Virus record (IMG/VR): IMGVR_UViG_3300032893_000168
Span: 1 to 38,096 of that record
Reading direction: 5' to 3' (one strand)
Length of the DNA: 38,096 nucleotides
Source: a virus
The notes below the pieces were generated by a model. The model was not told the DNA's origin, did not search any database, and saw nothing but the letters and a program-made list of their open reading frames with translations. The position numbers and the translations under genes are program-made. Shown piece by piece: positions 1 through 38,096 of this stretch (positions are counted from its first letter, which is position 1; every line of letters begins with the position of its first letter).

Positions 1-131
1 CGGCCGGTGTGCCGGGCACACCGGCGCTGCAACCCCTGGACGTGGGCGCGCTCGACCCGCGCTGGGTGAACTGGTTCGGGGCGAAGCTGGCGGCGGCCTA
101 CCGGGAGTACGACGCGATCCCCCCGGAATGA
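1..131 (+). CDS. tail assembly chaperone (lambda gpG-like), 3' part across the junction
   Basis: This is the C-terminal part of the gene that begins at 37789. Position 1 is the second base of a codon, codons start at multiples of three, and the stop is TGA at 129-131. On the circle the protein is 103 residues. It lies between the tail tube gene and the tape measure gene, the usual place for the G protein of the G/GT chaperone pair that guides tail-tube assembly around the tape measure. The stop overlaps the next start as ATGA at 128. A slippery C CCC CCG (119-125) just before the stop would move ribosomes by -1 into the frame of the gene at 128. The assignment rests on position and overlap structure, as the sequence itself has no diagnostic motif. 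Confidence 0.75.
   Translation, partial: AGVPGTPALQPLDVGALDPRWVNWFGAKLAAAYREYDAIPPE
3..25. repeat. 23-bp inverted repeat inside chaperone gene
   Basis: Two perfect 11-bp arms (3-13 and 15-25) flank a single G at 14. The structure is coding (it reads AGVPGTPA) and also appears at 37972-37994. It lies about 95 nt upstream of the slippery site, so it is not a classical downstream frameshift stimulator. It could still form a strong mRNA hairpin or a cruciform. Confidence 0.6.
119..125 (+). other. putative -1 programmed frameshift site C CCC CCG
   Basis: In the zero frame the codons are atc ccc ccg gaa tga. The heptamer C CCC CCG fits the X XXY YYZ pattern, because both tRNAs can re-pair after a slip of one base back. 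The -1 frame then reads ccc ccc gga atg, entering exactly the frame of the downstream gene and giving a fusion of about 202 residues. Such G/GT fusions are widely conserved between the tail tube and tape measure genes of siphophages. Seen: the heptamer, the frames and the position. Inferred: that it works. Confidence 0.6.
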
Positions 132-427
132 TCGAGCGGGCGGCCGCCGCCGGCGAAGGCGACCGGCCCGGCCGGCCGGCGCCGGAGCCGCCCGCTGAGC
201 TGGCGCTGTGGTGGACCTGCGAGCACTTTCGCGCGCTGCCCTGCGCCGGGGGCGTGCTGGACCAGCCGGCCGGGCTGCTGCGCCGGATGCGCACCTACGC
301 CTTCGCCCACGAGGCGATGGGCGCCTTCTGGCGCCTGCCGCAGGCGGAGTTCGAGCAGCGCTATCCGGGCGGGATGCAGATGGTCAACTTCGTGCTGCGC
401 TATCGCATGGCGGGTGAGGGCAAATGA
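128..427 (+). CDS. tail assembly chaperone T-domain (gpGT-like)
   Basis: A 99-residue reading frame starts at ATG 128, overlapping the previous stop as ATGA. There is no good ribosome-binding site, as expected if it is mainly made as the C-terminal half of a -1 frameshift product. The first 25 residues are rich in Ala, Gly and Pro and look like a linker. The remainder (WWTCEHFRALP through VNFVLRYRM) is a compact helical segment. In lambda-like phages the T domain binds the tube subunits while the G part coats the tape measure. It overlaps the tape measure start by 4 nt. Function is inferred from gene order. Confidence 0.7.
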   Translation: MIERAAAAGEGDRPGRPAPEPPAELALWWTCEHFRALPCAGGVLDQPAGLLRRMRTYAFAHEAMGAFWRLPQAEFEQRYPGGMQMVNFVLRYRMAGEGK

Positions 428-2373
428 CGATCAACTTCAACATCGCCGCCCAGCTGGTGGCCGACAACCAGATGTCGCCGGAGCTGGTAGCGGTGGCCAA
501 GGATCTGCTGGCCACCTCGACGGCGGCCGACGAGGCCAGCCGCGCCCAGAACCAGCTCGAGCTGGCGCAGAACCGGGCCGAGAACGCGGCCCTGACGCTG
601 GCCAAGGCCCAGGAGCAGCTGGCGGCCAACACCGATCCCAGCAAGCAGGCCACGCTGGAGCAGCGGGTGCAGGCGGCCCAGGTGGCGCTCGACCGGCAGA
701 CCGAGAGCGTGAGCGCGCTCGAGGAGCAGATGCAGGGGCTGAACGAGACCGAGGACGAGGGCGGCACGCTGACCGAGACCGTGGTGGGCGCCTACACTGA
801 GCTCAACAGCGCGGTCATACTGGCCCAGCAGGGCGTGAACCTGCTGCGCGGCGCCTACCAGGCCACCATCGGGCAGTCGGTGGACTTCGCCCAGACGGTG
901 CTGGAGCTGGCCAACGAGTCGGGCACCAGCGCCGAGGAAGCCAGCCGGATGGCCATCGTCTTCGGCGACTTCGGGGTGGACGTGGGCAGCCTGAACACGG
1001 TGGTCAAGGCCTTCACCAAGGACGGGCTCGAGTTCAACCTGGCCACGATCGAGAAGCTAGCGGCCGAGTACCAGTCCATCCAGGACCCGGTGCAGCGGGA
1101 CGCGTTCGTGTACGCGACCTTCGGGCGCTCGGGGCAGGACCTGAACGAAATCCTTTCCCAGACGCCGGCCCAGCTGGAAGCGATGGCGGCGGCCGCTGAC
1201 GCCTCGGGGCGCGAATTGAGCGGGCCGGCGGCGCAAAGCCTGGAAGACTACTCCAAGAAGGTGCAGCAGGCCAGCGACAAGTGGAATGGCCTGACCACCC
1301 AGCTCAGCAGCAATGTGCTGCTGCCGATCCTGACGCGGGCGATGGACGGGTTCAGCGGCCTGACCGGCATCGTGCAGCTCAGCAGCATCCAAAACGCGGC
1401 GAACTTCAGGATCATCACCCAACAGGAAGCGGCCATTCGTGCGCAAGCCGTCGCCAATGGTGACTTGTTTGCTTCGACCCGTCCCTTGACGGCGGCCGAG
1501 AGCGCCCAATTGACAGCTGAGATGAACGTGAGCGATGCGGTCTCGCGCCACACCCAGGCCAACACCACGGCGCTGCCGGTCTACCAGGACATGGCCGACC
1601 GGGTGAGCACGGTCAGCCAGCGCGAGAGTGACCTGGCGGCGGCGGAAGCGGGGGCCACGGCCGCGCAGGCGGCGCAGGACACCGTGACCGAGACCCAGAT
1701 CGGCATGATGGACAAGCTCACCGCGCAGACGATCTACCAGATCGCGGCGCAGGGGCTCAGCGCCGACGGGGCGCTGCAACTGGCGCGCCAGATGGGGCTG
1801 GTCAGCGACGCGCAGTTCAACGCCGCCAGCGCCGTGGAGCACCTGAAAGAACAGCACGACGCCGGGAAACTGTCGCTGGACCAATACACCACGGCGGTGG
1901 CCACCGTCAATCAGGAATGGCAGGACACGCCGCAGATATTCAGCGTGGCCGGGCAGTCGCTCGATAACGTCAGTGAGAAGGCCGCGGCGCTGGCCAACGA
2001 CGGGCTGGGGCCGGCGGCGCGCGCCGCCGAAGACCTGGCCAACAAGCTGGCCGGTATCCCCAAGACGGTATACGTGGACGTATACGAAAACGTTCAGGAG
2101 CAGGTGCTCGGCACGCCCCAGGCGGTGCGGCCAGGTAGCGGACCCGGCGCCGCGGCAGGGACGGACTTCATTGTGCCGCCCGGCTATCCAAACGACAGCT
2201 ACCGGCTCAATGTGCAGTCGGGCGAGCGCGTGGTCGTCATCCCGCCGGGGCAGGCCGCCGCGCCGGGCGGCGTCTCGTACTACACGGTGAACATCACCGA
2301 CAGCAAGGAAGGGGCGCTGTTCCGCGAGCAGATGCGCCGGCAGCAGTTGCAGCGGATGGAGCACGGCCTGTGA
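424..2373 (+). CDS. tape measure protein
   Basis: A 649-residue protein that sets tail length and is expected to fill the tail tube. It begins at ATG 424, overlapping the upstream stop. Residues about 30-110 form an Ala/Gln/Glu-rich coiled coil. Around residue 235 it has the segment YATFGRSGQDLNEIL, a hallmark of phage tape measure domains. A second helical block covers about 330-540. The C-terminus carries the GTDFIVPPGYPNDSYRLNVQSGERVVV type of sequence common at tape-measure ends. At roughly 1.5 angstrom per residue it would specify a fairly short tail of about 95-100 nm. It is followed at once by tail-tip genes. The identification is strong from domain and position. Confidence 0.9.
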   Translation: MTINFNIAAQLVADNQMSPELVAVAKDLLATSTAADEASRAQNQLELAQNRAENAALTLAKAQEQLAANTDPSKQATLEQRVQAAQVALDRQTESVSALEEQMQGLNETEDEGGTLTETVVGAYTELNSAVILAQQGVNLLRGAYQATIGQSVDFAQTVLELANESGTSAEEASRMAIVFGDFGVDVGSLNTVVKAFTKDGLEFNLATIEKLAAEYQSIQDPVQRDAFVYATFGRSGQDLNEILSQTPAQLEAMAAAADASGRELSGPAAQSLEDYSKKVQQASDKWNGLTTQLSSNVLLPILTRAMDGFSGLTGIVQLSSIQNAANFRIITQQEAAIRAQAVANGDLFASTRPLTAAESAQLTAEMNVSDAVSRHTQANTTALPVYQDMADRVSTVSQRESDLAAAEAGATAAQAAQDTVTETQIGMMDKLTAQTIYQIAAQGLSADGALQLARQMGLVSDAQFNAASAVEHLKEQHDAGKLSLDQYTTAVATVNQEWQDTPQIFSVAGQSLDNVSEKAAALANDGLGPAARAAEDLANKLAGIPKTVYVDVYENVQEQVLGTPQAVRPGSGPGAAAGTDFIVPPGYPNDSYRLNVQSGERVVVIPPGQAAAPGGVSYYTVNITDSKEGALFREQMRRQQLQRMEHGL

Positions 2374-3803
2374 GCGCTACCCTGGCCCTGGTGCGCCGCG
2401 ACGATTTCACCGCCGACGTGGAGGTGCTGAACCTGCTGGCCTTCGCCGCCGGCTGGGACCTGCTCGACGACGGCTGGCAGCAGGCCATCGCCGCGCCCGA
2501 CGACCCGAGCGTGACCGAGGCGCTGAGCCTGGCGGCGCGCGGCACGAGCCACGACGACCTGGCGGCCAACGTGCAGGCGCTCGACCTGAAGCTCAAGCAG
2601 ATGGGCTGGTTCAACAATCCCATCGAGCGCTACAGCGTCTGGCTGCGGGCCAAGCTCAACAGCGAGACGAACACCCGCCAGGCGCTGCTGCTGTCGGGCA
2701 AGCGCTCGCCGGCGCCCCTGTGGAAGGGGGCGCTCGCCCTGGCGGCGGCGGACGGAAAATATTATCTCCAGCCCTACGCGGTGGCCCTGGAGCGCGCACC
2801 CTATTGGGAGGCGACCACGGCGGTCAGCTACGCGCCCAGCAGCTCGATCTCGACGGTGGGCGGGACGCTGGACTACACCACCTACGGCGGCAGCCCTGGC
2901 GCCGTGGCCGGCGACGTGCCGGCCAGGCTGGCGCGGGTGCTGTTCAATGGCCTCTCGGGTGGGGCCTCGAGCCCGCTCTCGAAGTTCTGGCTGGGCTTTC
3001 GCACCGACCGCTTCGGCAGCCGGGCGAACTTCACGCCCTGCTGGTCGCTCTACCTGGGCAGCGGCAGCTACGACGCCGACACCAGCGACACGGTGGACGC
3101 CACCGCCAAGGCCGGCCACCGCGTGGTGACGACCTTCAGCGCGGTCAAGACGCTGCTCACGCGGGTGAAGGTGACGACCACCCAGGCCAGCGCCCACCCC
3201 AGCGACCAGCGCGGCAATTACCTGGTGCTGCTGCGGGCCAAGCTCTCGGCCTCGGGCCAGGTCAACGTGCGGCTGCGCAGCGGGATCACCTCGTCGGCGG
3301 CGCTGGCCGCGCTGGCGCGCGTGCCGGTCGCCTCCACCAGTTGGAACCTCTACGAGCTAGGCACGGTGGGGCTGCCCTCGCCCGGCCGCGCGACGAACGG
3401 CGCGGACCCGCTGGCGCTGTTTTGCCTGGGCATCGACGCCGAGCAGGTGAGCGGCTCGCCCAGCCTGCACATGGACAGCCTGATCTTGATCCCGGCCGGC
3501 GAAGGCTGGCTGAGCGTGGACTTGCAGACGCCCAGCGTGGGCGTGCTGTACGGCGGCGGCTCGGGCAGCGACCCGCAGCCGATCCAGGTGCAGGACCGGC
3601 CGGACGGCACGCATGACGCGACCTGGGTCTCGGGCGGCCTGTCGCAGGTGGTGGCCGTGCCGCGCATCACCGACGGCCTGCCGGTGGGCGCGGGTATTTT
3701 GGTTCTGGCCGGGCAGGCCTACGCGGCCAGCACGCTGGCCGACGTGGTGGGCGTGGAGCTGGACGTGTACCCGCGCTACGTGACGCTGCGGGGGGCCTCG
3801 TAG
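2370..3803 (+). CDS. distal tail / minor tail protein
   Basis: A 477-residue protein starting at GTG 2370, which overlaps the tape measure stop as GTGA. It is the first gene after the tape measure, the usual place for a distal tail (Dit-like) protein at the tail tip. Residues about 60-140 (YSVWLRAKLN to ALERAPYWE) resemble the N-terminal part of minor tail proteins. Residues about 150-390 are beta-rich and look like a carbohydrate-binding-type jelly roll. The C-terminal segment is short and beta-rich. There is no catalytic signature. It ends one base into the GTG of the next gene. The specific role is inferred from synteny. Confidence 0.65.
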   Translation: MSATLALVRRDDFTADVEVLNLLAFAAGWDLLDDGWQQAIAAPDDPSVTEALSLAARGTSHDDLAANVQALDLKLKQMGWFNNPIERYSVWLRAKLNSETNTRQALLLSGKRSPAPLWKGALALAAADGKYYLQPYAVALERAPYWEATTAVSYAPSSSISTVGGTLDYTTYGGSPGAVAGDVPARLARVLFNGLSGGASSPLSKFWLGFRTDRFGSRANFTPCWSLYLGSGSYDADTSDTVDATAKAGHRVVTTFSAVKTLLTRVKVTTTQASAHPSDQRGNYLVLLRAKLSASGQVNVRLRSGITSSAALAALARVPVASTSWNLYELGTVGLPSPGRATNGADPLALFCLGIDAEQVSGSPSLHMDSLILIPAGEGWLSVDLQTPSVGVLYGGGSGSDPQPIQVQDRPDGTHDATWVSGGLSQVVAVPRITDGLPVGAGILVLAGQAYAASTLADVVGVELDVYPRYVTLRGAS

Positions 3804-5365
3804 TGACCGGCGCGCCCGCCCCCACGCCGCGGCAGCTGGCGCAGCTGCCGCTCGACCTGGCGCTGTACGACACGGTCAAGCACGGCTCGGCGCCGCTGCT
3901 GAACGTGAAGTCGCGCCTGGGGGCGAGCTGGCGCCGCTCGATCCGCGCCATCGGCGGCTACTGGCAGGCCACCGCCGACTACGCCGGGCCGGCCTGGGAG
4001 ATGGCCGAGCTGTTCCTGGGCGGGCTGGGGCAGGAGGTGCGCGAGACCGTGGGGGGGTTCCTGACCTGGCAGGGGTTCCTGGCCGAGATGGAGCTGACCC
4101 TGGGCGGCGTGACCTACACGCGCCGCTGGCTGGACCTGGCCAACGCGGTCCAGACCATCTACACCAAGCTGGGCGACAACCTGCTGACCAACGGCTCGGT
4201 CGAGTCGGGGGCCTGGGCGGCGTTCAACATCCCGAGCACCGGCCCGTCGCAATCCACGGCCTGGGTGGCGGACGGGACCTACTCGTGCTACATCGAGAAC
4301 CTGGTCCACACCAACAGCGGCGCCTACCTCCAGCAGAACGTGACCATCGTGGCCGGGCAGGCCTACGACTGCCAGGTGGCGCTGAACCTGGTGGCGGGGA
4401 CGTGGACGCTCCTGGTGCAGCAGCACGGCGCCGGCTTTTCGGGCGGGCTGCCACTGAAGGTGCTGGCGCAGTCGACGACGAACACGACCGGCAACGGGGT
4501 GCTGCGCTGCTCGATCCCCAACAGCAACACCTACGCCGGCGGGGTGGACCTGATCGTCTACAACCCCTACACGGACGGCAAGGCCTACTTCGACCAGGCC
4601 AGCTTTCGCATCTCGGCCGCGCAGGCGCGCACCGCCTGGTACGCCGACACGGCGCCGCAGGCGGAATACGGCACGCTGCAGCTGGCGCTGCTGCAAAGCT
4701 CGCTGAGCGACGCGGCGGCGAACGCGCTGGCGGCCACGACCCTGGCCGAGCAGAAGTGGCCGCGCACCACGCCGGCCGGGACGTTCGGCGCCTCAGCCGC
4801 GGCGCCGGCGGACGGGCTGAAGCTGACCTTCGCCGGCTACGCCTGGTCGCTGCGCAACAAATACGCGCCGGCGACCATCGCCGGCACCACCCAGAACGCC
4901 AGCACGCACGTGGCGAACCTCGTGGCCGACAGCGAGTTCATCGCGGCCGGGGCCATCGCCAGCAACACCTTCCAGTACCAGGTGGACGACCGGGCGCCGC
5001 TGCGCGAGTGGGCGGTGCTGGAGACCATCGCCCAGGCCGGCGACGCGGCGGGCAACCGCTGGAACCTGGGCGTGTACGCCAACCGGCTGCTGTATTACCA
5101 GATGGCCAGCCAGAGCGTGGACTATCACTTCCGCGGCGGGCAGCTGCTCAACTCGGCCGGCGGGGCCATGGAGCCGTGGCTGGCCGCGCCGGGCCTGATC
5201 TACCTGGACGACATGCCGGTCGGGCCGGGGAGCCTGACGGCCAACGCCGCCGACGACCCGCACGTGGTGTTCGTGGAAGAGGTCGAGTTCGACGCGGCGG
5301 CCTGGCTGGCCGGCTACCAGGGCCTGAACCTGAGCCTGGTGGCCGGCGCGGATAACGCGGCCTGA
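3803..5365 (+). CDS. minor tail protein with CBM-like domain
   Basis: A 520-residue protein with a GTG start at 3803 sharing one base with the preceding TAG. The N-terminal 125 residues (ending near VTYTRRWLDLANAVQTIYTKLG) look like a tail baseplate segment. Residues about 130-275 (DNLLTNGSVESGAW through GKAYFDQASFRIS) match the style of CBM4/9-like jelly rolls, with the typical NGSVESG opening and a closing aromatic/Asp strand. The rest resembles a tail-associated hub-type protein. It probably sits at the tail tip and may contact host surface glycans. The domain call comes from reading the sequence, not from an alignment. Confidence 0.6.
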   Translation: MTGAPAPTPRQLAQLPLDLALYDTVKHGSAPLLNVKSRLGASWRRSIRAIGGYWQATADYAGPAWEMAELFLGGLGQEVRETVGGFLTWQGFLAEMELTLGGVTYTRRWLDLANAVQTIYTKLGDNLLTNGSVESGAWAAFNIPSTGPSQSTAWVADGTYSCYIENLVHTNSGAYLQQNVTIVAGQAYDCQVALNLVAGTWTLLVQQHGAGFSGGLPLKVLAQSTTNTTGNGVLRCSIPNSNTYAGGVDLIVYNPYTDGKAYFDQASFRISAAQARTAWYADTAPQAEYGTLQLALLQSSLSDAAANALAATTLAEQKWPRTTPAGTFGASAAAPADGLKLTFAGYAWSLRNKYAPATIAGTTQNASTHVANLVADSEFIAAGAIASNTFQYQVDDRAPLREWAVLETIAQAGDAAGNRWNLGVYANRLLYYQMASQSVDYHFRGGQLLNSAGGAMEPWLAAPGLIYLDDMPVGPGSLTANAADDPHVVFVEEVEFDAAAWLAGYQGLNLSLVAGADNAA

Positions 5366-5371
5366 GACCCC

Positions 5372-7387
5372 ATGCCCAAAGCCCGCGGCATCCCCATCCC
5401 CCCGGCCCTGGCGGCGCAGACCCTGAGCACGCCCTATGGCGGCAACAGCTCGAGCGGCTCGGGCGGCGCCGACCTGACGGCGCAGTACCTGGTGCTGGCG
5501 GCGGATACGCTGCTGACCAGTGAGCGCGTGTTCACGCCCGGTAGCGGCCTCAACGGTGTGGACGGCGGCGCAGGCGGCGCCTATACGCTCAATCTAAACA
5601 CGCCTGGCACGCTGTCGGCGGTATCAACGAACAGCGCGGGTGGCAACCACACGCACGCGGTCACCAGCTCGAGCAACCCCGGCGCGGCGGCCAGCCTGTT
5701 GTCCAGTGATGTCAGCGGCGGACTGACCCTCAGCGGGGTCTTGCGGCTCAACAGCACGCTCGATTTTGGCGGCGACGTGGACCTGGCCCGCAAGGGCGCG
5801 AATGTGCTCGAGTTGAGCACCGGCGACAGCTTCGAGAGCTTGAGCTACACCTCCGGCGTGGCCGGCTGGCACATCGGCGCGGACGGCTCGGCGGAGTTTC
5901 AAAACGTGCGCGTGCGCGGCGAGATCGCGGCCAGCGTGTTTCGCATCTCCGAGATTTCGGCCACGGCGGGGACGTTCGGGGTGTTCTACAGCGCGGGCGA
6001 AGTCTACAGCGACTACACCGCGCCGGGCAGCGTGGGCTCCAGCAACACCCTGACGGCGCGCAACAGCGCGGTCGGCGCCAGCCTGTTCGCGACCAACGAC
6101 GTGCTGCGGATCAAATCGTTCGACGGCACGGCGGTGCGCGACCTGTGGTTCCTGGTGACCGCCGTGGGAACCAACGCCGGCGACAACACCAGCTACACCG
6201 TCAAGCTGGAGAGCGGAACGACCGGGGTGACGTTCAAGGCCGGGACTGCGATTGCCGACTACGGGCCGAGCGGCAGCGGGTTCATCACGCTCTCCGCGGA
6301 TGGCACGGTGGGCAGCTCGGCCAACCTCACCATCGCCGACCACGCCGGCAGCCCGTGGAGCGCGACCACGCTGCGGGTGCGGCTGGGCAACCTGAACGGC
6401 ACCTACGACGTCGGCTCGCACAATTACTATGGCATCGGCATCGGCGACTACGCCGGCGGCGCCGGCAACTTCCTGCGCTACGACAGCAGCGACGGGTTCA
6501 AGATCCAGGTCGGCGGCGGGGACGTCACGCTCGACAGCAACGGCATCACCCTGTCTACCGGCACCGGATACACCAATGCCATCAACTGGTACGACACGGG
6601 CTCAAGTTATTACGCGACCCAAATTTACACCAGCTACGGCAGCGGCCTGGCGTCCCTCCAGCTCAACGCCCAGGGCAAGGCCAGCACGGACACTGGCATC
6701 GTTGAAATTGTCGCGACGAACAACTCGGGCGCCGGGCAAGAGTCATTGTTCTACATGCAGGCCGGCGGATCGCCCGCTTCCAACTGGGCCTCGTTCAGCA
6801 ATGGCGGCGGAAGCAGCACGTTTTCAGGCCTGACCATCGGCGCTGAAAGCGCGCCCAATGCCATGCTCGACGTGCGCGGCTCAGCCGACATTACTGGCGG
6901 CCTGAACGTGGGCACGGCCACCGGCGCGGCCTCGGGCCAGCTCAAGGGCACGATCCTGGATGCCAACTCCGGGCAGACCGGCGGCCTGGTCATCAGCCAC
7001 CGCTCGACGGGCACCCCGGCCGCGTCGTTCGGCGTGCCGCTCTCGATGCGTGGCGACGACAGCACCAACGTCGAGCAGGACTTGTTCAAGATCAACGCCG
7101 TCTGGGCGACTGCAACGCATGGCTCGCAGGCGGCGCGGGCGGTCTTCCTGGCCTACGACGCGACAAGCTCGCGCGAATGCCTGCGACTGGAATCGAGCGG
7201 CACGGCGCCGATGGTGGGCTTTTTTGGAGCGACCGCCGTCGCACAGCAGTCGGTCGGCTCGGCCGCGCCGGCGGGCGGCACCGGCACCGCCGCCGGCGGC
7301 TGGGACACGGCCGCGCACCGCGACGCCGCCATAACCTTATTGAACAACATCCGCACGGCCCTGCAGAACCTGGGGCTATCGAGCTAG
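5372..7387 (+). CDS. tail fibre / receptor-binding protein
   Basis: A 671-residue, Gly/Ser/Thr/Asn-rich, beta-structured protein. The N-terminal segment (DLTAQYLVLAADTLLTSERVF) and the HTHAVTSSSNPGA segment near residue 90 are typical of phage tail fibres. The middle has repetitive short strands (VTLDSNGITLSTGTGY and similar), as in trimeric fibre shafts. The C-terminus (GGWDTAAHRDAAITLLNNIRTALQNLGLSS) is the common helical end of fibres in related phages. It starts at ATG 5372, 6 nt after the upstream stop. It is probably displayed at the tail tip for host recognition; the receptor is unknown. Confidence 0.75.
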   Translation: MPKARGIPIPPALAAQTLSTPYGGNSSSGSGGADLTAQYLVLAADTLLTSERVFTPGSGLNGVDGGAGGAYTLNLNTPGTLSAVSTNSAGGNHTHAVTSSSNPGAAASLLSSDVSGGLTLSGVLRLNSTLDFGGDVDLARKGANVLELSTGDSFESLSYTSGVAGWHIGADGSAEFQNVRVRGEIAASVFRISEISATAGTFGVFYSAGEVYSDYTAPGSVGSSNTLTARNSAVGASLFATNDVLRIKSFDGTAVRDLWFLVTAVGTNAGDNTSYTVKLESGTTGVTFKAGTAIADYGPSGSGFITLSADGTVGSSANLTIADHAGSPWSATTLRVRLGNLNGTYDVGSHNYYGIGIGDYAGGAGNFLRYDSSDGFKIQVGGGDVTLDSNGITLSTGTGYTNAINWYDTGSSYYATQIYTSYGSGLASLQLNAQGKASTDTGIVEIVATNNSGAGQESLFYMQAGGSPASNWASFSNGGGSSTFSGLTIGAESAPNAMLDVRGSADITGGLNVGTATGAASGQLKGTILDANSGQTGGLVISHRSTGTPAASFGVPLSMRGDDSTNVEQDLFKINAVWATATHGSQAARAVFLAYDATSSRECLRLESSGTAPMVGFFGATAVAQQSVGSAAPAGGTGTAAGGWDTAAHRDAAITLLNNIRTALQNLGLSS

Positions 7388-7394
7388 GAGGCCC

Positions 7395-7664
7395 ATGAGC
7401 ACACGCAAGCGCACACCATCCGCCGCGGCCATCGCCGGGAAGCTGGAGCAGTCGGCGGCGGCCAGGCTCGCGGCCGATCCCGGCCCGCTGCTGCTGGCGG
7501 TCGCAATCAACCGCGTCACCGGCAAGGCGACCATCAGCGACAGCAGCGCCGGCGACCACGATCTGGCGCTGCTCGACGAGGCGCTGCGCGCTATCAGCGC
7601 GCAGATACAGGCCAAGCGGATCAAGCTGGCCGAAGCGCGGGGCGGAGCAGACCAAAACCAATGA
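7395..7664 (+). CDS. small protein between fibre and endolysin
   Basis: An 89-residue protein of unknown function. A strong ribosome-binding site (aggagg, 7387-7392) precedes ATG 7395. The N-terminus is basic, the middle has LLLAVAINRVTGKATISDS, and the C-terminal third is a charged helix (LDEALRAISAQIQAKRIKLAEA). There is no membrane segment. It overlaps the endolysin start as ATGA, so the two are translationally coupled. It could be a small virion or fibre-associated protein. Confidence 0.6.
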   Translation: MSTRKRTPSAAAIAGKLEQSAAARLAADPGPLLLAVAINRVTGKATISDSSAGDHDLALLDEALRAISAQIQAKRIKLAEARGGADQNQ

Positions 7665-9394
7665 GCCGGCTGGGGCTTGACGTCTCGGACTATCAGCCCG
7701 CGCTGCCCTGGCCGCAGTTCGCCGCCGCCGGGCGCGCGTTCGCCATCGTGCAGGTCAGCAAGGGCACGGCGCAAGCGGAACGCGCCGCCCAGCACATCGC
7801 GGGCGCCGTCGCCGCCGGGCTCGAAGTCGCCTACTACCACTTCCTGACCACCGCCGACGGCGTACTGCAAGCGCGCAACTTCGCCCGCACCGCGCCGGTT
7901 GACCACACGCTGCTGTTTGGACGCTACCCGCGCTATTGGGTGGACGTGGAGCGCGAGACGAACGGCGCGCTGGCCGGGGTGCTGACTCAGTTCATGGCCG
8001 CCTGGAAACAACTCGCTGGCGATGCCATCGGCATCTACACCGGGCAGGGCGAGTGGGACGAGTCGGTGGGCGACCAGCACACCGAGTTCGGCATCTATCC
8101 GCTCTGGAATGGGTCGCTGCCGCTCCCGGCCGGCTGGCAGGTGGCGGCGATACAGCAAAATCCGGTCGCCTGGCACCTGCCGGGTTACGCGGGGGAGATT
8201 GATCTGGACACTATGACAGACATCGGCGCGCCGTACGGCCCGGACCCGGCCACTGTCCACCTGCCGCTCGGGCCGCATCACTTGCAGGGCGGCAGCGAGA
8301 CGGGCAAGTGGCTGCTGCTGGAACCGGCCGTGGCCAAGTTCGTGGACGACCTGGGCGCCTCGGTGGACGCGCACGCAGCCACGCTGACCGTGGGGCGCGC
8401 TAACGACCAGGGAAAACTCTTGGGTCAGGGCTTCGATGTGAACCGCTATCTGGCGCAGGGCGTGACGCCGGCGCAGGCGCTCAGCCTGTACACGACCTTC
8501 CTGCTGCCAAGCGTGCGGCTCAACCCGCACATCCTGTGCTGGGAAGGCCCGAACGAGCAAATCCTGACCACACTGGCGGCGATGACGTGGTACGCGGAGT
8601 TCTGCTACCTGTTCGCCGCGTGGCTGGCCGGCCTGGGCAAGCGCGCCGCAGTCGGCTCGTGGGCCAGCGGCACGCCCGACCCGTCGCTGTGGCCGGCGTG
8701 GACGCGCGGCCTGCAAGCGTCGCGCGACTTCGGCGCGCTGCAAGCCTATCACTCGTACTCCGATGACCCCGGCCTGCCGCAGGTGATGAGCAATCAGACG
8801 GCCTGGGCCGCGCTGGGCTACGGCGATTGCACGCACCTGATTTCAGAGCTGGGCGCCAACCAGTTCGGGGGCGGCTGGAAGGCGCTCTACGGTGACTTCG
8901 GCACTTACTGGAACAAGAGCCTGGTGCCGTTTCTCAACACCATCTACGGCCTGCCCTTCAATGTCCTAGCCTGCCTGTACACCGACGGCACGGCCGGCGA
9001 TCACGCCTGGGACGGGCTGGACGTTTCGGGCACCAACGTGGTGCAACTAGCCGCGGCCTACGCGCCGCCGAAGGAGTCTGCCATGCCGCTCACCGCCGCT
9101 CAAAAGAGCGACCTGCTCAACCGGGGCAACCAACTCATCGCCGCGATCAACGCGCTGGTGCCCGACGACGGCAGCCCGCAGCACAGCCTGACCGGCTGGA
9201 CGGGGCAGCAGGTCATCAACTTTTTCTACAAGGTGTTTGGGGATTACGCGGAGCTATCCGTGGTGGGGATGCCGTCGGACGCCACGGCGCTGGCGGCCTG
9301 GCGCAAGGCGCCCTACACCGGCCCGGCGATTGAAGAAATGGCGCTGCCCGACGCGCAGAAAGCGGCGCTCATCGCGGCGCTGCCGGCGGGGTAG
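7661..9394 (+). CDS. endolysin: GH25 muramidase fused to second clan-A-like glycosidase
   Basis: A 577-residue cell-wall hydrolase. Residues 1-190 are a GH25 lysozyme domain: it opens with LGLDVSDYQP, and the catalytic pair is visible as WVDVE with D95 and E97, matching the family Asp-x-Glu. GH25 enzymes cut the MurNAc-GlcNAc bond of peptidoglycan. Residues about 215-470 look like a separate TIM-barrel glycosidase of clan A: WEGPNE places a likely acid/base at E299, and ISELGAN a likely nucleophile at E396, 97 residues later. The last 90 residues (after a Pro-rich hinge near 470) may bind the wall or tail. There is no signal peptide, so export would need the holin. It is ATGA-coupled to the upstream gene. 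Confidence 0.82.
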   Translation: MSRLGLDVSDYQPALPWPQFAAAGRAFAIVQVSKGTAQAERAAQHIAGAVAAGLEVAYYHFLTTADGVLQARNFARTAPVDHTLLFGRYPRYWVDVERETNGALAGVLTQFMAAWKQLAGDAIGIYTGQGEWDESVGDQHTEFGIYPLWNGSLPLPAGWQVAAIQQNPVAWHLPGYAGEIDLDTMTDIGAPYGPDPATVHLPLGPHHLQGGSETGKWLLLEPAVAKFVDDLGASVDAHAATLTVGRANDQGKLLGQGFDVNRYLAQGVTPAQALSLYTTFLLPSVRLNPHILCWEGPNEQILTTLAAMTWYAEFCYLFAAWLAGLGKRAAVGSWASGTPDPSLWPAWTRGLQASRDFGALQAYHSYSDDPGLPQVMSNQTAWAALGYGDCTHLISELGANQFGGGWKALYGDFGTYWNKSLVPFLNTIYGLPFNVLACLYTDGTAGDHAWDGLDVSGTNVVQLAAAYAPPKESAMPLTAAQKSDLLNRGNQLIAAINALVPDDGSPQHSLTGWTGQQVINFFYKVFGDYAELSVVGMPSDATALAAWRKAPYTGPAIEEMALPDAQKAALIAALPAG

Positions 9395-9397
9395 GCC

Positions 9398-9679
9398 ATG
9401 GGCCAGCTTCGCGCCAACCTGGATGATCTGAAGCAAAACGGCCAATTGGGGGATTGGACTTTTACAGATGGTGATACACACATCATCATCCGTTTGCCAG
9501 CCGGCGGGTTAGACCCGCGCGGTATCTTATCGCCAATACCGCTCAAGCCAGAGCCCGACCCCAATGAAGATGACTGGCAGTGGGACGGCAACCGCGAAGC
9601 CCCGACGTTGACGCCGTCTATCAACTGGGTCGGCGTGTGGCACGGCTACATGCGCGCCGGGCAGCTCGTGCCGGCGTGA
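9398..9679 (+). CDS. hypothetical protein, weakly DUF6527-like
   Basis: A 93-residue protein 3 nt after the endolysin stop. The central WQWDGNREAPTLTPSINW and the terminal WHGYMRAGQLVPA recall a small phage protein family (DUF6527 type) in which a W-D-G-N/PTLSPSI stretch is followed by a His-containing C-terminus. The Cys/His residues usual in that family are mostly absent here. GC content is slightly lower than in the neighbours. Function is unknown. Its stop overlaps the GTG of the next gene. Confidence 0.6.
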   Translation: MGQLRANLDDLKQNGQLGDWTFTDGDTHIIIRLPAGGLDPRGILSPIPLKPEPDPNEDDWQWDGNREAPTLTPSINWVGVWHGYMRAGQLVPA

Positions 9680-9888
9680 GCGCATTCGCGCCGCCCGTCG
9701 TCACGGTTGTGCGAACCGGCTTCGACGGCACGATCTACCGCCAGCGACTCCCCGCGCCGGATGCGGTCGAGGAGCTGCTGCGCGGCGCCGCCAACGGCCG
9801 CGAGTATGTCCGCGGACATATCGAGTGGGGCTCGGAGCTAGATAACTGGCCGGCGGGCGGGGTGTTCGCGCCGGGGCACGAGGGCTGA
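9676..9888 (+). CDS. hypothetical 70-residue protein, last gene of the late unit
   Basis: The GTG start at 9676 overlaps the upstream stop as GTGA and the frame runs to TGA 9886-9888. The protein (VSAFAPPVVTVVRTGFDG...) has an N-terminal beta segment and an acidic C-terminus. The 14-bp genome-wide palindrome at 9806-9819 is read here as YVRGHI. It is the last gene before the convergent hairpin at 9896. Function is unknown; a longer frame from an upstream ATG would run deep into the previous gene and is not supported. Confidence 0.55.
   Translation: MSAFAPPVVTVVRTGFDGTIYRQRLPAPDAVEELLRGAANGREYVRGHIEWGSELDNWPAGGVFAPGHEG
9806..9819. repeat. dispersed palindrome ATGTCCGCGGACAT, copy 1 (exact)
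   Basis: Perfect 14-bp palindrome, extended here to 16 bp (TATGTCCGCGGACATA, 9805-9820). It lies inside the last gene of the rightward unit, 80 bp before the convergent terminator hairpin. Confidence 0.9.
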
Positions 9889-9895
9889 AACAATA

Positions 9896-9915
9896 GCGCC
9901 CACCGAAGTGGGCGC
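9896..9915. terminator. hairpin between convergent transcription units
   Basis: An 8-bp perfect stem (gcgcccac / gtgggcgc) closes a cgaa tetraloop between the last rightward gene (stop 9888) and the last leftward gene (stop 9938). There is no long T run on either side, so it may act as a weak bidirectional or Rho-assisted terminator. It is the only non-coding structure separating the two arms. Confidence 0.6.
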
Positions 9916-9937
9916 AGATGGTCTTAGGTGAATAAAG

Positions 9938-10903
9938 TCAAGTTAGCGCCGCAAACGGGCGCGATTCCCCCAGTCGGGGCAAATACTCACTCAGTTTCAT
10001 GCTGCGCCACAGATGCCGATTAGCGAAGCGGGCGAAGTCTTTGAGCCGCTGCTTCGTCCAGTCGTGGGCCACGGTAATATCATCCCGGCTCAGAGCGTCT
10101 AGTGGCATGACCGGCTGGCAGTATGGTTCACCGCCCCAGGCGATAATCTGCCGGAAGCGGTAGTAGCACTGCTCAAATGGCTCGTTGCCAATCAGGCAAT
10201 ACACCTGTTTGCGCTTAGGGCTTTCCATCCCCAAGACCGACATCATAGGGCGCACCCACTTCTCCTCGTCGAGCGTGTCGAACGCAAAGCGCCAGGGGCC
10301 GCGCAACACATCCCACCAGCGGTGATAGGTATTTTCAGTGAAAGAACGCGGCTCGAAGCCGCTGTTGGCGTCCATCAGTTTCGTACCTGTTTCGGTGTAG
10401 CGTTTGACGATGTGCTCTTGAAACTTGGGCGGCAGGCCGCTCAGGTTGTTGTCGCACAGGATCGGCGCCGGCTGAAAGTCCCAATCCAGGGTAAAGCGCG
10501 TTCCCTCCATTTTGGGCACGATGCAAAAGTAGCAATTCACCCAGCACCCCCGGCTGGCAAATGTCATCCGGTAATTGCCGCGCTGTTTGTCAAAACGCGG
10601 GTCAATTCCCTTGTGGCAGATAAGCCCGGTTTCCACCCGCCACCAATCGCCCAACTCAAACATGCCCGGCCCGCCGCACCAGACCTCGGCATTGGTCTTG
10701 TACCTTAGCGCAATCTGTGCCGCGATAGGTGCGTGCCAGGAAAAGATGACTGACAGCGCCACCAAATCAGCCGGCGTACCCGCAATACCCGGATCGCCAT
10801 CCCAATAACTGACCGTATGTCCCTGCTCGGCCAGCCAGTCAGCCAACTTGTGCGCCCCCAGGTTGTAATGTGGAGCAGAACAATTTACGACCAATGCTCG
10901 CAT
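9938..10903 (-). CDS. radical-SAM protein with N-terminal B12-binding-like domain
   Basis: A 321-residue protein from ATG 10903; a TTG five codons upstream is also open. Residues 1-90 resemble the Rossmann-type cobalamin-binding region that precedes many radical-SAM cores (MRALVVN...ADLVALSVIFSWH). The CxxxCxxC motif that binds the 4Fe-4S cluster is C120, C124 and C127 in SRGCWVNCYFC, followed by the PKMEG and CDNN motifs of this class. Such enzymes generate a 5'-deoxyadenosyl radical to modify a substrate, which is unknown here. It is the last gene of the leftward unit. An 18-bp inverted repeat covers its leader, and identical 9-bp repeats (taaagtcaa) flank it at 9933 and 10920, suggesting acquired cargo. 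Confidence 0.8.
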   Translation of the reverse strand: MRALVVNCSAPHYNLGAHKLADWLAEQGHTVSYWDGDPGIAGTPADLVALSVIFSWHAPIAAQIALRYKTNAEVWCGGPGMFELGDWWRVETGLICHKGIDPRFDKQRGNYRMTFASRGCWVNCYFCIVPKMEGTRFTLDWDFQPAPILCDNNLSGLPPKFQEHIVKRYTETGTKLMDANSGFEPRSFTENTYHRWWDVLRGPWRFAFDTLDEEKWVRPMMSVLGMESPKRKQVYCLIGNEPFEQCYYRFRQIIAWGGEPYCQPVMPLDALSRDDITVAHDWTKQRLKDFARFANRHLWRSMKLSEYLPRLGESRPFAALT

Positions 10904-10907
10904 CGTT

Positions 10908-10925
10908 ACTTTATCCAAGTAAAGT
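10908..10925 (-). promoter_or_regulatory. inverted repeat over the radical-SAM gene leader
   Basis: ACTTTA-TCCAAG-TAAAGT has 6-bp perfect arms and a 6-nt spacer. It ends 4 nt before ATG 10903 (reading leftward) and covers the only ribosome-binding region. It is AT-rich in a GC-rich genome. It could be an operator, or a hairpin that limits translation. Confidence 0.45.
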
Positions 10926-10947
10926 CAAACGCCGCTCACTCCCGCGC

Positions 10948-11646
10948 TCAATCCGCCCGCGTGCCGTCAACGACGCGCACGTTTACCGCTGTTTGCTGTG
11001 GCGCTTGTTGTGCTGTGTACGGCGGCGCGGCAATCTCGGGCGGCTCGCTGCCGGGGCAGGGGACTGTCTCCCACAGCCGGCCATCGTCCCAGGCCTGCGA
11101 GGTCACCAGCGGGCGGGTCGGCTCGCCGGGGCTTTTGTACAGCAGCCCGGCCAGCCGCAATTGGTCGGTGCCAACGCGCCAGGCCGGCTGCGAACAAACG
11201 TAGGTGGGCGCGCCTTTGGTCGCCAGCGTGCGGATTTCCCAGCCGTAAGCCGAGCCGGCGGCCCATAAACGCCGGTAAAACACGCGCCAGTGGGCGATCT
11301 CCTGCACGCGGGCGCGCTCAGAGCGCGTCAATTCGTTTTCGGCGGGCGCGGGGTCATCGGCCGGCGCCGCGGGCGCCTGTGGCCCGTCTGGACGCGGCGG
11401 CGTGGCAGCCTGGCGCTGTTGCTGCAACTCACGCCGCACTGATAGCAGCAGCAGCGCCAGCCCGGCCAGGGTGGGCACGCCGTGCACCAGCCCCAGGACC
11501 GCGGCGCTGGAGACCAACCCCAGCAGCGCGTACCACGCCGCCGGCTGCGCGGCGTGCCCGAGCTGCGCCAGCGCGGCCACGCCGGGCACCAGCAGCCCGA
11601 CGGCCAGGGCCAGCACCCAGGTGGACGGCCGCTCGAATGGCTCCAT
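10948..11646 (-). CDS. membrane protein with two N-terminal helices
   Basis: A 232-residue protein from ATG 11646, chosen because it overlaps the stop of the small upstream gene as TGATG; an in-frame GTG at 11670 lies within that gene. Residues about 10-30 (WVLALAVGLLVPGVAAL) and 37-68 (WYALLGLVSSAAVLGLVHGVPTLAGLALLLL) are hydrophobic and probably span the membrane. A Pro/Ala-rich linker follows, then a soluble domain (RARVQEIAHWRVFYRRLW to GRLWETVPCPG) with scattered aromatics. The soluble part gives no recognisable family. It could be an envelope-located early protein. Confidence 0.6.
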   Translation of the reverse strand: MEPFERPSTWVLALAVGLLVPGVAALAQLGHAAQPAAWYALLGLVSSAAVLGLVHGVPTLAGLALLLLSVRRELQQQRQAATPPRPDGPQAPAAPADDPAPAENELTRSERARVQEIAHWRVFYRRLWAAGSAYGWEIRTLATKGAPTYVCSQPAWRVGTDQLRLAGLLYKSPGEPTRPLVTSQAWDDGRLWETVPCPGSEPPEIAAPPYTAQQAPQQTAVNVRVVDGTRAD

Positions 11647-11732
11647 CAGCGGCCGATCAGCTTGAGCCACACGAACAGGCCCAGCAGCGCGAAGCCGGAG
11701 CAGATCAGCGCGACGGCGAGTTGTGGCGACAT
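11646..11732 (-). CDS. 28-residue single-span membrane peptide
   Basis: ATG at 11732 follows a purine-rich site (ggaaaggaataagg). The peptide MSPQLAVALICSGFALLGLF... is one hydrophobic helix ending in a positively charged VWLKLIGR tail. TGA at 11646-11648 overlaps the start of the next membrane protein, so the pair looks coupled. The size and topology resemble tiny phage membrane effectors, but no family is assigned. Confidence 0.5.
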   Translation of the reverse strand: MSPQLAVALICSGFALLGLFVWLKLIGR

Positions 11733-11764
11733 AGGCTTACCTTATTCCTTTCCGGCTCGGCGAG

Positions 11765-11932
11765 TCAACCGGTAATGTCCGCGGACGTGTCAACGGCCGG
11801 CGCGGGGCGGGCGGCGGCCTGGCGCAGGGCGGCGGCGATGGCGCTTACCGCTTCGTCCCAGGCGCGTGAGCCGCCCATCGGCTTTGAATTGAGTGACAAC
11901 AATACGGTGCGTGCCTGCTGTTCATAGTCCAC
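11765..11932 (-). CDS. hypothetical 55-residue protein ending in the palindrome
   Basis: GTG at 11932 is preceded by aagggagcg and lies 3 nt after the upstream stop. The protein begins MDYEQQARTVLLSLNSK, followed by an amphipathic helix (AWDEAVSAIAAALRQAAARP). The last ten residues include TSADI, encoded by the one-mismatch copy of the dispersed palindrome (11775-11788). Good start context, tight spacing and helical composition support it as real. Function is unknown. Confidence 0.5.
   Translation of the reverse strand: MDYEQQARTVLLSLNSKPMGGSRAWDEAVSAIAAALRQAAARPAPAVDTSADITG
11775..11788. repeat. dispersed palindrome, copy 2 (one mismatch)
   Basis: Reads ATGTCCGCGGACGT, one base different from the consensus ATGTCCGCGGACAT. 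It encodes the C-terminal TSADI of a 55-residue leftward gene. Confidence 0.7.
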
Positions 11933-11935
11933 GCT

Positions 11936-12559
11936 TCACGCTCCCTTCGGCTCCGGCTGGCCGGTGGCCGAGGCCAGCGCGGCATTAAAGCGCATCCCCG
12001 TCATTTCGTACTCGATATTGGCCTGCCGAATTTCATCGTCCGAACTATCGGCGACCGCTATGAGTTTTTTCAGCTTCTCGTCTGCGGCGCGTTGTGATTG
12101 CGCCAGGGAGATAGTCATCTCCAGCGCCGCCACCCGCTGCCGCAGCGCGGCGGTCTCGGTCTCGGCGGCGCGCAGCGGGTGGGCCGGGCACACGGCGGCA
12201 TGGGCGCGCACGTTTTCGTCCGTCATGTTGGCGATGGTGCCGTAGTCCATCCCGCAGAAGGCGCACTTGCCGTGCGTGGTCATCAGGTTATTGGCGGCGC
12301 GCCAGATCGTGCGCGCCAGGCGCTTCCAAGCCGCCGACCACTTGCGGGCCTGGTCGCGCTGCCAGATAGCGTTGCCTACGTGGTCATCAATAAACGCTGC
12401 CGAGGGAACGCCGTGAGTATCAAGTAACCTGCGCACGGCACCGTGCGCATCTTCGGATAGGGCGAGAAGCCCACGCGCTTCATCCCGTTCCCGCCGCAAC
12501 TGCTGAATGTCTGCCAGCAGGCGCGGGGCGGCGCGGATGGGGGCCGGCTTGCGGGTCAT
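11936..12559 (-). CDS. coiled-coil protein with CxxC...HxxxC zinc-binding motif
   Basis: A 207-residue protein from ATG 12559, which overlaps the methyltransferase stop as ATGA. The frame is open further upstream but only antiparallel to conserved methyltransferase motifs. Residues about 15-45 are a charged helix (LLADIQQLRRERDEARGLLAL). The middle has CAFCGMDY...VRAHAAVCPAHPLR, a zinc-finger pattern common in phage proteins. A second coiled coil (AALRQRVAALEMTISLAQSQ) follows. It probably binds zinc structurally; nucleic-acid or protein binding is inferred. It belongs to the leftward operon. Confidence 0.65.
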   Translation of the reverse strand: MTRKPAPIRAAPRLLADIQQLRRERDEARGLLALSEDAHGAVRRLLDTHGVPSAAFIDDHVGNAIWQRDQARKWSAAWKRLARTIWRAANNLMTTHGKCAFCGMDYGTIANMTDENVRAHAAVCPAHPLRAAETETAALRQRVAALEMTISLAQSQRAADEKLKKLIAVADSSDDEIRQANIEYEMTGMRFNAALASATGQPEPKGA

Positions 12560-13803
12560 GGGGCCACCGCCACGATGCGCCGCCCGATCCACTCCGCCAC
12601 ATTCACGCACACGGCGTTTCCCAACTGCCGGTAGCGCACGCTGTCGGACTGGCCCGCCGTCCACCCGTCAGGAAATCCCTGAAGGCGCTCGCACTCCACC
12701 GGCGTCAGGTGACGCACGCCGAACGGCCCTTGAACGCCGGGAGCCTGAAAGCCACCGTTGCCCGCGCTCTGTGTCGGTATCTGCTCAGCCGTCGCGCCCG
12801 CGTTCGTTCGGCGCGGCATGAAGCCAGTCACCAGATGATGCGCTTGGGCGCTGTTATCATCCGAGCCGCCGTGGCTGGTGCCCTGGGCACCAACCACGAG
12901 CGTCTCGTCGGCGTTGTTGCGCTTTCCCTTGCCGTGGCCGTTGAGCGTCTGTGCTACGAACGTTTCGCTCTCGAAGTCGCTCCGGCCAGTGCCGCCGTGG
13001 GCATTGAGCGCCGTGGCTAATTCAATTGGCCCACTAGTATTGTTTCCCCCGTAGGCAACATGCATCTGTCCGGCCTGATTGAGCGTTGATGCCGGCAGCC
13101 CCGGTTCTACCCGCGTCCGGTTTGCCTTGCTGGTGATTTGCGCCGTATCGAAGGCGATGTAATCCGTGTTCCTGGCGTTGCCGTGGCCATCGCCAGTCTT
13201 TCTAACGCTTGCCGCAAGTGAGTAGGCAGTTCTCTGCCCCGCTTCGCGGCTCGGCGCAGTATCCCCTGGGCCGCTCTCGCGCTCAAAAAGTACCTCGGCG
13301 GCGCGTCCGTCTCCAAGATGTCCGACAACGAACACACGGCGGCGGCGCTGGGCCACTCCGAAGTACTGAGCATCAAGTATCCGCCAGCAGACGCCATACC
13401 CGAGTTCGACCAGCCCGCGAAGGATGGCGGCAAAGTCCCGCCCGCCGTTGCTGGATAAAAGGCCAGGGACGTTCTCGACAACCACCCACTCAGGGCGACA
13501 CTCTGAAAGAACGCGATGGAACTCAAACCAAAGCCCGCTGCGCTCTCCGGCCAGGCCCTCCCGCTTGCCGGCAACGGACACGTCCTGGCAGGGAAAGCCG
13601 CCGCAAATAAGATCGGCTGCCGGAAGGTTGTCTCGCCCAACTCGTCTGACATCGCTGTATCGCTCCGCGTTCGGAAAGTGCGCCACCTGCACCCGCTGGC
13701 AGTGCGCGTCTATCTCCACCTGGGCCGCGCTCACCATCCCGGCGCGCTCCAGGCCCAGGTCAAACCCGCCGATGCCTGCGAACAAACTGATAAAGCTCAT
13801 CAT
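12556..13803 (-). CDS. DNA cytosine-C5 methyltransferase, orphan
   Basis: A 415-residue enzyme transferring a methyl group from SAM to C5 of cytosine in a target sequence. Motif I is LFAGIGGFDLGLERAG (7-22), motif IV is GGFPCQ with catalytic C72, motif VI is ENV (110-112) and motif VIII is QRRRRV (152-157). Motif IX is RHLTPVECERLQGFPDGW and motif X is GNAVCVNVAEWIG near the end. The target-recognition region (about 170-350) is long and rich in Gly, Asn, Thr and His. ATG 13803 overlaps the stop of a 25-residue gene as ATGATG, so it is preferred to GTG 13815. There is no restriction partner nearby, so it probably protects phage DNA or regulates it. Confidence 0.92.
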   Translation of the reverse strand: MMSFISLFAGIGGFDLGLERAGMVSAAQVEIDAHCQRVQVAHFPNAERYSDVRRVGRDNLPAADLICGGFPCQDVSVAGKREGLAGERSGLWFEFHRVLSECRPEWVVVENVPGLLSSNGGRDFAAILRGLVELGYGVCWRILDAQYFGVAQRRRRVFVVGHLGDGRAAEVLFERESGPGDTAPSREAGQRTAYSLAASVRKTGDGHGNARNTDYIAFDTAQITSKANRTRVEPGLPASTLNQAGQMHVAYGGNNTSGPIELATALNAHGGTGRSDFESETFVAQTLNGHGKGKRNNADETLVVGAQGTSHGGSDDNSAQAHHLVTGFMPRRTNAGATAEQIPTQSAGNGGFQAPGVQGPFGVRHLTPVECERLQGFPDGWTAGQSDSVRYRQLGNAVCVNVAEWIGRRIVAVAP

Positions 13804-13877
13804 TCCTGGTCCCACTCTTCCAGCCGCCCCAGCTCCGCCAGCTCGTCGGCAGTCAACGGTTGCAGTTGCTCAGTCAT
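13800..13877 (-). CDS. 25-residue acidic peptide upstream of methyltransferase
   Basis: ATG 13877 follows a clear gaagggaagg site. The peptide starts MTEQLQPLTADELAELGRL and ends EEWDQE, an acidic amphipathic helix. The stop overlaps the methyltransferase start, so it would act as a coupling leader. A 9-codon frame (MNEGKARDD) precedes it from ATG 13899. It could be a leader peptide only. Confidence 0.45.
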   Translation of the reverse strand: MTEQLQPLTADELAELGRLEEWDQE

Positions 13878-13895
13878 CGCGTGCCTTCCCTTCGT

Positions 13896-13916
13896 TCATG
13901 CCTTTGCAAAATCCTT
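13896..13916 (-). repeat. 21-bp direct repeat, copy A (relic of a gene end)
   Basis: Matches 14301-14321 at 20 of 21 positions. On the coding (minus) strand both copies read codons KDFAKA, TGA and an overlapping ATG. Here there is no full gene upstream, so it looks like a leftover from duplication or recombination that still provides a translation start. Confidence 0.6.
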
Positions 13917-13959
13917 ACCCTTTCGCGGGCAGCGAGTCAACAGTCCAGCACTCCATCAC

Positions 13960-14304
13960 TCAGCCGCCCTTCTGGCTTTCGTTGAACGCGTTTTCGAGCG
14001 GCCCCGGCTCGCCGCGCCGGGCGTGACGTCGGGCGTGGCAGGCCTTGCAGCGCAGCTCGCACTTTTTCACCTCGCGCCACAGCACGCTCTTCTTGGCCGT
14101 CCACAGCTTGGCGATGCGGTTGACCTTGTCGCGCGGGTCCACGTGGTCGAAGTCCAGGTTCTCGGTCGCGCCGCAATCCACGCATTTGCCGCCCAGGGCC
14201 TGGATGCAGGCGGCCCGGCGCCGGGCGACGCACTGGCGCGTCCAGCGGCGCATGTAGGCGCGCCGCGCGTCCGGGTCGCGGCGGTGGGCGTAGGACTCGC
14301 TCAT
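13960..14304 (-). CDS. HNH-type endonuclease
   Basis: A 114-residue protein from ATG 14304, overlapping the upstream stop as ATGA. A basic N-terminal helix is followed by CVDCGATENLDFDHVDPRDK, giving CxxC plus the D-H of the HNH beta-hairpin. The second CxxC and terminal His are in LRCKACHARRHAR. This beta-beta-alpha-metal fold nicks or cuts DNA. Phage HNH proteins may assist packaging or act as homing-type nucleases. The arrangement inside the early operon is odd for a packaging role. The large open frame extending upstream is a shadow of the next gene. Confidence 0.8.
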   Translation of the reverse strand: MSESYAHRRDPDARRAYMRRWTRQCVARRRAACIQALGGKCVDCGATENLDFDHVDPRDKVNRIAKLWTAKKSVLWREVKKCELRCKACHARRHARRGEPGPLENAFNESQKGG

Positions 14305-14321
14305 GCCTTCGCAAAATCCTT
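14301..14321 (-). repeat. 21-bp direct repeat, copy B
   Basis: The intact context of the repeat: the last codons of the HIGH-motif gene, its TGA and the HNH start codon. One mismatch to 13896-13916. Confidence 0.6.
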
Positions 14322-14510
14322 TCGCCGCGTGCGCGGGTGCCGCGGCGGATGGCCGATGTGCAAAGAGTTGCAAAAGGGACAGCGGTACCACCAGATGAAC
14401 GTATGCGTGGCGGCGCTGCGCCGGCGGGCGGCCAGCTCGGCCTCGGCCGGGCTGGCGTAGCGCACCTTGCCGGCACAGGCCTTGCGGCGCACAGCGCGCT
14501 TGCTGCTCAT
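14301..14510 (-). CDS. zinc-ribbon-like phage protein with HIGH motif
   Basis: A 69-residue basic protein. It begins with Lys/Arg-rich sequence, then YASPAEAELAARRR, then YRCPFCNSLHIGHPP. This CxxC followed by HIGH is a small protein type seen in many actinophage and related phage genomes, where the last Cys pair is replaced by His residues. Zinc binding is likely and function unknown. The C-terminal KDFAKA and overlapping ATGA are repeated at 13896-13916. Confidence 0.65.
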   Translation of the reverse strand: MSSKRAVRRKACAGKVRYASPAEAELAARRRSAATHTFIWWYRCPFCNSLHIGHPPRHPRTRRKDFAKA

Positions 14511-14513
14511 GGC

Positions 14514-15143
14514 TCAATCCACCAGGCCTTGATCGTGCGCGTCGCTGTAAGCGCGCTGCACCTCGACGAAGGCCTCGTGCGTGCCGCCGGCGTCGGGATG
14601 AGTCTGCTTGGCTTTGGCGCGGTAGGCGTCTTTGATTTCGGCCGCGCCGGCGCGGGCGCTGACGCCCAGCACTTCCCACCAGGGCCGCGCACCGGCCGCC
14701 GGCGCCGGCAGGGCGGCGTAGCCGGTAAAGGTCGCTTCGAGCTGGGCCGCGCCCCAGCGGTCAATGCCGCGCATGGCCTCGAGCGTCAGACAGACGGCCC
14801 ACAGGTTATCTTCGACCTTCACCCACTGGTCGCAGGCTAGGCACACGGACTGCTGCTTGAAGCTGAAATACACCGCGACGCCCGGATCACTCGGCTGGGA
14901 CTGGCCCGAGCGCGGCAGGCCGTCGGCGCGGAGCTGGATATTGCTCGAGATCACCACGTCCCGCGCGCCCATAAGGCGCAGCTCGCGCAGGATTTCCTGC
15001 ACGCCCTCGCCGACGGTGTGGCTGTGGCGCTGGGAATAGCCGGCGCGCGTGTTGGTTGTGAAGCGGGCGCGCTGGCGGCCGGAAGCCCGCGCCCGGCCCA
15101 GCGGCCATTGCAGCGGGTAGGCTTGCGTGTTGTCGTCGCTCAT
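14514..15143 (-). CDS. J-domain (DnaJ-like) phage protein
   Basis: A 209-residue protein with a strong ribosome-binding site (ggagggg) before ATG 15143. Residues about 1-145 form an unrecognised domain (VGEGVQEILRELRLMGARDVVISSNIQL...), with CLACDQWVKVEDNLW near residue 100. The C-terminus is a J domain: WWEVLGVSARAGAAEIKDAYRAKAKQTHPDAGG contains the HPD tripeptide that stimulates Hsp70 ATPase. It may recruit the host DnaK chaperone, for example to remodel replication complexes as in lambda. It overlaps the upstream gene by ATGA. Confidence 0.82.
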   Translation of the reverse strand: MSDDNTQAYPLQWPLGRARASGRQRARFTTNTRAGYSQRHSHTVGEGVQEILRELRLMGARDVVISSNIQLRADGLPRSGQSQPSDPGVAVYFSFKQQSVCLACDQWVKVEDNLWAVCLTLEAMRGIDRWGAAQLEATFTGYAALPAPAAGARPWWEVLGVSARAGAAEIKDAYRAKAKQTHPDAGGTHEAFVEVQRAYSDAHDQGLVD

Positions 15144-15385
15144 GCTCGTATCCCCTCCTGTCTCAACTCCGCCTTGCGCGCCCGGATGGCCCGCGCCCGG
15201 CGGATGCCGGCGTTGCGGCGCAGGCGGCGCTCGTCGTCGCCGATGGCCCGCCGGCGCTCGTCAGACGGCCACCAGGCCGGATCGAAGGCCATGCGCACCT
15301 CGCGGCAGGGCTCGCAGCGATAGCCGCCGTAGTGGTAGGCCAGGTCAGGCACGGCCGCCCCGCAGAACGGGCAGGTTGTTGTCAT
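15140..15385 (-). CDS. small zinc-ribbon protein
   Basis: An 81-residue protein from ATG 15385 (MTTTCPFCGAAVPDLAYHYGGYRCEPC). The CPFC and CEPC pairs, 22 residues apart, form a zinc ribbon, followed by an Arg-rich helical tail (DERRLRRNAGIRRARAIRARK) suited to nucleic-acid binding. An earlier in-frame ATG at 15409 is possible, but its extra residues would be antiparallel to another zinc-ribbon frame discussed separately. Function is unknown. Confidence 0.6.
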   Translation of the reverse strand: MTTTCPFCGAAVPDLAYHYGGYRCEPCREVRMAFDPAWWPSDERRRAIGDDERRLRRNAGIRRARAIRARKAELRQEGIRA

Positions 15386-15470
15386 AGCCGCATTCCCGGC
15401 AGTGTCCATCGGTGCGCACCGGCAGGGCTATGCCGCAGTGGCGGCAGTAGCGGTAGCCGGGGGTTGGGCC
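15345..15470 (-). pseudogene. out-of-frame zinc ribbon downstream of the C2H2 gene
   Basis: In the -1 frame relative to the C2H2 gene the sequence reads YRYCRHCGIALPVRTDGHC, followed by RECGYDNN, with stop TGA at 15345-15347. Two CxxC pairs 15 residues apart make a typical zinc ribbon. There is no good start codon of its own, so it is most probably the displaced C-terminal domain of the 15428-15841 gene. It overlaps the next gene by 41 nt. Confidence 0.45.
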
Positions 15471-15841
15471 GACCCGACGCCATGCCGGTCCCGCCGGTGA
15501 TTGGTCAACCGCCCCGCCGTGCGGAAGAGTCGGCCGCACTCCGGGCACTTGAGCGTTGCCGGCTTCGGCGGGCGCTTGTTCAAACGGGTCAAGCTCAACT
15601 TCCGGGCGCGCGGGCGCGGCTGCCGGCGAGACTGCGCGGGCGCGCCGGCGTCGTCTTTTGGGCCAGGCGTACCCCCCCCGTTCCGGCTGTGGCTGGGCGC
15701 CGCGGCGACGCCCAGCTCGCGGAGCTGCGCGGCCAGCATTTCGCCAAAGGCGGCGGGGTCGGCGACGCAGCTTATGGCGTCCTGCTCGCTGAGCGCCAGG
15801 TGGTAGTCGGTGACGTTGCGTAAGGCGGTGGTGATGTTCAT
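15428..15841 (-). CDS. C2H2 zinc-finger protein, possibly frameshifted at its 3' end
   Basis: A 137-residue protein from ATG 15841, ATGA-coupled. The N-terminal half (ALRNVTDYHLALSEQDAISCVADPAAFGEMLAAQL) is helical, the middle a Pro/Arg/Ser linker. Near residue 98 lies CPECGRLFRTAGRLTNHRRDRH, a C2H2 zinc finger. The zero-frame tail (PPATATAATAA) is low-complexity. The -1 frame instead continues PGYRYCRHCGIALPV...GHCRECGYD, a convincing zinc ribbon ending at 15345. Either a base is missing near the C run at about 15462-15467, or a -1 shift occurs there. Confidence 0.65.
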   Translation of the reverse strand: MNITTALRNVTDYHLALSEQDAISCVADPAAFGEMLAAQLRELGVAAAPSHSRNGGGTPGPKDDAGAPAQSRRQPRPRARKLSLTRLNKRPPKPATLKCPECGRLFRTAGRLTNHRRDRHGVGSAQPPATATAATAA

Positions 15842-16290
15842 AGCGGAAGTCCTTCGTCGTAGTCGTAAAAGGATTCACCGAATTCGTCTTCATCGTCGGC
15901 GCCGAAATAGTCCAGGCCGTCGTCCTCTTCGTCTTCGTCTTCCATGCCGTCGTCGAGATCATCGGCCATGATCAACGGCAGCGGGTCCGTGGTGTGAAAG
16001 ATCACGTCGTCAGCCAGGATCGGGCAGCCAAAGCGCGGCAGTTCGGCCTGAACGACCAGCGGCGACAGGTTGAATCGTTCGGCCAGATTGACCACCAGGT
16101 GCGCCAGTTCGGCCTCCGTGCATTTGGTCAGGTCGAGCATGTAGACCAATTGCGGCCGGTTGAAACCCGGCAGGGTTGCCCGCGATGGGAGCCAGCCTGT
16201 CACCGGGATGTTATCCAGGCGCCCGAAAACGGCCTGCCAGTGCTTGGCGCGCTCGCTCTCGGCTCGGATCGAAACAAATGCGTTGGCCAT
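15838..16290 (-). CDS. acidic-tail protein of the replication arm
   Basis: A 150-residue protein from ATG 16290. Residues 1-105 appear folded (WQAVFGRLDNIPVTGWLPS, LVYMLDLTKCTEAELAHLV). Residues about 108-150 are almost wholly Asp/Glu/Gly/Tyr (DDLDDGMEDEDEEDDGLDYF). Such tails can mimic DNA or bind basic proteins, as in some single-strand-binding or anti-defence proteins. No family is recognised. It lies between the ParB-like gene and zinc-finger genes in the leftward operon. Confidence 0.6.
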   Translation of the reverse strand: MANAFVSIRAESERAKHWQAVFGRLDNIPVTGWLPSRATLPGFNRPQLVYMLDLTKCTEAELAHLVVNLAERFNLSPLVVQAELPRFGCPILADDVIFHTTDPLPLIMADDLDDGMEDEDEEDDGLDYFGADDEDEFGESFYDYDEGLPL

Positions 16291-16293
16291 GGG

Positions 16294-16644
16294 TCACTTC
16301 ACTTTCCGCGCCTTCTTCAACGCCGATGGCTTGGGCGCTGGGCGGCTGTGGCCGATGCCGGGCAGCGGGGTATGTCCGCGGACATGCGTTTTCCTGGCCG
16401 CGGCGATCACCTGGGCGCGCGCGGCGGCGGCGGCGAAGAGCTGGCGATAGGCCGCCACGCGGTGGTGGCCGAACGCCAGTTGGATGTTCATCGACAGGGC
16501 CGGGTCGGGCCGGCCCAGCGGCGGTTGCAGCAAGCCGTCGCGCTGGAGGCTGGCGGCGATGCGGTCCACGTTGGCCTGGTCGAGCGGGCGCTCGTTCCAG
16601 GGGTTGGGGACGACGCACTCGAGCGGGTAGAGTTGGATGGTCAT
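16294..16644 (-). CDS. ParB N-terminal (ParB/Srx-fold) domain protein
   Basis: A 116-residue protein with an aaaggaag site before ATG 16644. Residues 8-70 match the ParB-N pattern: VVPNPWNERPLDQANVDRIA, then LQRDGLLQPPLGRP, then QLAFGHHRVAAYRQL (normally GERRLRAA). This fold binds CTP/ATP or acts as a nuclease in relatives. The DNA-binding helix-turn-helix half of true ParB is absent; instead there is an Ala-rich helix and a basic Pro/Lys tail (KPSALKKARKVK). The dispersed palindrome sits between these as HVRGH (16372-16385). It could be a partition, nuclease or regulatory protein. Confidence 0.68.
   Translation of the reverse strand: MTIQLYPLECVVPNPWNERPLDQANVDRIAASLQRDGLLQPPLGRPDPALSMNIQLAFGHHRVAAYRQLFAAAAARAQVIAAARKTHVRGHTPLPGIGHSRPAPKPSALKKARKVK
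16372..16385. repeat. dispersed palindrome ATGTCCGCGGACAT, copy 3 (exact)
   Basis: Exact 14-bp copy in the 3' part of the ParB-N-domain gene, at the boundary between the folded domain and a basic tail. It encodes HVRGH on the minus strand. Confidence 0.9.
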
Positions 16645-16663
16645 GAGTGCTTCCTTTGCGGGT

Positions 16664-16960
16664 CTAGGCCAGGCCGAACAGCTTGAGCACGTCCTGGTCG
16701 GTCTGGATGATGTGATACTGGCCGCCGGCCTCTTCGACCTGGGCCTTGCGGCGCGCCTCGCCTTCGGTGAGCTGGCGGTGGCTGGCGTCCTGGCTGGGGT
16801 CCTTGATCTCGACGATGTAAACCTGGCCGCCGCGCACCCACAGGCGGTCGAAGCCCAGCTCGGGCGCGCTGGTGCACGGGATCACGTGCGCGCCCAGCCG
16901 GCGGGCCAGGGCGTCGAGCTGCGGCTGGTTGGCGTCAATGCGCTTGCTGTAGCGGCTCAC
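16664..16960 (-). CDS. small PD-(D/E)XK / VRR-NUC-like nuclease
   Basis: A 98-residue protein whose GTG start at 16960 overlaps the helicase loader stop as GTGA. It begins VSRYSKRIDANQPQLDALARRLGA, then FDRLWVRGGQVYIVEIKD: the Asp before the second strand and the E-I-K at the end of the third strand form the PD-(D/E)XK metal site. The C-terminal GGQYHIIQTDQDVLKLF matches VRR-NUC endings. Such phage enzymes resolve junctions or degrade ends. It could act with the RecT protein encoded upstream. Confidence 0.78.
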   Translation of the reverse strand: MSRYSKRIDANQPQLDALARRLGAHVIPCTSAPELGFDRLWVRGGQVYIVEIKDPSQDASHRQLTEGEARRKAQVEEAGGQYHIIQTDQDVLKLFGLA

Positions 16961-17784
16961 GGCTCGTCGCTCTCGTAGTGAAAGCTGCCCATCAGTGGGC
17001 GCATGGAGGGCGCGGCCAGCTCGACGACGCGGAAGCGCCCGTCGCGCACGCGGTCGGCGAACCAATCGTCGGATTTTTCGGGCGGCCAGTTGCTGGCGAA
17101 CAGGGTGACCGTCTCTTGGCCCAGGGCTGACTCGTAGCGCTGGTTGAAGATGCGCGCCTGGGCCTCCCGCGTCCACTCGGTGTCCTTGGCGCGCCCGAAC
17201 TCGTCAACAGCCAGCACCTTGACGGTCCGCCAGCGCTCGACGCGCTCGTCGTAGTCGCCTTTGTCGTAGCCGGCGCGCAGGTGTTGCAGCAGGTCGGCCC
17301 AGTTCGCGTACACTGCTGGCTGCCCGTCGCGGATAGCCTGGGCCACGGCCGCTTTCAGCAGTAGCGTTTTGCCGGGTCCCGGCGGGCCCCAGATGAAGCA
17401 CCAGCCGGAGCCGGCGTTGAGCGTGGCGCGCACAGCCTGGAGCGCCAGGCCCACGACAGCGTTGGTGGTGGTGACACTCGACCAATTGATGGCGAGGTCG
17501 GCGACTGACAGGGCGCTGGCGGCTTGCAGGCTGGCTAGCTGCACGGCGCGGAGGCCCTGCTCGGCGCAGTCGCAGACAAACAGCTTCCCGAACAGCGGAT
17601 GCCCGACCGGCGCCTCCACCCGCACGTAGCCGATGCCGTGGCAGACCGGGCAAGCCGGCTCGCCGAGGTCGCCGGGCCGCCAGCGCGAGTCTGCTGGAAG
17701 CGTAGACTGCCAGTCGTCTACCAGCCGGCGGCTTTCGGAGCGATTGCCCTGAATACGGTTGATGGCGCTATGAAGGCTTTCCAT
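16957..17784 (-). CDS. DnaC/IstB-like AAA+ helicase loader
   Basis: A 275-residue ATPase with ggag before ATG 17784. An N-terminal zinc site is suggested by CPVC (45-48) and CDC (71-73). The Walker A motif GPPGPGKT is at 133-140, the Walker B VLAVDEFG near 192-199, and the sensor/arginine region includes FASNWPPEK. DnaC-type loaders deliver the replicative DNA helicase to an origin. The phage has no helicase or polymerase of its own, so this protein probably captures the host helicase, as lambda P does. It lies directly downstream of the initiator gene, with which it overlaps by 17 nt. Confidence 0.88.
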   Translation of the reverse strand: MESLHSAINRIQGNRSESRRLVDDWQSTLPADSRWRPGDLGEPACPVCHGIGYVRVEAPVGHPLFGKLFVCDCAEQGLRAVQLASLQAASALSVADLAINWSSVTTTNAVVGLALQAVRATLNAGSGWCFIWGPPGPGKTLLLKAAVAQAIRDGQPAVYANWADLLQHLRAGYDKGDYDERVERWRTVKVLAVDEFGRAKDTEWTREAQARIFNQRYESALGQETVTLFASNWPPEKSDDWFADRVRDGRFRVVELAAPSMRPLMGSFHYESDEP

Positions 17785-18685
17785 GCTTGGCTCCCTGACG
17801 GGCTTTCTCGGCCAGATCGGCCCGGATGGCGGCTTCCTGCTCCGGCGTAAATCTCAGGCGCGGCGAAGCCGGCGCGGACAGGCCGCCGGCCGGCCGGCCC
17901 TGCGGCCCCTGCGGCGGGATGCCGGTGACATACCACTCGGTGGCCCACTTCCACGAATTTGGATTGTGGCCGCGCTCGAGCCACTCGCGCCGGCAGCCGC
18001 GCAGCTTTTCGGTGTCAGGGTGATCGCCCAGCACCTTCAGCAGCGTGTCGTACAGGCCGATGTCGGGGTAGCGCCCGGCCACGGCGCGCAGCGCCTCGAT
18101 GGCCGGATAGCGCGAGCGGCGGCCCGCGCCGAGTCCAGATTTCTGGTCCAGATTTCTGGACTCTTCCCTCTTTGAATTAAAAGAATCTGTATTTAAGTTC
18201 TTAGAGGGAGGGCAGTCCAGAGTCCTGGACTCTGGACTCGCCTTGTTTTGCCGAGGCTCCCGCGCGCCGGTCCCAATTTCCGGTCCAGCTTTCTGGACTA
18301 ATCCAGATTCCTGGACTCGGTCGGGCGGCTCGCTGGCGCCGGTAATCTCGCCAGCGGGAGAGGCAGCGGCCGAGACGCCGGCAGGGTCATCTCCGGTGTC
18401 GTCGAAGTAAACCACCAGGTGATCGCTCTCGATCTTCCAGCGGGTGCCAAACAGGCGGCGCAGCACCACCAGGTGCGCCAGCACCGTGGAGCGGCCCTTG
18501 CCGAACAGGCGGCGCAGCTCGTCGAAGGCCAGGGGCGGCGTCTGGGTCAGCCCCCAGCCCAGGGCGCGCAGGTCGAGCCAGGTTTCCAGCGCGCTGGCCG
18601 GCAGGCGGTTGCCGTGGGGATCGCGGTAGGTGAGCATCTGAATGGGGGCGCGCACGTAGTGCGGCGGCCAGAGCGGGCGAGTCAC
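17768..18685 (-). CDS. replication initiator (lambda O-like) carrying the candidate origin
   Basis: A 305-residue protein from GTG 18685, which overlaps the upstream stop as GTGA. Residues about 1-105 look like a winged-helix DNA-binding domain (DELRRLFGKGRSTVLAHLVVLRRLFGTRW). Residues about 110-200 are a disordered Ser/Pro/Asn linker encoded by repeated, palindromic DNA with an AT-rich centre. Residues about 200-265 (YPAIEALRAVAGRYPDIGLYDTLLKVLGDH to SWKWATEWYVTGI) are a helical domain likely to contact the loader. The domain order with repeats in the linker and the loader gene downstream parallels lambda O and P. The role is inferred from this arrangement. Confidence 0.75.
   Translation of the reverse strand: MTRPLWPPHYVRAPIQMLTYRDPHGNRLPASALETWLDLRALGWGLTQTPPLAFDELRRLFGKGRSTVLAHLVVLRRLFGTRWKIESDHLVVYFDDTGDDPAGVSAAASPAGEITGASEPPDRVQESGLVQKAGPEIGTGAREPRQNKASPESRTLDCPPSKNLNTDSFNSKREESRNLDQKSGLGAGRRSRYPAIEALRAVAGRYPDIGLYDTLLKVLGDHPDTEKLRGCRREWLERGHNPNSWKWATEWYVTGIPPQGPQGRPAGGLSAPASPRLRFTPEQEAAIRADLAEKARQGAKHGKPS
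18131..18318. other. candidate replication origin: iterons plus AT-rich segment
   Basis: Sixteen-base iterons close to GTCCAGATTTCTGGAC occur at 18133-18148, 18146-18161, 18215-18230, 18283-18298 and 18301-18316. The first two overlap with a 13-bp period. A further form at 18222-18237 helps build a 25-bp inverted repeat (12-bp arms, 18214-18238). Between the groups, 18164-18206 is strongly AT-rich in a GC-rich genome, a likely unwinding element. All of this lies within the linker-coding part of the initiator gene, as in lambda O. Confidence 0.72.
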
Positions 18686-18996
18686 GCCGTCTTGAAGGCC
18701 TCGCCCAGCATGGCCGGGCGCGGCCAGCGGCCGATGAGCCGGTGAAAGCGCCCGTCGGTGCGGCTGGTGGGCACGACGCCCGGCGGCACCGGCTCGGCCC
18801 AGTATTTGATGACTGTGTCCCACTCGGACCGGCTGGGGTCCACGTCGCGGCGCTCGAGCGTGAGCACCACGTCCCCGGTCTTCATCTGCGCGACGGTGAC
18901 GAGTAGGCCGTTGGGCAGGTAGCGCCGCACCGGGCGCTCCTCGGCCTGGCGGGCGTGCTCGAGCATGGTCCTGGAGATTTGCTTGAGCGTGGGCAT
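18682..18996 (-). CDS. hypothetical 104-residue protein before initiator
   Basis: The start is ATG 18996, 2 nt after the upstream stop. The N-terminal helix (LKQISRTMLEHARQAEERPV) is followed by beta-rich sequence (RRYLPNGLLVTVAQMKTGDVVLTLERRD) and a conserved-looking SEWDTVIKYWAEPVP. No motif is recognised. It is GTGA-coupled to the replication initiator, so it may be part of the replication module. Confidence 0.6.
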   Translation of the reverse strand: MPTLKQISRTMLEHARQAEERPVRRYLPNGLLVTVAQMKTGDVVLTLERRDVDPSRSEWDTVIKYWAEPVPPGVVPTSRTDGRFHRLIGRWPRPAMLGEAFKTA

Positions 18997-18998
18997 GG

Positions 18999-19211
18999 CT
19001 ACTGCCCCACCAGCAACGGCCAGACGACGATGACGCCCAGCACGACGCCGACCGCGATCATCAGCAGCGCGGCCACCAACCACGCCACCGCTCCCATGGA
19101 GCGGCGGCCTTCTTCGTCAACGGCCTGGAGCATGTACTCCAGCTCGAGCTGCGCCTGTTCGGATTTCGCGGCCTGGTTTTCTGGCACATAGTGGATAAGA
19201 CCGTCTGTCAT
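18999..19211 (-). CDS. small membrane-anchored protein
   Basis: A 70-residue protein with gaaaggg before ATG 19211. Residues 1-38 are hydrophilic and helical (NQAAKSEQAQLELEYMLQAVDEEGRR). Residues 42-67 (AWLVAALLMIAVGVVLGVIVVWPLL) are one strong membrane span at the C-terminus. It is a tail-anchored topology with the N-terminus probably cytoplasmic. Function is unknown. It follows a long hairpin in the 155-bp gap after RecT. Confidence 0.6.
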   Translation of the reverse strand: MTDGLIHYVPENQAAKSEQAQLELEYMLQAVDEEGRRSMGAVAWLVAALLMIAVGVVLGVIVVWPLLVGQ

Positions 19212-19225
19212 GGCGTATCCCTTTC

Positions 19226-19260
19226 GCCCGTGGCGGCGTCCTCGTCACGCCGCCACGGGC
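19226..19260 (-). promoter_or_regulatory. 14-bp-stem hairpin in the leader of the membrane gene
   Basis: The arms gcccgtggcggcgt (19226-19239) and acgccgccacgggc (19247-19260) pair perfectly with a 7-nt loop. It lies in the 155-bp gap between RecT and the next leftward gene, ending just before that gene's ribosome-binding site. A second distant pair of 11-bp arms (19283-19293 and 19347-19357) lies in the same gap. There is no T run. Attenuation, RNA stabilisation or processing are possible roles. Confidence 0.5.
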
Positions 19261-19366
19261 ACAGCGCGGGGTCTAGGCTTTCACCGGCCCCGCCGGCCGG
19301 GTCCAAACCGCTCGTGGGGGGTGCACGGGCGGCTCAGGCCCGGCCAGCGGGGCCGGTGTGCGGCGG

Positions 19367-20212
19367 CTAGGACCGCGACTCTCTCTCGGCGATCTCGCGG
19401 TCGAGCGCCGCGTTTTGCTCGGCGGTGGGCGGCTCGTCACCAAACATCGCGGCGCGGTCAGCGGTGCGGTCCTCCGCGTCCGAAGGCGCCGCGGGCGCCT
19501 CGCCTGGCTCGTCGTAGTTCAGAGCCTTGACCAGCTCGATAGACATGACGCCCCACTTGCGCACCAGGTCGCTCAGCACCGTCTTGCGCTCCATGGCCTC
19601 GGTGTTGGTCTTCCAAGCGCTGTCTTTCCAGTCGTAGGACTGGCTGTAGCGCTTGGCGTGGGCGTGGATATGGTCCAGGGTCCAGTAGGAGAATTTCTCG
19701 AAGCCGCCGATCAGCCTGAGATAGGCGAGCACACCGGCCGGCTTGTCGTCCTTGGGTTCGCCGAACTGAATTTGGCCGGTGAAGCGGTTGACCACGGTGA
19801 CCTCGCCGGTCAGGGCGTGGTTGACTTCCAGGCGCGCATACTGGTTGGTGCGGAGCGCGAGCTGCACGATGCCGCGATAGCCGGGCTGGAACTGAGCCTT
19901 GCCCTTGTAGGGCACGATATAAGCAAAGCCCAGGTTGGGGTTGATGGGCAGGTCAAGGGCGGCGGCTTGAAGGGCGGCGGCGATGACGGTTTGAGGGTCG
20001 CATTCATTCAGCTTGCGGCTGGCGTAGACCAGCGTGGCCAGGCTGGCGATGAACATGCCGGCTTTGGCTGGACTACCCAGTGCGGTCTCAAACTGCTGCT
20101 GCACCGTGGCAGCTTGCAGCAGCGCGCGGATGCTGCCCGGCGCCGGCGTGACGCGCGCATCGGGACGGGACAGCGAGGTGTCCGGCGGACGAACGGCGGG
20201 TTGAGTGGTCAT
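19367..20212 (-). CDS. recT: RecT-family single-strand annealing protein
   Basis: A 281-residue recombinase; ATG 20212 follows aaagg and overlaps the stop of a 33-residue gene as ATGA. RecT hallmarks are visible: the N-terminal SIRALLQAATVQQQFETALG, then IAAALQAAALDLPINPNLGFAYIVPYKGKAQFQPGYRGIVQLALRTN, with the Leu/Pro/Asn and YK-Q-GY-G features of the family, followed by YLRLIGGFEKFSYWT. It anneals complementary single strands in phage recombination. The C-terminal 45 residues are acidic and low-complexity. No obvious RecE exonuclease is present; the small nuclease at 16664 is a candidate partner. Confidence 0.93.
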   Translation of the reverse strand: MTTQPAVRPPDTSLSRPDARVTPAPGSIRALLQAATVQQQFETALGSPAKAGMFIASLATLVYASRKLNECDPQTVIAAALQAAALDLPINPNLGFAYIVPYKGKAQFQPGYRGIVQLALRTNQYARLEVNHALTGEVTVVNRFTGQIQFGEPKDDKPAGVLAYLRLIGGFEKFSYWTLDHIHAHAKRYSQSYDWKDSAWKTNTEAMERKTVLSDLVRKWGVMSIELVKALNYDEPGEAPAAPSDAEDRTADRAAMFGDEPPTAEQNAALDREIAERESRS

Positions 20213-20310
20213 TTGTGTTTGCCTTTCTTGAGCATCTCCGGCGCCAGGTCGGCGGCGGTGATCGCGCGGTGCTTGGGCTGGAAGCCGTTGAGATTGACGG
20301 AGCGTTTCAT
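20209..20310 (-). CDS. 33-residue basic peptide coupled to RecT
   Basis: ATG 20310 lies 3 nt after the upstream stop. The peptide begins MKRSVNLNGFQPKHRAITA, continues ADLAPEMLKKGKHK, and is strongly basic. TGA 20209-20211 overlaps the recT start, and its last codons contain the recT ribosome-binding site. Tight coupling on both sides supports translation. Function is unknown. Confidence 0.5.
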   Translation of the reverse strand: MKRSVNLNGFQPKHRAITAADLAPEMLKKGKHK

Positions 20311-20313
20311 GGG

Positions 20314-20550
20314 CTAGTTCCCGCCTGACTTGCTGTCGGCTCGGGGAAACGCCCACGAGCGATAACGCTCGCACGTCTCGGTCAGCACGTCACACTGTAT
20401 GGCCATGGTTTTTAGGCCAGCGATGTAACCGGCGTACCAGTCGGGATGCAGGATGGTTCGCTGGTGGCTCAGCTTGCGGACGTTGTTCATGGTGCGAGCC
20501 AGCTCGGCGCGCACCGTAGGCATTTTTAGACTCTGGTTTGTGTGGCCCAT
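20314..20550 (-). CDS. hypothetical 78-residue protein
   Basis: Starts at ATG 20550, 1 nt after the upstream stop, with ggag at the right distance. The sequence (LARTMNNVRKLSHQRTILHPDWYAGYIAGLKTMAIQCDVLTE) is mostly helical with two Cys and several aromatics. No family is recognised. It is part of the continuous leftward operon between RecT and small unknown genes. Confidence 0.55.
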   Translation of the reverse strand: MGHTNQSLKMPTVRAELARTMNNVRKLSHQRTILHPDWYAGYIAGLKTMAIQCDVLTETCERYRSWAFPRADSKSGGN

Positions 20551-20551
20551 T

Positions 20552-20824
20552 TCAGCGCTCCATCCAGTCAGCGACGGCGCCGGTCTCTTCGCCCCGGCCA
20601 TAGATGCGGTCTTTCAAAATCTCAGCCAGCCACTCGTCGAAAGTGAAGACCTTGAAGCGGCAGGCCGCGTTGGCCTGCATCTCGCGGGTGTAGTGGCTGA
20701 CCAGGTCCAAAACTAGCGCGCGCGGCAGAGAGACCACCAGGGCGCTGGCCGGTTGCAGCGCGGCCCAGTCGGGGCCGGCGGCGATGATGTGATTTCCTGT
20801 CGGGAGGGGTGGGTGTGTGGTCAT
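20552..20824 (-). CDS. hypothetical 90-residue protein
   Basis: ATG 20824 overlaps the stop of the upstream gene as ATGA; the longer open frame upstream is a shadow of that gene. Residues 12-90 contain DWAALQPASALVVSLPRALVLDLVSHYTREM and FKVFTFDEWLAEILKDRIY, an alpha/beta pattern without a known motif. Function is unknown. Confidence 0.55.
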   Translation of the reverse strand: MTTHPPLPTGNHIIAAGPDWAALQPASALVVSLPRALVLDLVSHYTREMQANAACRFKVFTFDEWLAEILKDRIYGRGEETGAVADWMER

Positions 20825-21264
20825 GGCTGTGGCTCGTCGCTTGGCCAGGGGTAAACGAAGTCCAGCGCGCTCAGGAGTTCTGCCTCGATGTACGAGCCGT
20901 GTGAGCTCGCGTGCCAGGTCGCCTGGCCGCCGACGTGGCTGTAATTGCTGGAGATTGTCAGGCTGTCGCCGGCCCAGGAAACGCGGCCGTTGAGCCGGAC
21001 GCGCCCGGCGCGGTCCGGTGTCCAGATAACCAGCTCGTATTCGTCGCCGTCCTGTTCGGCGCTGATTTGCTCCACGGGCACGCTCAGGTGATACTCGCGT
21101 GCCAGCCAGGTGACGGCCAGCTTGGCCGTCTCCGCTTCGCACCAGGCGCGCAGCTGGCGGGCCTGCTCGGCTTTCAACTCTGCCTCGCGGCGCGCGCGGT
21201 CGCGTTCGGCGCGGTAGTCGGCCACGGTCTGCGCAAGAGTCTTGGTGGTTAGGGGATTTGCCAT
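20821..21264 (-). CDS. hypothetical 147-residue protein
   Basis: ATG 21264 was chosen over an upstream TTG. The N-terminal helix (VADYRAERDRARREAELKAEQARQLRAW) is highly charged and probably coiled. The C-terminal 90 residues are beta-rich (YELVIWTPDRAGRVRLNGRVSWAG to ATWHASSHGSYIEAELLSALDF). No enzyme motif is visible. It is the first gene after a 93-bp gap in the leftward operon, and its ribosome-binding site is weak. Confidence 0.55.
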   Translation of the reverse strand: MANPLTTKTLAQTVADYRAERDRARREAELKAEQARQLRAWCEAETAKLAVTWLAREYHLSVPVEQISAEQDGDEYELVIWTPDRAGRVRLNGRVSWAGDSLTISSNYSHVGGQATWHASSHGSYIEAELLSALDFVYPWPSDEPQP

Positions 21265-21326
21265 GTTGTCACTGTCAGCCCTTTCTGTTACACTGTGGGG
21301 AGCCAGCAAGTCGCTGGTCAGCCCCC

Positions 21327-21356
21327 GCCGCGTCGGTTCCAGCCGCGCGGCTTTTT
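21327..21356 (+). terminator. possible terminator-like hairpin in a 93-bp gap
   Basis: GCCGCG (21327-21332) can pair with CGCGGC (21346-21351), followed on the plus strand by five T residues (21352-21356). A 12-bp palindrome agccgcgcggct (21341-21352) overlaps it. The genes on both sides are leftward, so a plus-strand terminator would stop antisense transcripts. Alternatively the hairpin acts on the leftward mRNA. Confidence 0.35.
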
Positions 21357-21357
21357 G

Positions 21358-21579
21358 TTATCCAGCCATCGCTTCGCTCAATTCCATCTCGGCCCGCGCG
21401 CCGCCGTAGTTCGTGGCGTCGGCGCTCGGCGTGTAGGCGATCCGGCGGCACTCCAGCTCGCGCCGGGCGTCGGCCAGCAGCCGCGTGATCTGCGCCGGGT
21501 CGCAGCCCTGCGCGTCCATCATCCGGCCCAGCAACATGAGCGTGCTGCTCATCCGGCGAGAGAGTATGTCCGTGGACAT
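21358..21579 (-). CDS. hypothetical protein starting within a palindrome copy
   Basis: A 73-residue protein; ATG 21579 is the first codon of the variant palindrome and the protein begins MSTDILSRRMSSTLMLLGRMM. It continues with DPAQITRLLADARRELECRRIAYTPSADATNYGG, helical then coil. It lies 2 nt after the RHH gene stop. A start at a later Met would remove the palindrome-coded residues. Function is unknown. Confidence 0.55.
   Translation of the reverse strand: MSTDILSRRMSSTLMLLGRMMDAQGCDPAQITRLLADARRELECRRIAYTPSADATNYGGARAEMELSEAMAG
21566..21579. repeat. dispersed palindrome, copy 4 (one mismatch)
   Basis: Reads ATGTCCGTGGACAT on the plus strand (ATGTCCACGGACAT on minus). It supplies the start codon and first residues (MSTDI) of the 73-residue gene. 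The sequence downstream (actctctcgcc) resembles that after the copies at 23236 (+) and 31716 (-). Confidence 0.75.
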
Positions 21580-21581
21580 GA

Positions 21582-21773
21582 TTACGCCTGGGCCGGCTGG
21601 GCGGCCTTGGCTGCTTTGGCGGCCTTCGCTTCGGCCCGACTCTTGGCGACGTAGTCGCGCAAGGCGCGCTTGACGATGGTGGTCTTGTCACGCTCTTCGC
21701 GGGCAATCGTCTCTTGGAGATCAGCGTCAAGTTCGGGCTCGATCCGGGCGAACAGGTTTACTGTGTCAGGCAT
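21582..21773 (-). CDS. ribbon-helix-helix (CopG-like) regulator
   Basis: A 63-residue protein, first gene of the leftward unit, with an excellent ggagg site before ATG 21773. VNLFARIEPELDADLQETIAREERDKTTIVKRALRDYVAKS follows the RHH layout: a beta strand, helix A, a turn with DKTTIV, then helix B. The tail is a Lys/Ala repeat (AKAAKAAKAAQPAQA). RHH dimers bind inverted repeats. A 6-bp-arm inverted repeat at 21791-21806 overlaps the start of its own transcript, so autorepression is likely. This is the only obvious DNA-binding regulator of the phage. Confidence 0.8.
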   Translation of the reverse strand: MPDTVNLFARIEPELDADLQETIAREERDKTTIVKRALRDYVAKSRAEAKAAKAAKAAQPAQA

Positions 21774-21790
21774 TTCGTTATCCTCCGACT

Positions 21791-21806
21791 GTATCAGTAT
21801 TGATAC
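21791..21806. promoter_or_regulatory. operator-like inverted repeat at the leftward promoter
   Basis: GTATCA-GTAT-TGATAC: perfect 6-bp arms with a 4-bp spacer, located just downstream of the leftward -10 box and covering the expected transcription start. It is well placed for repression by the RHH protein encoded next to it. Confidence 0.6.
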
Positions 21807-21835
21807 GTTATAGCAGGTTCCGTGTGTCATGTCAA
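21807..21835 (-). promoter_or_regulatory. leftward sigma-70-type promoter for the early unit
   Basis: On the minus strand TTGACA (21835-21830) is separated by exactly 17 bp from TATAAC (21812-21807). The -35 box is a perfect consensus and the -10 differs in one position. It directs transcription into the RHH gene and the replication arm, with an expected start near 21800. Confidence 0.78.
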
Positions 21836-21850
21836 GCGCCAGATTTCTAT

Positions 21851-21893
21851 TGCTATACTGGGCTTGTCAATTAGAACAATTACCTGCTATGCT
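21851..21893 (+). promoter_or_regulatory. rightward promoter candidates for the late unit
   Basis: Two candidates face right. TGCTATACT (21851-21859) is an extended -10 box with a poor -35. TTGTCA (21864-21869) with an 18-bp spacer precedes TATGCT (21888-21893). Either would transcribe toward the gene at 22070. The region is AT-rich compared with the genome. A ten-base match to the origin iterons (CCAGATTTCT, 21839-21848) lies just upstream. Confidence 0.45.
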
Positions 21894-21897
21894 GTTT

Positions 21898-21919
21898 CCC
21901 TAGACCACTTGTGCTAGGG
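21898..21919. promoter_or_regulatory. 22-bp imperfect palindrome, possible operator
   Basis: CCCTAG (21898-21903) and CTAGGG (21914-21919) are symmetric around a 10-bp centre that has two more matching pairs. It lies immediately downstream of the rightward -10 candidate, a typical repressor position. The binding protein is unknown. Confidence 0.45.
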
Positions 21920-22069
21920 GAGCAGCCAATTGCGCGCCGACTCGTCCGGGCGTAAAATCCCATGGACCGGCCCGCGCTCCCGCCGCTCCCGCCGCCGGCG
22001 AACACTTGACCTAAGACGGCGGCGGGCGTAGACTGAGACAACTTCATCTTTTGTTTGCAGTGAGGCTGC

Positions 22070-22348
22070 ATGACACCACAAGCAACGAAAGCCGGCCGCG
22101 AGAAATACAGCCTAACCGACTTCTTCGGCGTTGGCACCCAGCGCCAGCCGGCCAAGAGCCGCCTGCGCAAGATGATCGAGCGGGCGCTCTCGCCGGTCGC
22201 GCCCGGCACGTACAAGCGCGAGAAGCCTGGAAATCTGGTGCGCATTCAGCCGCGCACATTCCGCCGAGGCCGCATCCGCTGGGTGAAGGGCCAGATGCAG
22301 ACCGGCCACATGCGCACTAAGACGCTTTCAAGCAAGGTGAGCGAATGA
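22070..22348 (+). CDS. basic 92-residue protein, first gene of the late unit
   Basis: A gtgagg site precedes ATG 22070. The protein is very basic (KAGREKYSLTDFFGVGTQRQPAKSRLRKMIERALS, then GNLVRIQPRTFRRGRIRWVKGQM), suggesting nucleic-acid binding. No helix-turn-helix or zinc motif is clear. Being first in the rightward unit, it might act on late transcription, but this is only positional. It is ATGA-coupled to the holin gene. Confidence 0.6.
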   Translation: MTPQATKAGREKYSLTDFFGVGTQRQPAKSRLRKMIERALSPVAPGTYKREKPGNLVRIQPRTFRRGRIRWVKGQMQTGHMRTKTLSSKVSE

Positions 22349-22713
22349 CACAAACCGTCTTGCTCGCGCTCGGCTGGCAGTTACTCGGGTGGCTGCTGGT
22401 CGTGGCGGTCCTGGGTGTGGCAGTGCTGGGGGTGCTGTACGGCCCGACGTGGCTGAAGGCGCGGGTCAGCGCCGCGCAGTACGAGCACATCCGAACTATC
22501 GTCGGTGACATGGTCATCTGCGCCGAGCAGACGATGAAGCCCAACGAGCCGGATGCCAAGTTCGCCAAAGTGCGGATGCTGGCCGAAAGCTGGCTCGCTT
22601 CGATGGGCTGGGGCCTGCAAGCCGGCGTGCTCGACGCGCTGATAGAAGCGGCGGTGCATTACCTGCCGCCGACGCATCCGGCCCCAACCACTTCCACCAC
22701 GCCGGCTGCATGA
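22345..22713 (+). CDS. holin, LLH type (Phage_holin_6_1-like)
   Basis: A 122-residue protein starting at ATG 22345 (ATGA overlap). Residues 5-33 are a membrane span (LALGWQLLGWLLVVAVLGVAVLGVLYGP). The soluble part fits the LLH family: LKARVSAAQYEHIRTIVGDMVICAEQ, then a gap, then LDALIEAAVHYLP. Such holins form membrane lesions that release the endolysin. The tail is Pro/Thr-rich. It is unusual that the holin lies at the start of the late unit while the endolysin is at its end, some 23 kb downstream on the circle. Confidence 0.82.
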   Translation: MTQTVLLALGWQLLGWLLVVAVLGVAVLGVLYGPTWLKARVSAAQYEHIRTIVGDMVICAEQTMKPNEPDAKFAKVRMLAESWLASMGWGLQAGVLDALIEAAVHYLPPTHPAPTTSTTPAA

Positions 22714-22714
22714 G

Positions 22715-23236
22715 ATGGCCGGCACAGCAGAGCTGGGCACCCACAACGACGCCGAGAAACTCGTCGCCATGCTGGAGCGGCTGACGGCGGTCCAGTCCGA
22801 TGTCAGCAAAATCTCCGACACGCTCGACAAGGTCAATGGCACCGTCACCGACATCCAGCTCTCCAACGTTTCCGCGCGCGAGCGCCTGGGGGCACTGGAG
22901 GTGCGCGTCGAGCACAACCGCACGGTGGCCGACGGGCACAACCTGGAGCTGGTGCGGCTCATCCGGGAAGAGCGCGAGGCGCGCGAGCAGAGCCTGCGGG
23001 CAGAACACGAAGAACGGGTGAAGGCGATGGCTGAACGCAAGCTGGCGCACGACGGCGACATCGGCGATCTGAAGGTGGACATCGAAGCTGTGAACCACAA
23101 GGTGGACACGCTGGCCGACAAGGTGGCCGACGCGGTGACGCTGGCGCGCGTGACGCTGTTCGTCATCGGCGCGGCGGCCGTGGCGGTCATCGGCGCGGCG
23201 GTGACCGGGCACATCAGCCTGGTGCTGCATCCCTGA
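22715..23236 (+). CDS. coiled-coil protein with C-terminal membrane anchor
   Basis: A 173-residue protein starting 1 nt after the holin stop. Residues about 10-140 are a long heptad-rich helix (LTAVQSDVSKISDTLDKVNGTVTDIQL, EEREAREQSLRAEHEERVKAM, VNHKVDTLADKVADAV). Residues 145-168 (VTLFVIGAAAVAVIGAAVTGHISLV) span the membrane. The layout resembles XhlA-like haemolysin/holin-accessory proteins or a spanin-like partner of the holin. The stop overlaps the ATG of a 12-codon frame in a palindrome copy. Confidence 0.65.
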   Translation: MAGTAELGTHNDAEKLVAMLERLTAVQSDVSKISDTLDKVNGTVTDIQLSNVSARERLGALEVRVEHNRTVADGHNLELVRLIREEREAREQSLRAEHEERVKAMAERKLAHDGDIGDLKVDIEAVNHKVDTLADKVADAVTLARVTLFVIGAAAVAVIGAAVTGHISLVLHP

Positions 23237-23249
23237 TGTCCGCGGACAT
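23236..23249. repeat. dispersed palindrome ATGTCCGCGGACAT, copy 5 (exact)
   Basis: Exact copy in the short gap between the coiled-coil membrane gene and the HNH gene. The bases after it (actttcgccaggc) match those after the copy at 31716 on the minus strand (gctttcgcccaggc), so the conserved unit may be longer than 14 bp. Confidence 0.9.
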
Positions 23250-23274
23250 ACTTTCGCCAGGCGGGAGAAGTTGA
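23236..23274 (+). CDS. 12-residue leader peptide MSADILSPGGRS
   Basis: ATG 23236 overlaps the upstream stop (TGATG), and TGA 23272-23274 overlaps the HNH start (TGATG). The exact palindrome makes up its first codons, and the HNH ribosome-binding site (gcgggagaag) lies in its last codons. It may be a translational coupler only. It resembles the start of the gene at 21579 (MSTDILS). Confidence 0.35.
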   Translation: MSADILSPGGRS

Positions 23275-23672
23275 TGCCCCTGCGGCCATCCGCGCCCTGC
23301 CACATGCCAGGCTGCCCCGCGCGCGCTGTGCGCCGCGGCTACTGCGAGGCGCACGCACTCCAGGCCGAGACGCGCTACCTGGTGGCGCACCCCGACGGGC
23401 GCGCGAGCGCCGCGGCGCGCGGCTACGACCAGAAGTGGCGCCGTGTGCGGGCCGCGTTTCTCAAGGCGCACCCGCGCTGCATGTGGCCGGGCTGCGACGC
23501 TCTGGCCACCGACGTCGACCACATGCTGCCGAAGTCCCAGGGCGGCAGCGACTCCTGGTCGAACTTGCAGGCGCTGTGCCACCCGCATCACTCGATCAAG
23601 ACCGATACGCAGGACGGCGGTTTCGGCAATCGGCGCTGGGCGCCAAAGGGAGAACTAGGCCATGACTGTTGA
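23274..23672 (+). CDS. HNH endonuclease of the late unit
   Basis: A 132-residue protein from ATG 23274, coupled to the leader. Zinc ligands are CHMPGC and CEAH near the N-terminus. The HNH core is CMWPGCDALATDVDHMLPKSQGGSDSWSNLQALCHPHHS, with the D-H of the first strand, a central Asn and a final H-x-x-H. This is the class of HNH proteins encoded near terminase genes of cos-type phages and needed for their packaging. Here it is about 3 kb upstream of terS. Its end overlaps the next gene by 11 nt. Confidence 0.85.
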   Translation: MPLRPSAPCHMPGCPARAVRRGYCEAHALQAETRYLVAHPDGRASAAARGYDQKWRRVRAAFLKAHPRCMWPGCDALATDVDHMLPKSQGGSDSWSNLQALCHPHHSIKTDTQDGGFGNRRWAPKGELGHDC

Positions 23673-24336
23673 GCGCGATAGCCAGGAAGCGGACTATCTC
23701 GGCCTGTCGTCAGACACGAAGCCGACCACCGGCATCAATCCCGGCATCCAGTTTTACGAGACCGACACCGGCAAGACGTACATCTGGGACGGCGCCACGT
23801 GGGATCTGAAGTCCGGCGCCGGCGGCCTGCTGGGGACCGTCGGCGGCAGCATCGTCCGCGTTGACGCCGAAGTCACCCGCCCGGCCGACACTACCGCTTA
23901 TGCGGCCGGCGATGTGATTGCCAATTCGACCAGTGCGCCGGCCCTGGGCGTGCTGGCCGGCGCGGCGCGCGTCAATGGTGGTTCCGGCTACATCGTCGGG
24001 CTGCGGATGACGACCAACCAGAAGAGCATCACCCCGCGCATCCGGGTGGTCTTCTACAACGCCAGCAACCCCAACCTGGAAGACGACAACGCCCCGGAAG
24101 TGACCAAGTACGCCGATACCGCCAAACGGGTGGGGAGCTGGGACCTGGCAGCCCTGGCGACCCCGGCTGACACGACCAACTCGGACACGTCGCAGGTGTC
24201 CGACTACACCATGCGCATCCCCTTCGTGGCAGCGGGCGGCTCAACCAGCCTGTATTTCAAGCTGGTGACTCTCGACGGCTTCACGCCCACCAGCAGCGAG
24301 AAGTTCACGCTGACCGTGAAGGTGGACCAGAACTAG
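23662..24336 (+). CDS. putative virion structural protein
   Basis: A 224-residue protein with a gggag site before ATG 23662. The N-terminal part (DYLGLSSDTKPTTGI, QFYETDTGKTYIWDGATWDLK) matches a segment common in phage virion proteins and fibres. The rest is beta-rich with Asn/Thr/Asp loops (ITPRIRVVFYNASNPNLEDDN, YTMRIPFVAAGGSTSLYFKLVTLDGF). It is likely a decoration, head-fibre or fibre-associated protein. It lies between HNH and another virion-like gene. Confidence 0.65.
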   Translation: MTVERDSQEADYLGLSSDTKPTTGINPGIQFYETDTGKTYIWDGATWDLKSGAGGLLGTVGGSIVRVDAEVTRPADTTAYAAGDVIANSTSAPALGVLAGAARVNGGSGYIVGLRMTTNQKSITPRIRVVFYNASNPNLEDDNAPEVTKYADTAKRVGSWDLAALATPADTTNSDTSQVSDYTMRIPFVAAGGSTSLYFKLVTLDGFTPTSSEKFTLTVKVDQN

Positions 24337-24338
24337 CT

Positions 24339-25571
24339 ATGAGCGGCTTGCGGTTTCCGCCTTCGAGGCGCGCCGCGGGGGCGCTGGGCGGGGCGGCGCT
24401 GCCCAAGTACCTTTTGTACGACGCCTTCACCGACACCCGCGCGGCGGGCGCGGTCAACGGCACGCCGTCCACGCCGCCGGCGGGCGTGCAGATCGTGGGG
24501 GCGGTGCCCAGCCGCGTCGTTGACACTGATCCAGGCCCGACGATGGTAGTTTCGGGCGGACAACTGTCATGGGTGTCAGCCATAGCCAAAATACACTCTA
24601 GTCTGTCCATCACTCGTTCGCCTGGAGTTGTATTGCTGGTTGATGTTCCCAGTTACGTTACCGAAGCTAGGCTGTCATTTGGCAATTCTTTGGTTAATCC
24701 CGTGGATACCATTTTGGTGTCAGGCGGCTCTGGCACCATTCAGCTCTACCTTAGCGGTAACTTTACGACCGGCTTCCCAAACATGGGAGGCACTTCTAAT
24801 AATCGTCTGGCAATAGTAGCTCGCTCGTCTGGTGTTTACTTTTTTGTAAAAGGCAACAATTTTAGCAATTGGACGCTGATATATTCGCATTCTTCTGGCA
24901 CCTATTCACCGTTGTATACCCAGTTATGGACCAATAACGCTGCTACTCCGGCGTACAAAAACTGGCGCGTGCCCGTCGCGCTCTTCACGAAGCTGCCGAT
25001 GCTCTCTTACTCCGCCTGGGGCGCGGCGGATGGGGCGCTCGGCAACTCGGACGCCAGCGGCGCGGACGCTCAGACGCTTACCCCGCTGGCCTGGGCGGTG
25101 CAGAACGGCGCAATTTCGATTGCGAGCCACAAGGCCAGTATCACCGACACCGGCGGCGGGATGGCGATTGCCACTTTGCCCACCGCCAGCGCCGACGGAT
25201 TTTTCCGCGTGCCGGTCACGCGCACGGGCGGCAACGGCGGGCTGGTGCTGCGCTATCAGGATGCCAATAACTACCTGTATGCCTATACCAATGGCACCAA
25301 TGCCAAGCTCGATAAAGTCGTGGCCGGCTCGATCACCAACGTCATCAGCGGCGCGGTGACTTACGGCGCGCAGGATAACGTGGACGTGGACCTGTCGGGC
25401 ACGGCGGCGCGTCTGTATTACAACGGAACGCTGGTGAACAGCGGCACGGTGCCCGCGTCCACTTACACCAATCACGGCCTCGGCGGCACGGACACATCCT
25501 GCCTGTTCGGGGCGGTGAGCATGTGGCCGAAGGGCACCGGCAACGAGTACGCTTGGTTGGACGGCGTATGA
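24339..25571 (+). CDS. putative receptor-binding / LamG-like virion protein, mosaic
   Basis: A 410-residue beta-rich protein. Residues about 25-75 (LLYDAFTDTRAAGAVNGTP) and 230-410 (MLSYSAWGAADGALGNSD through FGAVSMWPKGTGNEYAWLDG) look like concanavalin/LamG-type lectin domains. Between them, roughly 24540-24960, base composition falls sharply (runs such as tttacttttttgtaaaaggc) and codon use changes, while the frame stays open. This indicates a replaced central domain, typical of receptor-binding modules. It overlaps the next gene by 4 nt. Confidence 0.6.
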   Translation: MSGLRFPPSRRAAGALGGAALPKYLLYDAFTDTRAAGAVNGTPSTPPAGVQIVGAVPSRVVDTDPGPTMVVSGGQLSWVSAIAKIHSSLSITRSPGVVLLVDVPSYVTEARLSFGNSLVNPVDTILVSGGSGTIQLYLSGNFTTGFPNMGGTSNNRLAIVARSSGVYFFVKGNNFSNWTLIYSHSSGTYSPLYTQLWTNNAATPAYKNWRVPVALFTKLPMLSYSAWGAADGALGNSDASGADAQTLTPLAWAVQNGAISIASHKASITDTGGGMAIATLPTASADGFFRVPVTRTGGNGGLVLRYQDANNYLYAYTNGTNAKLDKVVAGSITNVISGAVTYGAQDNVDVDLSGTAARLYYNGTLVNSGTVPASTYTNHGLGGTDTSCLFGAVSMWPKGTGNEYAWLDGV

Positions 25572-26392
25572 AGCTTCGCCTCGTCCTGACGCTCTTCTTC
25601 GTGTCGCTCGCGTTCGGCGCGCTATGGGACGCGCACGACACGCTGGCCGCGCCAGCGCATACCGAAACGAAAGGCGTCGCGCTCGATGACTGGTCGCACA
25701 TGGCCGATTTGACCACATTGGGCGTGAGCGAGTATTACGGCTGGGGCTGGGATTGCGCGGGCGCGGCGCACTGCATTAACATGGACCGCAATTGGACGCT
25801 GCCGCTGCCGGCCTGTGACGCGACGGTGTTACTCGGCAACGAGCCGACCAACCCCGAGCCTGCCGGCCACCCGATTGACGCCGGTGTTGTCGCGAGCGTG
25901 ACGGTCGCCATTGAGCAGCAGTGCCCACAGACGGCGCTCGTGGTTGCAAACATCAACACGTCCAACGAGCCGGGCGGCGCGGATGCCGTGGCGTGGCTGT
26001 CGGCCTATTACAGTGCCTACCAGACGCAGGCCGGCCACGCGCTCACCGAGACGGTCGGCCTGCATTGTTACGCCTACGACGCGCCAACCTGCGAGAGCGA
26101 CGTGTCGGCGGCGCTGGCGCTCAATCCAGGGCTGCGGTATTGGATCACCGAAACGAACATCGTTGAGTTCTATCCAGACGCGGCCCAGCAATTCGCCGCG
26201 CTGCTGACGTGGTACGCGCTCCAGCCGCAGATTGACCGCGTGTATGCGTTCACCAATCGCGGGCCTGACAGCGCGTGGCTCAATCTGGTGGCCGACGACG
26301 GCACACTTACCCCCAGCGGGCAGGCGTTCCACGACTGGCCGGCGCAGAGCTGGCAGAGCTACATCCCGTTAGCAGAGCAGGGGTATCCATGA
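25568..26392 (+). CDS. secreted or anchored clan-A-like glycoside hydrolase
   Basis: A 274-residue protein from ATG 25568 (ATGA overlap). Residues 1-28 are a signal peptide or uncleaved anchor (MKLRLVLTLFFVSLAFGALW). The catalytic domain has LLGNEPTNPE (E92, likely acid/base) and YWITETNIVEF (E195, likely nucleophile), 103 residues apart on presumed strands 4 and 7 of a TIM barrel. The same layout occurs in the endolysin's second domain. It may degrade cell-envelope or capsular glycans late in infection. The closest family cannot be named by eye. Confidence 0.7.
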   Translation: MKLRLVLTLFFVSLAFGALWDAHDTLAAPAHTETKGVALDDWSHMADLTTLGVSEYYGWGWDCAGAAHCINMDRNWTLPLPACDATVLLGNEPTNPEPAGHPIDAGVVASVTVAIEQQCPQTALVVANINTSNEPGGADAVAWLSAYYSAYQTQAGHALTETVGLHCYAYDAPTCESDVSAALALNPGLRYWITETNIVEFYPDAAQQFAALLTWYALQPQIDRVYAFTNRGPDSAWLNLVADDGTLTPSGQAFHDWPAQSWQSYIPLAEQGYP

Positions 26393-26535
26393 GACGCGCT
26401 GGCGCTGGTGGCCTACCGCGCCAGCCGGAGCGCGACGTGGTAGCGCGGGGCGGGCGGGGCAGGGGAGTAATGAGCGTGTCTGGCGGCGGCGTTATGGCGG
26501 ATGCGTTATGGCGAGTGGGGGGGATCAAAAGTTGA
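26389..26535 (+). CDS. doubtful 48-residue frame before small terminase
   Basis: ATG 26389 overlaps the glycosidase stop as ATGA and the frame stays open for 48 codons of Gly/Arg/Val-rich sequence. Direct repeats and a hairpin occupy the same stretch, and composition is not protein-like. It is listed only because of the coupling. Confidence 0.2.
   Translation: MRRAGAGGLPRQPERDVVARGGRGRGVMSVSGGGVMADALWRVGGIKS
26398..26425 (+). terminator. 8-bp-stem hairpin after the glycosidase gene
   Basis: gctggcgc (26398-26405) pairs with gcgccagc (26418-26425) around a 12-nt loop, directly after the glycosidase stop. There is no T run immediately after it. It could be a weak terminator or RNA-processing signal before the packaging genes. 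Confidence 0.35.
26489..26513. repeat. tandem 11-bp repeat GCGTTATGGCG upstream of terS
   Basis: Two exact copies (26489-26499 and 26503-26513) with a 14-bp period, about 100 bp before the small terminase gene. Repeats at this place are typical of sites bound by small terminase (pac or cosB). Confidence 0.5.
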
Positions 26536-26561
26536 CGACCGGCGCTGAGACCGGGCACGGG

Positions 26562-26603
26562 CACATTTTTAGAAATTTTTTTCCCAACATTTGAAACTCG
26601 CTT
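26562..26603. other. AT-rich tract before terS
   Basis: Contains T5 and T7 runs (catttttagaaattttttt) in an otherwise GC-rich genome. It could be a bent or easily melted part of a packaging site, or a promoter/terminator remnant. No proper -35/-10 pair was found. Confidence 0.35.
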
Positions 26604-26609
26604 AAGGCC

Positions 26610-27188
26610 ATGCCAGCGCGCAAACCACAGTCCCTGAACCGCCGCCACGACACTCACGCCGAGCAAGAGACCCGCGCGAGCGCCGAGGCGGCGCTGCGGC
26701 CCGCGTCGGGCCTGCCGCAGTCGCCGCCGGCGCGCCTCGACGGCCACGCGGTGGCTCGGGCGGCCTGGCGCCGGCTCATGCGCGTGTATGGTGATCTGGA
26801 AGCGGTGCTCGTCACCCGGCTGGACCTGGACCTGCTGGCCGACTACTGCCTGATGCTGGAGCAGGCGGGCGAGCTGGACACGATGCGGCGCACCGCTTAC
26901 GCGCTGTGGCTGGAGCTGGCCGGCAAACATGACGAGCTGGCCAAGGCGGGAGCGCGCGACGAGGCCGTGTCGCTCGCCGTGAGCGTGGTGGGCGCCTTCG
27001 ACGCGGTGGTGAAGCTCGACGGGCGCGTGGACCGCAAGCGCGCGCTGCTGCACCAGTACCGCCAGTCGCTCTATCTGACGCCGCGCACGCGCGCCGGCGT
27101 GGCGCCGGCCGGCAAGAAGGAGCCGGAGCCGATGGACGAGATGGAGCGCATGCTCAGCGGGGTGGACCTGGGGCCTGATGATCGATGA
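26610..27188 (+). CDS. terS: terminase small subunit (P27-like)
   Basis: A 192-residue DNA-packaging protein. Residues about 45-140 show the P27-type pattern: AARAAWRRLMRVYGDLEAVLVTRLDLDLLADYCLMLEQAGEL, where a Trp/Leu helix is followed by T-LD-LL-YC. The N-terminus is Arg/Gln/Ala-rich, and the C-terminal tail is acidic and may contact the large subunit. The start is ATG 26610 with aagg just before it. It overlaps terL by 11 nt. Repeats and an AT-rich tract directly upstream may be its binding site. Confidence 0.82.
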   Translation: MPARKPQSLNRRHDTHAEQETRASAEAALRPASGLPQSPPARLDGHAVARAAWRRLMRVYGDLEAVLVTRLDLDLLADYCLMLEQAGELDTMRRTAYALWLELAGKHDELAKAGARDEAVSLAVSVVGAFDAVVKLDGRVDRKRALLHQYRQSLYLTPRTRAGVAPAGKKEPEPMDEMERMLSGVDLGPDDR

Positions 27189-28752
27189 GCAGCGCGCCGC
27201 GCGGGCCGTGCGGTTCTTCGAGAACCTGCGCCACACCAAGGGCCGCTTCTTCGGCCAGCCGTTCAGGCTGCTGGGCTGGCAGGCGCCCATCATTCACGAC
27301 GTCTACGGCACCGTCAGGGCCGACGGCTACCGCCAGTACAAGTTCATCTGGGTCGAGGTGCCCAAGAAAAACGGCAAGAGCGAGCTGGTGGCCGGCACGG
27401 CGCTCTATCACACCTTCGCCGACGGCGAGCGCAACGGCGAAGTGTACGGCTGCGCGGCCGAAAAGGGCCAGGCGGCCATCGTTTTCGACGTCGCGGTGGA
27501 CATGATCGACCAGTCGCCGGCGCTGAAGAAGCGCACCAAGCTCACTTTGAGCCAAAAGACCATCACCGACAGGATCTCGGGCACGTTTTACCGCGTGGTG
27601 AGCGCGGAGGCCTACTCGAAACACGGCCTCAACCCGTCGGCGGTCATTTTCGACGAGATTCACGCCCAGCCCAACCGCGGTTTGTGGGACGTGATGACCT
27701 TCGGGGCTGGCGACGCGCGCACGCAGCCGATCTGGTGGCTGATTACCACCGCCGGCGACGACCCGGACCGCGTCTCCATCGGCTGGGAGCAGCACGAGTA
27801 TGCCGCGCGCATCCTGGCCGGCGACATCGTCGACCCGACCTGGTACCCGGTGATCTATAGTTACGACGGCGACGACATTTACAACCCGGAGAGCTGGCGC
27901 GCGGCCAACCCGTCGTTGGGCGAGACGATCACGCTCGAGTCGGTGGCGGAAGCGGCCGCCAAGGCGAAGGTCAAGCCGGCCGACGAGCGGCTGTTCCGCT
28001 GGCTGCGGCTCAACCAGTGGATCACGACCAAGCTCACCACCTGGCTGCCGCTGGATTTGTTCGACCAGGCCGAGGGGCGCTGGGAGCGGGCGGACCTACT
28101 GGGCAAGCAGTGCTTTATGGGGCTGGACCTGTCCACCACCACCGACCTGTCCGGGCTGTGCCTGATTTTTCCGCCGCAAGAGGGGCAGGCCGACTGGCGC
28201 GTGATCTGGGAGGCGTGGATCCCGAAGATCAACATGGCGGCGCGCATCGCCAAGGATCACGTGCCTTATGACGCGTGGGCCGCGCACGGCTGGGTGACGC
28301 CCACCGAGGGCGACTGGATCGACTACGACGTGATCGAGGCGCGCATCCTGGAGTTGGCCGGATTGTTCCAGGTCCAGGAAGTGGCCTATGACCCGGCCTT
28401 CGCGGTCATGCTGATCCAGCACCTGATGAAGGCCGGGCTGGAGTGCGTGCCGATCAAGCAGCACTACGACGTGCTGACCGACCCGATGAACGAGATCGGG
28501 GTGAAGCTCGGCAATGGCCGCATGACGCACGAGCGCAACGCGACTGCGCGCTGGTGCTTCGGCAACACGAGCGTGGCCAAGAACGGCAACGGCCAGATCA
28601 AGTACGTCAAGGAGACGCGCGGCCGCGGCGTGGTGCAGACCAAGCGCATCGACCTGCTGGCGGCCTGGGTGATCGGCATGGTGCGCGCGCTGGTGAAAGC
28701 GGGCAGCGAGAGTGAGAGCGTCTACGAAACGCGCGGGTTCCTGGAGGTCTAA
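27178..28752 (+). CDS. terL: terminase large subunit
   Basis: A 524-residue ATPase-nuclease that drives DNA into the head. The Walker A motif is VPKKNGKSE (K67), Walker B is AVIFDEIH (D159, E160), and a coupling motif is WLITTAGDD. The nuclease domain has metal ligands in MGLDLSTTTD, VAYDPAFAV and a C-terminal IDLLAAWVIG segment. The order and motifs match the HK97/Terminase_1 type. It begins inside terS and ends with a ggagg site that serves the next small gene. Confident. Confidence 0.95.
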   Translation: MIDEQRAARAVRFFENLRHTKGRFFGQPFRLLGWQAPIIHDVYGTVRADGYRQYKFIWVEVPKKNGKSELVAGTALYHTFADGERNGEVYGCAAEKGQAAIVFDVAVDMIDQSPALKKRTKLTLSQKTITDRISGTFYRVVSAEAYSKHGLNPSAVIFDEIHAQPNRGLWDVMTFGAGDARTQPIWWLITTAGDDPDRVSIGWEQHEYAARILAGDIVDPTWYPVIYSYDGDDIYNPESWRAANPSLGETITLESVAEAAAKAKVKPADERLFRWLRLNQWITTKLTTWLPLDLFDQAEGRWERADLLGKQCFMGLDLSTTTDLSGLCLIFPPQEGQADWRVIWEAWIPKINMAARIAKDHVPYDAWAAHGWVTPTEGDWIDYDVIEARILELAGLFQVQEVAYDPAFAVMLIQHLMKAGLECVPIKQHYDVLTDPMNEIGVKLGNGRMTHERNATARWCFGNTSVAKNGNGQIKYVKETRGRGVVQTKRIDLLAAWVIGMVRALVKAGSESESVYETRGFLEV

Positions 28753-28753
28753 G

Positions 28754-28906
28754 CTGCCGCCGCTGGCCTCGCCGGTGGTGCCGTTCGCGGCCGGGCTGCT
28801 GCTGCTGAGCCTGGGCGCCTTTTGGGCCTGGCCGCCGGCCGGGCTGATCGCGCCGGGGCTGGTGCTGCTGTTCGTGGCCCTGGCCGGGAGCAAGGTGGAA
28901 GCGTGA
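28754..28906 (+). CDS. small two-helix membrane protein between terL and portal
   Basis: The frame ends with TGA at 28904-28906, overlapping the portal GTG. The sequence (FAAGLLLLSLGAFWAWPPAGLIAPGLVLLFVALAG) gives two membrane helices joined by a WPPAGL turn, a layout of small proteins often found at this position in HK97-like phages. The start is uncertain: ggagg at 28743-28747 is ideally spaced for CTG 28754, while in-frame GTG codons lie at 28712 (inside terL) and 28775. Function is unknown. Confidence 0.55.
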   Translation: MPPLASPVVPFAAGLLLLSLGAFWAWPPAGLIAPGLVLLFVALAGSKVEA

Positions 28907-30456
28907 GCTACTGGACGCAGCTGTTCGCAAATACCAACACGCCGCAGCCCTGGCCGGCCTTTTTCTCGCCCTACGGCCTGCCAGCCTCGGTGGCTGGCGG
29001 GGAGGCGGCTTTCTCGGGCGTGATGGTCAGCCCGGACACCGCCCTGCGGCTGTCCACCGTGTTCGCCTGCGTGCGGCTGCTGTCGGAGACGATCGCGTCC
29101 TTGCCGCTGGCGGTCTACCAGAAGGCCAGCGACGGCTCGCGGCAAGAGGCGCCCAATCACCCGCTCTACGACCTGCTGCACGACCAGCCCAACCCGCGCC
29201 AGACGTCGGTGGAGTTCCGGCAGATGATGATGAGCCACCTGCTGCTGCGCGGCAACGCCTACGGCCAGATCAAGGCCGGCGCGCGCGGGCCGGTGGACCA
29301 GCTCGAGCCGCTCTACCCGGACATCGTGCTACCCGAGCTTCTGCCCGACGGCAGCCTGCGCTACCGGGTCAACGGCGCGGCCACGCTCAACGACGACCAG
29401 ATGCTGCACCTGAAGGGCATGAGCTTCGACGGCCGGGTGGGCGTCTCGCCGATCACCTACATGCGCGAGACCATCGGGCTGGGGCTGGCGGCCGAGCGCT
29501 ACGCCTCGCGCTTTTTCGGCAACGGCGCGGTGACGCAGGGCCTCCTCAAGCGCCCGGCGGACAAAAAGGCGCTTTCGGACGTGGCGTTCAAGCGGCTGCA
29601 AGACCAGTTCGACGCGGCCCACACGGGCCCCAACCAGCACAAGACCGTGATCCTGGAGGAGGGCACCGAGTACCAGGCCATCTCGCTGACCAACGAGCAG
29701 AGCCAGTTCATCGAGAGCCGCGAGTTCTCGGCCGAGGACATTGCCGGGCGCTGGTTCGGCGTGCCGCCGCACATGGTCGGGCTGACCAGCAAGGCCACCA
29801 GCTGGGGCACGGGCATCGAGCAGATGGGCATCGGCTTCGTGGTCTACACGCTGCTGCCCTGGCTGACGCGCTGGGAGCAGGCCATCACCCGCGACCTGAT
29901 CCTGAACCCGCGCCAGTATTTCGTGGCGCACGACGTCTCGGGGCTGCTGCGCGGCGACATTGCCGCGCGTGGCGCGTGGTACCAGATCGGGCGCAACATC
30001 GGCGTGCTGTCGGCCAACGACATCCGCCGCCAGGAAAACCTGAACCCGCGCCCGGACCCGGACGGCGATGCCTACTGGCAGCCGCTCAACATGGAATCGG
30101 TCGGCGCGCCCGGGCAGACGCGCCCCAGCGTGCCGCCCCAGCCGGCCCAGCCGCCGGCAGCGCCTGGCCGGCCGTCGGCGTTTGCGCAGGACGCCGCGGC
30201 GCGCACGGCCCGGCGTGAGGCCGCCGAGCTGGGCAAGCGCGTCAAGCGCGGCGCCGACTGGGCCCAGGCGGTGGACGATTTTTACGCGGAGTGGCCGGGC
30301 ACCGTGGCCGAGCTGATGCACTGTGATCTGCCGAGCGCGCAGACCTACGCCGACTACCAGCGGCGGGCCTGCCAGACGCTGGGGCCGGACTATCTGGCCA
30401 GCCTGGAGCAAAAGGGCCTGGAAGCCTTGCTGGCGATGACGCAGGAGGTGGCATGA
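28903..30456 (+). CDS. portal protein (HK97-type)
   Basis: A 517-residue protein starting at GTG 28903 (GTGA overlap). It forms the dodecameric ring at the packaging vertex. Family features include LSTVFACVRLLSETIASLPLAVYQ, HPLYDLLHDQPNPRQTSVEFRQMMMSHLLLRGNAYGQI, the central IAGRWFGVPPHMVGL, and ADIRRQENL-type NDIRRQENLNPRPDPDGDAYW near residue 370. The C-terminal 100 residues are Pro/Ala-rich and then helical. An upstream ATG frame only overlaps the membrane gene. Confident. Confidence 0.94.
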   Translation: MSYWTQLFANTNTPQPWPAFFSPYGLPASVAGGEAAFSGVMVSPDTALRLSTVFACVRLLSETIASLPLAVYQKASDGSRQEAPNHPLYDLLHDQPNPRQTSVEFRQMMMSHLLLRGNAYGQIKAGARGPVDQLEPLYPDIVLPELLPDGSLRYRVNGAATLNDDQMLHLKGMSFDGRVGVSPITYMRETIGLGLAAERYASRFFGNGAVTQGLLKRPADKKALSDVAFKRLQDQFDAAHTGPNQHKTVILEEGTEYQAISLTNEQSQFIESREFSAEDIAGRWFGVPPHMVGLTSKATSWGTGIEQMGIGFVVYTLLPWLTRWEQAITRDLILNPRQYFVAHDVSGLLRGDIAARGAWYQIGRNIGVLSANDIRRQENLNPRPDPDGDAYWQPLNMESVGAPGQTRPSVPPQPAQPPAAPGRPSAFAQDAAARTARREAAELGKRVKRGADWAQAVDDFYAEWPGTVAELMHCDLPSAQTYADYQRRACQTLGPDYLASLEQKGLEALLAMTQEVA

Positions 30457-30839
30457 CCGATTACGCGTACATCATGGGACGCCGGCACTCATTCTTCCGC
30501 GGGCGCTATTACAACACCTTCGAATGGCAGGGCAAGGCGCATTGGCCGGTGCTGATTTCGTATTCGGTGTTTGACCCGGCCGACCTGAGCCAACTCCCCT
30601 GGCCGCTGCGCAAGGTCGAGGATTGCCCCCCGCTCGACGCGGCGATCTATGTGCGCACCGACGTGGCCGGCGGCTGGTGGGCGCGCCTAGTGGTGGCGCG
30701 CAAGTTGTTGGGCCAGCGCTGGATGTGGTTTTACGTGCGGCTCATCATGACGGCGATGGTTTGGGAGTGCGCTTATGTGCCGACGGGCACTGCGCCGTCC
30801 TGGCGTGATCTGAAGTGGCCCTGGAGCAAACGACTATGA
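30453..30839 (+). CDS. hypothetical aromatic-rich protein between portal and protease
   Basis: A 128-residue protein, ATGA-coupled on both sides. It is rich in Trp, Tyr and Arg (MGRRHSFFRGRYYNTFEWQGKAHWPVLISYSVFDP, GGWWARLVVARKLLGQRWMWFYVRLIMTAMVWECAYV). The second stretch could be an amphipathic or weakly membrane-associated helix pair. No family is recognised. Its position suggests a head-assembly or accessory role, but it is not a usual member of this gene cluster. Confidence 0.6.
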   Translation: MTDYAYIMGRRHSFFRGRYYNTFEWQGKAHWPVLISYSVFDPADLSQLPWPLRKVEDCPPLDAAIYVRTDVAGGWWARLVVARKLLGQRWMWFYVRLIMTAMVWECAYVPTGTAPSWRDLKWPWSKRL

Positions 30840-32110
30840 GAGGCAGCTACATTTCGCAATTCATCTTTTCGACGCCCTGGGCGATCCTGCCGGACAAGTT
30901 CGCGGAAATCCTGGCGGTGGCCGAGCGCCACGCCGCCGGCCTCGAGATCAGCGCCGCGGAGCTGGCCGAGATCAAGGCCATGGCGCGGCCGGCGACCCCG
31001 GCCCGCGGCGCGGTGGCGGTGGTGCCCGTGCTGGGGACGATCATCCCGCGCGGGGACGCCATCGCCGAGAGCAGCGGCGCGACCTCGACGACCCGCCTGG
31101 CGGCCCTGTTCCAGCAGGCCCTGGCCGACCCCGGCGTGAGCGCGATCGTGCTGGACGTGAACTCGCCGGGCGGCTCGGCGGCCGGGGTGGACGAGCTGGC
31201 GCAGCTCATCTACCAGTCGCGCGGCGTCAAGCCGATCGTGGCGGTGGCCAACCACCTGGCGGCCTCGGCCGCCTATTGGATCGCCAGCGCCGCCGACGAG
31301 CTGGTGGTCTCGCCGAGCGCGCAGGTGGGCTCCATCGGGGTGTTCGCCGCCCACCAGGACAACAGCGTCGCGCTGGAGAAGGCCGGCGTCCGGGTGACGC
31401 TGGTTTCGGCCGGCAAGTACAAGACCGAGGGCAACCCCTTCGAGCCCCTGTCGGCGGAGGCGCAGGCCTACGCCCAGGAGCAGGTCAACAGCATGTACGG
31501 GCTGTTCGTCCAGGCCGTGGCGCGCGGGCGCGGAGTGAGCGCGGCCGACGTGCAGGGCGGCTTCGGCCAGGGGCGCCTGGTGGGCGCCCAGCAGGCCGTG
31601 GCCCTGGGCATGGCCGACCGGGTGGACACGATGGACGGCACCCTGGCGCGCCTGGCGCGCGGGGGACCGGCCGGGGGGCTGGCCGCCAGCCTGGGCGAAA
31701 GCATGTCCGCGGACATGACCGCGGGGCCTATCGCCCCGCACAAGTCGCCGGGCATCGCCCCGCGCGACGCGGCCTGGGACGGCCCGGCCGAGGTGGCCGC
31801 GGCCGAGGTGGGCGAGCTGCCCAAGATGTGCGCCTGGGTGGACGAGGGCGTCAAGCCGCCGACCAAGGGCGCCTACAAGCTGCCGCACCACCGCCACGGG
31901 GACCACTTCCTGGTGGCGGCCGGGCTGCATGGCTGCGCCGGGCGCCTGAACCAGACCGACGTGCCGGCCGGGGATATGGCGGGCATCCGCAGACACCTGG
32001 AGGGCCACTATCACGAGCTGGGCGACAAGGCGCCCTGGGAGGCCAGCGGCGACACCGAGCTGCGCCGCCGCCGGCTGCGGCTGGCTGGCAAGGACACACC
32101 GGCGCCTTAG
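30836..32110 (+). CDS. S49-family prohead protease with C-terminal domain
   Basis: A 424-residue protein from ATG 30836 (ATGA overlap). The S49/ClpP-fold protease covers about 60-275: VLDVNSPGGSAAGVDEL, then ANHLAASAAYWIAS with catalytic S144, then VSAGKYKTEGNPF with K194/K196 as the general-base region. It processes capsid precursors during maturation. After a linker holding the palindrome (MSADM), residues about 295-424 form a second domain (MCAWVDEGVKPPTKGAYKLPHH, RLNQTDVPAGDMAGIRRHLEGHYHEL), probably a scaffold-like or capsid-binding part. It precedes the major capsid gene. Confidence 0.9.
   Translation: MRGSYISQFIFSTPWAILPDKFAEILAVAERHAAGLEISAAELAEIKAMARPATPARGAVAVVPVLGTIIPRGDAIAESSGATSTTRLAALFQQALADPGVSAIVLDVNSPGGSAAGVDELAQLIYQSRGVKPIVAVANHLAASAAYWIASAADELVVSPSAQVGSIGVFAAHQDNSVALEKAGVRVTLVSAGKYKTEGNPFEPLSAEAQAYAQEQVNSMYGLFVQAVARGRGVSAADVQGGFGQGRLVGAQQAVALGMADRVDTMDGTLARLARGGPAGGLAASLGESMSADMTAGPIAPHKSPGIAPRDAAWDGPAEVAAAEVGELPKMCAWVDEGVKPPTKGAYKLPHHRHGDHFLVAAGLHGCAGRLNQTDVPAGDMAGIRRHLEGHYHELGDKAPWEASGDTELRRRRLRLAGKDTPAP
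31703..31716. repeat. dispersed palindrome ATGTCCGCGGACAT, copy 6 (exact)
   Basis: Exact copy in the linker between the protease domain and the C-terminal domain; encodes MSADM. On the minus strand it continues gctttcgcccaggc, like the copy at 23236. Confidence 0.9.
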
Positions 32111-32123
32111 CGCCGTGGCAGGA

Positions 32124-32139
32124 CTGTTCCGTCGAACAG
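32124..32139 (+). promoter_or_regulatory. hairpin in the leader of the major capsid gene
   Basis: CTGTTC-CGTC-GAACAG: a 6-bp stem with a 4-nt loop, followed by T-rich sequence (cttttacttttta) in the 73-bp gap between protease and capsid. It could be a partial terminator, a processing site or a stabilising 5' structure for capsid mRNA. Confidence 0.45.
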
Positions 32140-32183
32140 GCGACCGACTTTTACTTTTTAGCGATGATCTTACGGAGAGCGAG

Positions 32184-33428
32184 ATGAAACTCGAAAGCAA
32201 GCAATATCAGGCGCTGCTCCAGGAGCGGGCCGACCTGGTGGCGGAAGGCAAGAAGATGTTTGAGCTGGCCGAGGCCGAGGCGCGCGCGCTGTCGGCCGAC
32301 GAGATCAAGCGCGACGACGCCATCAACGCCCGGCTGGAAGCGCTGGGCCCGGAGCTCGCGCGCCACGAAAAGCGCCGGGCGCGCGAGCTGGCCATGCCGG
32401 CGGTCAACCAGCTGCCGCGCGGCGACAGCGAAGCCAACGCCTTCGCCCACTTCTTCCGCACCGGCGACCCGTCCGGGCTGCCGGCGAGCATGCGCTTCGA
32501 AGACCAGGGCGCGCGCGGCATCGTGGTGACGCTGCCGAGCACCACCGAAATGCAGGCGGCGGTGGTGGACTCGACCATGAACATCACCACGGCCGCCGAC
32601 GGCGCCAACATCGTCCCGACGACCCTGGTGGCGCGGGTGGCCACCCGCAAGAACGAGATCATGCTGGCCGGCAAACTGGGGCTGGTCAACGTGCCCGGCA
32701 TCGGCACCACCGTCAACTACCCGGTGGAGGGCGCCGACCCGGAGGCCTTTGGCACGACCGGCGAGCAAAGCGACGCGCACGACGTCGGCTACCAGCGCGA
32801 CTCGGGCGTGACGAACCTGAAGGCCTTCACCTTGGTCAAGAAGACCCGCAAGGTCGAGCTGACCGAGGAGCTGCTGACCGACACGCCCGTCAACCTGAAC
32901 GCCTACATCGCCGACCGCATCGGCCGGCAGATGGCGCTGACCCACAACACCCTGCTCATCACCGAGGTGGGCACCAACGGCACCAAGCTGGCGACCTACG
33001 CCTCGGCCTCGGCCATCGCCGCCGGCGAGCTGGAGAAGGTGCTGGGCAACGACGCCCTGGGTTACTACCTGACCGACGGCGGCAGTCCGGCCTGGGTGAT
33101 GCGCCCCAGCACGCACTGGGCCATCCAGGCGCTGACCGGCAACTTCCGCCTGTACGCCGGGCAGGGCGCCGGCGGCCCGAGCCCGCGCCAGCCGCTGCTG
33201 GGCTACGACGTGGCCTACTCGCAGGCCCCGGCGGCCACGGCCGCCAGCGCCAAGGACGTGTACTTCGGCGCCTGGGACCAGGTGGGCTACCGCGAGGACC
33301 CGCAGCTGCGCTTCATCATGGACCCGTATAGCGTCGATGGCCTGGTGATCCTGAAGTATTCCTTCCGGGCCGTGTACGGCGTGTTGCAGGCGGCGGCCAT
33401 CGGCTACGCCCAGCACCCGAGCGCCTAA
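32184..33428 (+). CDS. major capsid protein (HK97 fold)
   Basis: A 414-residue protein; ggagagcgag precedes ATG 32184, preferred to an upstream frame start within the leader. Residues about 1-95 are a coiled-coil delta domain (MKLESKQYQALLQERADLVAEGKKMFELAEAEAR), expected to be cut off by the protease. The HK97 core follows: STTEMQAAVVDSTMNITTAADGANIVP, the E-loop region, VKKTRKVELTEELLTDTPVNLNAYIADRIGRQMA, and the end DPQLRFIMDPYSVDGLVILKYSFRAVYGV. A strong start site fits high expression. Confident. Confidence 0.95.
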   Translation: MKLESKQYQALLQERADLVAEGKKMFELAEAEARALSADEIKRDDAINARLEALGPELARHEKRRARELAMPAVNQLPRGDSEANAFAHFFRTGDPSGLPASMRFEDQGARGIVVTLPSTTEMQAAVVDSTMNITTAADGANIVPTTLVARVATRKNEIMLAGKLGLVNVPGIGTTVNYPVEGADPEAFGTTGEQSDAHDVGYQRDSGVTNLKAFTLVKKTRKVELTEELLTDTPVNLNAYIADRIGRQMALTHNTLLITEVGTNGTKLATYASASAIAAGELEKVLGNDALGYYLTDGGSPAWVMRPSTHWAIQALTGNFRLYAGQGAGGPSPRQPLLGYDVAYSQAPAATAASAKDVYFGAWDQVGYREDPQLRFIMDPYSVDGLVILKYSFRAVYGVLQAAAIGYAQHPSA

Positions 33429-33440
33429 GGGACCGCTGAT

Positions 33441-34226
33441 ATGCGCGTTCTGACCGTCACGCCCACGGTGAAGCTGGGAATGGACACGCTGCACGCGCTC
33501 TACGGGCAGACTTACGCCGGCCCGAACGATCACATGCAGACGTTCGACAACCCCGAGCGGGTGGCGGGCCAGAACATCATCTACAACTATCGCAAGCTGC
33601 AAGCCGTGTTCCTGTCCGGCGGCTATGACGCGCTGTGGGTGGTGGAGGACGATGTGCTGCCGCCGCCCACAGCGCTCGAGCAGCTGCTGGCGGTGGGGGC
33701 GGACATCGCGTACGGCGTGTACTGTTTCCGGCGCGGCATCCCGGTCATCAACATCATGCACCCGCGCACGCGCGATCCGATGGCCGGGCAGGGGGCGGCC
33801 TGGGCCCGGCTGGTGGAGCAGGGGGCGATCGTGGACTGCAACGGGCTGGGGCTGGGCTGCACGCTCATCCAGCGGCACGTGCTGGAGCGCTTCCCGTTTC
33901 GCACCGAGACCGGCGGCGGCGACGTGGACACCTGCCTGGCCAACGACGCCGCCGCCGCCGGCCTGACGCAGAAGGCGCACCTGGGCGTGCTGTGCGGGCA
34001 TCGCGACTCGCTCACCAGCGTCCTGTGGCCGACGACCCGCCGGCCGTACTGGGAGCGGCGCGGGCCGAAGACGCCGCGCACCCAGCGGGTGCGCATCCTG
34101 CGCCCGGTGGCGCTGTTCGAGGAGGCCTACGGCCAGCGCATCGGCTATCCGGGCGACGAGCTGGTGGTCGAGCAGGAGCTGGCCCAATCGCTGGCGCCGG
34201 TGGGGGTGCTGGAGATCATGCCGTGA
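33441..34226 (+). CDS. GT-A-type glycosyltransferase-like protein
   Basis: A 261-residue protein 12 nt after the capsid gene. It starts MRVLTVTPTVKLGMDTLHALYGQ, and the metal/nucleotide-binding motif is in YDALWVVEDDVLPPP (E69, D70, D71). Later GVYCFRRGIPVINIM and CNGLGLGCTLIQRHVLERFPF, then GGDVDTCLANDAAAAG, match the acceptor half of such enzymes. It probably transfers a sugar to a virion protein, given its place among structural genes. It is GTGA-coupled to a second transferase. Confidence 0.75.
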   Translation: MRVLTVTPTVKLGMDTLHALYGQTYAGPNDHMQTFDNPERVAGQNIIYNYRKLQAVFLSGGYDALWVVEDDVLPPPTALEQLLAVGADIAYGVYCFRRGIPVINIMHPRTRDPMAGQGAAWARLVEQGAIVDCNGLGLGCTLIQRHVLERFPFRTETGGGDVDTCLANDAAAAGLTQKAHLGVLCGHRDSLTSVLWPTTRRPYWERRGPKTPRTQRVRILRPVALFEEAYGQRIGYPGDELVVEQELAQSLAPVGVLEIMP

Positions 34227-34948
34227 ACGTCTGGACGTTCTGCCTGCTGCACAACGAGGCGCCGCTCCTGCCGTACTTCCTGCGGCACTACGCGCCGCTG
34301 AGCGAGCGGGTAATCCTGTACGACGACCACTCCAGCGACGGCGGGCCGAGCCTGGCGCAGGCCTACGCCAACGTCACGGTGCGGCCGTATCCGGGCGGCG
34401 GCCTGGACGATCTGGCCTTCGTCGAGTTCGCCGGGCAGGCTTACCGCGAAGCGCGCGGCCAGGCCGACTGGATCATCTGGGTGGACGCCGACGAGTTCGT
34501 CTACCACCCGGCGCTGCGCTCGGTGCTGGCGGGCTACACGTTCCAGGGCTTCACGCTGGCGCGCACGCTGGGCTATGCCATGTGGGCCGAGCGCTTCCCG
34601 AGCGGCGCCGGCCAGATTTACGACGAGATCAAGAGCGGGGTGGTAGACCCGCACTACGCCAAGCCGGTGATTCTCAACCCGGCCGTGGACATCGCCTGGC
34701 ACGCCGGCAAGCACGGCCTGCTGAGCGGGGCCGAGACCGTCCGCGAGAGCCCGGCCGAGATCAAGCTGCTGCACTACCGGCACCTGGGGCAGGCGTACTA
34801 CGACGGCCGCAACGCGCGCAACTACGGGCGCATGAGCGCCGCGAATATCGCGCGCGGCCACGGCTTCCAGACCTACCCGCAGAACCAGGCCGAGAATGGC
34901 TGGGGCGGGCAGCTGAAACACTTCGCCAACCCGGAGCAGGTGCTATGA
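34223..34948 (+). CDS. family-2/92-like glycosyltransferase
   Basis: A 241-residue protein from GTG 34223, overlapping the upstream stop as GTGA. The opening VNVWTFCLLHNEAPLLPYFLRHYAPLSERVILYDDHSSDGG is typical of transferases with the NE-L-Y-L-HY pattern. WIIWVDADEFVY carries the DxD motif (D88, D90). A C-terminal segment with LLHYRHLGQAYYDGRNARNYGRM matches the His/Arg-rich end of the class. It acts in a cassette with the genes before and after. Confidence 0.8.
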   Translation: MNVWTFCLLHNEAPLLPYFLRHYAPLSERVILYDDHSSDGGPSLAQAYANVTVRPYPGGGLDDLAFVEFAGQAYREARGQADWIIWVDADEFVYHPALRSVLAGYTFQGFTLARTLGYAMWAERFPSGAGQIYDEIKSGVVDPHYAKPVILNPAVDIAWHAGKHGLLSGAETVRESPAEIKLLHYRHLGQAYYDGRNARNYGRMSAANIARGHGFQTYPQNQAENGWGGQLKHFANPEQVL

Positions 34949-35607
34949 CCGGCGCCAAAGACGACGTCGTGCGCCGGCTGCACCAGGGCCTGGACCCGTT
35001 CAACGACTTCGAGCCGTTCGGCTGGACTGACCTGACGGACGAGTGGGACAGCCACCATCCCTACTTCGATCAGGCGGTGGACGAGCTGCGCCCGCGCGTG
35101 ATCGTCGAGGTGGGCAGCTTCCTGGGCGCCAGCTCGCGCCACTTCGCGGCGCGCCTGAGCGCGGGCGGCACGGACGGCGTGGTGGTGTGCGTGGATACCT
35201 GGCTGGCCGAGCAGGTGCTGTGGGATAACCCGCAGTGGCGCCCGCACCTGCGCCTGGCCAATGGCCGGCCGCAGGTCTACAACGTCTGGATGGCCAATGC
35301 CATCGCGGCCGGGCTCGAGGGGTATCTGTGCCCGCTTTCGATGGACTCGGCCAGCGGCGCGCGCTACCTGGCCGCCCACGGGGTGCGGGCCGAGCTGGTC
35401 TACATCGACGGCAGCCACGCCGCCGGCGACGTGCGGCGCGACCTGGAGCTGTACTGGGCGCTGGTGCTGGCGCCGGGCGGGATCATGCTGGTGGACGACG
35501 TGAGCATGCCGGAGGTCGCGGCCGACCTGGCCGCTTTCGCGCAGAGCCGCCGGCTGGCGGTGGAGACGGGCGGCATCAAGGCGCGGCTGCGAAAGGCGCA
35601 TCCATGA
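34945..35607 (+). CDS. class I SAM-dependent methyltransferase (Methyltransf_24-like)
   Basis: A 220-residue protein, ATGA-coupled on both sides. Motif I is VIVEVGSFLGASSRHFAARL and an acidic ribose-binding residue is in VVVCVDTWLAE. The active region is AELVYIDGSHAAGDVRRDLELYWALVLAPGGIMLVDDV, with the YIDGSH signature of sugar or small-molecule O-methyltransferases encoded in glycan loci. It probably methylates the sugar added by the two transferases. DNA methylation is unlikely, since the usual motif is absent. Confidence 0.82.
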   Translation: MTGAKDDVVRRLHQGLDPFNDFEPFGWTDLTDEWDSHHPYFDQAVDELRPRVIVEVGSFLGASSRHFAARLSAGGTDGVVVCVDTWLAEQVLWDNPQWRPHLRLANGRPQVYNVWMANAIAAGLEGYLCPLSMDSASGARYLAAHGVRAELVYIDGSHAAGDVRRDLELYWALVLAPGGIMLVDDVSMPEVAADLAAFAQSRRLAVETGGIKARLRKAHP

Positions 35608-36197
35608 CGGCCAAGGGCTACTGCGAAAACACCGACGTGCAAGCCTTCCTGGGCCTGACGTTCAGCAGCGCGGCGCTGGCCTACGCCGCCTCGCGCATCG
35701 AGTCGGCCGAGAACCGGATCGACAACTACACCCACCGCGGCTGGCTGGTGGGGCCGCAGACGGACGAGCGCCACGAGCGGCTGGGGTACTGGAACGGCCA
35801 CCTGTGGCTGCGCTACGCGCCGCTGGCCTCGGTGGAGACGATCACCGGCCGCAGCTATCTGGGCGGCGACGAGACCACCCTGGTGGCGGGCAGCGATTAC
35901 GAGGTGGTGGACCTGGCGCAGGGGCTGGTGGACCTGGTGCTGCCCTGGAGCTGGGAGCGGCTGCTGGTGAGCTACACGCCGGTGGACACGGTCCCGACCG
36001 ACATCCGCGACGCGGCGGCCGAGCTGGTGGCCTGGTGGATGCAGCCGAGCCTGCGGCCGGACACCTACGGGCTGTTCAGCATGAGCCTGCCCGACCTGAC
36101 CATGCGCTTCGCCTTCCACGACACGGACGCGCTGCCGCCGGGCGTGAGCGACAAGCTCGACCCGTACGTGTTTCCGGCGGTGGGGGCGCAGATCTAA
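35604..36197 (+). CDS. head-tail connector (gp6-like adaptor)
   Basis: A 197-residue protein (ATGA overlap at 35604). The N-terminal helices (YCENTDVQAFLGLTFSSAALAYAASRIESAENRIDNYTHRGW) follow the HK97 gp6/SPP1 gp15 adaptor pattern. A beta-rich insertion (LGYWNGHLWLRYAPLASVETITGRSYLGG) and a helix with PTDIRDAAAELVAWWMQP follow. The adaptor ring binds under the portal and starts the neck. The role is inferred from fold-like features and gene order. Confidence 0.78.
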   Translation: MTAKGYCENTDVQAFLGLTFSSAALAYAASRIESAENRIDNYTHRGWLVGPQTDERHERLGYWNGHLWLRYAPLASVETITGRSYLGGDETTLVAGSDYEVVDLAQGLVDLVLPWSWERLLVSYTPVDTVPTDIRDAAAELVAWWMQPSLRPDTYGLFSMSLPDLTMRFAFHDTDALPPGVSDKLDPYVFPAVGAQI

Positions 36198-36506
36198 ATG
36201 GTCGGGTTCATCGACACGGCCACGGTCTACACGCCCGGCGCGGACGGGCAATACACGGTGCTGGCCCAGACGCTGGCCAGCGCCCGGCTGGTGGTGACGC
36301 CCGTCTCGCTGCCGATCGGCGCGGGGCGGGTGGAGCTGGAGGCGGTGCCGCGGCTGCTGTGGACGGACGCCTACGAGATGCCCGGCAACGCCCAGGTGGC
36401 CGTGAGCGGGCACCGCTACAACGTCAAGGCCGGCACGTACCGCGCGGTGCGCGGGCCGAGCGGGACGCTGCTCTACCGGCGCTGCGACGTGATGGAGGTG
36501 AGCTGA
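36198..36506 (+). CDS. head closure / stopper protein
   Basis: A 102-residue beta-rich protein immediately after the adaptor. MVGFIDTATVYTPGADGQYTVLAQTL, then MPGNAQVAVSGHRYNVKAGTYRAVRG, fits the small beta-barrel of stopper proteins (SPP1 gp16, HK97 gp9-like). The stopper seals the portal and links head to tail. It shares one base with the next gene (TGATG). Confidence 0.7.
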   Translation: MVGFIDTATVYTPGADGQYTVLAQTLASARLVVTPVSLPIGAGRVELEAVPRLLWTDAYEMPGNAQVAVSGHRYNVKAGTYRAVRGPSGTLLYRRCDVMEVS

Positions 36507-36895
36507 TGGGGATCACCGTGGTGGGGATTGACCCGCTGCGCAACGAGCTGGCCAAGCTGGACCGCATGAGCCGGGCGGCCGGCGGCTACACCGCCTATGT
36601 CAGCACGCGCCTGCCCTACGGCTGGGGCATGGAGTACGGCCGGCACCAGCAGAGCGGCAAGCTGGCCCGGCGCGCCGGCGGGGCGCACTACTTCCAGCGC
36701 GCGGTCGAGCAGGTCCAGGCGGGTATGTCCGCGGACATCGCCCAGGGGCTGGAGGTCACCGGCGCGCCGGGGCCGTGGATCGTGCGCCGGCTGGGCAAGT
36801 GGGTCCGGCGGCTGGCGCGGGCCTACGCGCCGGTGGGCGCCGACGCCCACGCCGGGCGGCTGAGCCACTCGATCCGTTTCGACGTGGGGCGCTGA
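36506..36895 (+). CDS. neck / tail completion protein (HK97 gp10-like)
   Basis: A 129-residue basic protein from ATG 36506. STRLPYGWGMEYGRHQQSGKLARRAGGAHYFQRAVEQV is typical of HK97 gp10-family neck proteins, where a YG-E-G-H turn precedes a helix. The dispersed palindrome is read in its middle as GMSADI, between that helix and an amphipathic C-terminal region (LGKWVRRLARAYAPVGADAHAGRLSHSI). It joins the tail terminator to the neck. Confidence 0.72.
   Translation: MGITVVGIDPLRNELAKLDRMSRAAGGYTAYVSTRLPYGWGMEYGRHQQSGKLARRAGGAHYFQRAVEQVQAGMSADIAQGLEVTGAPGPWIVRRLGKWVRRLARAYAPVGADAHAGRLSHSIRFDVGR
36725..36738. repeat. dispersed palindrome ATGTCCGCGGACAT, copy 7 (exact)
   Basis: Exact copy inside the gp10-like neck gene; encodes MSADI. 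On the minus strand it is followed by ac, as in five of the other six copies (with a or g before c). Confidence 0.9.
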
Positions 36896-37335
36896 TGGCA
36901 CTCGGAAACGACACCCTGATGCAGTCGCTGGCCAGCTACGTCCTGGCGCTGCGCGGCTCGGGCGGCGAGAAGCTGTTCAGCGCGCAGCTGGGCATGCCGG
37001 CCAGCCTGAGCGCCCAGGTGATGTGCTACATCATGGGCGCCAGCCGCCAGGCCAGCCGCGACACGTTTCGCTCGCTGCTGCGGGCGCCGCGCTTCAACGT
37101 GACCTTCGCCTACCGGCTGGACGGCAGCGAGACGAGCGCCGAGCAAACCCTGACCCGCCTGGCGGACGCCTTCGAGCTGGCCCAGCGCCAGGACGTGACC
37201 CTGGGCGGGCTGTGCCTGCACAGCGAGCTGGACTTCGCGCTGGCGGACGCGCCGGAATATCAGACCTGGTCGGGCAAGGAGGCGCGCGAATACCCGATCC
37301 TGGTCACCCTGCAAGTGCACACCGACTTGAGCTAA
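36895..37335 (+). CDS. tail terminator-like protein
   Basis: A 146-residue protein from ATG 36895 (TGATG overlap). It begins MALGNDTLMQSLASYVLAL, continues through SRDTFRSLLRAPRFNVTFAYRLDGSE and ends with EYPILVTLQVHTDLS. The last segment resembles the closing beta strand of tail terminators, and it sits just before the tube gene, the usual terminator position. Length is within the normal range. It would cap the tube at the determined length. Confidence 0.62.
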   Translation: MALGNDTLMQSLASYVLALRGSGGEKLFSAQLGMPASLSAQVMCYIMGASRQASRDTFRSLLRAPRFNVTFAYRLDGSETSAEQTLTRLADAFELAQRQDVTLGGLCLHSELDFALADAPEYQTWSGKEAREYPILVTLQVHTDLS

Positions 37336-37345
37336 GGAGCAACCA

Positions 37346-37789
37346 ATGACGAGCGCAACCCCGATTTCGTTTTACAACAGCAAGATCGAGTACTCGACCG
37401 ACGGCGTGAGCTGGAACGACATGTCGGGCTACTCCAACTCCCTGGCCGTCTCGGGCGGCGACCGCGCCATCGGGTCGTTTTTCGACTACAGCGACGACGT
37501 GCCCAAGCTGACCGCCGGCAAGCGGGCCAGCCTGGACGTGGCGCTGAAGATCGCCTTCACCCGCGCCGCGGCCGACGTCGGCGACGCCTTCGAGACCGCC
37601 TACGAGGCTGGCTCGGCGATGTACGTGCGCTGGACGCCGGGGCTGTTCGCCAGCGGCCAGAAGCAGTTCGCCAGCGGCGCGGGCCTCATCAAGTCGTTCA
37701 GCTATCCCTTCGGGGACGCCGACAAGGGCGACCCGGTGGTGATGAGCACCACCGTGACCGTGCCGTCCATCACCAAGGGCACCAGCTAA
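37346..37789 (+). CDS. major tail tube protein
   Basis: A 147-residue protein with a strong aaggag site (37336-37341), fitting high expression. The N-terminus (ISFYNSKIEYSTDGVSWNDMSGYSNSLAVSGGDRAIGSFFDY) and the end (LIKSFSYPFGDADKGDPVVMSTTVTVPSITKG) follow the tail-tube beta-sandwich pattern, in which a central helix (AADVGDAFETAYEAGSAMYVRW) packs against sheets. It is directly upstream of the chaperone pair. The stop shares one base with the chaperone start (TAATG). Confidence 0.85.
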   Translation: MTSATPISFYNSKIEYSTDGVSWNDMSGYSNSLAVSGGDRAIGSFFDYSDDVPKLTAGKRASLDVALKIAFTRAAADVGDAFETAYEAGSAMYVRWTPGLFASGQKQFASGAGLIKSFSYPFGDADKGDPVVMSTTVTVPSITKGTS

Positions 37790-38096
37790 TGCCCGAGTTC
37801 ACGCACGCGGCGCTGGGGCTGGCCCTGGCGCTCAAGGACGATCTGCGCCAGGGCGACCTGGAGCGCTGGGCGGCGGCGATCCGCGAGTTCGAGCCCAAGG
37901 GGCCGGCCACCAGCAACCGCGAGTACTACGGGGCGCAGCTGCGCGGGGCGCTGAAGGCCGGCGTGGCCACGGCCGGTGTGCCGGGCACACCGGCGCTGCA
38001 ACCCCTGGACGTGGGCGCGCTCGACCCGCGCTGGGTGAACTGGTTCGGGGCGAAGCTGGCGGCGGCCTACCGGGAGTACGACGCGATCCCCCCGGA
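37789..38096 (+). CDS. tail assembly chaperone (lambda gpG-like), 5' part
   Basis: Starts at ATG 37789 with MPEFTHAALGLALALKDDLRQ and continues across the assembly junction into 1-131. The complete protein has 103 residues: a helical N-terminal half (LERWAAAIREFEP) and a C-terminal half ending AAAYREYDAIPPE. The last 127 bases of this entry repeat 1-127. Position between tail tube and tape measure, plus the slippery site near its end, supports the chaperone call. Confidence 0.75.
   Translation, partial: MPEFTHAALGLALALKDDLRQGDLERWAAAIREFEPKGPATSNREYYGAQLRGALKAGVATAGVPGTPALQPLDVGALDPRWVNWFGAKLAAAYREYDAIPP
37970..38096. repeat. terminal direct repeat, right copy
   Basis: Exact copy of 1-127. 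It covers the 3' part of the first tail assembly chaperone gene, including an inverted repeat and the C-run slippery site. It should be counted once in the circular genome. Confidence 0.93.

Follow-up and report, generated by a model that had tools for sequence, protein, structure and literature searches.

A probable replication origin inside the initiator gene of a tailed phage, and a possible two-residue link between initiator and iteron

Where does this phage begin to copy its DNA, and does an array of repeats inside one of its own genes mark the place? The window analysed here is the whole IMG/VR record IMGVR_UViG_3300032893_000168 (positions 1–38,096; 38,096 bp), to which all coordinates refer. 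From the features described below, we consider it very likely that the array marks the replication origin of the phage, located within the gene of the phage's own initiator. That plan is itself already known; the new part is a possible two-residue code relating the initiator to the sequence of its sites.

Genome, initiator and loader

The first and last 127 bp of the window (1–127 and 37970–38096) are an identical direct repeat, and the window is therefore probably a complete phage genome. Terminase, portal, protease and major head proteins are among its products, which identifies a tailed phage. A RecT gene lies upstream of the initiator gene. The block of replication genes also contains a DNA methyltransferase gene (12556–13815, minus strand; PHROG E 5e-95), and a radical SAM domain protein is encoded at 9938–10918 (minus strand; PHROG E 1e-11). 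The phage appears to be related to elements of Anaerolineae (Chloroflexota). Because no close relative was found in the collections searched (full-length initiator and loader against IMG/VR, initiator against INPHARED), its host is one that we only infer.

The initiator gene (17768–18685, minus strand) encodes 305 residues. Its start is probably the GTG at 18685, which overlaps the upstream stop codon (GTGA), because the resulting N terminus, VTRPLWPPHYV, can be aligned with the N termini of relatives; strand and start are small corrections to a preliminary description of this gene. The protein matches no PHROG family and no Pfam family even at E ≤ 1, Phage_rep_O (PF04492) included; in the same Pfam search, the initiators L048 and L056 match Phage_rep_O at 5e-14 and 1e-20. 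Residues 1–100 (18386–18685, minus strand) are predicted to form a winged-helix (wHTH) domain, on the basis of homologues and of a confident AlphaFold2 model (pLDDT 88.9, pTM 0.79). The recognition helix spans residues 65–79 in this model and begins with R65-S66. The domain is 20–32% identical to 24 homologues, and Foldseek returns only generic wHTH matches, with a fold resembling that of ArsR/SmtB/MarR/CodY-type proteins (best E 0.04).

The end of the initiator gene is overlapped by a gene for a 275-residue DnaC/IstB-like AAA+ helicase loader (16957–17784, minus strand), as the preliminary description had proposed for the neighbouring gene. The assignment is based on matches to Pfam IstB_IS21 (E 7.5e-12; 45.7 bits, above the curated cut-off of 24.1) and to the PHROG family of DnaC-like loaders (E 4.6e-21). 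L051, an independent contig, is a distant relative whose array, of the GTCCA type, consists of GTCCAAATTTTTGGAC sites; the loader adjoining its initiator is 39% identical to that of the window (E 6e-46). The same cassette therefore occurs in both, its proteins diverged but its iteron almost identical; BLAST finds no similarity between the C-terminal parts of the two initiators.

The iteron array

Four to six copies of the iteron, the 16-bp palindrome GTCCAG-n4-CTGGAC, lie between 18133 and 18316 within the initiator gene. Two copies, GTCCAGATTTCTGGTC (18133–18148) and GTCCAGATTTCTGGAC (18146–18161), overlap at an offset of 13 bp. Another, GTCCAGAGTCCTGGAC (18215–18230), overlaps a copy on the opposite strand (18222–18237), and both lie inside a perfect 25-bp inverted repeat of 12+1+12 (18214–18238). 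Two further copies are GTCCAGCTTTCTGGAC (18283–18298) and ATCCAGATTCCTGGAC (18301–18316), and a degenerate, doubtful copy, GTCCCAATTTCCGGTC, is found at 18270–18285. Iterons flank on both sides an AT-rich 43-mer (18160–18202), a candidate unwinding element with 28% GC in a 67% GC gene; its GC content puts it in the lowest 0.03% of 43-mers genome-wide. No copy of the iteron with one mismatch or fewer occurs elsewhere in the 38,096-bp record. The preliminary description had placed five to six 16-bp iterons at 18131–18318, with a 13-bp overlap, a 25-bp inverted repeat and a flanked 43-bp AT-rich patch, and each of these elements is present. The GC-skew check that it had proposed gave no support: the minimum of a crude cumulative skew, which is confounded by gene direction, lies at about 14–15 kb and not at 18.2 kb.

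Relatives and alternative readings

An exact scan of IMG/VR for the 16-mer identified about ten contigs, most with several copies, in which it is located in genes that resemble initiators and have the N-terminal domain in common; exact matches outside initiators were single chance copies and were set aside. A scan for iteron pairs that was blind to protein added more such genes, together with two Phage_rep_O genes carrying GTCCA-type arrays. In genome searches, relatives of the L031 group turned up in Anaerolineae metagenome-assembled genomes, and diverged homologues in the same class. Most weak wHTH matches in Chloroflexota genomes (E about 1e-4) were ArsR-like regulators without arrays and were rejected.

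Other relatives have different palindromes in their linkers, again 16 bp long and built as 6+4+6, with half-sites CGGCAA (L070, L071), CTGCAA (L073), GAGCAA (L119), GTGCAG (L123), ATCCAA (L124), GTCCAC (L128), TTCCGC (L129) and CTCCCG (L130). Arrays begin right behind the wHTH domain and comprise 2–14 sites in mid-gene, usually around or beside an AT-rich patch: of 18 genes, 14 have their lowest-GC 45-mer inside the array and 3 more have it at most 60 bp away. The array search found none in the genes of five homologues (L072, L074, L076, L125 and L127). The C-terminal regions vary between relatives, and those of L124, L130 and L072, from Chloroflexota genomes, end in DnaA domain I (PF11638; E 5e-7 to 2e-8), which is a helicase-binding module in DnaA. 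The fusion suggests direct helicase recruitment, and the C-terminal differences together with these three cases suggest that helicase-recruitment modules are swapped behind a common reader domain.

Three side observations were made in these contigs. A ParB-like protein is encoded directly downstream of one initiator (L118:4851–5834), a hint that this element may live as a phage-plasmid or a plasmid. In L205, L216, L227, L232, L237 and L238, a conserved gene encoding a GLSKSKVQALVDEDRP helix carries GTCCATGGAC palindromes and others of the GTCCA type close to its start; it seems to encode a regulator and not an initiator. Eight loci (L043, L049, L054, L055, L060, L206, L212 and L226) have GTCCA-type clusters outside recognizable wHTH open reading frames, in short repetitive reading frames.

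Could the palindromes be operators, at which a wHTH regulator binds inside its own gene and represses the operon, instead of or besides acting in replication? The ArsR/SmtB/MarR/CodY-like fold would suit this, as would the palindromic sites, which regulators of this kind typically bind. However, the mid-gene position and number of the sites, their usual association with an AT-rich patch, the IstB/DnaC-like loaders among the neighbours, the DnaA domain I of three relatives and the annotation of named phages of like layout as encoding O or initiation proteins all argue against it, and we regard operators as unlikely. An even smaller chance attaches to a partition (centromere-like) or incompatibility site in place of a start site. 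The ParB gene of L118 would fit such a site, as would phage LE1, in which an HTH protein similar to initiators of the GGCAA class described below is encoded between parA and parB; in the window, however, none of the 20 proteins scanned matches a partition family and the initiator adjoins a helicase loader. Finally, although several relatives (L119 and L070, for example) have a repetitive linker, it is scarcely credible that the repeats arise from a low-complexity peptide whose repetition the DNA follows, as one palindrome is translated as SRNLD, VQKSG or PNFWT depending on frame, and none of 10,000 shuffles of the window gene, in which synonymous codons were permuted with protein and codon usage held constant, matched the observed array (four perfect TCCAG-n4-CTGGA palindromes, where no shuffle had more than three). 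The palindromes of the window and its relatives occupy all three reading frames, and it is therefore the DNA that is conserved, not the peptide. Among 35 genes tested in the same way, there were 19 for which none of 200 shuffles reached the palindrome content of the actual gene; the remainder were weaker or lacked an array.

Helix and iteron co-vary

The preliminary description had proposed comparing homologous initiators for iterons that co-vary with the N-terminal domain, and such co-variation is found. With half-sites assigned semi-manually from the array search, similarity of the recognition helix predicts similarity of the half-site after the rest of the domain is removed (partial r 0.57, N = 18, p 1e-4), also among 12 diverged members (partial r 0.59, p 1e-4). 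In the reverse test, the rest of the domain adds nothing (partial r about 0). Thus, the palindrome sequence tracks the recognition helix and not overall relatedness. The window initiator itself has the iteron and the R-S motif of the GTCCA group, although only 18–28% of its non-helix positions are shared with that group.

Larger sets single out two positions of the helix. A protein-blind scan for GGCAA-n4-TTGCC pairs recovered many genes of a different initiator family, with helices of the form GL-x-ERQ-x-RN, and a third DNA scan enlarged the GTCCA class. With helix positions taken from one profile alignment, arginine at position 4 (R4) is found in 19 of 20 GTCCA genes and none of 24 GGCAA genes, and arginine at position 5 (R5) in none of the 20 and all of the 24; these counts exclude one wrong-strand reading frame of L185 and those DNA-scan loci (43 of 63 and 27 of 51) in which the pipeline detected no wHTH upstream of the array in the same reading frame. 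The split is retained when genes are grouped at 40% identity: R4 occurs in 6 of 7 GTCCA clusters versus 0 of 8 GGCAA clusters (p 1.4e-3) and R5 in 0 of 7 versus 8 of 8 (p 1.6e-4), with no mixed cluster. Identity clusters were used because clustering at a loose BLAST cut-off merged nearly everything. A protein-first set, assembled without iteron patterns and including lambda, mEpX1, SEN22 and GZ7 (helix positions of these four aligned by eye), shows the same pairings, R4 with G at half-site position 1 (G1; p 0.010) and R5 with G at position 3 (G3; p 0.004), and the swapped pairings are not significant.

We lean towards a code common to several unrelated families of phage wHTH initiators, in which R4 would specify G1 (GTCCA and similar), R5 would specify G3 (GGCAA, TGCAA) and both together GTGCA (L123). 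GTCCA sites were predicted beforehand for L126 (GRSAFYTHL), and three were found, each differing at one or two positions. For two other helices with R4-S5 this prediction failed: there is no array in the gene of L072 (PRSTLYRHL) and no GTCCA site in L131 (VSRSAISRHI). Exceptions are L124 (R4 with A1), L119 (neither arginine, yet G1 and G3) and L236 (GTCCA without R4). No earlier report of such a code was found in the open-access literature, subscription papers being outside the search.

Proposed mechanism and implications

Binding, replication start and helicase recruitment are steps that we infer from the analysis. An initiator dimer would bind each 16-bp palindrome, the half-site centres of which are about one helical turn apart, making contact through R65-S66, with which the recognition helix begins. 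Once the array is filled, the AT-rich patch at 18160–18202 would open. The C-terminal part of the initiator may then recruit the adjoining DnaC-like protein, which would load the host DnaB helicase for theta replication. Target and reader reside in one gene, and changes of specificity can therefore be inherited together.

This work extends the lambda O–P plan to an unannotated initiator family in phages related to Anaerolineae elements, and turns a guess about a single locus into a general, testable rule that links two residues to origin sequence in families sharing little sequence. If the rule is true, in-gene origins could be predicted from protein sequence alone, the origins of many uncultured phages could be located in this way and specificities could be swapped by two residues. 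Initiator specificity would also be an easy case for the co-evolution of a protein with a binding site in the same DNA.

Comparison with known systems

In phage lambda, O dimers bind inverted repeats in gene O beside a 40-bp AT-rich region (PMC5043065), and this binding opens the AT-rich region (PMC5043065, PMC7466680). The window resembles lambda O–P (PF04492; ori-lambda in gene O) in its mid-gene origin, its palindromic iterons behind an N-terminal DNA-binding domain, the AT-rich stretch beside them and the helicase loader gene that follows, a likeness to which the preliminary description had drawn attention; the set of initiator, iterons and loader is seen again in L051. Unlike in lambda, the initiator has no Phage_rep_O match, the AT-rich patch has sites to either side, the loader is of the DnaC/IstB type and the iterons are 16 bp rather than 18–19 bp. 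The iteron had been called unrelated to that of lambda, which is only partly right: the lambda site ATCCCTCAAAACGAGGGA is longer, at 18 bp, with a wider centre, but it too has TCC...GGA ends.

Pseudomonas phage Skulduggery, Klebsiella phage GZ7 and phage mEpX1 likewise encode an HTH initiator followed by a DnaC-type loader, and in-gene palindromes also occur in mEpX1 (GTCTC-n7-GAGAC) and GZ7 (TTACC-n7-GGTAA); the initiators of all three belong to other sequence families, with other iterons. The RepA–origin modules of PLEs, satellites in Vibrio cholerae, also pair a swappable initiator with a cognate iteron origin, but that origin is noncoding, lies outside repA and has sites of about 30 bp (PMC8263062), whereas the window array is in-gene with sites of 16 bp. 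Iteron plasmids share repeated initiator sites and an AT-rich region (PMC5043065). Their iterons are mostly direct repeats bound by monomers (PMC5043065) and lie outside the rep gene, whereas those of the window are palindromes within the coding region of the initiator.
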